Positions 1 through 59,693 of a stretch of 59,693 nucleotides of DNA are shown piece by piece (position 1 is the first letter of the stretch; every line of letters begins with the position of its first letter). The notes beneath the pieces are model-generated. The model worked only from the letters and a program-made list of their open reading frames with translations, made no database searches and was not told the origin of the DNA. The position numbers were made by a program, and so were the translations under genes. The stretch is from Minisyncoccota bacterium (GTDB lineage: Bacteria > Patescibacteriota > Minisyncoccia > Minisyncoccales > JAQTPW01). The stretch lies in NCBI GenBank assembly GCA_028712565.1, contig JAQTPW010000006.1:1-59693 (forward strand). The letters are read 5' to 3'.

Positions 1-87
1 CACGGTGAAATTATAATAATTAAACCTAATGTTTATCATTATGCCTTCGTCTTGGAAGATGTTGTCTTTGTAGAGAGAAAATTGTAA
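1..87 (+). CDS. C-terminal fragment of a CDS truncated by the window edge (…HGEIIIIKPNVYHYAFVLEDVVFVERKL*)
   Basis: Open frame 1 from base 1 to TAA at 85-87, followed by a terminator-like hairpin. Confidence 0.45.
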   Translation, partial: HGEIIIIKPNVYHYAFVLEDVVFVERKL

Positions 88-124
88 CCGTTTGATCCTC
101 AAAATCCCGACACATATAGCTAAA

Positions 125-152
125 GAGGGGGAATATTTACCCCCTTTTTTAT
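125..152 (+). terminator. Rho-independent terminator
   Basis: GGGGG-AATATTTA-CCCCC followed by TTTTTT. Confidence 0.75.
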
Positions 153-293
153 TTTGGATTTTTAATTCGCCAGATTCTTGTTAGAATATTCTTATAATTT
201 AAAGATAGTAAAAATTGCCAATCGTGCGGTTTTTTGATAGAGTGAAAAAACGGGAAAAAGTTAAATAATAACGCAACGTAAAAAATATTTTAT

Positions 294-2261
294 ATGGCTC
301 TAAATATATATCTTGGCGATTTAGTTTATAACACCATTAAGACAAATTATGTCGTACCTTTGAATATAGGGTATGTAGCCTCATTTCTTAAAGGAAAATT
401 CGGCCAAGAAGTTAATATCAAACTTTTCAAATATCCGGATATTCTTGAAAAAGCTCTTCGTGAAAATCCTCCTGATATTTTAGCTTTGAGCCATTACAGC
501 TGGAATGCGCGGCTTAACCTTCTTTTTTTGGAGATGGCAAAACGTTTAAATCCAAAAATTTTGACAGTTATGGGAGGGCCAAATATTAGAACAGAATCCG
601 TTGATCTTAAAAAATTTCTTACTAATCATAAAAATCTTGATTATCATGTGGCAAACGAAGGCGAGGAGCCTTTTGCAAGGATTGTCGGTGAAATTTTAGG
701 AGGGTGCGCCAGACCTCATCCTTTGGGTTGCGCCACTATTATTGATGGCGAATTTTTTTATGACGCAGAACCATTAGAAAAAAGAAGCATGGAAATAAGC
801 CAGCCTAGTCCTTATCTTACGGGATGGCTGGACCCATTTTTAGCTGATTCTAATACGATTCCTCTTTTGGAAACCAATCGAGGGTGCCCATACAGGTGCG
901 TTTATTGCGCTTGGGGGGCTATGCTTCCGAGAATAAGGACAAGGCCGCTCGAACAGGTTTTGGAAGAAATCAAGTATGTATCTGACAAATCAGCAGGCCA
1001 GCTTACTTGGATGTTTTGCGATAGTAATTTTGGGATCTTGCCAAGAGATGTGGAAATTGCAAAAAAGGTGCGCGAGCTTGTAGACAAAAAAGGATACCCT
1101 ACGCACGTAGACGTTTGGCAATCAAAAAATACGCCCGAACGAAATATAGAAATCTCTGAAATTTTAGGGAAAAACAATAGAGGATTAGTTGCTATACAAT
1201 CAGCAGATCCCAAGGTTCTTGATAATATTGGCCGGGGCGCTATAAAAATGGACAGCATAAAACAGCAAATCGATTACTACCATAATGAAAATCTTGAAGT
1301 GGGGACAGATATTCTTATCGGGCTGCCCGGCGAGAGCGCAAAAAGCCATTATAATACTTTAGCGGCCGCCTTTGATATGGGGTTTGATTATCTTGAACCA
1401 ATAAATATCCGGCTTTTGCAAGGCACAAGATATGAAAGCGATAAGTTCCGGCAAGAATACGCAGTTAAAACAAAATACAGGCCAATTTTCGGCGCATATG
1501 GCATATACGACAATAAAGTAGTGTTTGAGGTTGAAGAATCTGTCAGGAGCACGAAAGATATGTCAGAAGAAGAACTGAATAATTTTAAAATTCATCATTG
1601 GCTTATTTTCTTCACTTGGGATGTCGGCATATTCAAGCCCATTTTACTATTAGGAAAAAAACAAGGAATTAACCCCGAAGTAATTATAGACGAACTCTCC
1701 CGAACCCAAAATCCTATATTGAAAGATCTTTTTGACCGGATGAGAAAAGAATCAATGAAAGAATGGTTTGGGACCGAGGAAGAAATGATTTCCTTTTACA
1801 AACAGCCTGAAAATTTCAACAATCTGGTTAATAATTTTATGAAATTGAGCTTTTTCTATATTGCATTAGTGTATCAAGATCCGGAAATTCTTAAAGCTTT
1901 ACAAAAAGAAATGGAGGCCATTGTAACCGAAAAACTCAAAGCAAAAAACATTTTCAGCCAGAACGTTATGAATGACGTAATTGAACTTTCAGGCCTTTTA
2001 ACTTGCAAGAATCTTTTAGAAGGCGAAAAGAAAGTAACCATGAAATATCCGGGAGAGATTGTCTCTCTTGTAACTAATAATCCCAAATTCGCCAACAGAG
2101 ATATTGTTGAATTAGAAATTTATCGTCCGCAGGAATTTGTTTCTTTTTGCCGATTCCATTTAAGCCCCAGCGGAAAAGAAAATTTGTCTTTAAAAAATAT
2201 TGCGCGGTTTTTGGAAATAGGGGGCATGAACGTGCTAAAAAATAATATAAAAGTTTTATAA
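294..2261 (+). CDS. B12-binding-domain radical SAM protein
   Basis: CPYRCVYC (CxxxCxxC) motif with an N-terminal B12-binding-like region (VMGGPN). Confidence 0.85.
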   Translation: MALNIYLGDLVYNTIKTNYVVPLNIGYVASFLKGKFGQEVNIKLFKYPDILEKALRENPPDILALSHYSWNARLNLLFLEMAKRLNPKILTVMGGPNIRTESVDLKKFLTNHKNLDYHVANEGEEPFARIVGEILGGCARPHPLGCATIIDGEFFYDAEPLEKRSMEISQPSPYLTGWLDPFLADSNTIPLLETNRGCPYRCVYCAWGAMLPRIRTRPLEQVLEEIKYVSDKSAGQLTWMFCDSNFGILPRDVEIAKKVRELVDKKGYPTHVDVWQSKNTPERNIEISEILGKNNRGLVAIQSADPKVLDNIGRGAIKMDSIKQQIDYYHNENLEVGTDILIGLPGESAKSHYNTLAAAFDMGFDYLEPINIRLLQGTRYESDKFRQEYAVKTKYRPIFGAYGIYDNKVVFEVEESVRSTKDMSEEELNNFKIHHWLIFFTWDVGIFKPILLLGKKQGINPEVIIDELSRTQNPILKDLFDRMRKESMKEWFGTEEEMISFYKQPENFNNLVNNFMKLSFFYIALVYQDPEILKALQKEMEAIVTEKLKAKNIFSQNVMNDVIELSGLLTCKNLLEGEKKVTMKYPGEIVSLVTNNPKFANRDIVELEIYRPQEFVSFCRFHLSPSGKENLSLKNIARFLEIGGMNVLKNNIKVL

Positions 2262-2303
2262 TTACAAGAGCAGATTTTAATAGCGTTCGTCCTCGGAACC
2301 AAC

Positions 2304-2328
2304 AAAATCGCCCTGCGGGCGATTTTTT
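2304..2328 (+). terminator. Rho-independent terminator
   Basis: AAAATCGCCC-TGC-GGGCGATTTTTT. Confidence 0.75.
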
Positions 2329-2345
2329 GATACAATAAAAAAAAT

Positions 2346-2744
2346 ATGAAAAAAGGCGTTAATGCGGTTATCATCAATAATCAAAATAGAGTGCTTGTTT
2401 TAAAAAGAAGCCCGCAGGCTGGCTCATTCCCGAATCTTTGGAATTTTCCCGGCGGTAAAGTTGAAAATAATGAAACTTTACAAGATGCCGTAATAAGAGA
2501 AACAAAAGAAGAAGCTAATTTAGAAGTGAAACCTGAAAATAACTATTTTTCCATATATTATTATCCGGATGGAAGAGAAAAAAATGCCAAAATTGCAGTT
2601 TATGCTTTTAAAGTCAAGTTAATCAGCGGAATTATTCGGCTAGATGAGGAGCACAATGAATTTAAATGGATTTCCCGAAATAGTTGGACAAATCTCGATT
2701 ATACAAAAAGTTGCAAAGCAACGTTAAAAGAATTATTTAAATAA
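2346..2744 (+). CDS. NUDIX hydrolase
   Basis: Nudix box GGKVENNETLQDAVIRETKEEANL. Confidence 0.88.
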   Translation: MKKGVNAVIINNQNRVLVLKRSPQAGSFPNLWNFPGGKVENNETLQDAVIRETKEEANLEVKPENNYFSIYYYPDGREKNAKIAVYAFKVKLISGIIRLDEEHNEFKWISRNSWTNLDYTKSCKATLKELFK

Positions 2745-2798
2745 TTCTTTTAATACCTTACTTGCGAGTTGCGGTGAGACGCAGTAGAATATAATAAT

Positions 2799-3101
2799 AT
2801 GAAAGGATTTATTGAGTTTATAAGAAAACAGGGAGTTGTTGGTTTGGCCGTCGGTTTTATTTTAGGAGGCGCCGTTTCAAAACTGGTGTCGGCTTTGGTT
2901 TCAGATATAATAAATCCGATTCTTGGAGTTTTCCTTGGCAAGGTAGGAGGTTTGGAAAGTGCGACTTTTGGAATAGGCCCTGTTAAAATATTGTGGGGAG
3001 ATTTTCTTTCCGTTTTTATTGATTTTTTCGTTATTGCTTTAGTTGTTTATTTTGGAGTCAAACTTCTTAAATTGGATAAGTTAGACAAAAAAGATAATTA
3101 A
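2799..3101 (+). CDS. mscL: Large-conductance mechanosensitive channel
   Basis: MKGFIEFIRKQGVVGLAVGFILGGAVSKLVSALVSDIINPILG matches the MscL TM1 signature. Confidence 0.88.
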   Translation: MKGFIEFIRKQGVVGLAVGFILGGAVSKLVSALVSDIINPILGVFLGKVGGLESATFGIGPVKILWGDFLSVFIDFFVIALVVYFGVKLLKLDKLDKKDN

Positions 3102-3144
3102 TCACTTTGCAGAAATCCCCGAGGTTTTAAAAAGCCATTTGAAC

Positions 3145-3173
3145 TTGCTTTTTTTAGAAGGATGATGTAATAT
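3145..3173 (+). promoter_or_regulatory. Sigma70-like promoter TTGCTT-N17-TAATAT
   Basis: -35/-10 hexamers with 17-nt spacer; followed by a TTTGTGA-N8-TCACAAA palindrome at 3177-3198. Confidence 0.5.
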
Positions 3174-3287
3174 AAATTTGTGAGAGTTTGATCACAAATA
3201 GGTATATCCGGCATTCGGATTCGGGTAAACAAAAATAATAATATTTGCAACTCAACGTTTGGGAGTTGCATTTTTATTTCCGAAATT

Positions 3288-3566
3288 ATGCATCAAAGCC
3301 TCCAAAGATTTTTAAATAAGGAACGGTCTTCAATTCTCCCGCCTTCGAAAAATACAAAGGAAGAATTTTTATTTGAACACAACAGGCTGTCTCCCTTAAA
3401 TTTGCAAGCTACAACTGCTTTGCTTTCTCGTTTTAAAATAGAAAAACAGTCTCTTTTTAAAGATGATAATTGGTCTTTAGACAAACTTCGCAGGCCGTTC
3501 ATAATGTGGCTTACCTCTCTGACGGCCGCTGAAAAAGAAAATATTAGGAAAATTAAAAACGATTGA
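3288..3566 (+). CDS. Hypothetical protein (92 aa)
   Basis: ORF downstream of promoter and hairpin leader. Confidence 0.5.
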   Translation: MHQSLQRFLNKERSSILPPSKNTKEEFLFEHNRLSPLNLQATTALLSRFKIEKQSLFKDDNWSLDKLRRPFIMWLTSLTAAEKENIRKIKND

Positions 3567-3571
3567 ATCAT

Positions 3572-3649
3572 ATGAAAAATTCACACAATCCGAATAAAAA
3601 TAGAAATAGAAGGGCGCATCGCAGATTTTTGAAAAAGCATAGGGCTTGA
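3572..3649 (+). CDS. Very small basic protein, 25 aa (MKNSHNPNKNRNRRAHRRFLKKHRA)
   Basis: ATG-TGA small ORF right after the 92-aa ORF; stop codon lies in a terminator hairpin (AGGGCTTGAAAATAGCCCTT). Confidence 0.45.
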   Translation: MKNSHNPNKNRNRRAHRRFLKKHRA

Positions 3650-3660
3650 AAATAGCCCTT
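3641..3660 (+). terminator. Weak terminator-like hairpin
   Basis: AGGGCT-TGAAAAT-AGCCCT followed by T. Confidence 0.4.
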
Positions 3661-3687
3661 GACTTATTATCGCGAATAAGGTATTTT
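3659..3687 (+). promoter_or_regulatory. Sigma70-like promoter TTGACT-N17-TATTTT ahead of the RRM gene
   Basis: Hexamers and 17-nt spacing; long (~115 nt) leader to the RRM ATG. Confidence 0.45.
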
Positions 3688-3804
3688 GATAACGTAAGTT
3701 TATGTTAATTTTCCTTTCCTTACGTATTTATTAATTATGTAAGCTTTGAAAGAGAAAATAGTAGGTCGGCTTACTTAGTAAATAAATAACGTAATAAAAT
3801 CTAT

Positions 3805-4125
3805 ATGGCAAAAAAACTATTTGTTGGCGGGCTATCTTATGATACCACCGACGCAACATTAAAAGACGCTTTTGCTCAGGCAGGAACTGTTGAATCAGCA
3901 GTGATAATTATTGATAAAATGTCCGGAAGATCAAAAGGATTTGGCTTTGTTGAAATGTCTACTGAAGAAGAAGCCAAAAAAGCAATTGAAATGCTCAATG
4001 GCAAAGAGATTGATGGGAGAAACGTTACGGTAAATGAAGCCAGGCCAATGGAATCTCGCCCAAGAGGAGGCGGATTTGGCCGCGGAGGCCGCGGATTTGG
4101 CGGAGAAAGAAGCGAGCGCTGGTAA
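3805..4125 (+). CDS. RNA-binding protein, single RRM with Gly/Arg-rich tail
   Basis: KLFVGGLSYDTTD (RNP2) and KGFGFVEM (RNP1); RGGGFGRGGRGFGG tail. Confidence 0.92.
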   Translation: MAKKLFVGGLSYDTTDATLKDAFAQAGTVESAVIIIDKMSGRSKGFGFVEMSTEEEAKKAIEMLNGKEIDGRNVTVNEARPMESRPRGGGFGRGGRGFGGERSERW

Positions 4126-4135
4126 GCAAAATAAG

Positions 4136-4164
4136 AAAAAATCCCCGAAAGGGGATTTTTTCTT
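4136..4164 (+). terminator. Rho-independent terminator
   Basis: AAAAATCCCC-GAAA-GGGGATTTTTT. Confidence 0.85.
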
Positions 4165-4234
4165 TAAGAGAATTGACAATTAACCTGGAATAGGTTATAT
4201 AAACGAACAGACAAATTTCTGAAAGGAGGCAGAA

Positions 4235-4743
4235 ATGGATGATGGAATATTGTTCTTTGCAGAAGGCGCAAAAAAAGATGGCAAGTATTTTTTCAACAAA
4301 AGAGAGATCCGTTTTGCTAAAAAGATAGCAAAACAATTTCCAAGTCACCCCGTGGATATACTTTTTATAAAAGAAGTTATAGGATTTGATCCTCCGAATT
4401 TGTATTCAGAGCTCCTAAAAAATGAGCTTCTTTTGCAGAAAGTGCCGCTTGAGTTTATAAAGATTGTCCCTGGTTACGGTCAAAGCACAATAAGCGAGAT
4501 TGTAGCTGCAGAAAAGTGGTTTCTTGATTACAAAAAGAAGCGAGTTGCCAGTTTTGGTTCCATTTGCCACGCATCGAGCTTATGTGGCTGATTCGATATC
4601 ATCGTTTTGTCCGGACTTATCCAATTTGGAATTTCTTACCAGTGTCCATTTTATTAGAACCTTTAAAAATTCTATTAATATTTTTCCCCGCATCGTTTCA
4701 GAACCGATTGGCAGGGATTATTTTGCGACAAAAAAACGGATAG
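4235..4743 (+). pseudogene. DUF218 (YdcF/SanA)-like protein, apparently interrupted by a -1 frameshift near 4556-4560
   Basis: ORF 4235-4591 preceded by AAAGGAGG; switching to frame 1 near 4558 continues as FHLPRIELMWLIRYHRFVRTYPIWNFLPVSILLEPLKILLIFFPASFQNRLAGIILRQKNG* and stops at the terminator hairpin. Confidence 0.5.
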
Positions 4744-4759
4744 ATTCTATCCGTTTTTC
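4735..4759 (+). terminator. Rho-independent terminator
   Basis: ACGGATAG-ATT-CTATCCGTTTTT. Confidence 0.75.
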
Positions 4760-4780
4760 TTTCGCTTGAAGATTTGAATT

Positions 4781-5284
4781 TTATCCCGTAATTATTTTTT
4801 TTATTTTTTGGGGATGGGGGAGAGTGCGGAAATAAAATTTATTTTGGGTTCCGGCGCTCTGGATTTCTATATCGCCATAACTCAAGAGAGTGGAAAAGAC
4901 GCCGGAGATATTAACAGAAATATCTTGAATTTTATCCAAATAAACTTCGTTGAGTGTGTATTTAAAGAATCCCTTTTGTTGGTTTTCAATTACCCGTTTA
5001 TTTGTCACAACAACAGTATTCAAGGAAAAAAGCATAATATTATAAAAAAGCAGAATCCAAAGGATTAAGAAATAAACCCGTGTCAAAAATTCAAATAATC
5101 CGGAAAATAGAGAATACCAGCTTTGCGAGCTTATAAAGTGGTTAACCACAGAGGGCAAGGCCATAAGTAATATAAAAAATACAACAGGGCCTAATAGCAC
5201 AATCCAATGGCGGCGGGATACAAAAACCGTTGTTTCTCCGGGCTGCTGGTTTCTAAAGCTGTTTGACGATTTAAAGATTGCCAT
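4781..5284 (-). CDS. Bacterial PH (bPH2/YdbS-like) domain membrane protein
   Basis: VVVTNKRVIENQQKGFFKYTLNEVYLDKIQDI pattern after two TM segments. Confidence 0.75.
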   Translation of the reverse strand: MAIFKSSNSFRNQQPGETTVFVSRRHWIVLLGPVVFFILLMALPSVVNHFISSQSWYSLFSGLFEFLTRVYFLILWILLFYNIMLFSLNTVVVTNKRVIENQQKGFFKYTLNEVYLDKIQDISVNISGVFSTLLSYGDIEIQSAGTQNKFYFRTLPHPQKIKKIITG

Positions 5285-5287
5285 AAT

Positions 5288-5548
5288 TTAATATAATTTT
5301 AAAAAACTATGCAAAAAGCTGAAAATATTAGGCCAATTAATTTGGGAGTATGCCTTTGTGGCAGAAGTGAATAAAATTAGGGAACTGATGAAAAATACCA
5401 AAGCCAAAAGTTTTGGAATGACCCCAATGCCGAATCTGATAAAGTGATAAATTATTGCAAAGGCGTACCAAATAAAAACTCCAAGGAACAGCAAAGAAGC
5501 CAAAAGTGAGATATTGATTGAGTTGAAAAATTGAAAAATAGAAGCCAT
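5288..5548 (-). CDS. Hypothetical membrane protein (86 aa)
   Basis: Hydrophobic ORF directly upstream of the bPH gene, same strand. Confidence 0.55.
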   Translation of the reverse strand: MASIFQFFNSINISLLASLLFLGVFIWYAFAIIYHFIRFGIGVIPKLLALVFFISSLILFTSATKAYSQINWPNIFSFLHSFLKLY

Positions 5549-5622
5549 TTATTATTTATACCTAAAATCAAAAATAGATGCAACAAAACCGCACTCTTTT
5601 ATTTTATTAAAAAGAATATATA

Positions 5623-6000
5623 ATGGGGAAAGCGAAATATATGATTAATTTTCAAAAATTTTTAAACAGTTTAAAAATCGCACTTTCTGGTTTAAAAACC
5701 GCCCTTAAAACAGAGGAGAATTTTCGTATTCAGGCGTTGATTGGGTTTATAGTTATAATTTTAATGTTTGTTCTTGGCGTATCTGTTTTGGAAAGGAGCA
5801 TTTTGATTTTAGTTGTCTTTGTGGTTTTGAGCTTGGAACTTATTAATTCGCAAATTGAAAAATTTTTGGACTTAATCCAGCCGGTTTTGCACCCAAAAGT
5901 AAAAATAATAAAAGATCTTTCTGCTGCCGCGGTTTTGATTTCAGTATTCGGGGCAATTATTATAGGAATTCTTATATTTTTTCCGCATTTTTTCAAATGA
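5623..6000 (+). CDS. dgkA: Diacylglycerol/undecaprenol kinase family
   Basis: Three-TM DgkA pattern: TEENFRIQA…LELINSQIEKFLDLI…KIIKDLSAAAVL; start may be the ATG at 5641. Confidence 0.85.
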   Translation: MGKAKYMINFQKFLNSLKIALSGLKTALKTEENFRIQALIGFIVIILMFVLGVSVLERSILILVVFVVLSLELINSQIEKFLDLIQPVLHPKVKIIKDLSAAAVLISVFGAIIIGILIFFPHFFK

Positions 6001-6001
6001 A

Positions 6002-6046
6002 AACGCACCCAAAATTAGAAGCCGGGTGCGTTTGCGTTTTTTTTGT
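6002..6046 (+). terminator. Terminator-like hairpin
   Basis: AAACGCACCC…GGGTGCGTTT followed by T-rich run. Confidence 0.7.
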
Positions 6047-6047
6047 T

Positions 6048-6350
6048 TTAAATTTTTGTGAAAGAGCAACTCGCCGGTATTGGCTCACCGACTTCAAGGC
6101 GGTCATCTTCTATTAGTATCCCCATCCCATCCACTTCCGACTGTTTCTCCAAGTTATCCAAAAAGAAAGCACATTCTTCATAGTAGCTGACAAATACAAG
6201 TTCATTTAAAGATACAGCTTTTGCAATAACGTGTATCTTTTTTCCCAGAGCATTATTTAGCAGCGTGACATTTTTGTATTTGCCGACTTCTAGTTCCACA
6301 GTTCCCTCGTAAACCAGTTTGCCATCTTTGATTACAAGTTTTCCAGTCAA
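6048..6350 (-). CDS. Hypothetical protein (100 aa)
   Basis: TTG start preceded by perfect AAGGAGGT on the minus strand. Confidence 0.6.
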   Translation of the reverse strand: MTGKLVIKDGKLVYEGTVELEVGKYKNVTLLNNALGKKIHVIAKAVSLNELVFVSYYEECAFFLDNLEKQSEVDGMGILIEDDRLEVGEPIPASCSFTKI

Positions 6351-6474
6351 GCAGCAGAACCTCCTTTTTTAAAACATTAAACCTTACTATAGCATTTTAT
6401 TTTAAAAATGCAAGCCAAAAAGAAGTAATCCTATTATATCGTTTAAAACTAAATTTTTTGTTAAAATTAATAAA

Positions 6475-7731
6475 ATGGAAAAAATAAAAGGCAATTTCGA
6501 TGTGGCAGTTATAGGCGGAGGGCCCTCGGGAATGATGGCTGCCGGAAGGGCGGCGGAATTAGGAAAAAAAGTTGTGCTTTTGGAAAAGAATGAAAGCTTG
6601 GGTAAAAAACTTTTGTTAACTGGAAAGGGCAGGTGCAATCTTACTAACGCCGAATTTAATCTGAGGAAATTAGTAGAAAATTACGGAAAAAACGGAGATT
6701 TTCTTTACCATCCTTTTTCTGTTTTCGGAGTAAAAGAAGTTATTGATTTTTTTGAAAAAATGGGCCTAAGAACAAAAATCGAAAGAGGGAACAGGGTTTT
6801 TCCAAAAAGCGATAATTCGCAAGACGTTTTGGATGTTTTGAAAAAATATTTGGTAAAAAATAGCGTTTCTATAATGTATAATTCTGAAATTAAATCTATT
6901 GGAAAAGAAGGAAGAAAAATTAAAAAATTAATATTGAAAAATGGAGAAATAGAAGCCGAAAAATATATTTTATGCACCGGTGGAAAAGCTTTCCCGGGAA
7001 CTGGGTCTACGGGAGATGGGTTTAAATTCGCAAAAGATCTTAGCCATAATATTACAGATTTAAGCCCGGCTTTGGTTCCGATTCGCATAAAAGAGGATTT
7101 CGGGAAAGAATTGCAAGGTTTAACCTTAAAAAATATTGGAATCTCTGTTTTTCAAAATAGGAAAAAGCAATTTTCCGAATTTGGAGAGTGTTTGTTTGCT
7201 CATTTTGGATTATCTGGGCCGATAATTTTGGAAATCAGCAAAAAGGTGGGAGGGTTATTAAAGCAAGGAGAGGTGGAATTATTTTTGGATTTAAAGCCGG
7301 CTTTGGATTTTGAAATTCTTGATAAAAGAGTCCAGCGCGATTTCCAAAAATATCAGAAAAAATTATTTAAAAATTCTTTAGATGATCTTCTCCCCCAAAA
7401 AATGATACCGTTTATTATCAAGATGTCGGGACTAGAGCCGGATAGAAAAGTAGACAGTATTACCAAAGAAGAAAGGCATAATTTAGTAAGATTATTAAAA
7501 GGTGTTAAAATGACTGTTGCAGGATTGTTAGGTTTTGAAGAAGCAATTGTGACAAGCGGAGGAGTTTCTTTAAAAGAAATAGATTCGAAAACAATGAAGT
7601 CAAATTTAATTGATAACTTATTTTTTGCCGGAGAAATAATAGATGTCGACGGCCCAACCGGCGGATACAATCTGCAAATGTGCTGGAGCACGGGAAGGTT
7701 GGCAGGGGAGAGCGCGGCGAAATTGAGCTAA
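6475..7731 (+). CDS. NAD(P)/FAD-dependent oxidoreductase, HI0933/BaiN family flavoprotein
   Basis: VIGGGPSGMMAAGRAAELGKKVVLLEKN; GRCNLTN; GEIIDVDGPTGGYNLQMCWSTG. Confidence 0.93.
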   Translation: MEKIKGNFDVAVIGGGPSGMMAAGRAAELGKKVVLLEKNESLGKKLLLTGKGRCNLTNAEFNLRKLVENYGKNGDFLYHPFSVFGVKEVIDFFEKMGLRTKIERGNRVFPKSDNSQDVLDVLKKYLVKNSVSIMYNSEIKSIGKEGRKIKKLILKNGEIEAEKYILCTGGKAFPGTGSTGDGFKFAKDLSHNITDLSPALVPIRIKEDFGKELQGLTLKNIGISVFQNRKKQFSEFGECLFAHFGLSGPIILEISKKVGGLLKQGEVELFLDLKPALDFEILDKRVQRDFQKYQKKLFKNSLDDLLPQKMIPFIIKMSGLEPDRKVDSITKEERHNLVRLLKGVKMTVAGLLGFEEAIVTSGGVSLKEIDSKTMKSNLIDNLFFAGEIIDVDGPTGGYNLQMCWSTGRLAGESAAKLS

Positions 7732-7784
7732 ATAAGTGAAATAAGTTAATTAAGCTGACTAAGCTAATTAAGATAATTAAGCTA
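7731..7784. repeat. Degenerate 9-nt tandem units (~6 copies)
   Basis: AATAAGTGA AATAAGTTA ATTAAGCTG ACTAAGCTA ATTAAGATA ATTAAGCTA. Confidence 0.75.
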
Positions 7785-7793
7785 TAAGATATT

Positions 7794-8672
7794 ATGGAAA
7801 AAATTGGTCTTGTTGCTGAGGATGTGATTGATATGCCTCAGGAATTAATCGAAAAATACCAGATTTCATTAGCTAAAATGAAATTCAGCTGGCCGGAAAT
7901 TGAAAATTTTCCCGGAGAAAATAATTTTCAGAAAATGCGAGAAGCCGAAAAAAGAGGGGAAAGAAGTTTTGGAAAAACTTCTCAGCCGTCCATGGGAGAT
8001 TTTTTGGAAAAATATAAATTACAGCTGTCAAAATTTGATGAAGTTATTTGTTTGGCCGCGACTTCCAAGCTTTCCGGCAGTTTTAATTCGGCGACTCAAG
8101 CAAAAAGATTTCTAAAGCCGGAAGAACAAAATAGGGTGTTTGTTATTGATTCTCAAAGCGTAGCCGGTGGACAAGCCCTTTTGGTTTTAAAAGCCATTGA
8201 TTTAATTAACGACGGGAAATCCGCAAAAGATATTGTAAAAGAATTGGAGGATTTTGTTCCGCAGGTTTCGCTTTTTTTGATTTTGAAAGATCCAAAATGG
8301 GTCGAGGCCTCTGGAAGATTATCGCATCTTGCCGCAAATTTGATAAGAGGGCTCGCAAAAGCCGGCATCCGTCCGATAATGGCAATAAAAAACGGAGTGC
8401 TGGGCCCAGCCGGAATCAGAACAAACGCAAAAGACATTCCAACCGCGCTTTTTAATCAGTTTGAGCACGATACTGAAAAATTACAAAAAGAAGGCAAAAG
8501 ATTTCGGGTAGTAATCAATCACGGCGACGATTTGGCGGGCGCCCAAAGATTAAAAGAAATGATTGAAGGAAAATTTGCCAACACTAAAGTTGTTTTTGTG
8601 CATATTCTCGATAATGTGCTCGGGGTCCTTGCCGGGCCCGATGCCTTGGCTATATCTTGGCTGCAAGAATAA
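7794..8672 (+). CDS. DegV family fatty-acid-binding-like protein
   Basis: KTSQPSMGDFLEKY…AATSKLSGSFNSA…VIDSQSVAGGQALL. Confidence 0.88.
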   Translation: MEKIGLVAEDVIDMPQELIEKYQISLAKMKFSWPEIENFPGENNFQKMREAEKRGERSFGKTSQPSMGDFLEKYKLQLSKFDEVICLAATSKLSGSFNSATQAKRFLKPEEQNRVFVIDSQSVAGGQALLVLKAIDLINDGKSAKDIVKELEDFVPQVSLFLILKDPKWVEASGRLSHLAANLIRGLAKAGIRPIMAIKNGVLGPAGIRTNAKDIPTALFNQFEHDTEKLQKEGKRFRVVINHGDDLAGAQRLKEMIEGKFANTKVVFVHILDNVLGVLAGPDALAISWLQE

Positions 8673-8755
8673 AGCCCTTTTAAGCCAATTTTTAATGAAA
8701 AATTAATGTTTCTTCGCTAAACTGCAGAAAGTGTGTTAATTTTTAATTAAAATAT

Positions 8756-9430
8756 ATGAAAATTTTAATTATCGAAGATGAAGAAAGCTTAGCTAAACTC
8801 TTAAAAATGGGATTGAAAAAAGAGGGGTATGCGGCAGATTATGTTTTGGATGGGGAGTTGGGCCAAAAAAGAATAGAGTTATATCATAGAGATTATGATG
8901 CCGTTATTTTGGATTTGATGCTGCCTAAAAAAAGCGGGCTGGAAGTTTTAAAAAATATTAGGCAGCTTAATGTTTCTATCCCGGTTTTAATTCTTACTGC
9001 AAAAGACAGCTTGGATGACAAAGTTACCCTGCTCGATGCCGGAGCTGACGATTATCTGATAAAGCCCTTCCATTTTAATGAAGTATTGGCTCGTTTGAGA
9101 GCATTAACTAGGCGGCCAGAAAAAGTTTTGCCAGCTGAATTACGAATTGCTGATTTGGTTTTGGTTCCCGAAACAAAAATTGTCTCCCGCAACGGAAAAG
9201 AGATAAAGCTTACTTTAAAAGAATTTCGGCTTCTTGAGTATCTAATGCGCCGCCCGAATCAGGCCGTTGAAAGGGAAGATTTAGTTGACAATATCTGGGA
9301 TTTTCAATTTGATTCTTTAAGCAATATTGTAGATGTATATATTAACAGATTAAGGGAGAAAATAGATAAAGATAGCGGAAAAAAGTTGATAGAAACAATT
9401 CATGGAGTAGGTTATAAAATTAAAACATAA
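8756..9430 (+). CDS. OmpR/PhoB-family response regulator
   Basis: Receiver (EDEE, LDLMLP, LTAK, KPF) and winged-helix output (LTLKEFRLLEYLMRRPNQ…VDVYINRLREKID). Confidence 0.95.
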   Translation: MKILIIEDEESLAKLLKMGLKKEGYAADYVLDGELGQKRIELYHRDYDAVILDLMLPKKSGLEVLKNIRQLNVSIPVLILTAKDSLDDKVTLLDAGADDYLIKPFHFNEVLARLRALTRRPEKVLPAELRIADLVLVPETKIVSRNGKEIKLTLKEFRLLEYLMRRPNQAVEREDLVDNIWDFQFDSLSNIVDVYINRLREKIDKDSGKKLIETIHGVGYKIKT

Positions 9431-9435
9431 ATAAA

Positions 9436-9487
9436 AATCCCGCCCTTGATCAGCACGAATTAGCATGATTCAAAAGGCGGGTTTTTA
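9436..9487. terminator. Bidirectional terminator between convergent genes
   Basis: AAATCCCGCC…GGCGGGTTTTT. Confidence 0.6.
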
Positions 9488-9488
9488 A

Positions 9489-12248
9489 TTACTCGGCTTT
9501 CAGCTGCAGTGATTTTTTCTTCATGCCAGACAGAGGAATTGAAATATAAAATTCAGAACCCTTGTCTTCTTCAGATTTCACCCAAACTTTTCCTCCGCTT
9601 TGCTCTATCATATTTTTTGTAATATAGAGGCCAAGGCCTATTCCTTCAGTCTCGCTTTTTACATTATTTCCCCTGAATAATTTTGTAAAAAGCAAAGATT
9701 TTTGTTCCTTTGGTATGCCGTATCCTGTATCAGAGATCTGGAAAATTATATCTTCTTCTGTTTTTTCGATTTTAAAATAAATTTTGCCTCCTTTGGGCGT
9801 ATATTTTACGGCATTAGCCAGTATGTTTTCCAGAGCAATGTGCAGAATTTTATAATCAATATTTATTGTTGGAAGGTTTTCTTCAAAATAAGTTTTAAAT
9901 TTTTGTTTTTTTTCATTACATTGGGGCAGGATTTCTTTTTCCAATTCTTTTGCTATTTCAATTATTTGGGAGGGTTTTGGGTCTACCTCCAGGCGCCCAA
10001 GCTCAATGCGGGACACATTTAAAAATAGATCAATTAATCCGGCCATTTTGTGGGTATTGTTGAAAATTTCCTTTAAGTATTGTTTTTGGTCTTTACTGAT
10101 ATCGCCGGCAATTCCTCTTAATAACATTTCTAACGACAAACTTATTGTTGCCAGAGGGGTTCTTAATTGATGGGCAGCCAAAGAAATAAATTCAGTTTTG
10201 GCTTGATCAACTTCTTTCCTGTCGGTAATATTTCTTTCAATCCCTATAAGGCAAATTACATTTTTCTTGTCATCCAAGACTGGAGAGACGTTTAGCTCTG
10301 CCCAAAATTTTTCCCCATTTTTGGTTTTATTGACAATTTCACCAGAAAAAACTTTTTTCTTAAAGTTCACAGTTTGCCAAAGTTTTTGGAAAAATTTTGG
10401 CGGCGCCTCGCCTCCTAAAATATTGGTTTTTTTTCCGATTACCTCTTCGGCTTTATACCCCAGCAATTTTTCAACAGCTTTATTAACAAATAAAATTTTT
10501 CCATCAGGGTCGGTAATTAAAATAATATCGGAAGCATTTTCAACAGCTAACTGAAGGTTTTTCAGATTAATATTTAATTTTTCCAGTTCTTTCGCATAAT
10601 TCTCTAATTTTTTTTCAGCTAAAATTCGATTTGTTACATCAAAAACCGATAAAACGAGACCTTTAACGAGATTTTTGTCGTCTTTTACTGGTATTAAGGT
10701 CCAATCCCAATAAGTTACTCCTTTTTCCGGCTGGTTTTTATAAGCAAAGGGTTTGGCAAAAAATTTAACAGGTTTTCCGGTGTCTCGGACTTTCTCAAAT
10801 ATCATTTTATTTTCCTTATTGGGGAAAAGATCAAAATGATTTTTGCCTATCAATTCCGATTCGGCATAATTTGAGCCTCGGCAATAAGCAGAATTTACTT
10901 TTAAAAAATTGAAATCTTTGTCTAGATAAGCCAGTTGGGCTTCAGTGTTTTCTTTTATTACGTCGAGAAGATCCCTTTCGCTGGCAATATCAACGAGTAA
11001 ATTTTCTATTTGTTCTTTATCCTGCTTTAGCGCATCTTCCGCCAACTTTCTTTCAGTAATATCTTGTCCTTGGGCGATTGTAGATGATACGGTTTTGCCA
11101 TCGGGGGCATATAAGTTAGCCGAATTCCAGAGGACAATTCTTATATCTCCGGTTTTATGCAAAATGGGAATTTCTACTGTTTCCCATCGCAAGCCCGCTA
11201 CTGCTTTTCGAATATACTCCATTGATTTTTCTTTGCTGTCTTTAGGAAATAATATATTCAATTCTTCTCCAAGAACCTCGTTTGATTTTCTCCCAGTTAA
11301 TCTTTCAAAGGCATGATTAAATAGAGTAATCTTAAATTTTGGGTTCCAGACAATAATTGGGGCATTGGCATAGTTCAATAAATTATCCAGATAATTTTTC
11401 GTGTCAATAAGCTCTTTTTTAATTTTATTTTCTCTGCTGATGTCGCGGGAAATTCCCAAGAAAGATTCTACAGAACCATCGGCTGCAAACTCGGGGATAA
11501 CGCGCAGGTCATAGGTTTTTATTCCTGCAGGCCCCGGAAAATCAAACTGAATGTTTTGGGATTTTTTTGAGCGAAGGGTGATTTTAAATATTTTATTCCA
11601 AAGATTGCAAAGATGCCGCGGCATATCCATTTCTTCGTTAGTTTTTCCGATGAACTGGTCGGTTTTTATTCCGGTTATCTTTTCTACTTCTGGATTCAAA
11701 TAAATAACCCGGCGGTTTTTATTAATGCGCATAATAGCATCAGGAGCGTTCTCTGCCAAAGTCTTGAATTTTTTTTCGCTTTTTTGCAACGCCTCCTCAA
11801 ATTTTTTGTAATTAGTAATGTCTTGGGCCTGAAGCTGATATCCGATGATTTCTTTACCCCCTTCTTTAAATACGGGTCCTATGTAGGTATTCAGCCAGAT
11901 TTTCCCGCTCTTTTTTGTTTTTCTCGGCATTTCATCAAAATTAAAGCAAGATTCAGCTATTATCGTGCCCCCTTCTTTTAAAATTTTTATTTTTTCTTTA
12001 GGCAATTTAGGATCGAAAAAAAGATTATATCCTTTTATTGTTTCAAAGTCAGGTATTCCGAACATGCTAAAACATGCCTTGTTTGCGGCAATTAAATTTC
12101 CCTCTCTATCATAAATTTCAATGGAGATGGGTGAGTTTTCGAAAATCGCCTTGAATTTTTCCAATTCTACGATGCTTTGCAGATTTTTTCTATTATGTAA
12201 ATAATATTTATACACTTTTAATCTAGCCCCATTTTTTACCAATATCAA
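9489..12248 (-). CDS. Multi-PAS sensor histidine kinase (919 aa)
   Basis: Repeated PAS/PAC patterns, HisKA (LAAHQLRTPLATI), HATPase (ENILANAVKYTPKGG, DTGYGIP, GIGLGLYI). Confidence 0.95.
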   Translation of the reverse strand: MILVKNGARLKVYKYYLHNRKNLQSIVELEKFKAIFENSPISIEIYDREGNLIAANKACFSMFGIPDFETIKGYNLFFDPKLPKEKIKILKEGGTIIAESCFNFDEMPRKTKKSGKIWLNTYIGPVFKEGGKEIIGYQLQAQDITNYKKFEEALQKSEKKFKTLAENAPDAIMRINKNRRVIYLNPEVEKITGIKTDQFIGKTNEEMDMPRHLCNLWNKIFKITLRSKKSQNIQFDFPGPAGIKTYDLRVIPEFAADGSVESFLGISRDISRENKIKKELIDTKNYLDNLLNYANAPIIVWNPKFKITLFNHAFERLTGRKSNEVLGEELNILFPKDSKEKSMEYIRKAVAGLRWETVEIPILHKTGDIRIVLWNSANLYAPDGKTVSSTIAQGQDITERKLAEDALKQDKEQIENLLVDIASERDLLDVIKENTEAQLAYLDKDFNFLKVNSAYCRGSNYAESELIGKNHFDLFPNKENKMIFEKVRDTGKPVKFFAKPFAYKNQPEKGVTYWDWTLIPVKDDKNLVKGLVLSVFDVTNRILAEKKLENYAKELEKLNINLKNLQLAVENASDIILITDPDGKILFVNKAVEKLLGYKAEEVIGKKTNILGGEAPPKFFQKLWQTVNFKKKVFSGEIVNKTKNGEKFWAELNVSPVLDDKKNVICLIGIERNITDRKEVDQAKTEFISLAAHQLRTPLATISLSLEMLLRGIAGDISKDQKQYLKEIFNNTHKMAGLIDLFLNVSRIELGRLEVDPKPSQIIEIAKELEKEILPQCNEKKQKFKTYFEENLPTINIDYKILHIALENILANAVKYTPKGGKIYFKIEKTEEDIIFQISDTGYGIPKEQKSLLFTKLFRGNNVKSETEGIGLGLYITKNMIEQSGGKVWVKSEEDKGSEFYISIPLSGMKKKSLQLKAE

Positions 12249-12686
12249 GAGTTTTAAAGAATGAAATTTTAATAATTTTTTAAGCTTTATATGATAATTT
12301 TAATGCCAGAAAGGTTAGCGTATGGAAAAGCAATGAATTAATTTATAAAGGCCGAAGAATAAAATAGCGAAGTGGAGGGGTCTCTCGTCTTATGAGCGAG
12401 AGACTTCTTCCTAAATAAGCACAAAGGAATAATTAAAATAAGATGCGCTTTGAAAATTTTGCCGGTTTTGGTTTTTGGACATGCTTATTACTTGGATTAT
12501 AAAAATGAAAAGGCAAAGTTTATCGACGCCTTTTGGAATATAGTTTGCTGGGAAGAGATGGAAAAAAGATTCAGATATTAGAATATAAACAAAAAGCCGA
12601 TTTAAAAACAGGGGTTTTTGCCCTTGTTTTAAATTTTGTTCCGGTATAGAATAAAAAAGTGGTTATTTTTAAGGAAAAGCTGTAAA

Positions 12687-12881
12687 ATGGACAATAAAGA
12701 ATATAAAAAAATTGAATTAGAGTGTGCTGTCTGTAAGGCGAGATTTGAAATTTGGATTTCAATGTCTGATTATAGTCCCGAGCAGGAAGAAATGATAAAA
12801 AGAAATATTTACCTTCATTGTCCAGCCTGCAAGGCCTTGGAAGATTTAAAGGGCCAAAAAGAAGGAAGCGCGGAGTTTTAA
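12687..12881 (+). CDS. Small zinc-ribbon-like protein
   Basis: CAVC…CPAC pairs; ATG at 12687 within ORF 12636-12881. Confidence 0.5.
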   Translation: MDNKEYKKIELECAVCKARFEIWISMSDYSPEQEEMIKRNIYLHCPACKALEDLKGQKEGSAEF

Positions 12882-12886
12882 ATTAT

Positions 12887-13678
12887 ATGGAAATCATCCA
12901 GGTAAAAAACCTCGTAAAAAAATTTAACGGCTTTACTGCCGTAGATGGTATTAACTTTTCCATCGACGAGGGAGAAATTTTCGGTTTTTTAGGGCCAAAT
13001 GGAGCCGGAAAGACCACAACAATTAGGATTTTTACTACTCTAACAAAGCCAACTTCTGGCCAGGTCCTAATTAATGGCTACGATCCAATTAAAGATCCCG
13101 ATAAAGTGAGGAGCTCTTTTGGTATAGTTTTCCAAGATCCAAGCTTGGATGAAGAGCTCACTGCTTACGAGAATATGGAGTTCCACGGTATTTTTTATAA
13201 TGTGCCGAGGCCGACCTTAAAGCAAAGAATTGAAGATTTGCTGAAATTTGTTGAAATTTGGGACAGAAGAGACTATTTGGTTAAAACTTTTTCCGGCGGG
13301 ATGAAAAGGAGATTGGAAATTGCCCGGAGTTTTCTTCATCATCCAAAAATTTTATTTTTAGACGAACCGACTCTGGGTCTGGACCCGCAAACCAGGGATC
13401 ATATTTGGAGATATATCAAAGATTTAAATAAAAAAGAGGGAATAACTGTTTTTCTGACCACCCATTATATGGAAGAAGCGGAAAGGGTTGTTGACGATCT
13501 TGCTATTATTGACCATGGCAAAATTATTGCCCGGGGTACTCCCGAAGAAATAAAAGCAAAAACAAATAAAACTTCTTTAGAAGATGCTTTTTTGGTGTTA
13601 ACCGGCAGAAGCCTTCGCGATGAAGAATCAAATGGCATTGATAATTTAAGAATACACAAAAGATTATGGAAAAGCTAA
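12887..13678 (+). CDS. ABC transporter ATP-binding protein (DrrA-like)
   Basis: GPNGAGKTTT, FSGGMKRRLEIAR, LFLDEPTLGLDPQTR; start ATG at 12887 inside ORF 12818. Confidence 0.93.
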   Translation: MEIIQVKNLVKKFNGFTAVDGINFSIDEGEIFGFLGPNGAGKTTTIRIFTTLTKPTSGQVLINGYDPIKDPDKVRSSFGIVFQDPSLDEELTAYENMEFHGIFYNVPRPTLKQRIEDLLKFVEIWDRRDYLVKTFSGGMKRRLEIARSFLHHPKILFLDEPTLGLDPQTRDHIWRYIKDLNKKEGITVFLTTHYMEEAERVVDDLAIIDHGKIIARGTPEEIKAKTNKTSLEDAFLVLTGRSLRDEESNGIDNLRIHKRLWKS

Positions 13679-14439
13679 AACGTTTTTTAAATATAATTTA
13701 TATCCTTTGGATCAGGCAGATAAAAAGATATTTCAGGTCGCGGGCCAGAGTAATTTCAGCTCTTGCTCAGCCACTGTTATTCCTGGTGGCTTTGGGTTTT
13801 GGCTTTAATTCAATTTTTATGCAAGCAGGGAAAGGCAATTATATTGAATTTTTAGCTCCGGGTGTAATAGCTATGACTGTAGTTTTTACAGCTGTTTTCT
13901 CGGGAGTTGAAGTAATTTCTGACCGCCAATTCGGATTTTTGAAAGAGACCTTAGTAGCTCCTGTTCCAAGATCTGCAATTATGGCCGGAAGAACTTTAGG
14001 AGGAGCTACAGTAGCTGTTATACAAGGAGTCATAGTATTTATCGCGTCCCTTTTTGTCGGATTTCATCCCAATTTGACAGGAGAGATTCCCGTTACTTTG
14101 TTATTTATGTTCTTAATTGGAATATTTTCTACTGCCTTTGGGACCGCAGTAGGATCTGTTTTGCAAGATATGCAGGCATTCCCTCTGGTTATAAACTTTC
14201 TTTTTATGCCGATGTTCTTTATTTCCGGAGCGCTTTTCCCATTAGAAAATTTGCCAAAAATTATAAATTATATTGCTGTTTTTAATCCATTATCATACGG
14301 AATTGACGGAATCCGGACAATGCTTACTGGATCCGAACTTGCCCGTTTTAGTTTAATGTCTGATTTCTTGGTAATGGGAGTTTTTTCTCTGGCTCTCATT
14401 TTTGCCGGAGCTTATTTATTTTCAAAGATTGAAGCATAA
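13666..14439 (+). CDS. ABC-2 type transporter permease (DrrB-like)
   Basis: ABC-2 membrane topology; overlaps the ATPase gene. Confidence 0.9.
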   Translation: MEKLKRFLNIIYILWIRQIKRYFRSRARVISALAQPLLFLVALGFGFNSIFMQAGKGNYIEFLAPGVIAMTVVFTAVFSGVEVISDRQFGFLKETLVAPVPRSAIMAGRTLGGATVAVIQGVIVFIASLFVGFHPNLTGEIPVTLLFMFLIGIFSTAFGTAVGSVLQDMQAFPLVINFLFMPMFFISGALFPLENLPKIINYIAVFNPLSYGIDGIRTMLTGSELARFSLMSDFLVMGVFSLALIFAGAYLFSKIEA

Positions 14440-15972
14440 ATGATCAAAAAAATCATTATCGTAATTTTTGTAATAATTTTGGCGATCCTCGCTATTTACC
14501 AGTTTTTTTTAAAAAAAGAAAAAACCGATTTTTCTATTGAAAAAGTAAAATTAGGAACTATCGTCCAGGAAGTTTCTGAATCAGGAACCGTAAAAGCAGG
14601 AGAAGAAATAAATTTAGGTTTTAAGACCGCAGGCAGAATAGAAAAAATTTATGTAAAAGTAGGGGATAATGTAAATTCAGGAAATATTTTGGCAAAAATT
14701 GAAACTTCCCAGATTTCTATCCAGAAATCAGAAGCCGAAGCATCCTTGAATGTTGCAAAGGCCCAATTAAAAAGCACTCAAACCTCGGCTGCAAATTATG
14801 AAATTTCTTTGAGAACGGCAGAACAAAATTTAGAAGATGTCACTGCCGCGGCGAAGGAGAGCTTGAACAATTCCTATGAAGACGCCTTGAATTACTTGGA
14901 CGATTCTTATTTAAAAATTTATAACGCATTTGATTCGGTAAAAACAATCCAACAGCTTTATTTTTCGGGCGGAGACCAGGAAAGCATAAAGGTAAAAGAT
15001 GCGAAGCTAAAAATTGAAGCAGCTTTTAATTTGGCAAAGTCATCTTTGGATGCAGCAAAACAAGATTTTGGGGCTGAAAATATAAATAATGCGCTTTCGG
15101 TGTCGAAGGAATCTTTAGAAGACGCATCTTTAGCCATGGCAGTAATCCGCCAAATATGCGATACCTCTCTTTACCGCGACGCTGTTTCTTCCGCCAATAA
15201 AACCGTTTTAGATACTCATCGCGCAAATATAAATACGGCTTTGACCAATCTCGTTAACGCCCAGCAGGCTATTTCCAATGCAGAAATAACTTATAACACA
15301 AATACAAATTCCGCCAAAAATCAGGTTTTAACAGCTGAGGGAAATTTGGCAAAAGCAAAAGATGATATTAATTTATACGAAGCCCAGGTAAAACAATCAG
15401 AAGAAAATCTGAATCTTCTGGAAAGCCAAATCAATGATGCTTCAATTTTTGCTCCTTCAAATGGAGAAATAAAAAATATTGATAAAGAAGCCGGAGAAAT
15501 AGCCCAATCTTCAGAACCAGTAATTTCTTTTATTTCTTCGGGCCCTTTTGAAATTGAAACAAATATTTATGAAGAAGATATTGTTAAAGTAAGGATTGGC
15601 AATCCTGTTGATATAAAACTCACCGCTTTCCCAGACCAGATATTTTCAGGCAAAGTAATTTCCATAGATCCTGCAGAAAAATTAATCGATGGAGTCGTCT
15701 ATTATAAGGTTTTAATTAATTTTGAAAATCCTCCAGAAGGAGTTAGATTGGGAATGACAGCGGATATTACAATAAAAACCGCTCAAAAAGAAAACGTGTT
15801 AATCATCTCCCAGGATGCGATAGAAGAAAGAGATGGAAAAACTTTTGTTCAAGTGGTAAATGGCAAAAATAAAATTGAAAGAGAAGTGCAAATTGGATTA
15901 AGGGGAAGCTTGGGTATGGTTGAAGTTTTATCGGGCTTGGCTGAAGGAGAAGAAGTTTCTATTAAACAATGA
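14440..15972 (+). CDS. HlyD/MacA-like membrane fusion protein
   Basis: ESGTVKAGEEINLGFKTAGRIEKIYVKVGDNVNSGNILAKIE and long coiled-coil hairpin. Confidence 0.9.
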   Translation: MIKKIIIVIFVIILAILAIYQFFLKKEKTDFSIEKVKLGTIVQEVSESGTVKAGEEINLGFKTAGRIEKIYVKVGDNVNSGNILAKIETSQISIQKSEAEASLNVAKAQLKSTQTSAANYEISLRTAEQNLEDVTAAAKESLNNSYEDALNYLDDSYLKIYNAFDSVKTIQQLYFSGGDQESIKVKDAKLKIEAAFNLAKSSLDAAKQDFGAENINNALSVSKESLEDASLAMAVIRQICDTSLYRDAVSSANKTVLDTHRANINTALTNLVNAQQAISNAEITYNTNTNSAKNQVLTAEGNLAKAKDDINLYEAQVKQSEENLNLLESQINDASIFAPSNGEIKNIDKEAGEIAQSSEPVISFISSGPFEIETNIYEEDIVKVRIGNPVDIKLTAFPDQIFSGKVISIDPAEKLIDGVVYYKVLINFENPPEGVRLGMTADITIKTAQKENVLIISQDAIEERDGKTFVQVVNGKNKIEREVQIGLRGSLGMVEVLSGLAEGEEVSIKQ

Positions 15973-15973
15973 T

Positions 15974-16690
15974 ATGGCGGGAAACCCAATAATTAAATTA
16001 GAAAAGGTTTGGAAGATTTACAAATTAGGCAAGTCCGACCTTAATATTTTAAAGGATGTCAGCCTGGAAATTTTTCCAGGCGCTTTTGTCGTAATTTTAG
16101 GCCCTTCGGGCTCGGGGAAATCAACTTTGTTGAATATGGCAGGTTGCTTGGATTTGCCGACAAAGGGAAAAATATTTTTAGATGAAAAAGATATTGCGAA
16201 AATGTCAGAAGATGAATTGGCGGAAGCCCGAGGCAGAAAAATCGGCTTTATATTTCAGCAATTTAATTTGTTGCAAAATCTAAATGCCTTGGAAAATGTT
16301 ATGATCCCGATGATATTTCAGGGAAAACCGGAGAAAGAAAGGAAAGAAAGGGCCGAATTTCTTTTGGATTCTTTGGGTTTAAAAGAAAGGTTTTTACACA
16401 AACCCTCTGAATTGTCCGGGGGCGAACAGCAAAGAATAGCCATTGCCAGAGCCCTTTCCAATAACCCCGATATTATTGTGGCTGACGAGCCGACGGGAAA
16501 TTTGGATTCCGCAACCGGCAAAAAAATAATGGAAATTTTAATAGGCCTCCATAAAAAAGAGGGAAAGACAATTGTGGTTGTAACTCACGATCCTACAATA
16601 GCAGATTACAGCAACCAAATAGTTCATATTAAAGACGGGCAGATTGTCTCAAATCATTTCGCACAGGAAAAAGTATTGTGGGAGAAATGA
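15974..16690 (+). CDS. ABC transporter ATP-binding protein (MacB/LolD-like)
   Basis: GPSGSGKSTLLNMAGCLDLPTKG…LSGGEQQRIAIARAL…ADEPTGNLD; ATG at 15974. Confidence 0.93.
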   Translation: MAGNPIIKLEKVWKIYKLGKSDLNILKDVSLEIFPGAFVVILGPSGSGKSTLLNMAGCLDLPTKGKIFLDEKDIAKMSEDELAEARGRKIGFIFQQFNLLQNLNALENVMIPMIFQGKPEKERKERAEFLLDSLGLKERFLHKPSELSGGEQQRIAIARALSNNPDIIVADEPTGNLDSATGKKIMEILIGLHKKEGKTIVVVTHDPTIADYSNQIVHIKDGQIVSNHFAQEKVLWEK

Positions 16691-16718
16691 AATTCCAAAT
16701 CACAAATTACAAATCACA
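16691..16718. repeat. Heptameric tandem units, left arm flanking the four-helix-bundle gene
   Basis: AATTCCA AATCACA AATTACA AATCACA. Confidence 0.8.
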
Positions 16719-16729
16719 AAAAATATCAA

Positions 16730-17095
16730 ATGACCGAAATCAAAAATCCAAAAATTTATGATTTAGAAGAACGTACGGCAAGATTCGCCGAAAAATGCCG
16801 GGATTATGTTATAAAATTACCCAAAACTCAGGCAAATACAGAATACGGAAAGCAACTTATTCGCTCCTCGGGATCCCAAGCTAGTAATTATATAGAAGCT
16901 AACGAATCTTTGGGTAAAAAAGATTTTAAGCTTCGTATTAGAATTTGCCGGAAAGAGACAAAAGAAAGCTGTTTATGGTTGCGTTTATCACAGGTAATTG
17001 AGAAAAGTGACTTGAGGGAAGAGAGACAGGATTTATTAAAAGAGGCGGGAGAACTTCGTAATATTTTTACTGCCATTCTTAATAAAGCAATATAA
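16730..17095 (+). CDS. Four-helix-bundle protein (23S rRNA intervening-sequence/S23 family)
   Basis: YDLEERTARFAEKCRDYVIKLPKTQANTEYGKQLIRSSGSQASNYIEANES…RKETKESCLWLRL. Confidence 0.88.
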   Translation: MTEIKNPKIYDLEERTARFAEKCRDYVIKLPKTQANTEYGKQLIRSSGSQASNYIEANESLGKKDFKLRIRICRKETKESCLWLRLSQVIEKSDLREERQDLLKEAGELRNIFTAILNKAI

Positions 17096-17112
17096 TTTGA
17101 ATTTTAAATAGG

Positions 17113-17147
17113 TTTGTTTGTAATTTGTATATTGTAATTTGTAATTT
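17113..17147. repeat. Heptameric tandem units, right arm, inverted relative to 16691-16718
   Basis: TTGTTTG TAATTTG TATATTG TAATTTG TAATTTC. Confidence 0.8.
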
Positions 17148-17150
17148 CAT

Positions 17151-18365
17151 ATGATTTTTAACGAATACCTGAAAATAGCAATTAAAAATTTAAGGACAAG
17201 GCAGTTGAGAAGCTGGCTGACGATTTTGGGCATTGTTATTGGAGTATTTTTGATAATGTCTTTGCTCTCTTTGAGCCAAGGATTAAAAAATACGGTTTTA
17301 AAACAGCTTAGCGCAATGGGAACAGATATTATTATGGTAATGCCCGGAAGCTTATCCGATTTTATGACAACAATGATGGGGGGAGTAGAGCTGACAAATT
17401 CTGATTTGCAGGCGATAGAAAAAACAAAAGGAGTGGAGGCCGTGATTCCCATGGCATACAAAGGAGAATCGGTAAAGTACGAGAGCGAAAACAAAATTGC
17501 TATTTTATACGGAATGGACATTAAAAACTCTCTTTCAATTTACAAGGAAGATATGGGTATGGATGTAAAAGAAGGCCGTTGGCTTTTGCCCGGAAAGCGG
17601 GAAATTGTTGTGGGAAGTTTGGTGCCCTTGGATGTTTTTCCGGGTTTGAAAGTAGGAAAGGTTGCCACGATAAAAGGAAAACAGTTTGAAATTGTGGGCA
17701 TTTTAAAATCTTTGGGAAACAGGCAGGATGATTCAATGATTGGGATAGACCTTGATATTTTTCGTTCTATTACCGGAGAAAAAGACGGGGCTCCGCAGGC
17801 TGTGGTAAAAATTGCAGCTGGCTTTTCTGTTGATCAAGTTGCAAAAGATATAAAGAAAAATTTAGAAGAAAACGCAAAAAGAAGGGCCGGCCAGGAAGAA
17901 AACGCTTATTCGGTTTTAACCAGCGACGCCTTATCCGGCATAGTGGGGAACGTTATGGCGATTTTGCAGATTGCGATTTTTTCTTTTGCCAGCATTGCGA
18001 TTATTGTAGGAGGCATAGGCATTATGAATACTATGTACACTTCTGTCAGAGAAAGGACAAAAGAAATTGGAATTCTAAAAGCAGTCGGGGCCAAAAATTC
18101 AACAATAATAATGATTTTTCTTATGGAGGCAGGAATTATAGGCCTTATTGGGGGATTGGGCGGAATGATATTCGGTTTGGGTTTGGCAAAGTCAGTTGAA
18201 TTTATTGGAAAAATGAATCCATCTTTTTACATTCAAGCTTCAATTACTCCGGGTCTCATAATTTTTGGCTTCGCTTTTTCTTTTGGCGTCGGATGTCTGT
18301 CCGGCTTTTTCCCAGCCAGAAGCGCAGCAAAATTAAAGCCAGTAGAGGCGTTGAGATATGAATAA
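17151..18365 (+). CDS. ABC transporter permease, MacB-like/FtsX family
   Basis: TILGIVIGVFLIMSLLSLSQGL…GGIGIMNTMYTSVRERTKEIGILKAVGAKN. Confidence 0.93.
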   Translation: MIFNEYLKIAIKNLRTRQLRSWLTILGIVIGVFLIMSLLSLSQGLKNTVLKQLSAMGTDIIMVMPGSLSDFMTTMMGGVELTNSDLQAIEKTKGVEAVIPMAYKGESVKYESENKIAILYGMDIKNSLSIYKEDMGMDVKEGRWLLPGKREIVVGSLVPLDVFPGLKVGKVATIKGKQFEIVGILKSLGNRQDDSMIGIDLDIFRSITGEKDGAPQAVVKIAAGFSVDQVAKDIKKNLEENAKRRAGQEENAYSVLTSDALSGIVGNVMAILQIAIFSFASIAIIVGGIGIMNTMYTSVRERTKEIGILKAVGAKNSTIIMIFLMEAGIIGLIGGLGGMIFGLGLAKSVEFIGKMNPSFYIQASITPGLIIFGFAFSFGVGCLSGFFPARSAAKLKPVEALRYE

Positions 18366-18368
18366 GAT

Positions 18369-18405
18369 TAGTAACTGGTAACTGGTAACCGGTAACTGGT
18401 AATTA
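18369..18405. repeat. Heptameric tandem units
   Basis: TAGTAAC TGGTAAC TGGTAAC CGGTAAC TGGTAAT. Confidence 0.85.
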
Positions 18406-18430
18406 GTCGCCGAAGAGGCGATTTTGTTTG
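18406..18430 (+). terminator. Terminator-like hairpin
   Basis: TCGCC-GAAGA-GGCGATTTTGTTT. Confidence 0.55.
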
Positions 18431-18500
18431 CCCTTGATTTTTAATTAAAATTTTAATTCAGATGTGCTAAGATAAAAAAGAGAGTTAATTTAAAAAAACT

Positions 18501-18662
18501 ATGGCAGATAAAAGTTTTGACAGATTTAGAAAATTTAATTTTAGGATTTTTAAAAACCTGCCCCAAAAAGGGAAAGCAGGTTTTGTAAAATTTTATGGTT
18601 GTTTTCTCGGAGCTTGCAAAAAGTATAATCCGTTGAGATATTACAGGAGAAAAAGTAAATAG
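18501..18662 (+). CDS. Small basic protein (53 aa)
   Basis: ATG…TAG: MADKSFDRFRKFNFRIFKNLPQKGKAGFVKFYGCFLGACKKYNPLRYYRRKSK; below the ORF-track length cutoff. Confidence 0.5.
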   Translation: MADKSFDRFRKFNFRIFKNLPQKGKAGFVKFYGCFLGACKKYNPLRYYRRKSK

Positions 18663-18727
18663 AATGTAGGATTTACCCGCCTGCAACGCTTCGCGTAGCG
18701 ATGCGGGCAGGGAATATAGAATGAATC

Positions 18728-18748
18728 GCCGTAGAGGCGATTTTTTTT
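18728..18748 (+). terminator. Rho-independent terminator
   Basis: TCGCC-GTAGA-GGCGATTTTTTTT. Confidence 0.75.
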
Positions 18749-18775
18749 ACACTAAGTCTTTCAAAGTGATAGAAT
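18746..18775 (+). promoter_or_regulatory. Promoter-like TTTACA-N18-TAGAAT
   Basis: Hexamers adjoining the preceding terminator T-tract, upstream of ATG 18785. Confidence 0.4.
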
Positions 18776-18784
18776 AAATTAATT

Positions 18785-19291
18785 ATGAATTCCTTTTTTA
18801 TCGGTATTGCCGGAGGTTCAGGAGCAGGAAAAACAAAATTGGCGCAAGAACTCAAGAAACATTTTGGTAGGAAAGCCAAAATTTTACATATTGATAAATA
18901 CCAAAGATTTGGCGAGAAACTGCCTAAGCTTTGCGGTATGGAAAACTGGGATTGTCCTCAAGTAATAAAATGGAATGAACTTTATAAAGATTTAATTTCC
19001 CTGAAGAAAGAAAAGAGAATAATTATTGCTGAAGGATATCTGCTTTTTTATAAAAGTTCTATCCGGCGACTTTTAGATTTCCTTATTTTTCTTACCGCTT
19101 CCGATAAGACTCGCGTTAGAAGAAGAACAAAATTTAAAAATTCAGGATATATTCAAAAAGTTCTTTTGCCGATGCATAAAAAATACATAGAGCCGACAAA
19201 AAAATTCGCCGATTTAATTTTAAATACAGAAAAATATTCAATTAAACATTGTTCTCAAGAGATAATTCAACATTTACCAAAGAAATTTTAA
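18785..19291 (+). CDS. Uridine kinase-like P-loop kinase
   Basis: GIAGGSGAGKTKLAQEL, HIDKYQRF, EGYLLFY. Confidence 0.75.
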   Translation: MNSFFIGIAGGSGAGKTKLAQELKKHFGRKAKILHIDKYQRFGEKLPKLCGMENWDCPQVIKWNELYKDLISLKKEKRIIIAEGYLLFYKSSIRRLLDFLIFLTASDKTRVRRRTKFKNSGYIQKVLLPMHKKYIEPTKKFADLILNTEKYSIKHCSQEIIQHLPKKF

Positions 19292-19408
19292 CAGTCGTTT
19301 CGTTAGCGGTTTTTATTTTAGACCTTGATTTTTTTATCAGCAGGAATACTATGAAATCAGTCTTTACTCTTCTAAGAATAGTTAGAAAATTCGGGAAGGA
19401 GGTTTCCA

Positions 19409-19849
19409 ATGTATTTTGAAGGCTATTCAGATCAAATAGCGCTATGCCATAAAGAACGAAAGCCGACCGCAAGGAAAGACCATGTATGTTGTGAATGTTC
19501 CGGAACAATAAAAAAGGGTGAAAAATACTCGTGTGTTTTCGGAGTCTGGCAAGATTACGGTAGCAGCCGTCCTTTTGCTGAACAATTTAAAACATGTTTT
19601 AGATGCGAAGAGGACTGGGGAGAAATCTTAAAGGTTTTCGATGGAAATGGAGAGCGTGATGCCTACCGAGTTTATGGAATGCTTCGAGAAATTATTCAGG
19701 ACGCTTTTGATAAAGGATTTTTAACCGCAAAAGATCGACTTGCAAACAAATGGTTGAATATTTGGTCGGTAGAGAAGCCGGATTTGGAACAACTAGAAAG
19801 AGAGGAAGCGGTTGCGCAAATGAGAGTTCATAGTACGCCACTATTATGA
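19409..19849 (+). CDS. Hypothetical Cys-rich protein (zinc-binding-like N-terminus)
   Basis: Perfect AAGGAGG 7 nt upstream of ATG; CCEC…C…CFRC cysteines. Confidence 0.6.
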   Translation: MYFEGYSDQIALCHKERKPTARKDHVCCECSGTIKKGEKYSCVFGVWQDYGSSRPFAEQFKTCFRCEEDWGEILKVFDGNGERDAYRVYGMLREIIQDAFDKGFLTAKDRLANKWLNIWSVEKPDLEQLEREEAVAQMRVHSTPLL

Positions 19850-19865
19850 AGAGTTTTATATCATC

Positions 19866-19895
19866 GCCCTTCTGTTTTATCGGAAGGGCTTTTTG
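19866..19895 (+). terminator. Rho-independent terminator
   Basis: GCCCTTCTGTTTTATCGGAAGGGCTTTTTG. Confidence 0.8.
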
Positions 19896-19992
19896 TTCAC
19901 TCCGAATTGAGGCGAAGGATTGCCTTTATTCCAAAACGGAGTTAGTTTGAAGGTAGAGTAATTTATTAAAAGGCGTAAAACAAAATAAATCT

Positions 19993-20442
19993 ATGAAAAA
20001 GGAAAAAACAATGGGAGAATTATATCCTTATACTTCCAACGGCATTTGGGGTAAAATACTTCATTTTTTAAAAGACGGGTTTTGGTTTTTATTAATTGGT
20101 TTGGCTATTTTATATTTTAGCGATATAAAATTATTTATTTTTTATGCTTTTTTCATAATCTTATTATTGTTATTTATATTTGGCGAACATAATGAATTTA
20201 ACTACGAAATGGATAGAACTCAATTTACAGAAATAAGAGTAAAACTTAATCTTATAGCTCAAAAACTAAACATAGAAGAAAAAGAAATAATAAATTATAT
20301 TCAAGCAGAAAAAGGAAATGGAGATAATACAGAAAATTATACGAAGGAACTAGTAGCAAAATTAAGTAATTTTGGTGATGACTTAGACAGAATTAAAGAA
20401 TTCCAAAAGAAGAAAAATAATGAAAATGAAATAAACCTATGA
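19993..20442 (+). CDS. Hypothetical membrane protein with C-terminal coiled coil
   Basis: Two TM segments then a Lys/Glu-rich helical tail; overlaps next ORF by 4 nt. Confidence 0.6.
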   Translation: MKKEKTMGELYPYTSNGIWGKILHFLKDGFWFLLIGLAILYFSDIKLFIFYAFFIILLLLFIFGEHNEFNYEMDRTQFTEIRVKLNLIAQKLNIEEKEIINYIQAEKGNGDNTENYTKELVAKLSNFGDDLDRIKEFQKKKNNENEINL

Positions 20443-21083
20443 AGCCGGTATTTTTTTGGGGGGTAATATTCGTATTAGTAATCATATTGGTGCTTATTTT
20501 TATTCCTGAAAATCCCAGAATTTCTCAATTTCTACCCTACATTGCGATAATACCTCCTATGGTTTCTATTTATTGTCAGTCAGAATCTACAGAAAAAATG
20601 ATTGAAACAACATCGCGTCCTCATATATGCGTAGGTATTATATCTTTTAAGGGTGATGGTTTAAGGGATAATTTAAGTAAAAAATATACTGACCTTTATG
20701 ATAGATCGTTGTTGGATACCAGAATAATTATTAAAAATTTTTCGAATGCTCAAGCTTTTGTTTGGACAAAATTAAATTTAGAAATAAATAATAAAGAAGC
20801 AAATGAACATATAAAAATAAAAGATTATTGTTTTGGCAAGGCGACTTGGGAGCTTGACCCTAATGAACTACTCTTTCCTTATCTTTTAGAAGAATCTATT
20901 CTTGACTATAAAAATCAAAAAATAAATATTGGTATCAGTGTTTACTTTAGTCATATCCGTAAATTGCCTAAAAACCCAGATTGGATAGAATTAACAGCTT
21001 ATAGTTTCAGAGAAGAACGACAATGGATAAAAAATAATTTAGGTGTTCCGTTTTTTATTCAAGGATTATCGGTAAAAGTATAA
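20439..21083 (+). CDS. Hypothetical membrane-anchored protein (214 aa)
   Basis: N-terminal TM segments and soluble C-terminal domain; ATGA overlap with upstream ORF. Confidence 0.6.
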   Translation: MKPVFFWGVIFVLVIILVLIFIPENPRISQFLPYIAIIPPMVSIYCQSESTEKMIETTSRPHICVGIISFKGDGLRDNLSKKYTDLYDRSLLDTRIIIKNFSNAQAFVWTKLNLEINNKEANEHIKIKDYCFGKATWELDPNELLFPYLLEESILDYKNQKINIGISVYFSHIRKLPKNPDWIELTAYSFREERQWIKNNLGVPFFIQGLSVKV

Positions 21084-21140
21084 ACTTTCAAAGCGACACA
21101 TAATAAATAATTTTAAAAGAGCATAAAACTAAATAAATTT

Positions 21141-21548
21141 ATGAATGAAAAAAACAAATATAATTGGGGAGAAGAAGGAGAAAAAGAAGTAGAACAAAAT
21201 AATCAGCGTAAAAATAATAGTTATGGGAAAAAGATATTGATATTTGTAGTACTTTATTTAATTTCTAATGCGATAATTAAAAATAATTCCTTCATTAAAC
21301 CACACTCTCTTTCTGCGCCAGCGGCTTTTTTCTATGCTCTTTTTGTTAGTACAATTTCAGTAATCTTGTCGTTTGGAATTGTATATTTTGTAGTTTTAGC
21401 GATTATTGACTCAATAGGAAAAAGAGGTGGCATAGAAAGACCCGAGAATAAAAAAGTGAGATTAATTGTGAATATTATATTTGCTATACTGATTGTTGGA
21501 GGAATATATGCTATTATTATTAGCCTTTTGCATCCTCTTAATTCATAA
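21141..21548 (+). CDS. Hypothetical membrane protein (135 aa)
   Basis: Three hydrophobic segments, same direction as neighbours. Confidence 0.55.
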   Translation: MNEKNKYNWGEEGEKEVEQNNQRKNNSYGKKILIFVVLYLISNAIIKNNSFIKPHSLSAPAAFFYALFVSTISVILSFGIVYFVVLAIIDSIGKRGGIERPENKKVRLIVNIIFAILIVGGIYAIIISLLHPLNS

Positions 21549-21605
21549 ATATAAATACAAAAGAGATTGCTTAATAAATCTATTAAAGAAAAAATTAAGA
21601 AAATT

Positions 21606-21630
21606 TTAATGCAAATCAATAAAAATTGGC
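21606..21630. repeat. 25-nt direct repeat, copy 1
   Basis: TTAATGCAAATCAATAAAAATTGGC, identical to 22840-22864. Confidence 0.85.
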
Positions 21631-21901
21631 CCCAAGGAGCCAATCTTTATGGAAGGTATAATCTTTTGCCCGTCGTCGGAAAAAATATTTCCTTAGACGC
21701 GTGCTACTCGATTATTTTTCCAATTGACCTAATCATCAAGCTATATAGTTTTGATGGAAATTAAACCCGATAAATCAAGTTTTTCCATAAATTCCTTGGA
21801 ATTGTTCCTATTCTGCTAGAGATTTCTACATTATAAAAAATAAAAAAAGGCTGGTCAAGCCCCAAAATTGCAAGAATTTGTGGAAAACTATGGTTTTTTT
21901 G

Positions 21902-21931
21902 TTTACACTGAGTTTATCGAAGTGGTAAAAT
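21902..21931 (+). promoter_or_regulatory. Promoter-like TTTACA-N18-TAAAAT with CACTGAGTTTATCGAAGTG in the spacer
   Basis: Hexamers upstream of ATG 21939. Confidence 0.4.
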
Positions 21932-21938
21932 AAACCAT

Positions 21939-22361
21939 ATGAGTGAACAAAAATTTTATCCAGAACCGGTAGTCGGAATTTTAATCTTTAATCCAGAAGG
22001 TAAAATTTTTCTTATGCGTTCGCCGAAGTGGGGAGGAGATTATAGCATTTCTGGCGGCCACATAGAATTAGGCGAAACATTTGAGCAAGCAATAAAACGG
22101 GAAGCAAAAGAAGAAACCGGACTTGATGTTTTTGATATCAATTTTCTGCAGGTGCAGGAATGTATTTTCGATAAAAATTTCTATAAGAAAAAACACTTTG
22201 TCTTTTTGGATTACTTTTGCAAAACGAAAAATACAAACGCAGTTTTAGATGAAAGAGAGGGGACGGATTATGTTTGGGTTACAATTGACGAGGCCTTAAG
22301 GTTGCCTCTTGTTTTTTATACAAAAAATACTATTTTAGGATATGAGAGGAAATATAAATAA
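21939..22361 (+). CDS. NUDIX hydrolase
   Basis: Nudix box GGHIELGETFEQAIKREAKEETGL. Confidence 0.9.
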   Translation: MSEQKFYPEPVVGILIFNPEGKIFLMRSPKWGGDYSISGGHIELGETFEQAIKREAKEETGLDVFDINFLQVQECIFDKNFYKKKHFVFLDYFCKTKNTNAVLDEREGTDYVWVTIDEALRLPLVFYTKNTILGYERKYK

Positions 22362-22387
22362 ATCAACAAAAACTGGCAATTAAAAAT

Positions 22388-22825
22388 ATGGATGTAAAAT
22401 ATAAGGAAATATCAACTATTAATGAATTCATTGATGCTATTCGGCTTCGAGCGGATGTATTTATTATAGAACAAGGTTTTCAGCCCGGCTGGGAGCCCGA
22501 TGAAGATGATAAAATCTCTAAACATTTTATAGCTGTTGTTGATGATAAAATTGTTTCTACCGCAAGACTTAGAGAAACTGCAAAAAATGAAATAAAAATT
22601 GAAAGAATGGTGACGAAAAAAGAATATAGAGAAAAGGGTATTGGCACGGGATTGGTCAAATTTATGGTTGAAGAGATAAAAAAACTTAATCCTTCAAGAA
22701 TCTGGTTACAAAGCCAAGTTCAGGCGCAGAAATTTTACGAAGACGTCGGTTTTAAATCGGTTTCTAAACCATTTGATATGTGGGGCGTGCCTCATATAGA
22801 TATGGATTATGTTAAGGAATTGTAA
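22388..22825 (+). CDS. GNAT family N-acetyltransferase
   Basis: RMVTKKEYREKGIGTGLVKFMVEE acetyl-CoA binding motif. Confidence 0.88.
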   Translation: MDVKYKEISTINEFIDAIRLRADVFIIEQGFQPGWEPDEDDKISKHFIAVVDDKIVSTARLRETAKNEIKIERMVTKKEYREKGIGTGLVKFMVEEIKKLNPSRIWLQSQVQAQKFYEDVGFKSVSKPFDMWGVPHIDMDYVKEL

Positions 22826-22839
22826 ATTTTTTTAAGAAA

Positions 22840-22864
22840 TTAATGCAAATCAATAAAAATTGGC
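22840..22864. repeat. 25-nt direct repeat, copy 2
   Basis: Identical to 21606-21630. Confidence 0.85.
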
Positions 22865-22934
22865 AGGCGAATCGCGCCGTGGACGGTTTTATGGTATAAT
22901 AAACTTGTCGATTTAATTTAACTAAAATAAAATT

Positions 22935-23069
22935 ATGGCAGAAGAAAAATGTAAAAAATGCGGCATGCCGCTGACAAAACCGGAAGACAAATGCTCTTGC
23001 GAAGAATCTGTTTACTGTCATTGTTGCAAATGTACTCCTGAATGCGGTTGCGGCTGCAAAACGAAATAA
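22935..23069 (+). CDS. 44-aa Cys-rich (11 Cys) metallothionein/zinc-ribbon-like protein
   Basis: MAEEKCKKCGMPLTKPEDKCSCEESVYCHCCKCTPECGCGCKTK; ATG-TAA small ORF. Confidence 0.6.
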   Translation: MAEEKCKKCGMPLTKPEDKCSCEESVYCHCCKCTPECGCGCKTK

Positions 23070-23109
23070 AGGTTCGATTATTAAAATATAAATTTAAATA
23101 TTTAAAAAT

Positions 23110-23184
23110 ATGGCTTGGCAGAAAAAAAAGAGGTTAATGCGAAAATTAAGAAAGAAAGCAAGAGGGAAAATGAAAAAAAGATAA
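23110..23184 (+). CDS. 24-aa highly basic peptide
   Basis: MAWQKKKRLMRKLRKKARGKMKKR, ATG-TAA; K/R rich. Confidence 0.45.
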   Translation: MAWQKKKRLMRKLRKKARGKMKKR

Positions 23185-23254
23185 TTTTGCAAAAAGTCGT
23201 CCTTTGATAATTCGGGGCGATTTTTTGGCTAAAATAATTATTAAATTTAAAAAC

Positions 23255-23812
23255 ATGAAAAAAACATTCGAAAATTTGTTAAAAGCCATTGCCGGAGAAT
23301 CAATGGCAAGGAATAAATATACTTATTTTGCAGAAATTGCGATGAAAGAAGGTTTTGTTTGGATAGCAAAAGTTTTTGAAGAAACTGCTGATAATGAAAG
23401 AGCCCACGCCCAGGAAGAATTGGAAAAAATAAAAGAAACGGTTGAAATGACAAATACTTATGACATTCATCCTTTGGGAAATACTTTGCAAAATTTAAAA
23501 AATGCCGCCCAAGGAGAAAAATATGAATACAGAATGATGTATCCGGAATTTGAAAAAGTTGCCCGGCAGGAAGGCGAAAATGATATTGCAGATTTATTTC
23601 AAAAAATCAGCACCGTAGAAGAAAAACACGCTGAAAGATATGATATTTTAACTGACCGGCTGGATAAAGGAAAAATATTCCAAAGCGATACTGAAATTGA
23701 ATGGAAATGCCTAAACTGCGGTTATATCCATAAAGGAAATTCAGCTCCCGAAAAATGTCCGCTTTGCCAAAAACCGCAAGGTTATTATATGCCATTGAAA
23801 GTGGTGAGATAA
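23255..23812 (+). CDS. Rubrerythrin
   Basis: ESMARNKYTYFAEIA…ERAHAQEELE…EEKHAERY and C-terminal rubredoxin-like CLNCGYIHKGNSAPEKCPLC; start at 23255. Confidence 0.93.
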   Translation: MKKTFENLLKAIAGESMARNKYTYFAEIAMKEGFVWIAKVFEETADNERAHAQEELEKIKETVEMTNTYDIHPLGNTLQNLKNAAQGEKYEYRMMYPEFEKVARQEGENDIADLFQKISTVEEKHAERYDILTDRLDKGKIFQSDTEIEWKCLNCGYIHKGNSAPEKCPLCQKPQGYYMPLKVVR

Positions 23813-23852
23813 GTGGAAATTAATTGAAATTGATAGAAATTAATAGAAATTT
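23811..23852. repeat. Degenerate 10-nt tandem units (~4)
   Basis: AAGTGGAAAT TAATTGAAAT TGATAGAAAT TAATAGAAAT TT. Confidence 0.8.
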
Positions 23853-24539
23853 ATGGAAAGAAAGATTTTGTTTGCTTGGGATTTTCATGGCACTTTGGAA
23901 AAGGGAAATGAAAGGGCCGTCCAAGAGCTTTGCAATTTAGTGTTGAAAGATTTTGGCATAAACAGGGAATTAAGCTTAAAAGAAGTTTTAGATTGGTATG
24001 GATTGAGCTGGTTTGATTATTTTAAGAATGCTTTTCTGGCAGGAAGTCCTGAATTGTGGCAAAATATGGTAAATAAAGTTTTCAGCTATCAAAAAACGGG
24101 TTGGGAGTTAATAAAAAAATATATCAGCGCGCAGGATTTTGCCGAAGATGTATTAAAGAAAATAAAAGAGCGGGGGCACCAGAATATTATTTTAACGAAT
24201 TCAAAACAGGACCACGCCGAAAAATTTATTGAAACATTAGGCTTTGCCAAGTATTTTGATAAAATAGCCGGAGTAGATGGCTATCTTAACGCCCACAAAA
24301 ATTTAAGCACGGAAGAAAAAAAGCAAAATGCAAAAGCCGATGCATTGAAGGAATTTCTTTTAGGATCAAATTTCACAAAAATTATTATGATTGGAGATAA
24401 TGAAAGCGACATTCGAGCCGGCAAAATGGTCGGGGCCAAAACTTATCTCTTTGCCGCCCCGGGAAAAAATAAAAAAACAGAAGCAACAGGCGCCGACCAT
24501 ATAATTTTTGATTTGCGGGAAGTTTTAAAAGAACTATAG
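23853..24539 (+). CDS. HAD-like hydrolase
   Basis: FAWDFHGTLEKGN, LTNSKQDH, MIGDNESDIRAGKMVGAKT. Confidence 0.9.
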   Translation: MERKILFAWDFHGTLEKGNERAVQELCNLVLKDFGINRELSLKEVLDWYGLSWFDYFKNAFLAGSPELWQNMVNKVFSYQKTGWELIKKYISAQDFAEDVLKKIKERGHQNIILTNSKQDHAEKFIETLGFAKYFDKIAGVDGYLNAHKNLSTEEKKQNAKADALKEFLLGSNFTKIIMIGDNESDIRAGKMVGAKTYLFAAPGKNKKTEATGADHIIFDLREVLKEL

Positions 24540-24652
24540 CAAAATTCAACTTATCTACGCGGTTTGCGCCCATAAGGGCGTTTTTAATTTTATTTTAATT
24601 TGGCAAACATAGAATAAATTTGCGATATTAAAAAAGGAGGAGATGAGTTTTT

Positions 24653-24886
24653 ATGGTTAGAAACCTTGAAGAGGCAATGAATATTTACAGAGGAATGGTG
24701 CGGGACCATTTAATAGACAAAAAAAGGATATCACGTGAAAGGAATAAAGATTACTCTATTTTGGCAATTCCTTCTGCTATGATCCGCGGTATGGAAATAG
24801 TTCTTCATCTTTCTGGAAGAGAAATTGATGCTGTTTGGCGGCCCTTAGAGCAAGAGTTGGGCGTCAGGCGCCTAAAATACCGGTAA
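24653..24886 (+). CDS. Hypothetical protein (77 aa)
   Basis: Perfect AAGGAGG upstream. Confidence 0.6.
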   Translation: MVRNLEEAMNIYRGMVRDHLIDKKRISRERNKDYSILAIPSAMIRGMEIVLHLSGREIDAVWRPLEQELGVRRLKYR

Positions 24887-25007
24887 TTGCTCTTTTAAAG
24901 GGCGTTTCAGAAATTCTGGAATGCCCTTTATTTTTTCAAAAATTAATGTTTAAATAGATGGTGAAAGGTCAATATAAAATTAAAAATAATCTTAATATAA
25001 GCAAAAT

Positions 25008-25796
25008 ATGGACAATAAAATAAAAAATTATTTAGGGATTGCGATAGTTGTCGCGATCTTTGTTTTTGCGGCAGGCTATTTAAGTTATGTCGGAACTTAT
25101 TCAAAATCCATTCAGCCGTCTTCCTACCGGAGTTTCTCTGTTTCTGGCGAAGGAAAGATAACAGTTATCCCAGACATTGCCCAGTTTACATTCAGCATAA
25201 TTACAGAAGGCGGCAAAGATATAGTCTCTTTGCAAAAAGATAATACAGATAAAACAAATAAAGCGATAGATTTCTTAAAGGCGCAGGGCATTGAGGCAAA
25301 AGATATAAAAACAACGAATTATAATTTAGAGCCAAGATACAAAACCTATGACTGCAGATATTATTCTCCTCTAAGCAGCGTAAATCCCAGCCCTTGCCCG
25401 CCCGCAGAAATTGTAGGATATACAATAACGCAAACTGCTTTAGTAAAAATCAGGGATTTTGTAAAAATTGGCGATGTTCTTTCCGGAGTAGTTTCAAATG
25501 GGGCGAATTCAGTTTCTTCGCTAACCTTTACTATTGATGATCCGACAGCCATAGAGAATAACGCTAGAAATGAGGCGATTTCACAAGCCAGAACGAAAGC
25601 GGATCAAGTTGCCCAAGCTGGCGGCTTTACAGTAGGAAGATTAATTTCAATTGAAGAAGGGTATCAGCCGTATTATTACGGTTTGGGAGCTGAAAGCGCA
25701 AAATTTGATTCAGCCGCGCCAAGCGCAGCTCCAGTAATTGAGCCCGGTTCCCAAGAAGTGACAGTTAATGTAACCTTAAGATACGAAATACAGTAA
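25008..25796 (+). CDS. SIMPL (DUF541) domain protein
   Basis: SVSGEGKITVIPDIAQFTFSI…ARTKADQVAQAGGFTVGRLISIEEG. Confidence 0.9.
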   Translation: MDNKIKNYLGIAIVVAIFVFAAGYLSYVGTYSKSIQPSSYRSFSVSGEGKITVIPDIAQFTFSIITEGGKDIVSLQKDNTDKTNKAIDFLKAQGIEAKDIKTTNYNLEPRYKTYDCRYYSPLSSVNPSPCPPAEIVGYTITQTALVKIRDFVKIGDVLSGVVSNGANSVSSLTFTIDDPTAIENNARNEAISQARTKADQVAQAGGFTVGRLISIEEGYQPYYYGLGAESAKFDSAAPSAAPVIEPGSQEVTVNVTLRYEIQ

Positions 25797-26245
25797 TGGA
25801 AAAACATCCTTTAGTAAGAACAATTTATCTTTATTTATTTACAATAATTGGATTGGTTCTTGTTGTAACTGGGACCGTCCGTTTTATTGATTTGGGATTA
25901 AAAGTGTTTATTTTCAAGCAAGCCGATGCCGAACAGAGATTGCAAATTCAGTACCCTTGTTCAAATTCTCTTCCAATTTCTATGTCAAAATTGGATCCTT
26001 TAGTTAACCAGTCCAGCACTAGTACAGTTTTGACTGCCGATGAATTAGCAACTCTGAAAAGTTTTTTGGATAATTATGCAAAATGCCAGGCAGAAGCTAA
26101 AAATATAAATTATTTGACATCCCAAAGGCAAAGAGATGCCTCAACGAGTTTGGCAATGATTTTAGTGGGAGCGCCATTATATTTGTTTCACTGGAGAATT
26201 ATCAGCCGGGAAACAAAAAAGCGGGAAGAATCATCTCAAAATTAA
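25796..26245 (+). CDS. Hypothetical membrane protein (149 aa)
   Basis: Two TM segments; start overlaps previous stop. Confidence 0.65.
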   Translation: MEKHPLVRTIYLYLFTIIGLVLVVTGTVRFIDLGLKVFIFKQADAEQRLQIQYPCSNSLPISMSKLDPLVNQSSTSTVLTADELATLKSFLDNYAKCQAEAKNINYLTSQRQRDASTSLAMILVGAPLYLFHWRIISRETKKREESSQN

Positions 26246-26288
26246 ATATAATTAAAAGGTCGCAGTAAAATAAAATTAATTCAAAAAT

Positions 26289-26843
26289 ATGACAGCTTTA
26301 TACGTTATAATTGGCGTAATTGTCGTCGCATTTCTTTGGGTCATCGGCATTTTTAACGGCTTGGTAACCCTCAAAAATCGGGCGAAAGAAGCTTGGTCTG
26401 ACATAGATGTACAATTAAAAAGAAGATATGATTTAATTCCAAATTTGGTAGAAACAGTTAAGGGTTATGCCACTCATGAAAGAGAAGCCTTTGAAAATGT
26501 AACCCAGGCAAGGTCGCGCGCTATGGGGGCAGGCACCTTGAAAGAAAAAGCCGAAGCCGAAAATGCTTTATCCGGAACCTTAAAGACCTTGTTTGCCGTA
26601 GCTGAAAATTATCCCCAATTAAGAGCTTCGGAAAATTTCCAAAAACTTCAGGATGAGTTAACCGACACCGAAGACAAAATTCAGGCAGCCAGAAGATTTT
26701 ACAATGGAAATGTCAGGGATTTAAACACTAAAATAGAAATTTTCCCTTCAAATATTATTGCCTCCCTTTTTAATTTCCAGAAAATGGAATTCTTTGAGCT
26801 GGAAGAGGCAGCCCAAAAAGAGCCAGTGCAAGTTAAATTCTAA
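26289..26843 (+). CDS. lemA: LemA family protein
   Basis: [42 protein letters not shown]…[12 protein letters not shown]. Confidence 0.95.
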
Positions 26844-26849
26844 AAATCG

Positions 26850-27746
26850 ATGGCTACAATTTATACTTATGCCGCGTCAAATACGCAGAAAACTTTTCTG
26901 CTGATTACTGTTTTTGTGATTTTCCTTATTTTTGTAGGATGGCTTTTCAGCTATTTGCTAAATGATCCGATTTTCTTGGTAATTGCAGTAATTTTAAGTA
27001 TAATTCAGAGTTTTGCCAGTTATTGGTATTCTGACAAAATAGTTCTATCTTTGTCGCGGGCGCAGGAAATAAAACATGAAGAAAATCCGGAACTTTACCA
27101 CACCGTTGAAAATTTGTGCATTGCGTCTGGTCTTCCTTTTCCAAAAATTTATATTATTAATGAGCCCCAGCCCAATGCTTTTGCCACAGGCCGTGACAAA
27201 AACCATGCTGTAATTGCTGTAACGAAAGGCCTTTTGGAAAAATTAGATAAACCCGAATTGGAAGGAGTGATCTCCCACGAGCTTTCTCATATCGGAAACA
27301 AAGACATATTATTAAGCACGGTTGTTGTGGTTTTGGTGGGAATTATTGCCATGCTTTCCAATTTTTTCTTTAGGATAAGTTTTTTTGGCGGGAGAAGGCG
27401 AAGTTCAAAGGAAGGCGGCGGTATACTTCAAGTTTTGGGAATTATTGCCTTGATTTTAGCTCCTATTGCGGCTACTTTAATACAATTGGCAATTTCTAGG
27501 AAGCGAGAATTTTTAGCAGACGCAGACGGCGCGCTTTTAACCCGGTATCCTGAAGGACTAGCCAGTGCTTTGGAAAAAATTTCCAAAGACCAAAATCATT
27601 TGCCCTCGGCTTCTAGCTCCACTGCTCACTTGTATATTGCAAATCCTTTAAAAGGAAAGGAAAATGAAAACTGGTTTGCAAAATTATTCTCTACTCATCC
27701 GCCTATTGCAGAAAGAATAAAAATTTTGCGAGATATGTCGGTCTAG
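26850..27746 (+). CDS. htpX: M48 family zinc metalloprotease (HtpX)
   Basis: GVISHELSHIGNKD zinc motif, ISRKREFLADADGA. Confidence 0.95.
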   Translation: MATIYTYAASNTQKTFLLITVFVIFLIFVGWLFSYLLNDPIFLVIAVILSIIQSFASYWYSDKIVLSLSRAQEIKHEENPELYHTVENLCIASGLPFPKIYIINEPQPNAFATGRDKNHAVIAVTKGLLEKLDKPELEGVISHELSHIGNKDILLSTVVVVLVGIIAMLSNFFFRISFFGGRRRSSKEGGGILQVLGIIALILAPIAATLIQLAISRKREFLADADGALLTRYPEGLASALEKISKDQNHLPSASSSTAHLYIANPLKGKENENWFAKLFSTHPPIAERIKILRDMSV

Positions 27747-27753
27747 CTAAAAA

Positions 27754-28530
27754 TTGAAGCCTGCTTTTATGGGCATACTTTTTTTTATAATTATTGCAAC
27801 ATTTTTAATCAGCTTGGTTTCTTTTATAGGAGCTATTACTCTGTTTTTAAAAGAAAATCTGCTGAATAAAATCTTGCTTTTATTAGTTGCTTTTTCTGCG
27901 GGAGCTTTGATCGGGGCTGCTTTTTTAGATTTGCTTCCCGAGGCGATTAGCAAGGCAGGAAGAGGAGAAAATTACATTTTTAATATTTTTTTATTCCTAA
28001 TTGCCGGGTTTTGCATTTTTTTCATCCTTGAACAATTCATCCAGTGGCACCACCATCATTCAGTGACGCATCCGGAAATTAAATCATTTTCCTACTTAAT
28101 TTTATTTTCTGACGGCTTTCATAATTTTATAGATGGATTGGTAATAGCCGGATCTTTTATTGCCAGTTTTCCTCTGGGAATATCAACTAGTTTGGCAGTA
28201 GTATTCCATGAGATTCCCCAAGAAATTGGCGACTTTGCAGTTTTGGTTTACGGGGGTTTGGGGAAAACAAAAGCATTATTTCTGAACTTTATTTCGGGAA
28301 CCTTAGCTATTTTGGGAGGAGTTGTTGGTTTTTTAATGTTTAAAAGAATAGGAGAAAATATTTTGTTTCTATTGCCTTTTACTGCCGGCACTTTTATCTA
28401 TATTGCGGCTTCCGACCTTGTTCCGCAGATAAAAGAAGAATGGCGTTTTAAGAAATCTTTAATCCATTTTATTGTATTTTTAGCTGGAATTGCGATAATG
28501 ATTTTGATGAAAATATTTATTAAAGAATAA
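27754..28530 (+). CDS. ZIP family metal transporter
   Basis: SAGALIGAAFLDLLPEA, DGFHNFIDGLVI, HEIPQEIGDFAVL. Confidence 0.92.
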   Translation: MKPAFMGILFFIIIATFLISLVSFIGAITLFLKENLLNKILLLLVAFSAGALIGAAFLDLLPEAISKAGRGENYIFNIFLFLIAGFCIFFILEQFIQWHHHHSVTHPEIKSFSYLILFSDGFHNFIDGLVIAGSFIASFPLGISTSLAVVFHEIPQEIGDFAVLVYGGLGKTKALFLNFISGTLAILGGVVGFLMFKRIGENILFLLPFTAGTFIYIAASDLVPQIKEEWRFKKSLIHFIVFLAGIAIMILMKIFIKE

Positions 28531-28535
28531 ACAAT

Positions 28536-28715
28536 ATGCCAAAATACAAAGTAAATAAAGAAAAATGCATAGGGTGTGGAGTTTGCGCAGCTACTTGCGA
28601 TGGAGCTACAGAATTGGGCGAAGACGGCAAGGCAAAGGTTGTGAATCAGGAAAAGATGGAAAAATCCGGAGGAGAAACGGTTTGCCCTTACGAAGCAATT
28701 GAAAAAACAGAGTAA
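28536..28715 (+). CDS. Small [4Fe-4S] ferredoxin
   Basis: CIGCGVCAATC…VCPYEAI; 59 aa, missed by the ORF-track cutoff. Confidence 0.85.
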   Translation: MPKYKVNKEKCIGCGVCAATCDGATELGEDGKAKVVNQEKMEKSGGETVCPYEAIEKTE

Positions 28716-28720
28716 AAAAT

Positions 28721-29035
28721 ATGGAATTAACAGACGAAAATTTTGAAAAAGAATTAAAAGCCGCAGAAAAGCCGATTTTGGTTGATTTTTTTGCAACTTG
28801 GTGCGGGCCTTGCAGTATTTTATCTCCAATTTTAGAAAAAGTTGCTAAAGATTTTTCAGATAAGATTATTTTTGCAAAAGTAAATGTTGATGTTTCTCCG
28901 ATTTCTTCTCAAAAATACAATATCTCCCAAATACCGACTGTAATTTTATTCAAAGAGGGGAGGGCTGTTGCCAGTTTTATCGGAGCGATGCCGGAAGAAG
29001 AGGTGAAAAAATGGCTGGAGGATGCGCTCGGGTAA
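28721..29035 (+). CDS. trxA: Thioredoxin
   Basis: VDFFATWCGPCSILSPILEK. Confidence 0.95.
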   Translation: MELTDENFEKELKAAEKPILVDFFATWCGPCSILSPILEKVAKDFSDKIIFAKVNVDVSPISSQKYNISQIPTVILFKEGRAVASFIGAMPEEEVKKWLEDALG

Positions 29036-29164
29036 AGCTTTTCAAGGATACACAATAATTTTCCCAGCGTGAAAATTTTGTTCATCTCTCGGCTCGCTGT
29101 CCGCCTTAGGTGGAACCATGCCAGCTCGCCTGCGAGGTGCTCCGTTGAAAAGCTTCCCCCTCGC
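29024..29164. ncRNA. Element E1: structured palindromic element / candidate ncRNA of unknown strand
   Basis: Arms 29035-29045 (AAGCTTTTCAA) and 29145-29155 (TTGAAAAGCTT); internal hairpins; RCCATGC bulge shared with E2. Confidence 0.55.
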
Positions 29165-29217
29165 TTTAAATAGGGATGTGCCGAAAAATCAATTGGCTCG
29201 CTTAATTATTGTAATCT

Positions 29218-29481
29218 GTGATTTCTATGGAACATTTTATAAAAAAATGTGAAGAATACGCCAAGGGAAAAGGATTTAAGTTAAATCCCAATAGAAAAAT
29301 TGTTGAAGGAATTACTAAAGGTTTATTAGAAAGGGAGAAAAAATTTGGAAAAAAATACTGTCCTTGCCGGAGAGTGACGGGGGATAAGGAGGAAGATAAA
29401 AAGCTAATTTGCCCGTGCTTCTTTCACGAGAAAGAAATCAAGGAAGAAGGCAGGTGTTATTGCGGATTATTCGTGAGGTAG
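29218..29481 (+). CDS. Ferredoxin-thioredoxin reductase catalytic subunit-like
   Basis: CPC-X16-CPC-X8-CYC cysteine pattern (KKYCPCRRVTGDKEEDKKLICPCFFHEKEIKEEGRCYCGLF). Confidence 0.88.
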   Translation: MISMEHFIKKCEEYAKGKGFKLNPNRKIVEGITKGLLEREKKFGKKYCPCRRVTGDKEEDKKLICPCFFHEKEIKEEGRCYCGLFVR

Positions 29482-29483
29482 AA

Positions 29484-29507
29484 AATCGCCATCTCGGCGA
29501 TTTTTTA
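29484..29507 (+). terminator. Rho-independent terminator
   Basis: ATCGCC-ATCTC-GGCGATTTTTT. Confidence 0.75.
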
Positions 29508-29515
29508 GTTTTGGC

Positions 29516-29562
29516 TTGACAAAAGTGTTTCAATCGGTAAATATATAGATGCATATCTATAT
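29516..29562 (+). promoter_or_regulatory. Promoter (TTGACA, -10-like TAAATA) with palindromic operator ATATAGAT-GCAT-ATCTATAT
   Basis: TTGACA at 29516-29521; perfect 8-bp inverted repeat 29543-29562 upstream of and overlapping the ArsR start region. Confidence 0.6.
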
Positions 29563-29566
29563 GTCA

Positions 29567-29857
29567 ATGAAAACTATAAAAAATAAGAAAAAAATCTGTC
29601 CGAGTTGCTTGGGTTTAATAGGAGAAAATACGCGGGTAAAAATAATACAGGAACTTAAAGAAAAACCGCAAAATGTCTCAAAAATTGCGGACTGTTTTCG
29701 TTTAACCCAACCCACTATTTCTCACCATTTGAGAGCCTTGGAAGAAATCGGAATGATTTCCGGCAAAAAAGCCGGGCGGGAGATTTATTATTCCTTGAAT
29801 AAAAATTATCCGTGCAAAAACTGCCAGATATTTAAATTGCCTTTTAAAATTAAATAA
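29567..29857 (+). CDS. ArsR-family winged-helix regulator with N- and C-terminal Cys pairs
   Basis: LTQPTISHHLRALEEIGMISGKKAGREIYYSL; CPSC at N-terminus and CKNC at C-terminus; ORF open from 29549. Confidence 0.88.
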   Translation: MKTIKNKKKICPSCLGLIGENTRVKIIQELKEKPQNVSKIADCFRLTQPTISHHLRALEEIGMISGKKAGREIYYSLNKNYPCKNCQIFKLPFKIK

Positions 29858-29858
29858 T

Positions 29859-30572
29859 ATGGAAAAATTTTTATTGGAAGTAAAAAATTTAAAAGCAAAA
29901 AGCGAGGAAAAAGAAATATTAAACGGAGTGGATTTGAGAATAGGCAGGGGAGAAGTCCAGGCCTTGTTAGGGCCGAATGCATCGGGAAAAAGCACGTTTT
30001 CAAAAGTAATATCCGGAAACCCAAAATATAAAGTAACCGAAGGCAAGATTATTTTTAAAGGAAAGGATATTACTCATTTTTCTCCGGAAAAGCGGGTAAA
30101 ACTGGGGCTATCGATGGTTTGGCAGTCCCCGCCGGCAATTAAAGGAATAAAGCTTTCGCAATTGCTAAAAAAAATATCCAAAAAACCTGTTAATGTTCAG
30201 GAAGGAAAAGAGCTTTTAGAAAGAGAGGTTAATTTAGATTTTTCTGGAGGAGAGAAAAAGATTTCCGAATTGCTTCAAATTTTAGCATTAAAGCCAAAAT
30301 TAGTTATTTTTGATGAAATCGATTCGGGTTTAGATATTAAAAAATTGGGTCTCGTCGCAAAAATTATCAAAAAAGAATTAGTAGATAAAGGAGTGTCAAT
30401 TTTAATAATTACCCATTCCGGCCAGATCTTAAATTTTCTAAAGCCAAAATTCGTAAATGTTATGGTCGACGGGAAAATTACTTGCAAAGCTAATAATTTT
30501 AAAAAAGTTTTACAAACTATTAAAAAATACGGTTATGAAAGATGCAAAAAATGCGACTTATTTTCAAATTGA
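29859..30572 (+). CDS. sufC: SufC-like Fe-S assembly ATPase
   Basis: LGPNASGKSTFSKVISGNPKYKVTEGKIIFKGKDIT…FSGGEKK…FDEIDSGLD. Confidence 0.92.
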   Translation: MEKFLLEVKNLKAKSEEKEILNGVDLRIGRGEVQALLGPNASGKSTFSKVISGNPKYKVTEGKIIFKGKDITHFSPEKRVKLGLSMVWQSPPAIKGIKLSQLLKKISKKPVNVQEGKELLEREVNLDFSGGEKKISELLQILALKPKLVIFDEIDSGLDIKKLGLVAKIIKKELVDKGVSILIITHSGQILNFLKPKFVNVMVDGKITCKANNFKKVLQTIKKYGYERCKKCDLFSN

Positions 30573-31440
30573 CCACCATATAGAGAATATTTTTTCTGGA
30601 GAAGGAATTCAGGTTTTACCCAGTAAAGAGGCCTGGGAAAAATTTATTTGGACTAGAAAATTATTTGGGAAAAAACCGAAGGAGGGTTATTTTATTTGGG
30701 TGCAAAAAGAAGTAAATTTCCCGCTATCTGCTTGCATTACAATAGTTAGCCCTAAAATTTCCCAAGATCTGGAAAATTTATTAGTAATTGAAAGGGGGAT
30801 ACATGCCCGAGCTAATGTGGTTTGTAATGCAAAGGAAAAGAATCTTTACGGGATTCATAGGGCAAAGGGCAGAATAATTTTAAAAGAAGGGGCGACTTTA
30901 GAATACAATCATGTGCATGAATGGGGACAAAAAGATTTTGTAAGCCCAGATTACGAATTCTTTTTAGGAAAAAACTCGCATTTAATTTATAATTATAAAA
31001 ATCTTTTGCCGCCCGAAAAATTGGAATTAAAAACCAAAATTCATTGTGCGGAAAATTCCTCTTTAAATTTAAATTTTGTAATCAATGGGCAAAAGTCAAA
31101 AATAAGCGTAAATGATTCTGTCTTTCTGGAAGGAAAGAACTCGCAGGGAGTTGTTAGGTTGCGTTTACTTGGCAGAGAGAAAAGCGACATTGAAGCGGTT
31201 AGTAAGATTTTTGCGATTTCTCCTTCTCGTGGCCATCTGGATTGCCAAGGATTATTAATAGATAAGACCGCCAAAATATCTTTAACCCCCCAATTGGTTT
31301 GTCAAAATAAAGAATCTCAACTTACTCATGAGGCTTCCCTTGGTAAAATTTCAGAAGAAGAATTGACTTATTTAAGGATGAGGGGCTTATCTGAAAAAGA
31401 AGCAATTGACCTAATAGTCAGCGGATTTTTAAATAAATAA
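30535..31440 (+). CDS. SufB/SufD-family Fe-S assembly protein
   Basis: Start at 30535 overlapping sufC; SRGHLDCQGLLID…TYLRMRGLSEKEAIDLIVSGF. Confidence 0.85.
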   Translation: MKDAKNATYFQIDHHIENIFSGEGIQVLPSKEAWEKFIWTRKLFGKKPKEGYFIWVQKEVNFPLSACITIVSPKISQDLENLLVIERGIHARANVVCNAKEKNLYGIHRAKGRIILKEGATLEYNHVHEWGQKDFVSPDYEFFLGKNSHLIYNYKNLLPPEKLELKTKIHCAENSSLNLNFVINGQKSKISVNDSVFLEGKNSQGVVRLRLLGREKSDIEAVSKIFAISPSRGHLDCQGLLIDKTAKISLTPQLVCQNKESQLTHEASLGKISEEELTYLRMRGLSEKEAIDLIVSGFLNK

Positions 31441-31441
31441 G

Positions 31442-32560
31442 ATGAAAAAAGTAATTATCGCCCTTTCCGGCGGAGTAGATTCGTCTGTTGCAGCAGCTCT
31501 TTTGAAAAAAGCAGGTTTTGAAGTGGAGGGAATTTTTATGAAATTAAATAATTTTTCCAAAAATTCGGAAGAAAGAGCAAGACAAGTAGCTAAAGTTTTA
31601 AAAATACCGATTCGCATTTTGGATCTGAGGAAGGAATTTGAAAAAGAAATAATCAATAAGTTTTTAGAAGATTATAAAAGCGGAATTACGCCGAATCCCT
31701 GCGTAATTTGCAACAAAGAAATAAAATTTGGAAAGTTATTGAAAACCGCTTTAAAAGAAAAAGCAGATTTTATTGCTACCGGCCACTATGCAAGAGTTAA
31801 AAATAATTCGAATTTACAAATTAAACCCGAATGCCACGAATATTCGGAGCATTCGGATAAAGATTCGAATCATTCGAATTATACTCTTTTGAAAGGGAAA
31901 GATGAGAATAAAGATCAATCCTATTTTTTGTGGAGATTGGATCAAAATCAGCTAAAGCACATTTTATTTCCAGTAGGCGGCAAAACAAAAGGGGAAGTTA
32001 GAAAATTAGCAAAAAAGTTTAAATTGCCGACCTACAATACCCCGGCTTCCCAAGAAATATGCTTCCTTCCGGGAAAAATCAATGATTTTTTAGAAAAAAA
32101 ATTAAAGGCAAAAGAAGGAAACATTTTGGATTTAAAAGGAAATATCCTTGCAAAGCATAAGGGGCTTTGGTTTTATACAATAGGACAAAGAAAAGGGATT
32201 GGTTTGGCCGGAGGGCCTTATTATGTAATTGGCAAAGATTCCAGAAAAAATGTTTTGTTTGTATCAAAAAGCGAGGGAGATTTGCTAAAAAAAGAAGTTT
32301 TAATAAAGGAAGCAAATTGGATTTCTGGCAAAGAGCCGAAGTTGCCGTTAAAAGTTATGACAAAAATCAGGTATCGAGGGAAAGAAACTTTCGCAAAAAT
32401 TTACAAAACAAAAAATAAAAAGTACAAAGTACAATTTAGTTCTCCGCAGCGGGCAGTTACCCCGGGCCAGTCAGCTGTTTTTTACTTGTCCGTCCGAAGC
32501 CCCGAAGGGGCGAAAGGGGGCGAAGGGCAGGTACTGGTAGGCGGCGGGATAATTTGTTAA
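31442..32560 (+). CDS. mnmA: tRNA 2-thiouridine(34) synthase
   Basis: ALSGGVDSSVAAALL, NPCVICNKEIKFG, DQSYFLWRL, TIGQRKGIGL. Confidence 0.95.
   Translation: MKKVIIALSGGVDSSVAAALLKKAGFEVEGIFMKLNNFSKNSEERARQVAKVLKIPIRILDLRKEFEKEIINKFLEDYKSGITPNPCVICNKEIKFGKLLKTALKEKADFIATGHYARVKNNSNLQIKPECHEYSEHSDKDSNHSNYTLLKGKDENKDQSYFLWRLDQNQLKHILFPVGGKTKGEVRKLAKKFKLPTYNTPASQEICFLPGKINDFLEKKLKAKEGNILDLKGNILAKHKGLWFYTIGQRKGIGLAGGPYYVIGKDSRKNVLFVSKSEGDLLKKEVLIKEANWISGKEPKLPLKVMTKIRYRGKETFAKIYKTKNKKYKVQFSSPQRAVTPGQSAVFYLSVRSPEGAKGGEGQVLVGGGIIC
31806..31882. repeat. 9-nt-phased repeat units inside mnmA
   Basis: ATTCGAATT…GCCACGAAT ATTCGGAGC ATTCGGATA AAGATTCGA ATCATTCGA. Confidence 0.65.
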
Positions 32561-32569
32561 GATTAAAAT

Positions 32570-32959
32570 ATGAAAATGAATAAAAAAATTTTAATTGCAG
32601 CTGCGTTGGTGTTATTGGTGGCAGCGGGGGTAATTTTTATCGTTTTGAAGAATTCTTGCGACATCAGTAAAATCGATACGAGCTCTATGATTTTGTTTTA
32701 TGGTTCGGGCTGTCCGCATTGCGAGGTTGTTGATGAATATATAAAAACTAATAATGTAGGAGAAAAAATTCAATTTGTTAAAAAGGAGGCATTTTATAAT
32801 AAATGCAACGCAAAGCTTATGTTGAGTTTGCAGGAAAAATGTGCCCTTTCGTCTGATTTGATCGGGTCTGTGCCATTTTTGTGGAACGGAGAGAATTCTG
32901 CTTGTTTTGTAGGATCTCAAGATATTATTAATTTTTTTAAAGCAAAATTAGGAAAATAA
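32570..32959 (+). CDS. Membrane-anchored thioredoxin/glutaredoxin-like protein
   Basis: N-terminal TM; ILFYGSGCPHCEVVDEYI. Confidence 0.8.
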   Translation: MKMNKKILIAAALVLLVAAGVIFIVLKNSCDISKIDTSSMILFYGSGCPHCEVVDEYIKTNNVGEKIQFVKKEAFYNKCNAKLMLSLQEKCALSSDLIGSVPFLWNGENSACFVGSQDIINFFKAKLGK

Positions 32960-32960
32960 A

Positions 32961-33398
32961 ATGCCTTGTCCTGTTTGTGGATTAGCTGTCGGAATTGGAG
33001 TAGGGTTATGCCGGTGGTTGGGAATTTCCGACTTGATTTCAGGCACCTGGATTGGGGCCTTAATTGTTGTTTTAGCTCTTTGGACGATTGATTGGTTAGA
33101 TAAAAAAAATATCCGTTTTTTATTCAGAAAAATTTCAGTTTTTGCCTTATACTATGCGATTATAATCGTTCCTCTTTATTGGATGAAAATTATTGGAGGG
33201 CCTGCTAATAAATTTTTAGGATTTGATAAATTGGTTTTTGGCATTTTTATTGGGAGTATAGCATTTGCTATTGGGGTGGCTCTGAACAATTTTTTAAAGA
33301 AAAAAAATCAGGGAAAATCATATTTTCCTTTCCAAAAAGTCGTATTACCAATTTCATTTTTATTAATTGCAAGTTTAATTTTTTATTTCACTTGCTAA
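32961..33398 (+). CDS. Membrane protein with N-terminal CPVC, partner of upstream thioredoxin-like gene
   Basis: MPCPVCGLAVGIG… and four hydrophobic segments; 1-nt gap to upstream gene. Confidence 0.65.
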   Translation: MPCPVCGLAVGIGVGLCRWLGISDLISGTWIGALIVVLALWTIDWLDKKNIRFLFRKISVFALYYAIIIVPLYWMKIIGGPANKFLGFDKLVFGIFIGSIAFAIGVALNNFLKKKNQGKSYFPFQKVVLPISFLLIASLIFYFTC

Positions 33399-33410
33399 TT
33401 TTTTAAATTT

Positions 33411-33944
33411 ATGGCTGAAGAATCTCAACAACAAAAAATTCAAGAGTTCTTAAAAAAAGTAAACGAGTCAAAACAAGGGAAATTAGATTTGTCTTCCGAT
33501 GAGGACTTGTCTATAGCTATTATGAATTTGGTTTCCATTGAAGAACATTTTTTCTTCACGGGAGCCAAAACCGGGAAATCGGAATACTTTGATTTGCTGA
33601 ACAAAACCCGGGAAATGAGAAAAGAATTGTTAAAAAAAATAATTAAAGAATACGAGGGCGAAGTTTGGTGCATTTCCAAGCATTTATTAGCCGCAACAAT
33701 GAGGTTAATGGAAGTAGGAACTAAATATTTGGGTCAAGGAGACAAAAAAGAGGCCGAAAATCTTTTTTCCAAAGCTTATGATTTGTATTCTTTGTTCTGG
33801 GGGTTGAATTTAAAATTGCTAAATGTTTCTGATGTTAAAAAAATTGACGATGATCAATTAAATGTCCACGATGAAGAAAAAGGCGGTTTTATGGGAAAAA
33901 TGGGAGATTTGGTAAAAAAACTGATTAATTGCTGCATTGAATAA
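33411..33944 (+). CDS. Hypothetical alpha-helical protein
   Basis: ORF 177 aa in the same direction. Confidence 0.65.
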   Translation: MAEESQQQKIQEFLKKVNESKQGKLDLSSDEDLSIAIMNLVSIEEHFFFTGAKTGKSEYFDLLNKTREMRKELLKKIIKEYEGEVWCISKHLLAATMRLMEVGTKYLGQGDKKEAENLFSKAYDLYSLFWGLNLKLLNVSDVKKIDDDQLNVHDEEKGGFMGKMGDLVKKLINCCIE

Positions 33945-33983
33945 AAATAAAATTAATAACTATTAATTTAAATCTTTAAATCT

Positions 33984-34766
33984 ATGGAAAAAGAAAAAAA
34001 TTGCTGCGGCGGCTTAAGCGGAAAAGTCGCAATTATTACCGGCGCCAGAAGGGGAATGGGAAAGGCAGATGCTTTAACTTTGGCAAGGGCCGGAGTAAAG
34101 GTTGTAGTAGCTGATATTTCCGAAGAAGAATGCCAGCTTGTTGTTGATGAAATAAAGAAAAATGGCGGAGAAGGTTTGGCCGTAAAATGCGATGTTACTA
34201 ATAAATCTGAAGTTGATGGGTTAGTTAAAAAAGCAATTGATAAATTTGGAAAGATTGATATTTTGGTTAATAATGCCGGCATTTGCCAGTTCAAACCCTT
34301 TTTGGAATTGACCGAAGAAGAATGGGATAGAACTTTAGATATTAATTTGAAAGGTTATTTCTTGTGCGCGCAAGCTGTCGCAAAAGAAATGGCAAAGCAA
34401 AAATCAGGAGTTATTATTAATATTGCTTCTGTTGCTATGGGGCAAATGGGTTTGGGAATGTCCGGGCTCGCTCATTATACTGCTTCAAAAGGAGGAATTG
34501 CCGCTTTAACCAAAACCTTGGCTTTGGAATTGGCTCCTTATAATATCAGAGTAAATGCAATAGCTCCCGGCGCAATTGATACGCCTATGTCTTCTTCGGC
34601 TGATATGGATCCTAAAGTTTTGGAAGGAACTTTGTCTATGATTCCGCTTCATAGAATGGGAAATGCGCAGGAAATTGCCAATACTGTTTTATTTTTAGTT
34701 TCTGAAAAATCTTCTTACATTACGGGTTCTATTGTTGTGGTGGATGGGGGGTGGTTAGCGGGGTAG
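33984..34766 (+). CDS. SDR family oxidoreductase (FabG-like)
   Basis: AIITGARRGMGKADALTLARAG, NNAG, YTASKGGIAALTKTLALELAPYNIRVNAIAPG. Confidence 0.95.
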   Translation: MEKEKNCCGGLSGKVAIITGARRGMGKADALTLARAGVKVVVADISEEECQLVVDEIKKNGGEGLAVKCDVTNKSEVDGLVKKAIDKFGKIDILVNNAGICQFKPFLELTEEEWDRTLDINLKGYFLCAQAVAKEMAKQKSGVIINIASVAMGQMGLGMSGLAHYTASKGGIAALTKTLALELAPYNIRVNAIAPGAIDTPMSSSADMDPKVLEGTLSMIPLHRMGNAQEIANTVLFLVSEKSSYITGSIVVVDGGWLAG

Positions 34767-34773
34767 AGAGGGC

Positions 34774-34930
34774 GCTCGGCAATAAGGTTTTCAGGTACCG
34801 ATAATAAATCCGCCCAGCCGCGGATTTTTATCTACATTCTCGGCGGCAAACCCCAAAGGGGGCCATGCTTTGCCTCTGCGGACAGCTAACGCTGGCCTGC
34901 GAAAGTTACCTGAAAACCTTATTGCCGAGC
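34774..34930. ncRNA. Element E2: structured palindromic element / candidate ncRNA of unknown strand
   Basis: Perfect 24-nt arms 34774-34797 / 34907-34930; internal hairpins homologous in layout to E1; GCCATGC bulge. Confidence 0.6.
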
Positions 34931-34944
34931 TTTAGAAAACAAGA

Positions 34945-34970
34945 AAGCACCTCGATCGGTGAGGTGCTAT
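34945..34970 (-). terminator. Terminator for the downstream minus-strand gene
   Basis: AGCACCTC-GATCGGT-GAGGTGCT. Confidence 0.6.
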
Positions 34971-34983
34971 AGGTATGGATAAA

Positions 34984-35235
34984 TTAGGATTTATGTTTTA
35001 ATTTTATAATTCCATTCCAGAAAAGAATTGGTCCCATCAGGACGTAAATAAGTGGAGAGAGAGCTAAGCTCGATAGCGATAAGAATTCGTTAATGCTTAG
35101 AGATCCTATGCTTTGAAAACCATGAAGTGAGAACCATTCAACTAATTGAGGGATACCAAATATGAACCAGAGAATTAAAAGAACTATCAATAATGACCCT
35201 AATGACATCATTAAATAACCTTGAAATTTCTTCAT
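34984..35235 (-). CDS. Hypothetical small membrane protein (83 aa)
   Basis: AGGAGGT just upstream on minus strand; three hydrophobic segments. Confidence 0.6.
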   Translation of the reverse strand: MKKFQGYLMMSLGSLLIVLLILWFIFGIPQLVEWFSLHGFQSIGSLSINEFLSLSSLALSPLIYVLMGPILFWNGIIKLKHKS

Positions 35236-35505
35236 TCTAAACCTCCTTGCTGAAAGAATAATAGCACGAATAGTGGATTTGTTAAATTAAAATTAAGGCA
35301 CTATTTAAAAAAAGAAAGCACCCGTGCGAACGATGGGGGGGTGCTTTTAAGGAGGAGATTAAATTTCATATTTTCTTGATTAGAATTTCTAGGAAAATTA
35401 GGAAGGCCTTTGCAAGATTCGCAAATTTAGTGTTAAATTCTTATATTAGAGTCGAGTTATTAGTAATATTGGTGTTCAATTCGTAAATTAGTGTCGAGTC
35501 TTATT

Positions 35506-35709
35506 ATGAAAATAACTAAAGATACAACTTTATCAGATATTCTGGAAGTTCCCGGCGCGGAAAAGATTTTGGCAAAATATAATTTGCCTTGTTTGAGCTG
35601 TCCTTATGCAAAAATGGAGATGGGAAATCTTAAAATTGGAGAAATTTGTAAAAATTACGGCATTGATTTGGAAAAATTATTGATTGAGCTTAATAAAGAC
35701 CAAAAATAG
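35506..35709 (+). CDS. DUF1858 (hybrid-cluster-protein-associated redox disulfide) domain protein
   Basis: ITKDTTLSDILEVPGAEKILAKYNLPCLSCPYAKMEMGNLKIGEICKNYGID; ATG 35506. Confidence 0.85.
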   Translation: MKITKDTTLSDILEVPGAEKILAKYNLPCLSCPYAKMEMGNLKIGEICKNYGIDLEKLLIELNKDQK

Positions 35710-35720
35710 AAAGGTATTGA

Positions 35721-35788
35721 GTCCGTTAGAAATCACGCCCGCGTTCACGCGCCCGAAGGGCCCTTGGGGCGAGCTATTTCTAACGGAC
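35721..35788. repeat. Element E3: palindrome with 13-nt perfect arms and two internal hairpins
   Basis: GTCCGTTAGAAAT / ATTTCTAACGGAC; inner CGCCC-[GCG-TTCA-CGC]-[GCCC-GAA-GGGC]-CCTT-GGGGCG. Confidence 0.7.
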
Positions 35789-35887
35789 TTGACACTCATC
35801 TCAGCTTGGCCTATCCTGAACTAAGCTGTTAATAAGCGTAAAACTCATTAAAAGGTCGATTTTATTCAATTTTTCGTATTTATCACG

Positions 35888-36049
35888 ATGCCCACAACAG
35901 GATATTGCGTAAAATGCAAAGAAAAAAAAGAGATGAAAGATGAAAAAGAAGTTTCAATGAAGGGAAAGGGAGGAGTAGCGAGAAGAGCTATGACCGGCAC
36001 TTGCCCAAAATGCGGAACAAAAATGTTCCGGATTATGGGAAAAGCCTAA
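35888..36049 (+). CDS. DUF5679-like small zinc-ribbon protein
   Basis: MPTTGYCVKCKEKKEMKDEKEVSMKGKGGVARRAMTGTCPKCGTKMFRIMGKA. Confidence 0.85.
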   Translation: MPTTGYCVKCKEKKEMKDEKEVSMKGKGGVARRAMTGTCPKCGTKMFRIMGKA

Positions 36050-36061
36050 CGAATTATTTTT

Positions 36062-36090
36062 TCCAAAACCGCCCCCTCTGGGGCGGTTTT
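36062..36090 (+). terminator. Rho-independent terminator
   Basis: AAAACCGCCCCCTCTGGGGCGGTTTT. Confidence 0.8.
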
Positions 36091-36149
36091 GCGTCGAATA
36101 GATCGGTAAATTCATTGACATTAAATAACTATTTTGATACTAAAAATAA

Positions 36150-37022
36150 ATGAACTGGCAGATAGCTTTATCTATTGCAATATTCGCAAATACCGCAAGC
36201 ATTATCCTGATTACTTTGGCTGCTAAAAAGCTCCGCGAAAAAAGTTGGGGAATTTTTTTCCAATATCTTTTTTGCGTGCCTCTCGTTTTTCTTTATGCTT
36301 TTTACAGCAAAGAACTTATATTCAAGCCGCTAATTTTTTTATTGGGATTTTTTGTCGCCCTTGGAGCTTATTTCCAATGGAAGGCGCAGGGAATCAGCCA
36401 AAGCAAAACTGTTTTATTCATTCCGGTTATGAATATAATAACTTTGGCTTTGGCAATGGCGTTTCTGGAAGAAGCTGACTCTTGGAATTTAAAATTGGTT
36501 TCCGGCATTTCTCTTTGCTTTTTTGCAATGTATCTTTTAGGCAGATCTTACAATAAAAAGGAAAATGGTATAAGTAAAGTTTCTAATAAGGTTTGGTTAT
36601 TTTTTACCTTAAGCGCGGTTGCCATTTTTGGAGTTGCGCAATTTCTTTTAAAATATTTCACTCAAAATGGTTTGCCCAGAGGAGCATTCCTTCTCGGCTG
36701 GTATGGCGGAGCTTTTCTGGGAAGCATCTTGATTTTATGGTTTGAAACGCGCTTTAAAAAGTCAGATTCTCTATCAAAAACTACAATATTAATTACTCTT
36801 TTGTTAAGCCTTTTTATAGTCGGCAATATTCTTGGCCAATACTTAAGTTATCAATTAGGAGGAAAAGTTAGTTTAGTTGTTCCTTTGCAAGGTTTAATTA
36901 CTGTTGCAATACCTTTGGTTGTAGGGTTATTTCTGTTTAAAGAAGGAAAAGGCGTATCTAAATTAGAAATTGTCGGCTTCTTAACCGGAGGTCTGGGAGC
37001 TGTACTGATTTTATTGAATTAA
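36150..37022 (+). CDS. EamA/DMT-like multi-TM transporter
   Basis: About ten hydrophobic segments in two repeats. Confidence 0.65.
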   Translation: MNWQIALSIAIFANTASIILITLAAKKLREKSWGIFFQYLFCVPLVFLYAFYSKELIFKPLIFLLGFFVALGAYFQWKAQGISQSKTVLFIPVMNIITLALAMAFLEEADSWNLKLVSGISLCFFAMYLLGRSYNKKENGISKVSNKVWLFFTLSAVAIFGVAQFLLKYFTQNGLPRGAFLLGWYGGAFLGSILILWFETRFKKSDSLSKTTILITLLLSLFIVGNILGQYLSYQLGGKVSLVVPLQGLITVAIPLVVGLFLFKEGKGVSKLEIVGFLTGGLGAVLILLN

Positions 37023-37091
37023 GAAATAAGCTATTCTATTAATTTCAAGAGGTATATTCCATTTTAGAATAACCTCTTTTTTATTTCGCCA

Positions 37092-38003
37092 ATGAGCTAT
37101 TTCTTTGATAAGATAATAAAATCAATGCAAAAGAAAAAAGTTATTTTAATCTTTCTCGGAATTTTAGCTATGCTGAATATTCTCGCTTGGATTGCGGTTT
37201 TGGATTTATCAGGGCAGAAATTTCTGGAAGTTACGTTTTTTGATGTGGGGCAGGGAGATTCGAGTTTTATTGAAACTCCAAATGGATTTCAGATTTTAAT
37301 TGACGGCGGGCCCTCTTCCAAGGTTTTGGAAAAATTGGGAAAGAAAATGCCTTTTTGGGACAGATCAATAGATTTGATAATTTCTTCCCATCCGGATCCC
37401 GATCATTTATTGGGTTTAATTGATGTTTCAAAAAATTATAAGGTGGGCGCTGTAGTTACCAATGGAACTGTGAGTTCGAGGCCGGAATTTTTGGAATTTA
37501 AAAATCTTCTGGAAAAAAACAAGGTTCCACTTATAGTTTTAAAGAAAAATAATCAAATTCTGATCGGGGAAAATCTCTATTTTAAAATTTTAGCCCCTTT
37601 GGAGGATTTTGAGGGCAGGGAAGTGGCAGATTTTAATAGTTCCTCAATCGTGGCAAAAATGGGATACTATAAGAGCGCCTTTTTGTTTATGGGAGATACT
37701 CCAAAATCAGTTGAAGAAGATTTGGTTTTAGAAGACGGGGCTCTTCTGGACTCTGATGTTTTAAAAGTCGCCCATCATGGAAGCAAAACTGCAAAAAGCG
37801 AGATTTTTTACGAAACAGTCAGCCCGAAATTCGCAATAATCCAAGTAGGGCTCAATAATCAGTACGGCCATCCGCACCAAGAAGTATTGGAGGCTTTGGC
37901 AAAATATGGTATATATACAATGAGAACAGACCAAGAAGGGGACATTAAAATAATTTCAGACGGGGAAAATTTAAAAATATTATCTAACAACAAAACTTTT
38001 TAA
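37092..38003 (+). CDS. ComEC/Rec2-like metallo-beta-lactamase-fold protein
   Basis: VTFFDVGQGDSSFIETPNGFQILIDGGPS, SSHPDPDHLLGL, KVAHHGSKTA. Confidence 0.92.
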   Translation: MSYFFDKIIKSMQKKKVILIFLGILAMLNILAWIAVLDLSGQKFLEVTFFDVGQGDSSFIETPNGFQILIDGGPSSKVLEKLGKKMPFWDRSIDLIISSHPDPDHLLGLIDVSKNYKVGAVVTNGTVSSRPEFLEFKNLLEKNKVPLIVLKKNNQILIGENLYFKILAPLEDFEGREVADFNSSSIVAKMGYYKSAFLFMGDTPKSVEEDLVLEDGALLDSDVLKVAHHGSKTAKSEIFYETVSPKFAIIQVGLNNQYGHPHQEVLEALAKYGIYTMRTDQEGDIKIISDGENLKILSNNKTF

Positions 38004-38004
38004 A

Positions 38005-39069
38005 ATGAAAAACCAATTTCCAATTTTCAAAACAAAAACAAAAGGGGCAAACCAGAAATTTAATCTCAATGATCCGAAAGAAAGAGAAAAATATTTTAAT
38101 TTGAAAGCCGGCCCTGAAATTGAAAAACTAAAGGCCTATTTGGAAAAAAACACTTTTATTGCCTATCTTTTGGGAAAGAAGAGCTCGGGGAAGGGGACCT
38201 ATGCAAAAATGTTTGCCGAAATAATAGCCCCTGACAAAATAGATCACTTTTCAGTTGGGGACATGATAAGATCAGTTGATGGGGAATTAAAAGATAAAAA
38301 GAAAAAAGAAGAATTAATAAATTTCCTAAAAAATAATTACAGAGGCTGGCTGCCTCTTGAAGAAATAATTTCTGCTCTTGAAAAAAGAAGCACAAAAACC
38401 CTTTTGCCGACAGAATTGATTCTAGCTTTAGTAAAAAGAGAAATAGAAAAACGGGGAAAGAAGGCAATTTTTATTGATGGTTTTCCGAGAGATCTAGATC
38501 AAATTTCTTACTCTTTATTTTTTCGAGATTTAATCGGCTACAGGGACGATCCGGATGTCTTCATTTTAATCGATGTGCCAGAAAGCGTAATTGATGAAAG
38601 GATAAAATGGCGAAGGGTTTGTCCTCTTTGTAAAACCTCAAGAAACTTAAAATTGCTGCCGACTTCAAAAATCGGATATGATGAAAAGGAATTTTATTTG
38701 GTTTGTGATAATCCCGCTTGCAAAGAGGTAAGGATGGTTTCAAAAGAAGGGGATGAGCTGGGAACAAAACCAATTAAAAAAAGATTGATTTTGGATAAAA
38801 AATTGATAGATAAATCCTTTTCGCTTTACGGGATCCCGAAGATTTTTTTGAGAAATGCGATTCCCGTGAAAGAGGTTAAAAGCTATGTCGATGATTATGA
38901 AATCACGCCGGAATATTGCTATGAGTGGGATAAAAAAACGAAGAAAGTGAAAATAATTGAAAAACCTTGGTTAATTTCTGATGACTACGGGGTAAAATCT
39001 TACAGTTTATTAGCTCCTCCAGTTGCCGTGGCATTAATTAAACAAATGGCCGCAGCTCTAAAACTATAA
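38005..39069 (+). CDS. Adenylate-kinase-like nucleoside monophosphate kinase (354 aa)
   Basis: LLGKKSSGKGTYAKMFAEI, FIDGFPRDLDQI, zinc-lid-like CPLC…CDNPAC. Confidence 0.8.
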   Translation: MKNQFPIFKTKTKGANQKFNLNDPKEREKYFNLKAGPEIEKLKAYLEKNTFIAYLLGKKSSGKGTYAKMFAEIIAPDKIDHFSVGDMIRSVDGELKDKKKKEELINFLKNNYRGWLPLEEIISALEKRSTKTLLPTELILALVKREIEKRGKKAIFIDGFPRDLDQISYSLFFRDLIGYRDDPDVFILIDVPESVIDERIKWRRVCPLCKTSRNLKLLPTSKIGYDEKEFYLVCDNPACKEVRMVSKEGDELGTKPIKKRLILDKKLIDKSFSLYGIPKIFLRNAIPVKEVKSYVDDYEITPEYCYEWDKKTKKVKIIEKPWLISDDYGVKSYSLLAPPVAVALIKQMAAALKL

Positions 39070-39112
39070 ATTTTTAATAACAAATTCATTAAAAGATTGT
39101 TAAAGAATTTTC

Positions 39113-39142
39113 TTGACACTGATTTTAGCTGGATGGTAAAAT
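39113..39142 (+). promoter_or_regulatory. Promoter TTGACA-N18-TAAAAT
   Basis: Hexamers with 18-nt spacer, upstream of a structured non-coding region. Confidence 0.65.
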
Positions 39143-39148
39143 ACAATT

Positions 39149-39317
39149 GACCCTGACCTTTCTAGCTAGATTCTGGGACAAACGCACTTTAAGGGAATTG
39201 GATATGATTGTAACCCGTGGGTTACATCTTAGATTCCCACTTTAATTTTTTTCCAGAAGAACTTCTAGAAGGGTAACGGGGCCACCAAAAAACCCTGCGA
39301 TTTAGCAGGATTTTTTG
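39149..39317 (+). ncRNA. Structured ncRNA with 6S RNA-like rod/bubble architecture
   Basis: CCTTTCTAG/CTAGAAGGG, TTCTGG/CCAGAA, large internal bubble, GGGAAT/ATTCCC, TGTAACCC-GT-GGGTTACA; own promoter and terminator. Confidence 0.55.
39290..39317 (+). terminator. Rho-independent terminator
   Basis: CCTGC-GATTTA-GCAGGATTTTTT. Confidence 0.75.
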
Positions 39318-39339
39318 GTTGATGAAAAATATTTTAAAT

Positions 39340-39410
39340 TCGGGGTGCCGGGAATTGAACCCGGTTTACTACCACCCCAAGGTAGCGTACTGCCGGTATA
39401 CTACACCCCG
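39340..39410 (-). tRNA. tRNA-Pro (anticodon GGG)
   Basis: Minus strand: CGGGGTG acceptor / CACCCCG, anticodon arm CTACC-TTGGGGT-GGTAG, T arm CCGGG-TTCAATT-CCCGG, discriminator A. Confidence 0.95.
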
Positions 39411-39473
39411 CCACGTACAATTTTTCTACAAAAAATTTACGTGGCTACGGCGTTTAAAATCTGCAGAGAGATT

Positions 39474-39761
39474 TTATTTCGCCACGCCACTTTTTGTAGG
39501 AGTAGTTGTTTTCTCTGGTGTTTTAGTTTTTAGTTTTTGAGAATTTCCTTTGCTCAATGCTTTTATGCATTTTGTGCAAGCTATAATTCTTTTTCCGGCA
39601 AATTCTTTATAGGCAGGGGCTTGATTTCCCAAAGGAATTCTAACCCATTGCAAATTGGGGCGTTTTTTCAGTTTAATAGTCGGATTATATTTACCTCTGA
39701 GTTTTACTATTCTCCAGGCAAAGGAATATTTTTTTTCGCAGATTGTGCAGTGTTTTGGCAT
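39474..39761 (-). CDS. rpmB: 50S ribosomal protein bL28
   Basis: MPKHCTICEKKY…LKKRPNLQWVRI…CTKCIKAL. Confidence 0.8.
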   Translation of the reverse strand: MPKHCTICEKKYSFAWRIVKLRGKYNPTIKLKKRPNLQWVRIPLGNQAPAYKEFAGKRIIACTKCIKALSKGNSQKLKTKTPEKTTTPTKSGVAK

Positions 39762-39812
39762 ATGTTTTGAACTTTATAGAAACTTGCAGCTGCGGCTGCG
39801 AAATTGGTAGAA

Positions 39813-39868
39813 GTTTATTGCAATTAATTTCAATAAGTTTCCATCAATTTCTATAAATTTCCACTAAA
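39813..39868. repeat. Degenerate 10-nt tandem units (~5)
   Basis: TTGCAATTAA TTTCAATAAG TTTCCATCAA TTTCTATAAA TTTCCACTAA; reverse-complement-like to 23811-23852. Confidence 0.75.
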
Positions 39869-39932
39869 TATTTTTACAAGGTATAATATAGCATAAGTTT
39901 TATTTTTTGCAAAGATCTGTTATTATTTATTT

Positions 39933-40538
39933 ATGCCAGATGTTTTTTTATCTAAAATTTTCCTTTATGTGATTATAGTTTTTTCAGCGGTTTTTCACGA
40001 ATACCTGCATGCTTGGACCGCTTATTATCTAGGAGATCCTACGGCAAAAAATTCCGGAAGATTGACCTTAAACCCAATAAAACATTTGGATCCCATTTGG
40101 ACGGTTTTAGTCCCATTATTCGGATTATTTTTTTTCAATAGCTTTGTCGGAATGGCAAAGCCGGTTCCTTACAACCCATATAATCTCCGCGACCAGAAAT
40201 ATGGATCAATTAAAGTGGGAATATCCGGGCCTCTGGCAAATTTTGCGATAGCTGCAATTTTTGGGTTGGTAATTCGTTTTTTCCAAATTCAGGGGACTCC
40301 TTATTTGTTCTTAAAATTGATTGTATATGTAAATATTTTTCTTGGTTTATTTAATTTAATTCCAGTGCCGCCCTTGGATGGATCAAAAATTTTGATGTTC
40401 TTTTTTCCCAGATCCAGATTTCTCCGATTTTTAGAATATTCTTTTTTGGGAATTTTCTTGGCTCTGGCAATAGCTTTTATGTTTTTGCCGCCTTTTGCAG
40501 ATTTCTCATATTTTATAATAACAGGTCGCAAATTTTAG
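39933..40538 (+). CDS. Site-2 protease, M50 family
   Basis: FSAVFHEYLHAWTAYYLGD and NLIPVPPLDGSKIL. Confidence 0.93.
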   Translation: MPDVFLSKIFLYVIIVFSAVFHEYLHAWTAYYLGDPTAKNSGRLTLNPIKHLDPIWTVLVPLFGLFFFNSFVGMAKPVPYNPYNLRDQKYGSIKVGISGPLANFAIAAIFGLVIRFFQIQGTPYLFLKLIVYVNIFLGLFNLIPVPPLDGSKILMFFFPRSRFLRFLEYSFLGIFLALAIAFMFLPPFADFSYFIITGRKF

Positions 40539-40680
40539 CAGTTGCATTTTAACAGTTTTATAGTTGACTTTTATTTTTATATTTGTTAAGCTATTTTTAT
40601 GCATAGCTTGGACATTTAATTATTTTCGAAAATCTCGGAAATAAGATCCTGCAAAAGCAGGTTCTTCTTTTGAAAAATAT

Positions 40681-40838
40681 ATGCCCAGTAATACAATCTT
40701 GCACAATCCGCCCAGGGCGGATTGGCAGGAGAAAAATATTTCTTTTTTTAAAATTACTGGGGGAAATATATTTATAATAATTTAAAGAAAAATTGTTGCG
40801 AACCTACGGGTTCGCTGCAAGATTGATATACTGGGTAT
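40681..40838 (+). promoter_or_regulatory. rpsL leader with mutually exclusive inverted repeats
   Basis: A 40681-40703, B 40753-40761, C 40816-40838; C overlaps the rpsL start codon. Confidence 0.5.
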
Positions 40839-41247
40839 GCCCACTATTCGGCAATTAATAAAAAAAGGAAGAGAAAAAATTAAAAAGCGCAATAAAACGC
40901 CGGCTTTAAAATTTGGCTTTAACCCCAAAAAGAATCGGCCAAAGAATTTTCTCTCTCCTTTCAAAAGAGGAGTTTGTTTGAAAGTTTTCACCGTCACTCC
41001 TAAAAAGCCAAATTCTGCTTTGAGAAAAGTTGCCAGAGTCAGATTGACAAATAATACGGAAGTTACGGCTTATATTGCAGGCGAGGGCCATAATCTTCAG
41101 GAACACTCGATAGTTTTAATAAGAGGCGGCAGAGTAAAAGATTTGCCGGGCGTCAGATATCATATAGTTAGAGGAATCTTAGATGCAGCCGGAGTAGAGG
41201 GGAGAAAGCAGGAAAGATCAAAATATGGAGTTAAAAGAACAAAATAA
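40837..41247 (+). CDS. rpsL: 30S ribosomal protein uS12
   Basis: [12 protein letters not shown]…[21 protein letters not shown]…[10 protein letters not shown]. Confidence 0.98.
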
Positions 41248-41249
41248 AA

Positions 41250-41284
41250 ATTAGAATTTAGAAATTAGGATTTAGAATCTAGTA
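41250..41284. repeat. Heptameric tandem units
   Basis: ATTAGAA TTTAGAA ATTAGGA TTTAGAA TCTAGTA. Confidence 0.8.
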
Positions 41285-41288
41285 AGTT

Positions 41289-41753
41289 ATGGCAAAAAAA
41301 ATAAAAAGACAAATAATAGCTCCTGATTCGGTTTATAATAATGTCACCGTTGCAAAATTTATAAACCAAGTCATGAAATGCGGGAAAAAGACAATCGCCA
41401 GAAAAATTGTTTATGGCGCTTTTAATATTTTAAAAGAAAAAACAAAGAAAGAACCTTTGGAAGTTTTTGAAACTGCAGTTGAAAATGCTTCTCCAATGCT
41501 GGAAGTAAAACCAAAAAGAATCGGAGGCGCTACTTATCAGGTTCCAAGAGAAGTGAAAGGGGACAGGAGATTGACTTTGGCAATTCGCTGGATGTTATTG
41601 GCTGCAAGATCAAAAAAAGGAAAACCATTTAAGGAAAAATTAGCCGAAGAAATAATTAATGCGGCAAACAATACAGGGTCGGCAGTAAAGAGGAAAGAAG
41701 ATACTCATAGAATGGCAGAAGCAAACAGAGCTTTCGCGCACTTCGCGTGGTAA
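41289..41753 (+). CDS. rpsG: 30S ribosomal protein uS7
   Basis: [31 protein letters not shown]-like S7 core, [20 protein letters not shown]. Confidence 0.98.
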
Positions 41754-41763
41754 ATAGTTTGAA

Positions 41764-41867
41764 AAATCACAAATCACAAATTACAAATCCCAAACAAATT
41801 AAAAATAAAAAAATGGCCAATAGAATTTAGTTTTTGTTTGTAATTTGGTGCTTGTAATTTGGAATTT
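41764..41867. repeat. Inverted pair of heptameric repeats without an ORF
   Basis: AAATCAC AAATCAC AAATTAC AAATCCC … TTGTTTG TAATTTG GTGCTTG TAATTTG GAATTTT. Confidence 0.8.
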
Positions 41868-41873
41868 TTATTT

Positions 41874-43964
41874 ATGCCTCGAATTTATCCATTAGAAAAA
41901 ATCAGAGATATAGGAATTATTGCTCATATTTCAGCAGGCAAGACGACAACGTCAACCTGCATTTTGTATCATACAGGAAAGGTCCATAAAATAGGAACTT
42001 TGGAAAAAGGAACAACTCCTTTGGACTGGATGGTCCAATCCCAGGAAAGAGCAATGACAATTATGGCAGCAGCCACCACTACTTATTGGAAGCCAGAGGG
42101 GAAAGACGAGTACCAGATAAATATTATTGATACGCCCGGCCACATTGATTTTACTGCTGAAGTCCAGAGATCTCTCCGCGTTTTGGATGGAGCTGTTGTT
42201 GTTTTTGATGGAGGAGCAGGAGTCCAGTCGCAGTCGGAAACCGTATGGAGACAGGCAGATCAGTTTAATGTTCCCCGAGTTTGTTTTGTTAATAAAATGG
42301 ACAAAGTCGGCGCTGACTTTGAAATGAATTTGGATTCTATTTCTAAAAGGTTAACCCAAAACGCAATTCCTGTGCAGATCCCTATTGGAGCCGAAGAAAA
42401 TCTTTCCGGGGTTATTGACTTGTTAAAAATGAAAGCATTGAAATTTGAAGGCACAGAAGGAGAAATTTTAAAAGAAGAAGATGTTCCCGAAGATTTAAAA
42501 GCTAAAGCTCAAGAATGGAGAAAAAAATTAATTGAAAAAATTGTAGCTGAAGACAATGTCCTTTTGGAAAAATATTTAGAAGGAAAAGAAATATCAATTG
42601 AAGAATTAAAGGCGGGCTTGAGGAAAGCAACTGTTTCCTGCCATTTGTTTCCAGTTTTTTGGGGATCTCTTTTCAAAAGAATAGGAGTCCAGCCGTTAAT
42701 TGATGCAATAGTCTATTATTTGCCGAGCCCTGCGGATTTGCCGCCCATTAAAGGCACTGATCCCAAAACCGGCAAAGAAGTTGAAAGAAAGCCGGAAGAT
42801 ACAGAGCCGCTTTCAGCTTTGGCATTTAAAATTATGACCGATCCTTTTGTCGGGACTTTGACTTTTTTTAGAATTTATTCAGGGCATTTGGTTAGAGGCT
42901 CTTATGTTTTAAATTCAATTACCGGAGAAAAAGAAAGAATAGGCAGGATATTAAGAATGCATGCTGATGAAAGGACCGACTTGGAAGAAGGGTTTGCCGG
43001 TGATATTTTGGCGACCGTGGGTTTGAAAAATACTTCCACTGGGAACACTTTGTGCGATGAAAATTCTCCAATTGTTTTGGAAAAAATAACTTTCCCAGAG
43101 CCCGTAATCGGAGTAAAAATTGAGCCAAAAACCAAAGCCGATCAGGAAAAAATGGGAATCGCCCTTAAAAAATTGGCTGAAGAAGATCCAACATTTAAAA
43201 TAAAAAGCGATTTGGAAACTGGAGAAACCGTCATTTCCGGAATGGGGGAGCTTCATTTGGAAATTATTATAGACAGGATGAAAAGGGAATTTAAAGTAGA
43301 AGCTAATGTCGGCAGACCTCAAGTAGCCTATAAAGAAACAATAAAAGGCGAGGCTGAAGCTGAAGGAAAATATATTAAACAGTCAGGAGGCAGAGGGCAA
43401 TATGGTCATGTTTGGTTGAGAGTAAAACCCAAAGAAAGAGGCCAGGGATTTGAATTTATTGATGAAATAAAAGGAGGAATTATTCCGCGTGAATTTATTC
43501 CAGCTATTGAAAAAGGAGTGAAAGAAGCTATGGACAAGGGAGTAGTTGCGGGTTATCCTTTGGTAGATATGGAGGCGGCTTTATACGATGGATCTTTCCA
43601 TGAAGTTGATTCTTCGGAAGTTGCCTTTAAAATCGCAGGATCTCTTGCTTTGCAGGAGGCTGCCAAAAGGGCAAGCGCAATTTTATTGGAACCAATAATG
43701 AAATTGGAAGTAATTGTTCCTGAAGAATTTTTTGGAGATGCAATCGGAGATTTGTCAGCCAGAAGAGGAAAAATTGAAGAAACAAAAGACAGATTAAATT
43801 TAAAAATAATCAATTCCAAAGTTCCTTTGTCTGAAATGTTTGGTTATGCTACATCTTTGAGGTCCTTGACAGAAGGCCGAGGAACTTTTACTATGGAATT
43901 TGACCATTATGAAGAAGTGCCGGCGAGCATTGCGAAAGAAATTGTTGAGGGGAAAAGAAAGTAA
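41874..43964 (+). CDS. fusA: Elongation factor G
   Basis: Full-length [16 protein letters not shown]; start MPRIYPLEK at 41874. Confidence 0.98.
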
Positions 43965-44029
43965 TCCACAATTGACAATTTTTACAAAATTAAATATCAT
44001 ATAATATAAATTAATACCTATAAAAAACA

Positions 44030-44106
44030 GGTAACAGTAAGCAATAAATAGTAAACCTAATAATTAATATTTAATTTGTTGACTGTTGATTGCTAACTGT
44101 TAACTA
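44030..44106. repeat. Eleven phased degenerate heptamers forming an imperfect inverted repeat
   Basis: GGTAACA GTAAGCA ATAAATA GTAAACC TAATAAT TAATATT TAATTTG TTGACTG TTGATTG CTAACTG TTAACTA. Confidence 0.8.
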
Positions 44107-44115
44107 AAAATAAAT

Positions 44116-45315
44116 ATGGCAGAAAAAGAAAAATTTGTGAGGGGAAAGCCCCACGTAAACATTGGTACCATAGGCCACGTTGCCCATGGAAAAACCACAA
44201 CCACCGCAGCCATTTTGAAAGTAATGGCTCTAAAAGGCATGAAGGCCTCTACAAAAGGAGTTGATGATTTAAACGCAGCTCCTGAAGAAAAGGCAAGAGG
44301 GCTGACAATTTCTGTCAGTCACGTTGAATTTGAGAGCGACAAAAGGCACTATGCCCTGATTGATTGCCCCGGCCACGCCGATTATATTAAAAATATGATT
44401 ACTGGCGCTGCGCAAATGGATGGCGCAATTTTGGTTGTTTCAGCTCCTGATGGACCAATGCCTCAAACAAGAGAACACGTTTTGTTAGCAAGACAAGTCG
44501 GCCTTCCAGCTATGGTTGTGTTTTTGAATAAATGTGATCAAGTTGATGATCCAGAAATTATTGATTTGGTTGAGAGCGAAGTAAGAGAAATTTTGAAAAA
44601 ATACGAATTTCCCGGAGACACAACTCCAATAATAAGAGGATCTGCCATGAAAGCGCTTGAAGCAAAATCTCTTGACGATCCAGCGGCAAAACCTATTTTG
44701 GACTTGGTAAAAGCAGTTGATGATTTTGTCCCAGATCCAGTCAGGGAAATTGATAAGCCATTTTTAATGGCAATTGAAGATGTCTTTACTATAGCTGGCC
44801 GTGGGACAGTAGCTACTGGAAGAATTGAGAGAGGAGTAATTAGACCAAATGACGAGGCAGAATTAGTGGGAATTAAACAAACTATAAAAACTACAGTAGT
44901 CAGTTTGGAAATGTTTAATAAGACCTTGGACGAAGGTCAGGCAGGAGATAATGTTGGAATTTTATTGAGAGGCCTTAAAAAAGAAGATGTCGAAAGAGGC
45001 CAGATATTAGCAAAGCCGGGGAGTATTACTCCTCATGCAGAATTTGAGGGAGAAGTATACGTTTTGACAAAGGAAGAAGGCGGAAGACACACTCCATTCT
45101 TTACTGGATATAAACCCCAGCTTTATTTCAGAACAACTGACATAACAGGGGACGTAACCTTGCCCGAAGGAACTGAAATGGTGATGCCCGGGGATACTGC
45201 TAATTTGAAAGTAAAATTAATTGCTCCAATTGCAATGGAAGAGAAACAAAGATTTGCAATTAGAGAAGGTGGTAAGACCGTAGGAGCAGGAGTGGTGACA
45301 AAAATTATAAAATAG
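44116..45315 (+). CDS. tuf: Elongation factor Tu
   Basis: [55 protein letters not shown]. Confidence 0.98.
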
Positions 45316-45340
45316 ATTTTTAACGGGAGGTTCTTTAAAG

Positions 45341-45679
45341 ATGATAAAAGAGAAAGTAAAAGAAGAAACAGAAGTAAAATCAAAGCTGCGAATTAAATTG
45401 CGGGCTTATGACCATAAAGTAATTGATAACTCTGCAAAGCAAATTGTTGAGACCGCTTTAAGATATGGAGCTGAAGTTTTAGGCCCTGTGCCCTTGCCCA
45501 CAGAAATTACAAAATATACGGTCAATAGATCTTCTTTTGTCCATAAAGATGCGAGAGAACAGTTTGAGATGAGAATTCATAAAAGACTAATTGATATTTT
45601 AACTCCAAACCAAAAAGTAATTGATGCTTTGATGAGTTTAAATTTACCAGCCGGAGTGGATATAGAAATTAAAATGTAA
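45341..45679 (+). CDS. rpsJ: 30S ribosomal protein uS10
   Basis: [45 protein letters not shown] upstream. Confidence 0.98.
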
Positions 45680-45715
45680 TCCAGTAGAGCAACTTCGACT
45701 CGCTTTGCGATTTTA

Positions 45716-45746
45716 AACCCGCCCCCATATGGGGGCGGGTTTGTCG
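45716..45746 (+). terminator. Strong palindromic terminator-like hairpin
   Basis: AAACCCGCCCCC-ATAT-GGGGGCGGGTTT, enclosed by outer ATCCAGTA…TACTGGAT pairing. Confidence 0.7.
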
Positions 45747-45772
45747 AAGATGTCTTACTGGATGTAAGTTAA

Positions 45773-45800
45773 GAAAACCGCTGCGAAGCGGTTTTCTGTT
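45773..45800 (+). terminator. Terminator-like hairpin
   Basis: GAAAACCGCTGCGAAGCGGTTTTCTGTTT. Confidence 0.6.
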
Positions 45801-45981
45801 TGGAATTTTTTATTCAAGGAAAACTTTTTTGTTCGACTGTTGCTAGGCAGTAGATTTTCGACCAAATTTTTTAAAAATTTGAAATTCGTTCCAGTCGAAA
45901 ATCACTTACTTGGCTAACCCGGTAGAGTAATTTGGACACAATTTTATTTTCCTTTTTGCTTCGGCAAAAGTCCAAATTCTT

Positions 45982-46003
45982 CTAACGGGGTTGACCCCGT
46001 TAG
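45982..46003. repeat. Palindrome CTAACGGGG-TTGA-CCCCGTTAG
   Basis: 9-bp perfect arms; second half-copy at 46090-46109. Confidence 0.8.
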
Positions 46004-46103
46004 AGGTTCACCCAAAACCTCGGTATTATCTCCGGTAAAAGGCGAAGCCGACTTCGTCTCTGGAAAAAGTAATACAACGTCCTGTAGTAAACCTCTAACG
46101 GGG

Positions 46104-46132
46104 TTGACATTATATTTGGCTTCTTGTATACT
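46104..46132 (+). promoter_or_regulatory. Consensus-like sigma70 promoter TTGACA-N17-TATACT for the rplC operon
   Basis: Exact -35, 17-nt spacer, TATACT. Confidence 0.8.
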
Positions 46133-46214
46133 GTCTATTATGAGTATACTATCTATTAAGTACGTCATATGACGGAAAAATAGAACAAGTACTAATCCGA
46201 ATTGAATTTAATTC

Positions 46215-46237
46215 ACGGGGTTAGTGCCCCGTTTTTT
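46215..46237 (+). promoter_or_regulatory. Attenuator-like terminator hairpin abutting the rplC start
   Basis: ACGGGG-TTAGTG-CCCCGT then TTTTT; rplC ATG at 46239. Confidence 0.65.
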
Positions 46238-46238
46238 C

Positions 46239-46832
46239 ATGAAAGCTATTTTAGGTTTAAAAGTTGGAATGACACAGATGTTTGATGAAAAAGGAAATGT
46301 AATTCCGGTGACTTTGGTTGAGGCAGGCCCTTGCGAAGTGACCCAAATAAAAAATAAAGAGAACGATGGATATACGGCGGTACAAATTGGATTTAAAAAA
46401 ATTGAAAAAGAAAAACGAATTAAAAAGCCGCAAAAAGGAAAGCCATTTAAATGGTTAAGGGAATTTGAAAATGGAGAATATAAAGTTGGAGATAAAATAG
46501 ATATTTCTGTTTTTAAAGAAGGGGATGAGGTAAAAATTTCCGGAATTTCAAAAGGAAAAGGATTTGCCGGCCCTGTGAAAAGATACGGATTTCGTGGAAG
46601 ATTATCATCTAGCCACGGTACAAAACATGAGTTGAGGACCCCTGGTTCCACTGGCTCTTCCATGCCAGAAAGAGTTGTTCTTGGAAAGAGAATGGCAGGC
46701 CACATGGGAGTGGAAAGAGTATCCGTTAAGAATTTAAAAATTGCAAAAATTGATTTAGAAAATAATTTATTAGCAATAAAAGGCGCAGTCCCCGGAAGAA
46801 AAGGGACATTATTGGAAATTATTAGAAATTAA
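46239..46832 (+). CDS. rplC: 50S ribosomal protein uL3
   Basis: MKAILGLKVGMTQMFDEKGNVIPVT…GHMGVERVSVKNL. Confidence 0.97.
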   Translation: MKAILGLKVGMTQMFDEKGNVIPVTLVEAGPCEVTQIKNKENDGYTAVQIGFKKIEKEKRIKKPQKGKPFKWLREFENGEYKVGDKIDISVFKEGDEVKISGISKGKGFAGPVKRYGFRGRLSSSHGTKHELRTPGSTGSSMPERVVLGKRMAGHMGVERVSVKNLKIAKIDLENNLLAIKGAVPGRKGTLLEIIRN

Positions 46833-47464
46833 TGAAAACAGCAGTTTACAATTTAGAAGGAAAAGAATCCGGAGAGGCCTTGCTTCCAAAGGAGCTTTTT
46901 GAGGTTAAAATGAATCCAGATTTGGCTCATCAGGTTGTTATGATTTCTATAGGAAACAAAAGAGAAGTTATTGCTGATACAAAAAATAGAGGAGAGGTTT
47001 CAGGCGGAGGGAAAAAACCCTGGAGGCAAAAGGGTACGGGCCGCGCAAGACAAGGGTCTACAAGATCTCCATTATGGAGGCACGGAGGCATTGTTTTTGG
47101 CCCGACAAATGAAAGAAATTTTAAAAAAGAAATTCCCGACCGAATGAGAAAAGCCGCACTTTTTATGGCCTTGTCCGATAAGGCAAAAAATAATTTAATA
47201 ATTGTTTTGGACGATTTAAAATTGGAAACGCCAAAAACAAAAGTTATGGCGGAGATTTTGGGGAAACTTCCTTCAAGGGATGAAAAGACTTTGATTGTTT
47301 TGCCAAAAATGGATAAAAATCTGATTTTGGCGGCAAGAAATATCAAAAATGTAAAAACTATTCAGGCAAAAGATTTGAATGCCTTGGATTTATTTTCTTT
47401 TAGATATTTGATAATTCTAAAAGAGAGCATAAAAGTAATAAAGGAAACGTTTTTAAAGAAATAA
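46832..47464 (+). CDS. rplD: 50S ribosomal protein uL4
   Basis: GGGKKPWRQKGTGRARQGSTRSPLWRHGGIVFGP. Confidence 0.97.
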   Translation: MKTAVYNLEGKESGEALLPKELFEVKMNPDLAHQVVMISIGNKREVIADTKNRGEVSGGGKKPWRQKGTGRARQGSTRSPLWRHGGIVFGPTNERNFKKEIPDRMRKAALFMALSDKAKNNLIIVLDDLKLETPKTKVMAEILGKLPSRDEKTLIVLPKMDKNLILAARNIKNVKTIQAKDLNALDLFSFRYLIILKESIKVIKETFLKK

Positions 47465-47465
47465 T

Positions 47466-47873
47466 ATGGCTTTTCCAGAAATTTTTAAGAAAACTGAAAA
47501 GAAGCAGGTTTTTGAAAAAAAAGAAAAGGTAAATATCAAAGACAAAAAAACAGAAGAGAAACCCGCAAAAGAAAAGGCTAAAAAAGCAACCGGTTTTTAT
47601 GCTAATATTTTAGAATCCCCGCATATTACCGAAAAAGCCACAGACCTTTCCGAAAAAAACCAGTATGTTTTTAAAGTTTTTTCCAAAACAAATAAAAAGG
47701 AAATAAAGAACGCCGTTGAAGAGATTTATAAAGTAGATGTAATTTCAGTAAATATCATTAATATCCCTGATAAAAAAAGGCGGCTAGGAAGAACTTTGGG
47801 ATGGAAATCCGGATATAAAAAAGCTATTGTGGGAATTAAAGCAGGGCAAAAGATAGAATTAATGCCAAGATAA
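47466..47873 (+). CDS. rplW: 50S ribosomal protein uL23
   Basis: ESPHITEKATDLSEKNQYVFKVFSKTNKKEIKNAVEEIYKVDV with a ~45-aa Lys/Glu-rich N-terminal extension. Confidence 0.96.
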   Translation: MAFPEIFKKTEKKQVFEKKEKVNIKDKKTEEKPAKEKAKKATGFYANILESPHITEKATDLSEKNQYVFKVFSKTNKKEIKNAVEEIYKVDVISVNIINIPDKKRRLGRTLGWKSGYKKAIVGIKAGQKIELMPR

Positions 47874-47876
47874 AAA

Positions 47877-48662
47877 ATGAAAAATTCAAAATTAATTTCA
47901 AAAAAAGAGCCGGAAAGGAATTTATTGATCTCTTTAAAAGAAAGAGCGGGCAGGTCTTCTACGGGCTCAATAAGCGTCCGCCACAAAGGCGGAGGGGTAA
48001 AGAAGCTTTACAGGATAGTTGATTTCGGACAGGAAAAAATAAATGTTCCCGGAAAAATTTTAGCCATTGAATACGACCCTAACCGGACTTCATTTTTGGC
48101 CTTGGTGGATTACCAGAGCGGAGAAAAAAGATATATTATAGCCCCTGCTGGCTCAAAAGAAGGGGATCAGATATTATGCGCCGATTCTGCAGAATTAAAA
48201 ACAGGAAACAGGACAAAATTAAAAACTATTCCAGTAGGAACCGAAATCTTTAACATAGAATTGGTCCCTCAAATGGGTGGGAAATTAGTAAGAGGGGCAG
48301 GAACTGCGGCAAAAGTTGTAGCACAAGAAGGAAATTTTACCCATTTAGAATTGCCCTCCGGAGAGATAAGGAAAATACCCAATGAATGTTTTGCAACAAT
48401 AGGAGTGGTTTCCAATACCGAACATACTTATGAAATTTTAGGAAAAGCAGGAAGCAACAGGTTAAAGGGAGTCAGGCCAAGAGTTAGAGGAACAGCAATG
48501 ATTCCGCCTGACCATCCGCATGGAGGAGGCCAGGGAAAAACATCGACTGGTTTTCCATTTCCGAAAACTCCTTGGGGAAAGCCAGCACGGGGAGTCCGGA
48601 CAAGAAAGAACAGATGGACTGATAAATTAATAATTAAAAGAAGGCAGAAAAAAAATAAATAA
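47877..48662 (+). CDS. rplB: 50S ribosomal protein uL2 (short N-terminus)
   Basis: [22 protein letters not shown]…[23 protein letters not shown]. Confidence 0.97.
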
Positions 48663-48664
48663 TT

Positions 48665-49015
48665 ATGCCAAGAAGTTTAAAAAAAGGTCCTTTCGTTGAC
48701 CCAAGCTTAATAAAGAAAATTCAAAACACAAAGCCCGATTCTCGCGAGGTTATTAAGACATGGAAAAGAGCTTGCACTATCACCCCGGAAATGATTGGCT
48801 TTACTTTTGGAGTTTATAATGGAAAAAGCTTTATTAGCGTTAAAGTTTCTGAAGAAATGGTTGGCCATAGGTTGGGAGAATTTTCTCCAACAACAAAATT
48901 TTCAAGGCATGGAGGAAGAATGCAGAGAGAATTAGAAGCAAAGGAAGCGGCAAAAGAAACTGCAAAAATTGAAGAAGTAAAGCAGGTAGAAACAAAGCCA
49001 GCGGCAAAAAAATAA
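48665..49015 (+). CDS. rpsS: 30S ribosomal protein uS19
   Basis: [19 protein letters not shown]…[17 protein letters not shown]. Confidence 0.97.
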
Positions 49016-49038
49016 AATAAAAAATAAATAAAATAATT

Positions 49039-49584
49039 ATGGACGCCGTCGCAAAACTTAAATATTTAAGAATAGCTCCGAGAAAAGTCAGATTGGTAGC
49101 AGATTTAATCCGCGGAAAGAAAGTGGGGATTGCCCAGAATATTTTAAGTTTTACCAAAAAGGGGTCTTCCGAAGTTTTGCTAAAATTATTGAATCAGGCG
49201 ATTTCCAATGCAAAAAATAATTTAAAATTAGAAGAAGAAAATTTGTATATTTCCAAAATTTTAGTAAATGAGGGGCCAAAAATCAAAAGATTCAGGCCAA
49301 GAGCGCGGGGTTCGGCTTATGAAATCCAGAAAAAAACTTCCCATATTATTCTTACCTTAAGCGAATTTGGGAAGACGCAGAAAGCGAAAAAATCAGAAAA
49401 ATTAGAGGTTAAAAGAGCATCAGAGCCCGAGGCAGCGTCCGCGGAAAAATTAGAGAAGGATGAAAAGCCCCAAAAAGAAGAGAAGTTTACTCCAGAAAAA
49501 CCGAGATTTAAGGCGGAAAAAGAAATTAAGAAGTCCGAAGGCGGAAAGGTATTAAGGAAAATTTTTAGAAGACAAACTTTTTAA
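49039..49584 (+). CDS. rplV: 50S ribosomal protein uL22 with long charged C-terminal extension
   Basis: LRIAPRKVRLVADLIRGK…RFRPRARGSAYEIQKKTSHI. Confidence 0.97.
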   Translation: MDAVAKLKYLRIAPRKVRLVADLIRGKKVGIAQNILSFTKKGSSEVLLKLLNQAISNAKNNLKLEEENLYISKILVNEGPKIKRFRPRARGSAYEIQKKTSHIILTLSEFGKTQKAKKSEKLEVKRASEPEAASAEKLEKDEKPQKEEKFTPEKPRFKAEKEIKKSEGGKVLRKIFRRQTF

Positions 49585-49597
49585 ACAAATTATAAAT

Positions 49598-50245
49598 ATG
49601 TCACATAAGGTCCATCCAAAAGTTTTTAGAATAAGGGAAATAGCCGATTGGGATTCTAGATGGTTAAACAAAAAAAGGTATCCTGCGTATTTGGAGGAAG
49701 ATTTTAAAATCAGGAAATTTTTGGATAAAAAGCTAGCCAGAGTCGGAGTGGAAAAAATTGAGATAGAAAGATCTTTTGGAAAGCTAAATGTAATAATTTC
49801 GTCTTCAAGGCCGGGGCTTATCTTCGGCAGAGGAGGTTCGGGGATAGAAGAATTAAAGAAGGAAATTGAAAAAAAATTATTAAAAAAGATTGATGGAAAA
49901 ATTCCTGAATTAAAGCTTGAAATAAAGGAAATAAGAAATCCTATGATGTCCGCCACTTTATCAGCTCAAGCAGTAGCCCAGCAACTGGAAAAAAGAACCC
50001 CTTACAGAAGAGTTTTAAAACAGGCGATTGAAAAAATTATGGCAGAAAAAGAAGTAAAAGGCGTCAGAATAGAAGCTGCCGGAAGATTAGACGGAGTAGA
50101 AATCGGCAGAACAGAATGGTTGCAAAAAGGCCAGCTTCCCAGGCAGACAATCCGAGCAAATATTGATTATGGAACGGCTGAAGCGGCCTGCACTTATGGA
50201 AGAATTGGGATCAAGGTTTGGATGTATAAAGGAGAAAAATTTTAA
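49598..50245 (+). CDS. rpsC: 30S ribosomal protein uS3
   Basis: MSHKVHPKVFRI…KH-like domain, GVRIEAAGRLDGVEIGRTEW. Confidence 0.97.
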   Translation: MSHKVHPKVFRIREIADWDSRWLNKKRYPAYLEEDFKIRKFLDKKLARVGVEKIEIERSFGKLNVIISSSRPGLIFGRGGSGIEELKKEIEKKLLKKIDGKIPELKLEIKEIRNPMMSATLSAQAVAQQLEKRTPYRRVLKQAIEKIMAEKEVKGVRIEAAGRLDGVEIGRTEWLQKGQLPRQTIRANIDYGTAEAACTYGRIGIKVWMYKGEKF

Positions 50246-50256
50246 TTTTTTAGAAT

Positions 50257-50661
50257 ATGTTGTATCCTAAGAAAGTAAAACATAGAAAATGGAGAAAGCA
50301 CACATCTCAAGGAATTGAAACCCGGGGGACCGATTTGATTTTTGGAGCATATGGGTTAAAAAGCTTAGGAACCAGTTTGATTTCTACGCGCCAATTGGAA
50401 GCCGCGAGAAGATCGGTCCTTAGGTTTTTGAAAAAAGGGGGGAAATTCTGGATCAGAATTTTTCCTGATAAGCCTATAACCAGAAAAGGTTCTGAAGTCC
50501 CGATGGGAGGAGGAAAGGGCGCGGTTGACCATTATGCTTTTCCGATTCGTCCCGGAAGAATAATTTTTGAATTAGAGGGCATAAAAGAAGATGTGGCGCG
50601 GGAAGCATTAAGAATTGCGGCAGACAAGCTTCCGGTTAAAACAAAATTTGTCAAAGGATAA
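50257..50661 (+). CDS. rplP: 50S ribosomal protein uL16
   Basis: MLYPKKVKHRKWRK…RQLEAARRSVLRFLKKGGKFWIRIFPDKPIT. Confidence 0.97.
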   Translation: MLYPKKVKHRKWRKHTSQGIETRGTDLIFGAYGLKSLGTSLISTRQLEAARRSVLRFLKKGGKFWIRIFPDKPITRKGSEVPMGGGKGAVDHYAFPIRPGRIIFELEGIKEDVAREALRIAADKLPVKTKFVKG

Positions 50662-50672
50662 TTTTTATAAAT

Positions 50673-50858
50673 ATGAAAGCAAAAGAATTGCGCGAAAAAA
50701 CAAAACCTGAATTAAATAAATTTTTGCAAGACGGCAGAGAAAAATTAAGGCAATTTAGGTTTGATCTGGCTGCTGGCAAAGTAAAAAATGTCAGGGAGAT
50801 TCGCCAAACAAAAAAAGACATAGCCAGAATTCAAACTTTGTTAAAACAAATTCAATAA
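50673..50858 (+). CDS. rpmC: 50S ribosomal protein uL29
   Basis: MKAKELREKTKPELNKFLQDGREKLRQFRFDLAAGKVKNVREIRQTKKDIARI. Confidence 0.96.
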   Translation: MKAKELREKTKPELNKFLQDGREKLRQFRFDLAAGKVKNVREIRQTKKDIARIQTLLKQIQ

Positions 50859-50862
50859 AAAT

Positions 50863-51159
50863 ATGCCAAAACGCCAATTAAAAGGTATAATAGTTTCTGA
50901 CAAAACGCCAAAAATGGTGGTAGTTAAGGTTGAAAGGATAAAAGAGAATAAAAAATACAAAAAAAGATACAGGATCCAGAAAAAATACAAAGCCCATTAT
51001 GAAACTGGAGAATATCATATTGGCGATATAGTTCAAATTGAAGAATGCCGGCCTGTTTCCAAAGATAAAAAATGGAAAGTGATTAACAAATTGGCTTCAG
51101 GGGCCGGAATAGTAGAGGAGCCGATTGAAGAAATTACTGAAGAAGTAAAAAATATATGA
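50863..51159 (+). CDS. rpsQ: 30S ribosomal protein uS17
   Basis: GIIVSDKTPKMVVVKVER…GDIVQIEECRPVSKDKKWKV. Confidence 0.96.
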   Translation: MPKRQLKGIIVSDKTPKMVVVKVERIKENKKYKKRYRIQKKYKAHYETGEYHIGDIVQIEECRPVSKDKKWKVINKLASGAGIVEEPIEEITEEVKNI

Positions 51160-51524
51160 TAAAGATAAGAACAATGTTAAAAGTCGCGGATAATACCGGA
51201 GCAAAAACTCTTCAGTGTTTTCATATTTTGGGCGGCAGCAAAAGGAATTTTGGGGTGATTGGAGATATGATTGTTGGTGTTGTAAAAGACGCAGAGCCGA
51301 GAAGACAGGTCAAAAAGCACGAAGTCCAGCACGCCGTAATCATCAGGCAGAGAAAAGAATTCAAAAGGCAAGATGGCTCTTATGTCAGATTTGATGATAA
51401 TGCCTGCGTAATTTTGGAGGGCAAAACCCAAGATCCAAAAGGCGGAAGGGTATTAGGGCCTGTCGCCAGAGAAGTAAAAGAAAAATATCCGAAAGTCGCG
51501 GCATTGGCAGAAGAATTAGTATAA
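51156..51524 (+). CDS. rplN: 50S ribosomal protein uL14
   Basis: MIKIRTMLKVADNTGAKTLQC…GTRVLGPVARE-like core. Confidence 0.97.
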   Translation: MIKIRTMLKVADNTGAKTLQCFHILGGSKRNFGVIGDMIVGVVKDAEPRRQVKKHEVQHAVIIRQRKEFKRQDGSYVRFDDNACVILEGKTQDPKGGRVLGPVAREVKEKYPKVAALAEELV

Positions 51525-51575
51525 ATAGTAAAATTAGTAATATTAGTAGAATTAGTATCAATTAGTATATTAGAA
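51525..51575. repeat. Degenerate 9-10-nt tandem units between rplN and rplX
   Basis: AAATTAGTA ATATTAGTA GAATTAGTA TCAATTAGTA TATTAG. Confidence 0.8.
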
Positions 51576-51582
51576 TCGATAT

Positions 51583-51888
51583 ATGAAATTAAAAAAAAGC
51601 GATACAGTTTTAATAATTTCAGGCAAATACCGCGGGAAGAAAGGAAAGATTTTATCGGCTTATCCAAAAAGCGAAAAAATTTTAGTTGAAGGGATTAATT
51701 TGAAAAAAAAGCATCAGCGTCCCAAAAAAGAAGGAGAAAAAGGCCAAATCGTTGAAATTCCTTTTCCTATGGAGGCAGCTTGCGCAAAACTGGTTTGCCC
51801 TAAATGCGGAGAGGCCACAAGAGTTGGCTATAAAGTTTCTGGTGGAAAAAAATACAGAGTTTGCAAAAAATGTTCGCAAGAAATATAA
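51583..51888 (+). CDS. rplX: 50S ribosomal protein uL24
   Basis: KKSDTVLIISGKYRGKKGKIL…VEGINLKKKHQRP; C-terminal CxxC pairs. Confidence 0.96.
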   Translation: MKLKKSDTVLIISGKYRGKKGKILSAYPKSEKILVEGINLKKKHQRPKKEGEKGQIVEIPFPMEAACAKLVCPKCGEATRVGYKVSGGKKYRVCKKCSQEI

Positions 51889-51900
51889 ATTTAATGTAAT

Positions 51901-52458
51901 ATGGCAACTAAATTAGAAGAAAAATATAAAAAAGAAGTAATTCCTGCTATGATGGAAAAGTTTGGATATAAAAATCCAATGGCAGTCCCTAAAATAAAGA
52001 AGGCGGTTTTGAATACTGGCTTTGGAAGGGAAGTTGCCGGAAAAGCTTCTGAAGAGCAGAAAAAAATCCCAGCATTTATTACTGAGGATTTAGCTCAGAT
52101 TACCGGGCAAAAGCCAATTCTAAAAAAAGCCAAGAAATCAATTTCCAGCTTTAAAATCAGAGAAGGTTTGGTTATCGGGGCGGCGGTTACCTTAAGGAAA
52201 AAGATGATGTGGGATTTTTTGGAAAGGTTGATAAATATTACTTTGCCGAGATCCAGAGATTTTCAAGGTATTGATTCAAAGGCATTTGATAAAAACGGGA
52301 ATTTAACCATAGGATTAAAAGAACACATCAATTTTCCCGAAGTGTCTCCGGAAAAAGCCAAAAATATTTTTGGGTTAGAGATTACTGTAGTAACGAATGC
52401 AAAAAATAAAGAAAAAGGGATTGGCTTATTAAAATTAATGGGATTTCCAATAAAATAA
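51901..52458 (+). CDS. rplE: 50S ribosomal protein uL5
   Basis: [42 protein letters not shown]. Confidence 0.97.
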
Positions 52459-52459
52459 T

Positions 52460-52645
52460 ATGGCAACTGAAGCCCAAATTGCAAAATCAAAGAAAAAACC
52501 AAAATTTAAAAGCCGAGTTGTAAGAAGGTGTTTTAGATGTGGAAGGAAAAGAGCATATATGCGAAAATTCGGTTTGTGCAGAATATGTTTCAGAGAAATG
52601 GCAAATAAGGGATTAATTCCCGGCGTTAACAAATCATCTTGGTAA
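52460..52645 (+). CDS. rpsZ: 30S ribosomal protein uS14, zinc-binding type
   Basis: [38 protein letters not shown]. Confidence 0.97.
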
Positions 52646-52655
52646 ATATTAAACT

Positions 52656-53045
52656 ATGAGCGATTCAATTTCCGATTTATTAACTTCAATAAAAAATGCC
52701 CAAGCTGTTTCAAAAGAAACAGTGGTTATCCCTTTTTCTAATCTGTGCTATAGTATTTCCCAGGTTTTGGAAAAAGAAGGTTTGGTTTCAAAAATTGAAA
52801 AGAAAGGCAAAAAAACAAAAAAGGTTATTGAAATTACGCTAAGATATGAAGAAAAAACTCCTGTAATTTCTGGAATAGAAAGGATTTCCCGGCCCGGGCA
52901 AAGAATTTATATAAAAAATAAAGAAATAAGGCCCATAAGAGGAGGATATGGCTTGGCGATAATTTCCACATCAAAGGGGTTGTTGACAAACAAAGAAGCC
53001 AAAAAGCAGAAATTGGGAGGAGAATTAATTTGCGAAATTTGGTAA
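52656..53045 (+). CDS. rpsH: 30S ribosomal protein uS8
   Basis: MSDSISDLLTSIKNAQ…GLAIISTSKGLLTNKEAKKQKLGGELICEIW. Confidence 0.97.
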   Translation: MSDSISDLLTSIKNAQAVSKETVVIPFSNLCYSISQVLEKEGLVSKIEKKGKKTKKVIEITLRYEEKTPVISGIERISRPGQRIYIKNKEIRPIRGGYGLAIISTSKGLLTNKEAKKQKLGGELICEIW

Positions 53046-53071
53046 ATTAAATTTAATGATATTTTAAAACA

Positions 53072-53647
53072 ATGTCACGAATAGGCAAAAAACCAATTTT
53101 AATACCGGAAAATGTTGAAGTAAAAACAGATAACTCTGGCAAGTTTTCAAAAGTTTGCGTAAAGGGTCCCAAAGGGGAACTGTCTTTGGAAATTCTTCCT
53201 GAAGTAAAAGTTGAAATCAAAGAAGGAAAAATTTTTGTCTTGCCAAATATGGAGACAAAAAGGACAAATGCTATTTGGGGATTAACCCGCGCTCTTATTT
53301 TTAATATGACAGAAGGAGTGGTAAAGGGATATGAAAAAAAATTGGAAATCGAAGGAGTGGGATATGGGGCAGCAGTAAAAGGAAATGACCTTGAATTAAA
53401 AGTGGGCTATATAAACACCCTTTCAATTGTCGCTCCTGCGGGAATTAAATTTTCAGTGGAAAAAAACGTAATTACTGTTTCCGGGATTGATAAGGAATTA
53501 GTTGGCCAGGTTGCGGCAAAAGTAAGAAAAGCAAAGCCCGCAGAGCCCTATAAAGGAAAGGGTATTAAATATTTTGGAGAAGTAATAAGAAGAAAAGTTG
53601 GTAAAAGAGTTGTGGCAACTGCTGGAGCAGGAGGTGCCGCAAAGTGA
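53072..53647 (+). CDS. rplF: 50S ribosomal protein uL6
   Basis: MSRIGKKPILIPENVEV…EPYKGKGIKYFGEVIRRKVGK. Confidence 0.97.
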   Translation: MSRIGKKPILIPENVEVKTDNSGKFSKVCVKGPKGELSLEILPEVKVEIKEGKIFVLPNMETKRTNAIWGLTRALIFNMTEGVVKGYEKKLEIEGVGYGAAVKGNDLELKVGYINTLSIVAPAGIKFSVEKNVITVSGIDKELVGQVAAKVRKAKPAEPYKGKGIKYFGEVIRRKVGKRVVATAGAGGAAK

Positions 53648-53720
53648 CGTCCCTCCGATGGGGGACGACATATTAGCGCCCCTTCATCTTATGGGTGCTA
53701 CCCAAAGCTTTAGGGCGCTA
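53648..53720 (+). promoter_or_regulatory. Structured spacer between rplF and rplR
   Basis: CGTCCC/GGGACG hairpin, then TAGCGCCC…GGGCGCTA helix enclosing GGGT-GCT-ACCC. Confidence 0.5.
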
Positions 53721-53730
53721 TTATAACAAT

Positions 53731-54108
53731 ATGCTAGAAGAAAAAAGAAAAAAAATTAGAAGACATAAAAGAGTGAGGGCTAAAATTTTTGGGACAAAAG
53801 AAAGGCCTCGGCTTTGCGTATTTGTTTCAAATCAGCATATTTACGCCCAGCTTATTAATGATGAAAGCCACAAAACCTTAGCTTTTGTTTCCGATGCGGA
53901 TTTTAAAAAAACTGCAAAAACTGAAGACAAAGAAAAAAATGAAAGAAAGGGCAAGACGGCTGTTTCTTATTGGGTCGGAAAGGAGATTGCCAAAGCCGCT
54001 TTGGAGAATAAGACCGAAAAAATTGTTTTTGACCGGGGAAACAGAAAATACCACGGAGTGGTAAAAGCATTAGCCGAAGGAGCAAGGGAAGGGGGATTAA
54101 AATTCTAA
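53731..54108 (+). CDS. rplR: 50S ribosomal protein uL18
   Basis: [39 protein letters not shown] at 53731 inside ORF 53695. Confidence 0.97.
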
Positions 54109-54123
54109 AAATAAAAAAATAAA

Positions 54124-54699
54124 ATGGAACAACAAGAAAAGCAAACAACAAATAAAAATTTTCGTTCAGAGCGGGCCGGTTCAGGGCCGGGAAGGGTAAA
54201 TTCATCGCCTTTTGGCAGGCAGGGGCAGTCAAGGAGGGGTTTTTCTGAATACGACTCAAAGCTTTTGGATTTATCCCGGGTGACCAGAGTTACAAAAGGC
54301 GGAAAACAGTTAAGATTTAGGGCTGTTATGGTAATGGGAGATAAAATAAAAAAAGTTGGAATTGGTGTGTCAAAAGGACTGGATGTGGCCCAGGCTGTTG
54401 AAAAATCAACAAGAATGGCCAAAAAGAATATGATTGAAGTTCCGATAGTGGGAGAAACAATTCCGCACGAAGTTTATGCTAAATTCGGCTCGGCAAAAGT
54501 TCTGCTTAGGCCGCAAAGAAAAGGGAGGGGGCTGGTAGCAGGGGGAACCGTCAGGATTATTTGTACTTTAGCTGGAATCAAAAATATTTCATCAAAAATT
54601 TTAGGGAGGACAAGCAATAAATTAAATAACGCCATGGCGACGATAGACGCGCTTAAAAAATTAAAACATGCAACTACACGAATTAAGACCAATTCATAA
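54124..54699 (+). CDS. rpsE: 30S ribosomal protein uS5
   Basis: LDLSRVTRVTKGGKQLRFRAVMVMGD…GRGLVAGGTVRIICTLAGIKNISSKILG. Confidence 0.97.
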   Translation: MEQQEKQTTNKNFRSERAGSGPGRVNSSPFGRQGQSRRGFSEYDSKLLDLSRVTRVTKGGKQLRFRAVMVMGDKIKKVGIGVSKGLDVAQAVEKSTRMAKKNMIEVPIVGETIPHEVYAKFGSAKVLLRPQRKGRGLVAGGTVRIICTLAGIKNISSKILGRTSNKLNNAMATIDALKKLKHATTRIKTNS

Positions 54700-55099
54700 A
54701 CAAAGGATGTCCAAAAAAATGGGCAGGGGCGGAGCTCACGGGTTTTACTGCGGAAGGGGGGCAAAAGGGCAGAAAGCGAGAGGCGGCATGAAGTTCAAAC
54801 CCGAAATCCGCGAATTGATAAAAAGATACCCAAAGCTTCGAGGATATAAATTTAAAGCAGTGGAATTAAAACCCGCGGTTTTAAACGTTGAAATTTTGGA
54901 CACTAAATTTAATGAAGGCGAGGTTATTTCACCAAAAATATTGATAGAAAAGAGATTAATCCGTAGAATAGAAGGAAAGATACCTGCGGTTAAAATTTTG
55001 GGGAAAGGAAAGATTGCCAAAAAGCTTATTATTGAAGGTTGCCTTTTTTCCAAATCTGCGAAAGAAAAAATTGAAAAAGCAGGAGGCGAAATAAAGTAA
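54668..55099 (+). CDS. rplO: 50S ribosomal protein uL15
   Basis: MQLHELRPIHKQRMSKKMGRGGAHGFYCGRGAKGQKAR. Confidence 0.96.
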   Translation: MQLHELRPIHKQRMSKKMGRGGAHGFYCGRGAKGQKARGGMKFKPEIRELIKRYPKLRGYKFKAVELKPAVLNVEILDTKFNEGEVISPKILIEKRLIRRIEGKIPAVKILGKGKIAKKLIIEGCLFSKSAKEKIEKAGGEIK

Positions 55100-55103
55100 T
55101 ATT

Positions 55104-56405
55104 ATGAATTGGCTTAATAAAATCATCCTAATTTTTAAAACGCCTGATCTCAGAAAAAAAATACTTTTTGTTTTGGGCGTTTTTGCGATTTTCAGATTAA
55201 TGGCTCAAATAAAAGTGCCCGGAATTAGTCTTGAAAATATACAAGCCTTTTACGACCAGTTTAAAGTATTTAATTTTTACAGCGTTTTTACCGGCGGCTC
55301 TCTGGATAAAGTTTCAATAATTATGCTGGGCTTGGGCCCATATATTACCGCAACTATTATATTCCAGTTGCTAACTATGATTTTTCCCCAGCTTGAAAAA
55401 TTATACAAAGAAGAAGGAGAGCAGGGCCGCCAGAGATTTAACCAATATTGCAGGATTGCAGCTATTCCTTTGGCTGCTCTTCAGGGATACGCCATGCTTT
55501 CTTTATTCCAAAAGGGGCCAAACCACCTGATTCCTGCCTTGTCTCCAGCATTGTTTTTAACTTCAATAATAACCATAACTGCCGGAGCCATATTTTTAAT
55601 GTGGCTAGGCGAGCTTATTTCTGAAAAAGGAATTGGAAATGGAGTTTCCCTTTTGATTTTAGCTGGAATTGTCTCCAACTTGCCGAGCCAAATCGTGCAA
55701 ATGAAAAATCAAATTGACGTGTCTAACTCCGGAATTTTGCCTTATATATTTTTCTTTACGATGTCTTTAATCATTGTTGCCGGAGTCGTCTTAATTAATG
55801 AGGCAAGAAGAAACATTCCAGTTTCTTACGCCAAGAGAATAAGAGGAATGAAAATGTATGGAGGCGTTTCCACTTATTTGCCTTTGAATATAAACCCGGC
55901 AGGAGTAATACCTATTATATTTGCCTCTTCTATTTTGTTATTTCCGGCAATGATCGGAACGGTTTTGGGAGATGGTGGCGGAGTTTTCGGAAATATTATT
56001 AGGAATGTGGGCGCCTTTTTTGATCCTGCAAAAGATCCATGGGGTTATGGGATTTCTTATTTTGTTTTAGTGGTTTTATTCACTTATTTTTATACCGCCG
56101 TTACTTTTGATCCAAAAGCGATTTCTGAAAATCTCCAAAAAATGGGGGGATTTGTTCCCGGAATCAGGCCCGGGGAAAGCACGGCAAAATTTATGTATTT
56201 TATTTTAAATCGGGTTTTATTAATTGGAGCTTTGTTTTTGGGACTGGTCGCAGTTATGCCTTCAATTATCCAGGGAATAACTAAAATTGAGCAGTTCCAG
56301 TTTTTAATAGGCGGCACATCTTTGCTTATCGTAGTTTCTGTTGTTTTGGAAACTATGCGTCAAATCCAAGCTCAGCTTCAAATGCGAGAATACGAAAATT
56401 TTTAA
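55104..56405 (+). CDS. secY: Preprotein translocase subunit SecY
   Basis: FRLMAQIKVPGI…LGLGPYITATIIFQLLTMIFP…RGMKMYGG…LPLNINPAGVIPIIFASSI. Confidence 0.97.
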   Translation: MNWLNKIILIFKTPDLRKKILFVLGVFAIFRLMAQIKVPGISLENIQAFYDQFKVFNFYSVFTGGSLDKVSIIMLGLGPYITATIIFQLLTMIFPQLEKLYKEEGEQGRQRFNQYCRIAAIPLAALQGYAMLSLFQKGPNHLIPALSPALFLTSIITITAGAIFLMWLGELISEKGIGNGVSLLILAGIVSNLPSQIVQMKNQIDVSNSGILPYIFFFTMSLIIVAGVVLINEARRNIPVSYAKRIRGMKMYGGVSTYLPLNINPAGVIPIIFASSILLFPAMIGTVLGDGGGVFGNIIRNVGAFFDPAKDPWGYGISYFVLVVLFTYFYTAVTFDPKAISENLQKMGGFVPGIRPGESTAKFMYFILNRVLLIGALFLGLVAVMPSIIQGITKIEQFQFLIGGTSLLIVVSVVLETMRQIQAQLQMREYENF

Positions 56406-56423
56406 CAAAACTCAAGTTTTAAA

Positions 56424-57086
56424 ATGAAAAAACCTCTAATTTTAATAATTTTGGGAAAATCTGGTTCCGGAAAAGGCACTCAGGCGGATTTATTAATAAA
56501 AAAATTTAAATTAGAGCATGTTTCCAGCGGAGATTTATTGCGGGCGAGGGCGAAAAGGGCTGATTTTATCGGCAAAAAAACTAAGAAAATCTTAAACACA
56601 GGAGGTTTGGTTCCGCTTTCTGCTATTTTTAATCTTTGGTTTCAAAGGCTAGAATATTTAAAAAATAAAAAAAATATAAATGGCATCGTTTTAGACGGAA
56701 TGCCGAGAAAACTTTTTGAAGCCAATTTATTAGACGATGCTTTGGGTTGGTTTGAATGGGGGAAAAACGTCAAAGCTTTTTTGGTTGACATTTCAAACAA
56801 AGAAGCAATCAGAAGATTAACAACGCGCCGGCTTTGCAAAGATTGCAAAGAAATTATTCCTTTTGTTGGGAAATTTAAAGAAATGACAAAGTGTCCAAAA
56901 TGCGGGGGCGAATTAGAGAAAAGAACAGATGATAATGTAGCTGCGGCTAAAAATCGTTTGGCTTGGTTTAAAACTGATGTGCAGCCAGTTATAAATTATT
57001 ATCGTAAAACAGGAAGGTTAATAAAAATAAATGGCGAGCAATCTATCGAGGACGTGTTTAAAGATGTTCTAAAATTTATTAAATAG
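56424..57086 (+). CDS. adk: Adenylate kinase
   Basis: LGKSGSGKGTQADLLIKKFKLEHVSSGDLLR, DGMPRK, zinc lid CKDC…CPKCGG. Confidence 0.92.
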   Translation: MKKPLILIILGKSGSGKGTQADLLIKKFKLEHVSSGDLLRARAKRADFIGKKTKKILNTGGLVPLSAIFNLWFQRLEYLKNKKNINGIVLDGMPRKLFEANLLDDALGWFEWGKNVKAFLVDISNKEAIRRLTTRRLCKDCKEIIPFVGKFKEMTKCPKCGGELEKRTDDNVAAAKNRLAWFKTDVQPVINYYRKTGRLIKINGEQSIEDVFKDVLKFIK

Positions 57087-57092
57087 CCATTT

Positions 57093-57671
57093 ATGCCAAA
57101 TAAAATTATCTGTATTGTTGGAATGCCGGGCTCGGGAAAAAGCTTGGTTTCCGACGAATTGGCAAAAAAAGAATTTGCCTACCTTCGGTTTGGCCAAATC
57201 ACTCTTGATAAGATTAAAGAAGAAGGATTGGAAGTGAGCGAAAAAAATGAAAAAAAGATACGCGAGGAGTTCAGGAAAAATTATGGAATGGGAGCTTTTG
57301 CAAAGTTAAATATCCCCAAAATAGACGAGTTTTTGAAAAATTCAAATGTCGTAGTGGACGGCCTTTATAGCTGGTCAGAATATAAAATTCTAAAAGAAAA
57401 ATACAACGATTCGTTATATATTTTGGCGGTTTTTGCCCCGCCGAAATTAAGGTACGAAAGATTGGAAAGCCGGAGCATCAAAAACGATGATGAAAAGCGA
57501 TTTAGGAATTTAATTAAAGCAGATGCGAAAGCCCGCGATTATTCTGAAATTGAAAATTTAGAAAAAGGCGGCCCTATAGCAATGGCTGATTTTACAATAG
57601 TAAATACGGGCACGCCGCAAGAGCTAAAGCAGAATATTGAAAAAATTTTAAAGCAAATTTTAAATGGTTAG
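57093..57671 (+). CDS. Dephospho-CoA kinase-like/AAA nucleotide kinase
   Basis: CIVGMPGSGKSLVSDELAKKEFAYLRFGQ. Confidence 0.75.
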   Translation: MPNKIICIVGMPGSGKSLVSDELAKKEFAYLRFGQITLDKIKEEGLEVSEKNEKKIREEFRKNYGMGAFAKLNIPKIDEFLKNSNVVVDGLYSWSEYKILKEKYNDSLYILAVFAPPKLRYERLESRSIKNDDEKRFRNLIKADAKARDYSEIENLEKGGPIAMADFTIVNTGTPQELKQNIEKILKQILNG

Positions 57672-58473
57672 TTTAAAAAGCGCAGAGGAAATTAAAATAA
57701 TGGCAGAAGGCGGAAAAATCCTGGCAAAAATTATGAAAGAACTAGAAAGCAAAGTCAGGCCGGGAATTACGACTTTGGAATTAAGCGAGTTGGCCGAGGG
57801 CCTGATTTTAAAATCAGGAGGCACGTGCTCTTTTTTGGGCTACAATGTGCCAGATGACAGCTCGCTCAAAAGAGTTTATCCTGCCTGCCTTTGCACTTCG
57901 GTAAACGAAGAAATTGTTCATGCAATTCCATCTACGCGAATTTTAAAAGAAGGCGATATAATTTCTCTGGATTTGGGAATCCAATATAAAGGTTTCCATA
58001 ATGATATGGCGATAACGGTTCCAGTTGGAAAAATAAGCAAGGAGGCGCAGAAATTAATTGATGTTACAAAAGGAGCTTTGGAAATTGGAATTTCCCAAAT
58101 AAAACCCGGAAACAAAATTGGGGATTTAAGTAAAGCCATTCAAAAATATATTGAAGACCAAGGGTTTAATGCGGTTCGCGAGCTTTGCGGCCACGGAATC
58201 GGCAGAAATATTCACGAAGATCCCGAAATTTTGAATTCTGTTTCATTTGATAGGGCGACAATAGATAAGGTGAAATATTTTGGCGACGCAAAATTAAAAT
58301 TTAAAGAAGGTATGGTTATTTGTCCAGAGCCCATGGTGTCAGTTGGGGATTGGCATATTAAAAAATCAAAAGATGGTTTTGGCTGGGAAACAAAAGACGG
58401 ATCATTATCCTGTCATTTTGAACATACAGTGGCTATAACAAAAGACGGCAGTTTGGTATTGACTCTTCGATGA
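57664..58473 (+). CDS. map: Type I methionyl aminopeptidase
   Basis: EEIVHAIPSTRILKEGDIISLDLGIQYKGFHNDMAITV…LCGHGIGRNIHEDP. Confidence 0.96.
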   Translation: MVSLKSAEEIKIMAEGGKILAKIMKELESKVRPGITTLELSELAEGLILKSGGTCSFLGYNVPDDSSLKRVYPACLCTSVNEEIVHAIPSTRILKEGDIISLDLGIQYKGFHNDMAITVPVGKISKEAQKLIDVTKGALEIGISQIKPGNKIGDLSKAIQKYIEDQGFNAVRELCGHGIGRNIHEDPEILNSVSFDRATIDKVKYFGDAKLKFKEGMVICPEPMVSVGDWHIKKSKDGFGWETKDGSLSCHFEHTVAITKDGSLVLTLR

Positions 58474-58534
58474 TAATCCTTAATGTCAGTTATTTGGATT
58501 CAGAAGCGCGAGCCCGAAGAATTTTTCACTCAGA

Positions 58535-58564
58535 GTCAACCCTGAGTTGCGTCGAAGGGTTGAC
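58535..58564. repeat. Palindrome GTCAACCCT…AGGGTTGAC
   Basis: 9-bp perfect arms; right arm supplies the TTGAC of the promoter at 58560. Confidence 0.75.
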
Positions 58565-58589
58565 AAGATTTTAGATTTTGTGTTATAGT
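58560..58589 (+). promoter_or_regulatory. Promoter TTGACA-N18-TATAGT
   Basis: Hexamers upstream of gene with GGAGG ribosome-binding site. Confidence 0.6.
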
Positions 58590-58624
58590 CTAATCAGATA
58601 TTTTGGTGCGGAGGTTATTTCAAA

Positions 58625-58972
58625 ATGAAAAAAATAATTGAGTTTCCGGCTAAGATTTTTGCATTTGGTATTTATTCTTTGGTGCGAGCGATCTGTGTTG
58701 CGCCGAAAAAAGGATCCCCTGATCCTTTGGGAGTAGACAGCTTCACCGATATTCCTCGCAGATTCTCGTTTCGTTTTGAGAACCGGTATGTAACAGTTAT
58801 CGGTTCTAATACCGACGAAGTTATAAAAAATCTGCGAAGAGAGTTGACTTTATCGGAAGCGCTGGTTGCTGGCTACAATCTTGAGGAGATTCGTAAGATT
58901 GTAGAAAGCAAATTCAAGTGCGAAAAGGCATCTGAACGCGAGATGTTTCTCGCTTCGAATGGGCATTCTTAA
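58625..58972 (+). CDS. Hypothetical protein (115 aa)
   Basis: GGAGG upstream, promoter, and AGAATGCCC-like terminator region after stop. Confidence 0.6.
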   Translation: MKKIIEFPAKIFAFGIYSLVRAICVAPKKGSPDPLGVDSFTDIPRRFSFRFENRYVTVIGSNTDEVIKNLRRELTLSEALVAGYNLEEIRKIVESKFKCEKASEREMFLASNGHS

Positions 58973-59021
58973 AGAGTGCCCATTTTTTGTTTTCAGTTAA
59001 AATGTTATAATTATAAAAAAT

Positions 59022-59693
59022 ATGCATCTTTCTGTAATAATCCCGGCCTATAATGAAGAAAAAAGGCTGCCAAAAACTTTAGAAGAAATTGACAAATATC
59101 TGTCAAAGCAAAATTACGATTACGAAATAATCGTAGTTTCTGATGGCTCAAAAGACAAGACCGCAGAAGTGATTGAGAAATGTAAAATGCAAATTGCAAA
59201 TTTACGCTTGATTGCGAATGTGGAAAATCATGGCAAGGGTTATGTTGTCAGGCAGGGAATGTTAGGAGCGAAAGGGGATTATAGATTATTTACCGACGCC
59301 GATAACTCCACTTCTATAGATCAAGTTGAAAAAATGTGGCCAGAATTTGAAGCGGGTTACGATATAGTTATTGGTTCAAGAGACGCAAAGGGAGCAGTTT
59401 TAGATCCGCCCCAGCCCTGGTTGAGGCAGATTATTTTAGGAGAGGGTTTTAAATTGTTCAGAAAATTAGTAATTGATTTATGGGGAATTTCCGATACGCA
59501 ATGCGGTTTCAAAGGTTTTACAAAAAAGGCGGCAGAAGATATTTTCCCAAAATGTAAAATTGACCGTTTTGCTTTTGACCCGGAAATTTTGATTTTAGCC
59601 AAAAAATTCGGATATAAAATAAAAGAAATACCGGTTTTATGGAAAAACGATTTGGAATCCAAAGTTAAATTTAAATCAATGCTTAAGATGGCT
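59022..59693 (+). CDS. Family 2 glycosyltransferase (DPM1-like), truncated by window end
   Basis: MHLSVIIPAYNEEKRLPKTLEEIDKYLSKQNYDYEIIVVSDGSKDKT…DADNSTSIDQ; open to last base. Confidence 0.92.
   Translation, partial: MHLSVIIPAYNEEKRLPKTLEEIDKYLSKQNYDYEIIVVSDGSKDKTAEVIEKCKMQIANLRLIANVENHGKGYVVRQGMLGAKGDYRLFTDADNSTSIDQVEKMWPEFEAGYDIVIGSRDAKGAVLDPPQPWLRQIILGEGFKLFRKLVIDLWGISDTQCGFKGFTKKAAEDIFPKCKIDRFAFDPEILILAKKFGYKIKEIPVLWKNDLESKVKFKSMLKMA

Follow-up and report, generated by a model that had tools for sequence, protein, structure and literature searches.

A putatively mobile, intervening-sequence-like cassette with inverted heptamer arrays in an ABC exporter operon of a Minisyncoccota bacterium

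Results and Discussion

Anatomy of the cassette

The window is the whole stretch of DNA that was analyzed, 59,693 nucleotides of a Minisyncoccota bacterium (GCA_028712565.1, contig JAQTPW010000006.1, positions 1–59,693, forward strand). On its plus strand, genes for a MacB-like ABC exporter ATPase (15974–16690; assigned on the basis of its reading frame) and a MacB-like permease (17151–18365) are the 5′ and 3′ host operon neighbors of a cassette of ~460 bases, which takes up all of the space from the ATPase stop (16690) to the permease start (17151). The cassette carries, also on the plus strand, a gene for a 121-amino acid four-helix-bundle protein (IVP; 16730–17095), framed by two heptamer arrays. 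The left array (16690–16720, plus strand; units AAATTAC, AAATCAC, and AAATTCC) reads AAATTCC AAATCAC AAATTAC AAATCAC AAA. The right array (17117–17147, minus strand) has the left unit reverse-complemented (TTGTAAT), and as its reverse complement reads AAATTAC AAATTAC AATATAC AAATTAC AAA. The arms that contain these arrays (16687–16723 and 17114–17150; 37 nt each) are 84% complementary. An earlier note, made from the letters alone, had placed a gene of the rRNA intervening sequence (IVS) type between the two exporter genes and had described inverted heptamers on either side of it; both the position and the inverted arrays were borne out, the latter also by the excess of lag-7 arrays over other lags described below.

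The tetranucleotide ATGA occurs at both borders of the cassette on the plus strand, at 16687–16690, where it contains the TGA stop codon of the ATPase gene, and at 17151–17154, where it contains the permease start codon. The two might be copies of a target, which is unproven; across 105 cassettes there is no significant excess of shared border bases that would mark a target-site duplication (4.72 vs. 4.55 shared bases, sd 0.09). The IVP gene is the sole gene called between the arms, and neither a transposase nor a recombinase is encoded in the cassette.

In the predicted RNA fold, the arms of the window cassette form the closing stem, and the total energy of the fold lies within the usual range (z = -1.5). 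The cassette thereby fulfills, in sequence and predicted fold, one criterion for an rRNA IVS, namely complementary ends that close a stem around an open reading frame (ORF), and it resembles the rRNA IVSs with an S23p ORF (Coxiella, Leptospira, and Brucella) in protein family, complementary ends, and sense orientation of the ORF. Unlike these, it sits in a protein operon, between two protein genes. Because the criterion of location inside an rRNA gene is failed, we file the window copy as an IVS-like cassette, a variant rather than an rRNA IVS. Heptamers preceding the S23p ORF of the Coxiella IVS have been reported (PMC4990558). In the rRNA IVS literature that was read, such heptamers are treated as a local feature, with no link to array families elsewhere in genomes. 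Apart from the Coxiella IVS note, no literature was found that joins four-helix-bundle or IVP proteins with heptamer arrays.

Family and fold of the IVP protein

We know of no function for the IVS-encoded S23/IVP proteins, in all the time since rRNA IVSs were described. The window protein scores above the family cut-offs of both PF05635 (35.1 bits; cut-off 33.8) and TIGR02436 “four helix bundle protein” (54.4 bits; cut-off 24), and its AlphaFold model consists of four long helices (pLDDT 92.5), in agreement with the family assignment of the earlier note. The top Foldseek matches are 2RLD and 2GSC (the latter being Xcc0516), which are also matched by profile (9.5e-24 and 3e-26, respectively). 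Xcc0516 is a homopentamer, as cited in PMC4990558; by analogy with its solved relatives, the IVP protein is probably a pentamer as well. No match to the L001 protein was found in phage records. In three copies (L253, L254, and L012) the IVP frame is open over 376–504 codons, possibly fused to, or lying in-frame inside, a longer ORF.

The four-helix-bundle fold is common to Avd, the accessory protein of diversity-generating retroelements (DGRs), and Foldseek aligns the Avd structures 4DWL and 8UB7 with the window protein at a TM of ~0.7, so that an Avd-type protein partnered with a reverse transcriptase had to be considered. Weak family matches elsewhere do lie beside reverse transcriptases (e.g., G091:C41, G075:C40, and G038:C15). 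Against this reading, the window genome has no match to the reverse transcriptase family PF00078 (RVT_1), 48 of 74 IVP-positive genomes likewise lack RVT_1, and, as judged from sequence and modeled fold, the window protein is nearer the S23-family proteins than Avd; we regard an Avd role as scarcely credible. A reverse transcriptase partner for IVP was rejected on its own count, a reverse transcriptase being present in 26/74 IVP-positive and 17/73 IVP-negative genomes. The three weak PF05635 matches named above, and a fourth (G071:C1), are situated ~1 kb from a reverse transcriptase and probably represent DGR Avd proteins.

Arrays beside IVP genes

Two surveys were made of the flanks of IVP genes. 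The first comprised 110 IVP genes of the same order and arrays of period 7 or 8; by the method used, 70 of these genes have arrays of the same period to the left and right, another 30 have an array to one side alone, and 10 have none, for a total of 100 genes adjoined by at least one array. The density of lag-7 arrays is 4.3 per kb in the 100 bp that flank the genes left and right, vs. 0.2–0.3 per kb beyond 300 bp, and the control lags 6 and 9 are near zero. The second survey covered 58 IVP genes from other classes of the phylum, named Patescibacteria genomes, Cyanobacteria, Gemmatimonadota, Bacteroidota, and Azospirillum plasmid records, and found at least one array in 51 (both sides in 36, one side in 15, none in 7). 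The arrangement recurs across phyla, both in rRNA and in operons for exporters, pili, conjugation, and CRISPR-Cas; the Azospirillum copy (L137) is a classical IVS inside 23S rRNA, with heptamer arms on both sides. The 10/110 and 7/58 IVP genes without an array, by the method used, count against a mobile cassette.

The two arms of a cassette are related as inverted repeats. Left and right units agree at 0.718 when one is inverted, vs. 0.505 (sd 0.013) for arms permuted between loci (z = 16.9), and the inverted fit is better than the direct fit in 60/70 cassettes of the first survey and 32/36 of the second. The polarity of the arms follows the gene: a unit model with an A-R core and ~5 free positions, learned on loci other than those scored, places 174 of 213 held-out period-7 arms in the gene-sense orientation. 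All-frame stop codons were considered as the cause of the period of 7 or 8 and rejected as too weak for a main explanation (56% in left arms vs. 44% in column-shuffled arms).

The median distance from the upstream stop codon to the start of the left array is 1 nt. Upstream neighbors are co-oriented with the IVP gene in 87/90 cases; because ordinary close gene pairs are also co-directional in 96/105 cases, co-direction with neighbors alone is weak evidence. Two plasmid copies (L126 and L129) are antisense to both of their neighbors.

Some single loci bear separate mention. Arrays of octamers (period 8) appear repeatedly among scattered IVP lineages, and in the left flank of a Gemmatirosa IVP gene (L136) an octamer array is followed directly by its own inverse. 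Two cyanobacterial plasmids (L127 and L133) have an IVP gene that separates cas6 from cas4, and a further one (L134) has an IVP gene with cas10 on one side and a cmr3-type gene on the other; inside CRISPR-Cas operons, IVP genes may be mistaken for CRISPR accessory genes.

Empty and filled sites

Homologues of the window permease are present in 120 of 147 genomes of the same order. Among the 20 permease loci that were read, the cassette occurs at its own locus, and neither an IVP gene nor an array stands just upstream of the permease in any of the 19 others; we conclude from these loci that the window insertion site is empty in relatives. In 16 of the 19, the end of the ATPase gene abuts, overlaps, or is close to the permease gene, and in the remaining three (L219, L222, and L223) another permease-like gene, not the ATPase, precedes it.

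Filled and empty states of one site were also found elsewhere. Downstream of a TraM-type gene on Nostoc plasmids, an IVP cassette is present in L128 and L199; in L200 the same site is occupied by an element without IVP, the GGGAACT arms of which are related, and in L203 (Nostoc sp. C057) by a different IVP-less insertion on the 300-nt scale with AATTCAA heptamer arms; in L201, L202, and L204 it is empty, with no array present. Likewise, L126 has a cassette at the nrdB/nrdA junction, and L205 has the junction without one. The proposal of the earlier note that the gene is part of a mobile or passenger cassette, for which it had named empty sites in relatives as a check, is therefore supported by recurrence and by these sites; movement itself is inferred from distribution and was not observed.

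The array word follows the IVP gene

The window genome contains four IVP genes, each flanked by its own 7-mer: ACTAGCC, CTGGTAA, a weaker ATATCAA, and the AAATTAC of the window cassette. In the closest homologues of the window protein (52–67% identity), the arm word is AAATTAC, AAATTCA, or AAATTCT; these homologues reside in unrelated operons, beside type IV pilin genes, a second pilus-assembly-type operon, Fic/PrgI-type genes, and an efp-like gene (names read from translations, without a family search). Gene and arms are thus found together at other loci, as the earlier note had proposed to check, and its refuting case, a gene conserved at one syntenic place with no arms elsewhere, was not met. 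Its further question, whether the family has the same flanks throughout, receives a divided answer: the flanks are common in kind, as inverted arrays, but not in sequence, the word differing between copies.

Across copies, IVP genes with more similar proteins tend to have more similar units (Mantel r = 0.388; null maximum 0.075), and the correlation is unchanged with locus GC held. Array period (7 or 8) requires 13 changes on the protein tree vs. 17.9 expected. As a strict property of protein clades, period was rejected: it is clustered, yet it switches often on the tree, and so is not a strict readout of the protein. In the loci compared, whether an array is present, which word it has, and how that word is oriented all go with the IVP gene.

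The co-variation of unit and protein would also be expected of a host RNA-binding regulator, by which IVP binds heptamer arrays in mRNA to affect stability or translation and its own arms serve as autoregulatory operators. Such a role would accord with the many arrays located a few nt from stop or start codons, and with the post-transcriptional role that MacGregor proposed for TAACTGA repeats in Beggiatoaceae (PMC4679880). Nevertheless, closely similar units of gene plus word lie in unrelated operons of different genomes, sites are empty in relatives, and one copy is inside rRNA, all of which argue for insertion behavior rather than a fixed regulator; we consider regulation as the primary explanation unlikely, and a regulatory side effect of IVP or its arrays is not excluded.

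In RAYT systems with REP/REPIN sequences, one protein gene is flanked by a repeat, further copies of which are scattered over the genome. The likeness of the IVP cassettes, with one protein gene and dispersed small repeats, to this general scheme raises the alternative of a non-autonomous element moved in trans by a transposase of the IS200/IS605 or RAYT type, as is thought for REPINs. This is highly improbable: the window genome lacks an HUH/Y1 enzyme (PF01797 being the family searched), the arms are arrays of 7- or 8-mers rather than single palindromes, and the unit, which varies between copies, co-varies with IVP itself.

Single arrays away from IVP genes

Arrays also occur alone. In the 414 kb of the window genome that were read, there are 42 lag-7 arrays, compared with 0–2 at lags 4, 5, 6, 8, 10, 11, 13, and 15, 12 at lag 9, 6 at lag 12, and 20 at lag 14. 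No IVP gene adjoins 36 of the 42, and 32 of these 36 have no inverted partner. The single arrays are thus not simply IVP-deleted cassettes, a possibility rejected with an inverted partner in just 4/36 (~3 expected). One example (18371–18402, plus strand; unit GTAACTG) begins 5 nt after the permease stop codon, with no IVP gene and no inverted partner within 600 bp, and its unit corresponds to the arm unit of a different IVP copy in the same genome (L002). A second (41764–41794, plus strand), also without an IVP gene beside it, has the AAATCAC/AAATTAC word of the window cassette arms. Other arrays of the window without an adjoining IVP gene are at 32405–32434, 41241–41282, 44058–44105, and 59178–59202; together with the second example, their words belong to several families.

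The words of the single arrays resemble those of the four resident IVP genes (0.732) more than random sets of four IVP words drawn from other genomes (0.646; none of 5000 draws as high). At the threshold used, none of the resident IVP words falls into one cluster of 11 arrays (TTTAGAA/TTAGTAA). Among genomes, arrays away from IVP genes number 26 in 273 kb of IVP-positive contigs vs. 1 in 271 kb of IVP-negative contigs, and such arrays occur in 11/19 IVP-positive vs. 1/20 IVP-negative genomes, with lag-6 counts equal between the two sets. This contrast in density, based on one contig stretch per genome, is our main argument that IVP may make, spread, or maintain the arrays.

Heptamer repeats of this type have been described without a known cause in Beggiatoaceae, Bacteroidetes, cyanobacteria, and Xanthomonas, as intergenic, degenerate 7-nt tandem arrays that are dispersed and at times form inverted pairs (PMC4679880; PMC4692102). 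No mention of S23, four-helix, or IVP proteins was found in either paper. The cyanobacterial STRR, the TAACTGA of Beggiatoaceae, and the GGGAATC of Xanthomonas are alike with the present arrays in form, and differ in that their function and spread remain unexplained in those papers; the source species of Xcc0516, a solved IVP, is described as rich in GGGAATC arrays. The occurrence of such repeats in many bacteria, together with the 36/42 arrays of the window genome that stand alone, could be taken to indicate that arrays are ordinary slippage repeats or preferred targets, into which the IVP gene simply inserts. An array split by such an insertion would have direct halves, however, and the arms fit better as inverted repeats in both surveys; moreover, the empty Nostoc sites have no array and IVP-negative contigs are nearly array-free. 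We therefore disfavor this explanation as very unlikely.

Proposed mode of action

Taken together, we consider it probable that the locus holds a mobile IVS-like cassette, the IVP of which recognizes the arrays of its cassette and acts in trans to support the single arrays dispersed elsewhere, with the reservation that there are no transcript or binding data. The layout would be a heptamer array, the IVP gene, and the same array inverted, with the cassette inserted in sense between the stop and start codons of a transcribed operon. Given such a position, IVP is probably expressed from the host operon transcript, and the arms could pair into a long stem, as do the ends of rRNA intervening sequences; the existence of the stem in vivo is inferred. 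A multimer of IVP is proposed to bind the array unit, made up of the A-R core and ~5 copy-specific bases. Recognition of the unit by IVP, itself an inference, would account for the co-variation of unit with protein and for the near-restriction of single arrays to places with IVP genes.

Cassette copies and single arrays might then arise via an RNA or single-strand intermediate with the aid of host enzymes, and hairpin template switching and slippage could keep the two arms alike. What the sequences themselves demonstrate is the anatomy, the distribution of cassettes and arrays, and the co-variation of unit with protein; excision, mobilization of single arrays in trans, and this route of movement are all inferred. 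The enzyme of movement was not identified in the window genome, in which neither a PF00078 reverse transcriptase nor a PF01797 (Y1) transposase was found.

Implications

As a tentative generalization, which we hold to be possible rather than probable, IVPs may organize a distinct kind of mobile element, bounded by arrays of a 7- or 8-base word specific to each copy and moving without a transposase or reverse transcriptase of its own; the STRRs, the TAACTGA repeats of Beggiatoaceae and Bacteroidetes, the GGGAATC repeats of Xanthomonas, and the rRNA intervening sequences would then be its products. If movement is confirmed, the cassette would be a mobile unit of ~450 bp that encodes neither of these enzymes. 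A protein of unknown function is linked to the scattered heptamer repeats of bacterial genomes and, because array presence, word, and orientation follow the IVP gene, both the function of IVP and the cause of the heptamer repeats can be tested on a single protein–repeat pair.
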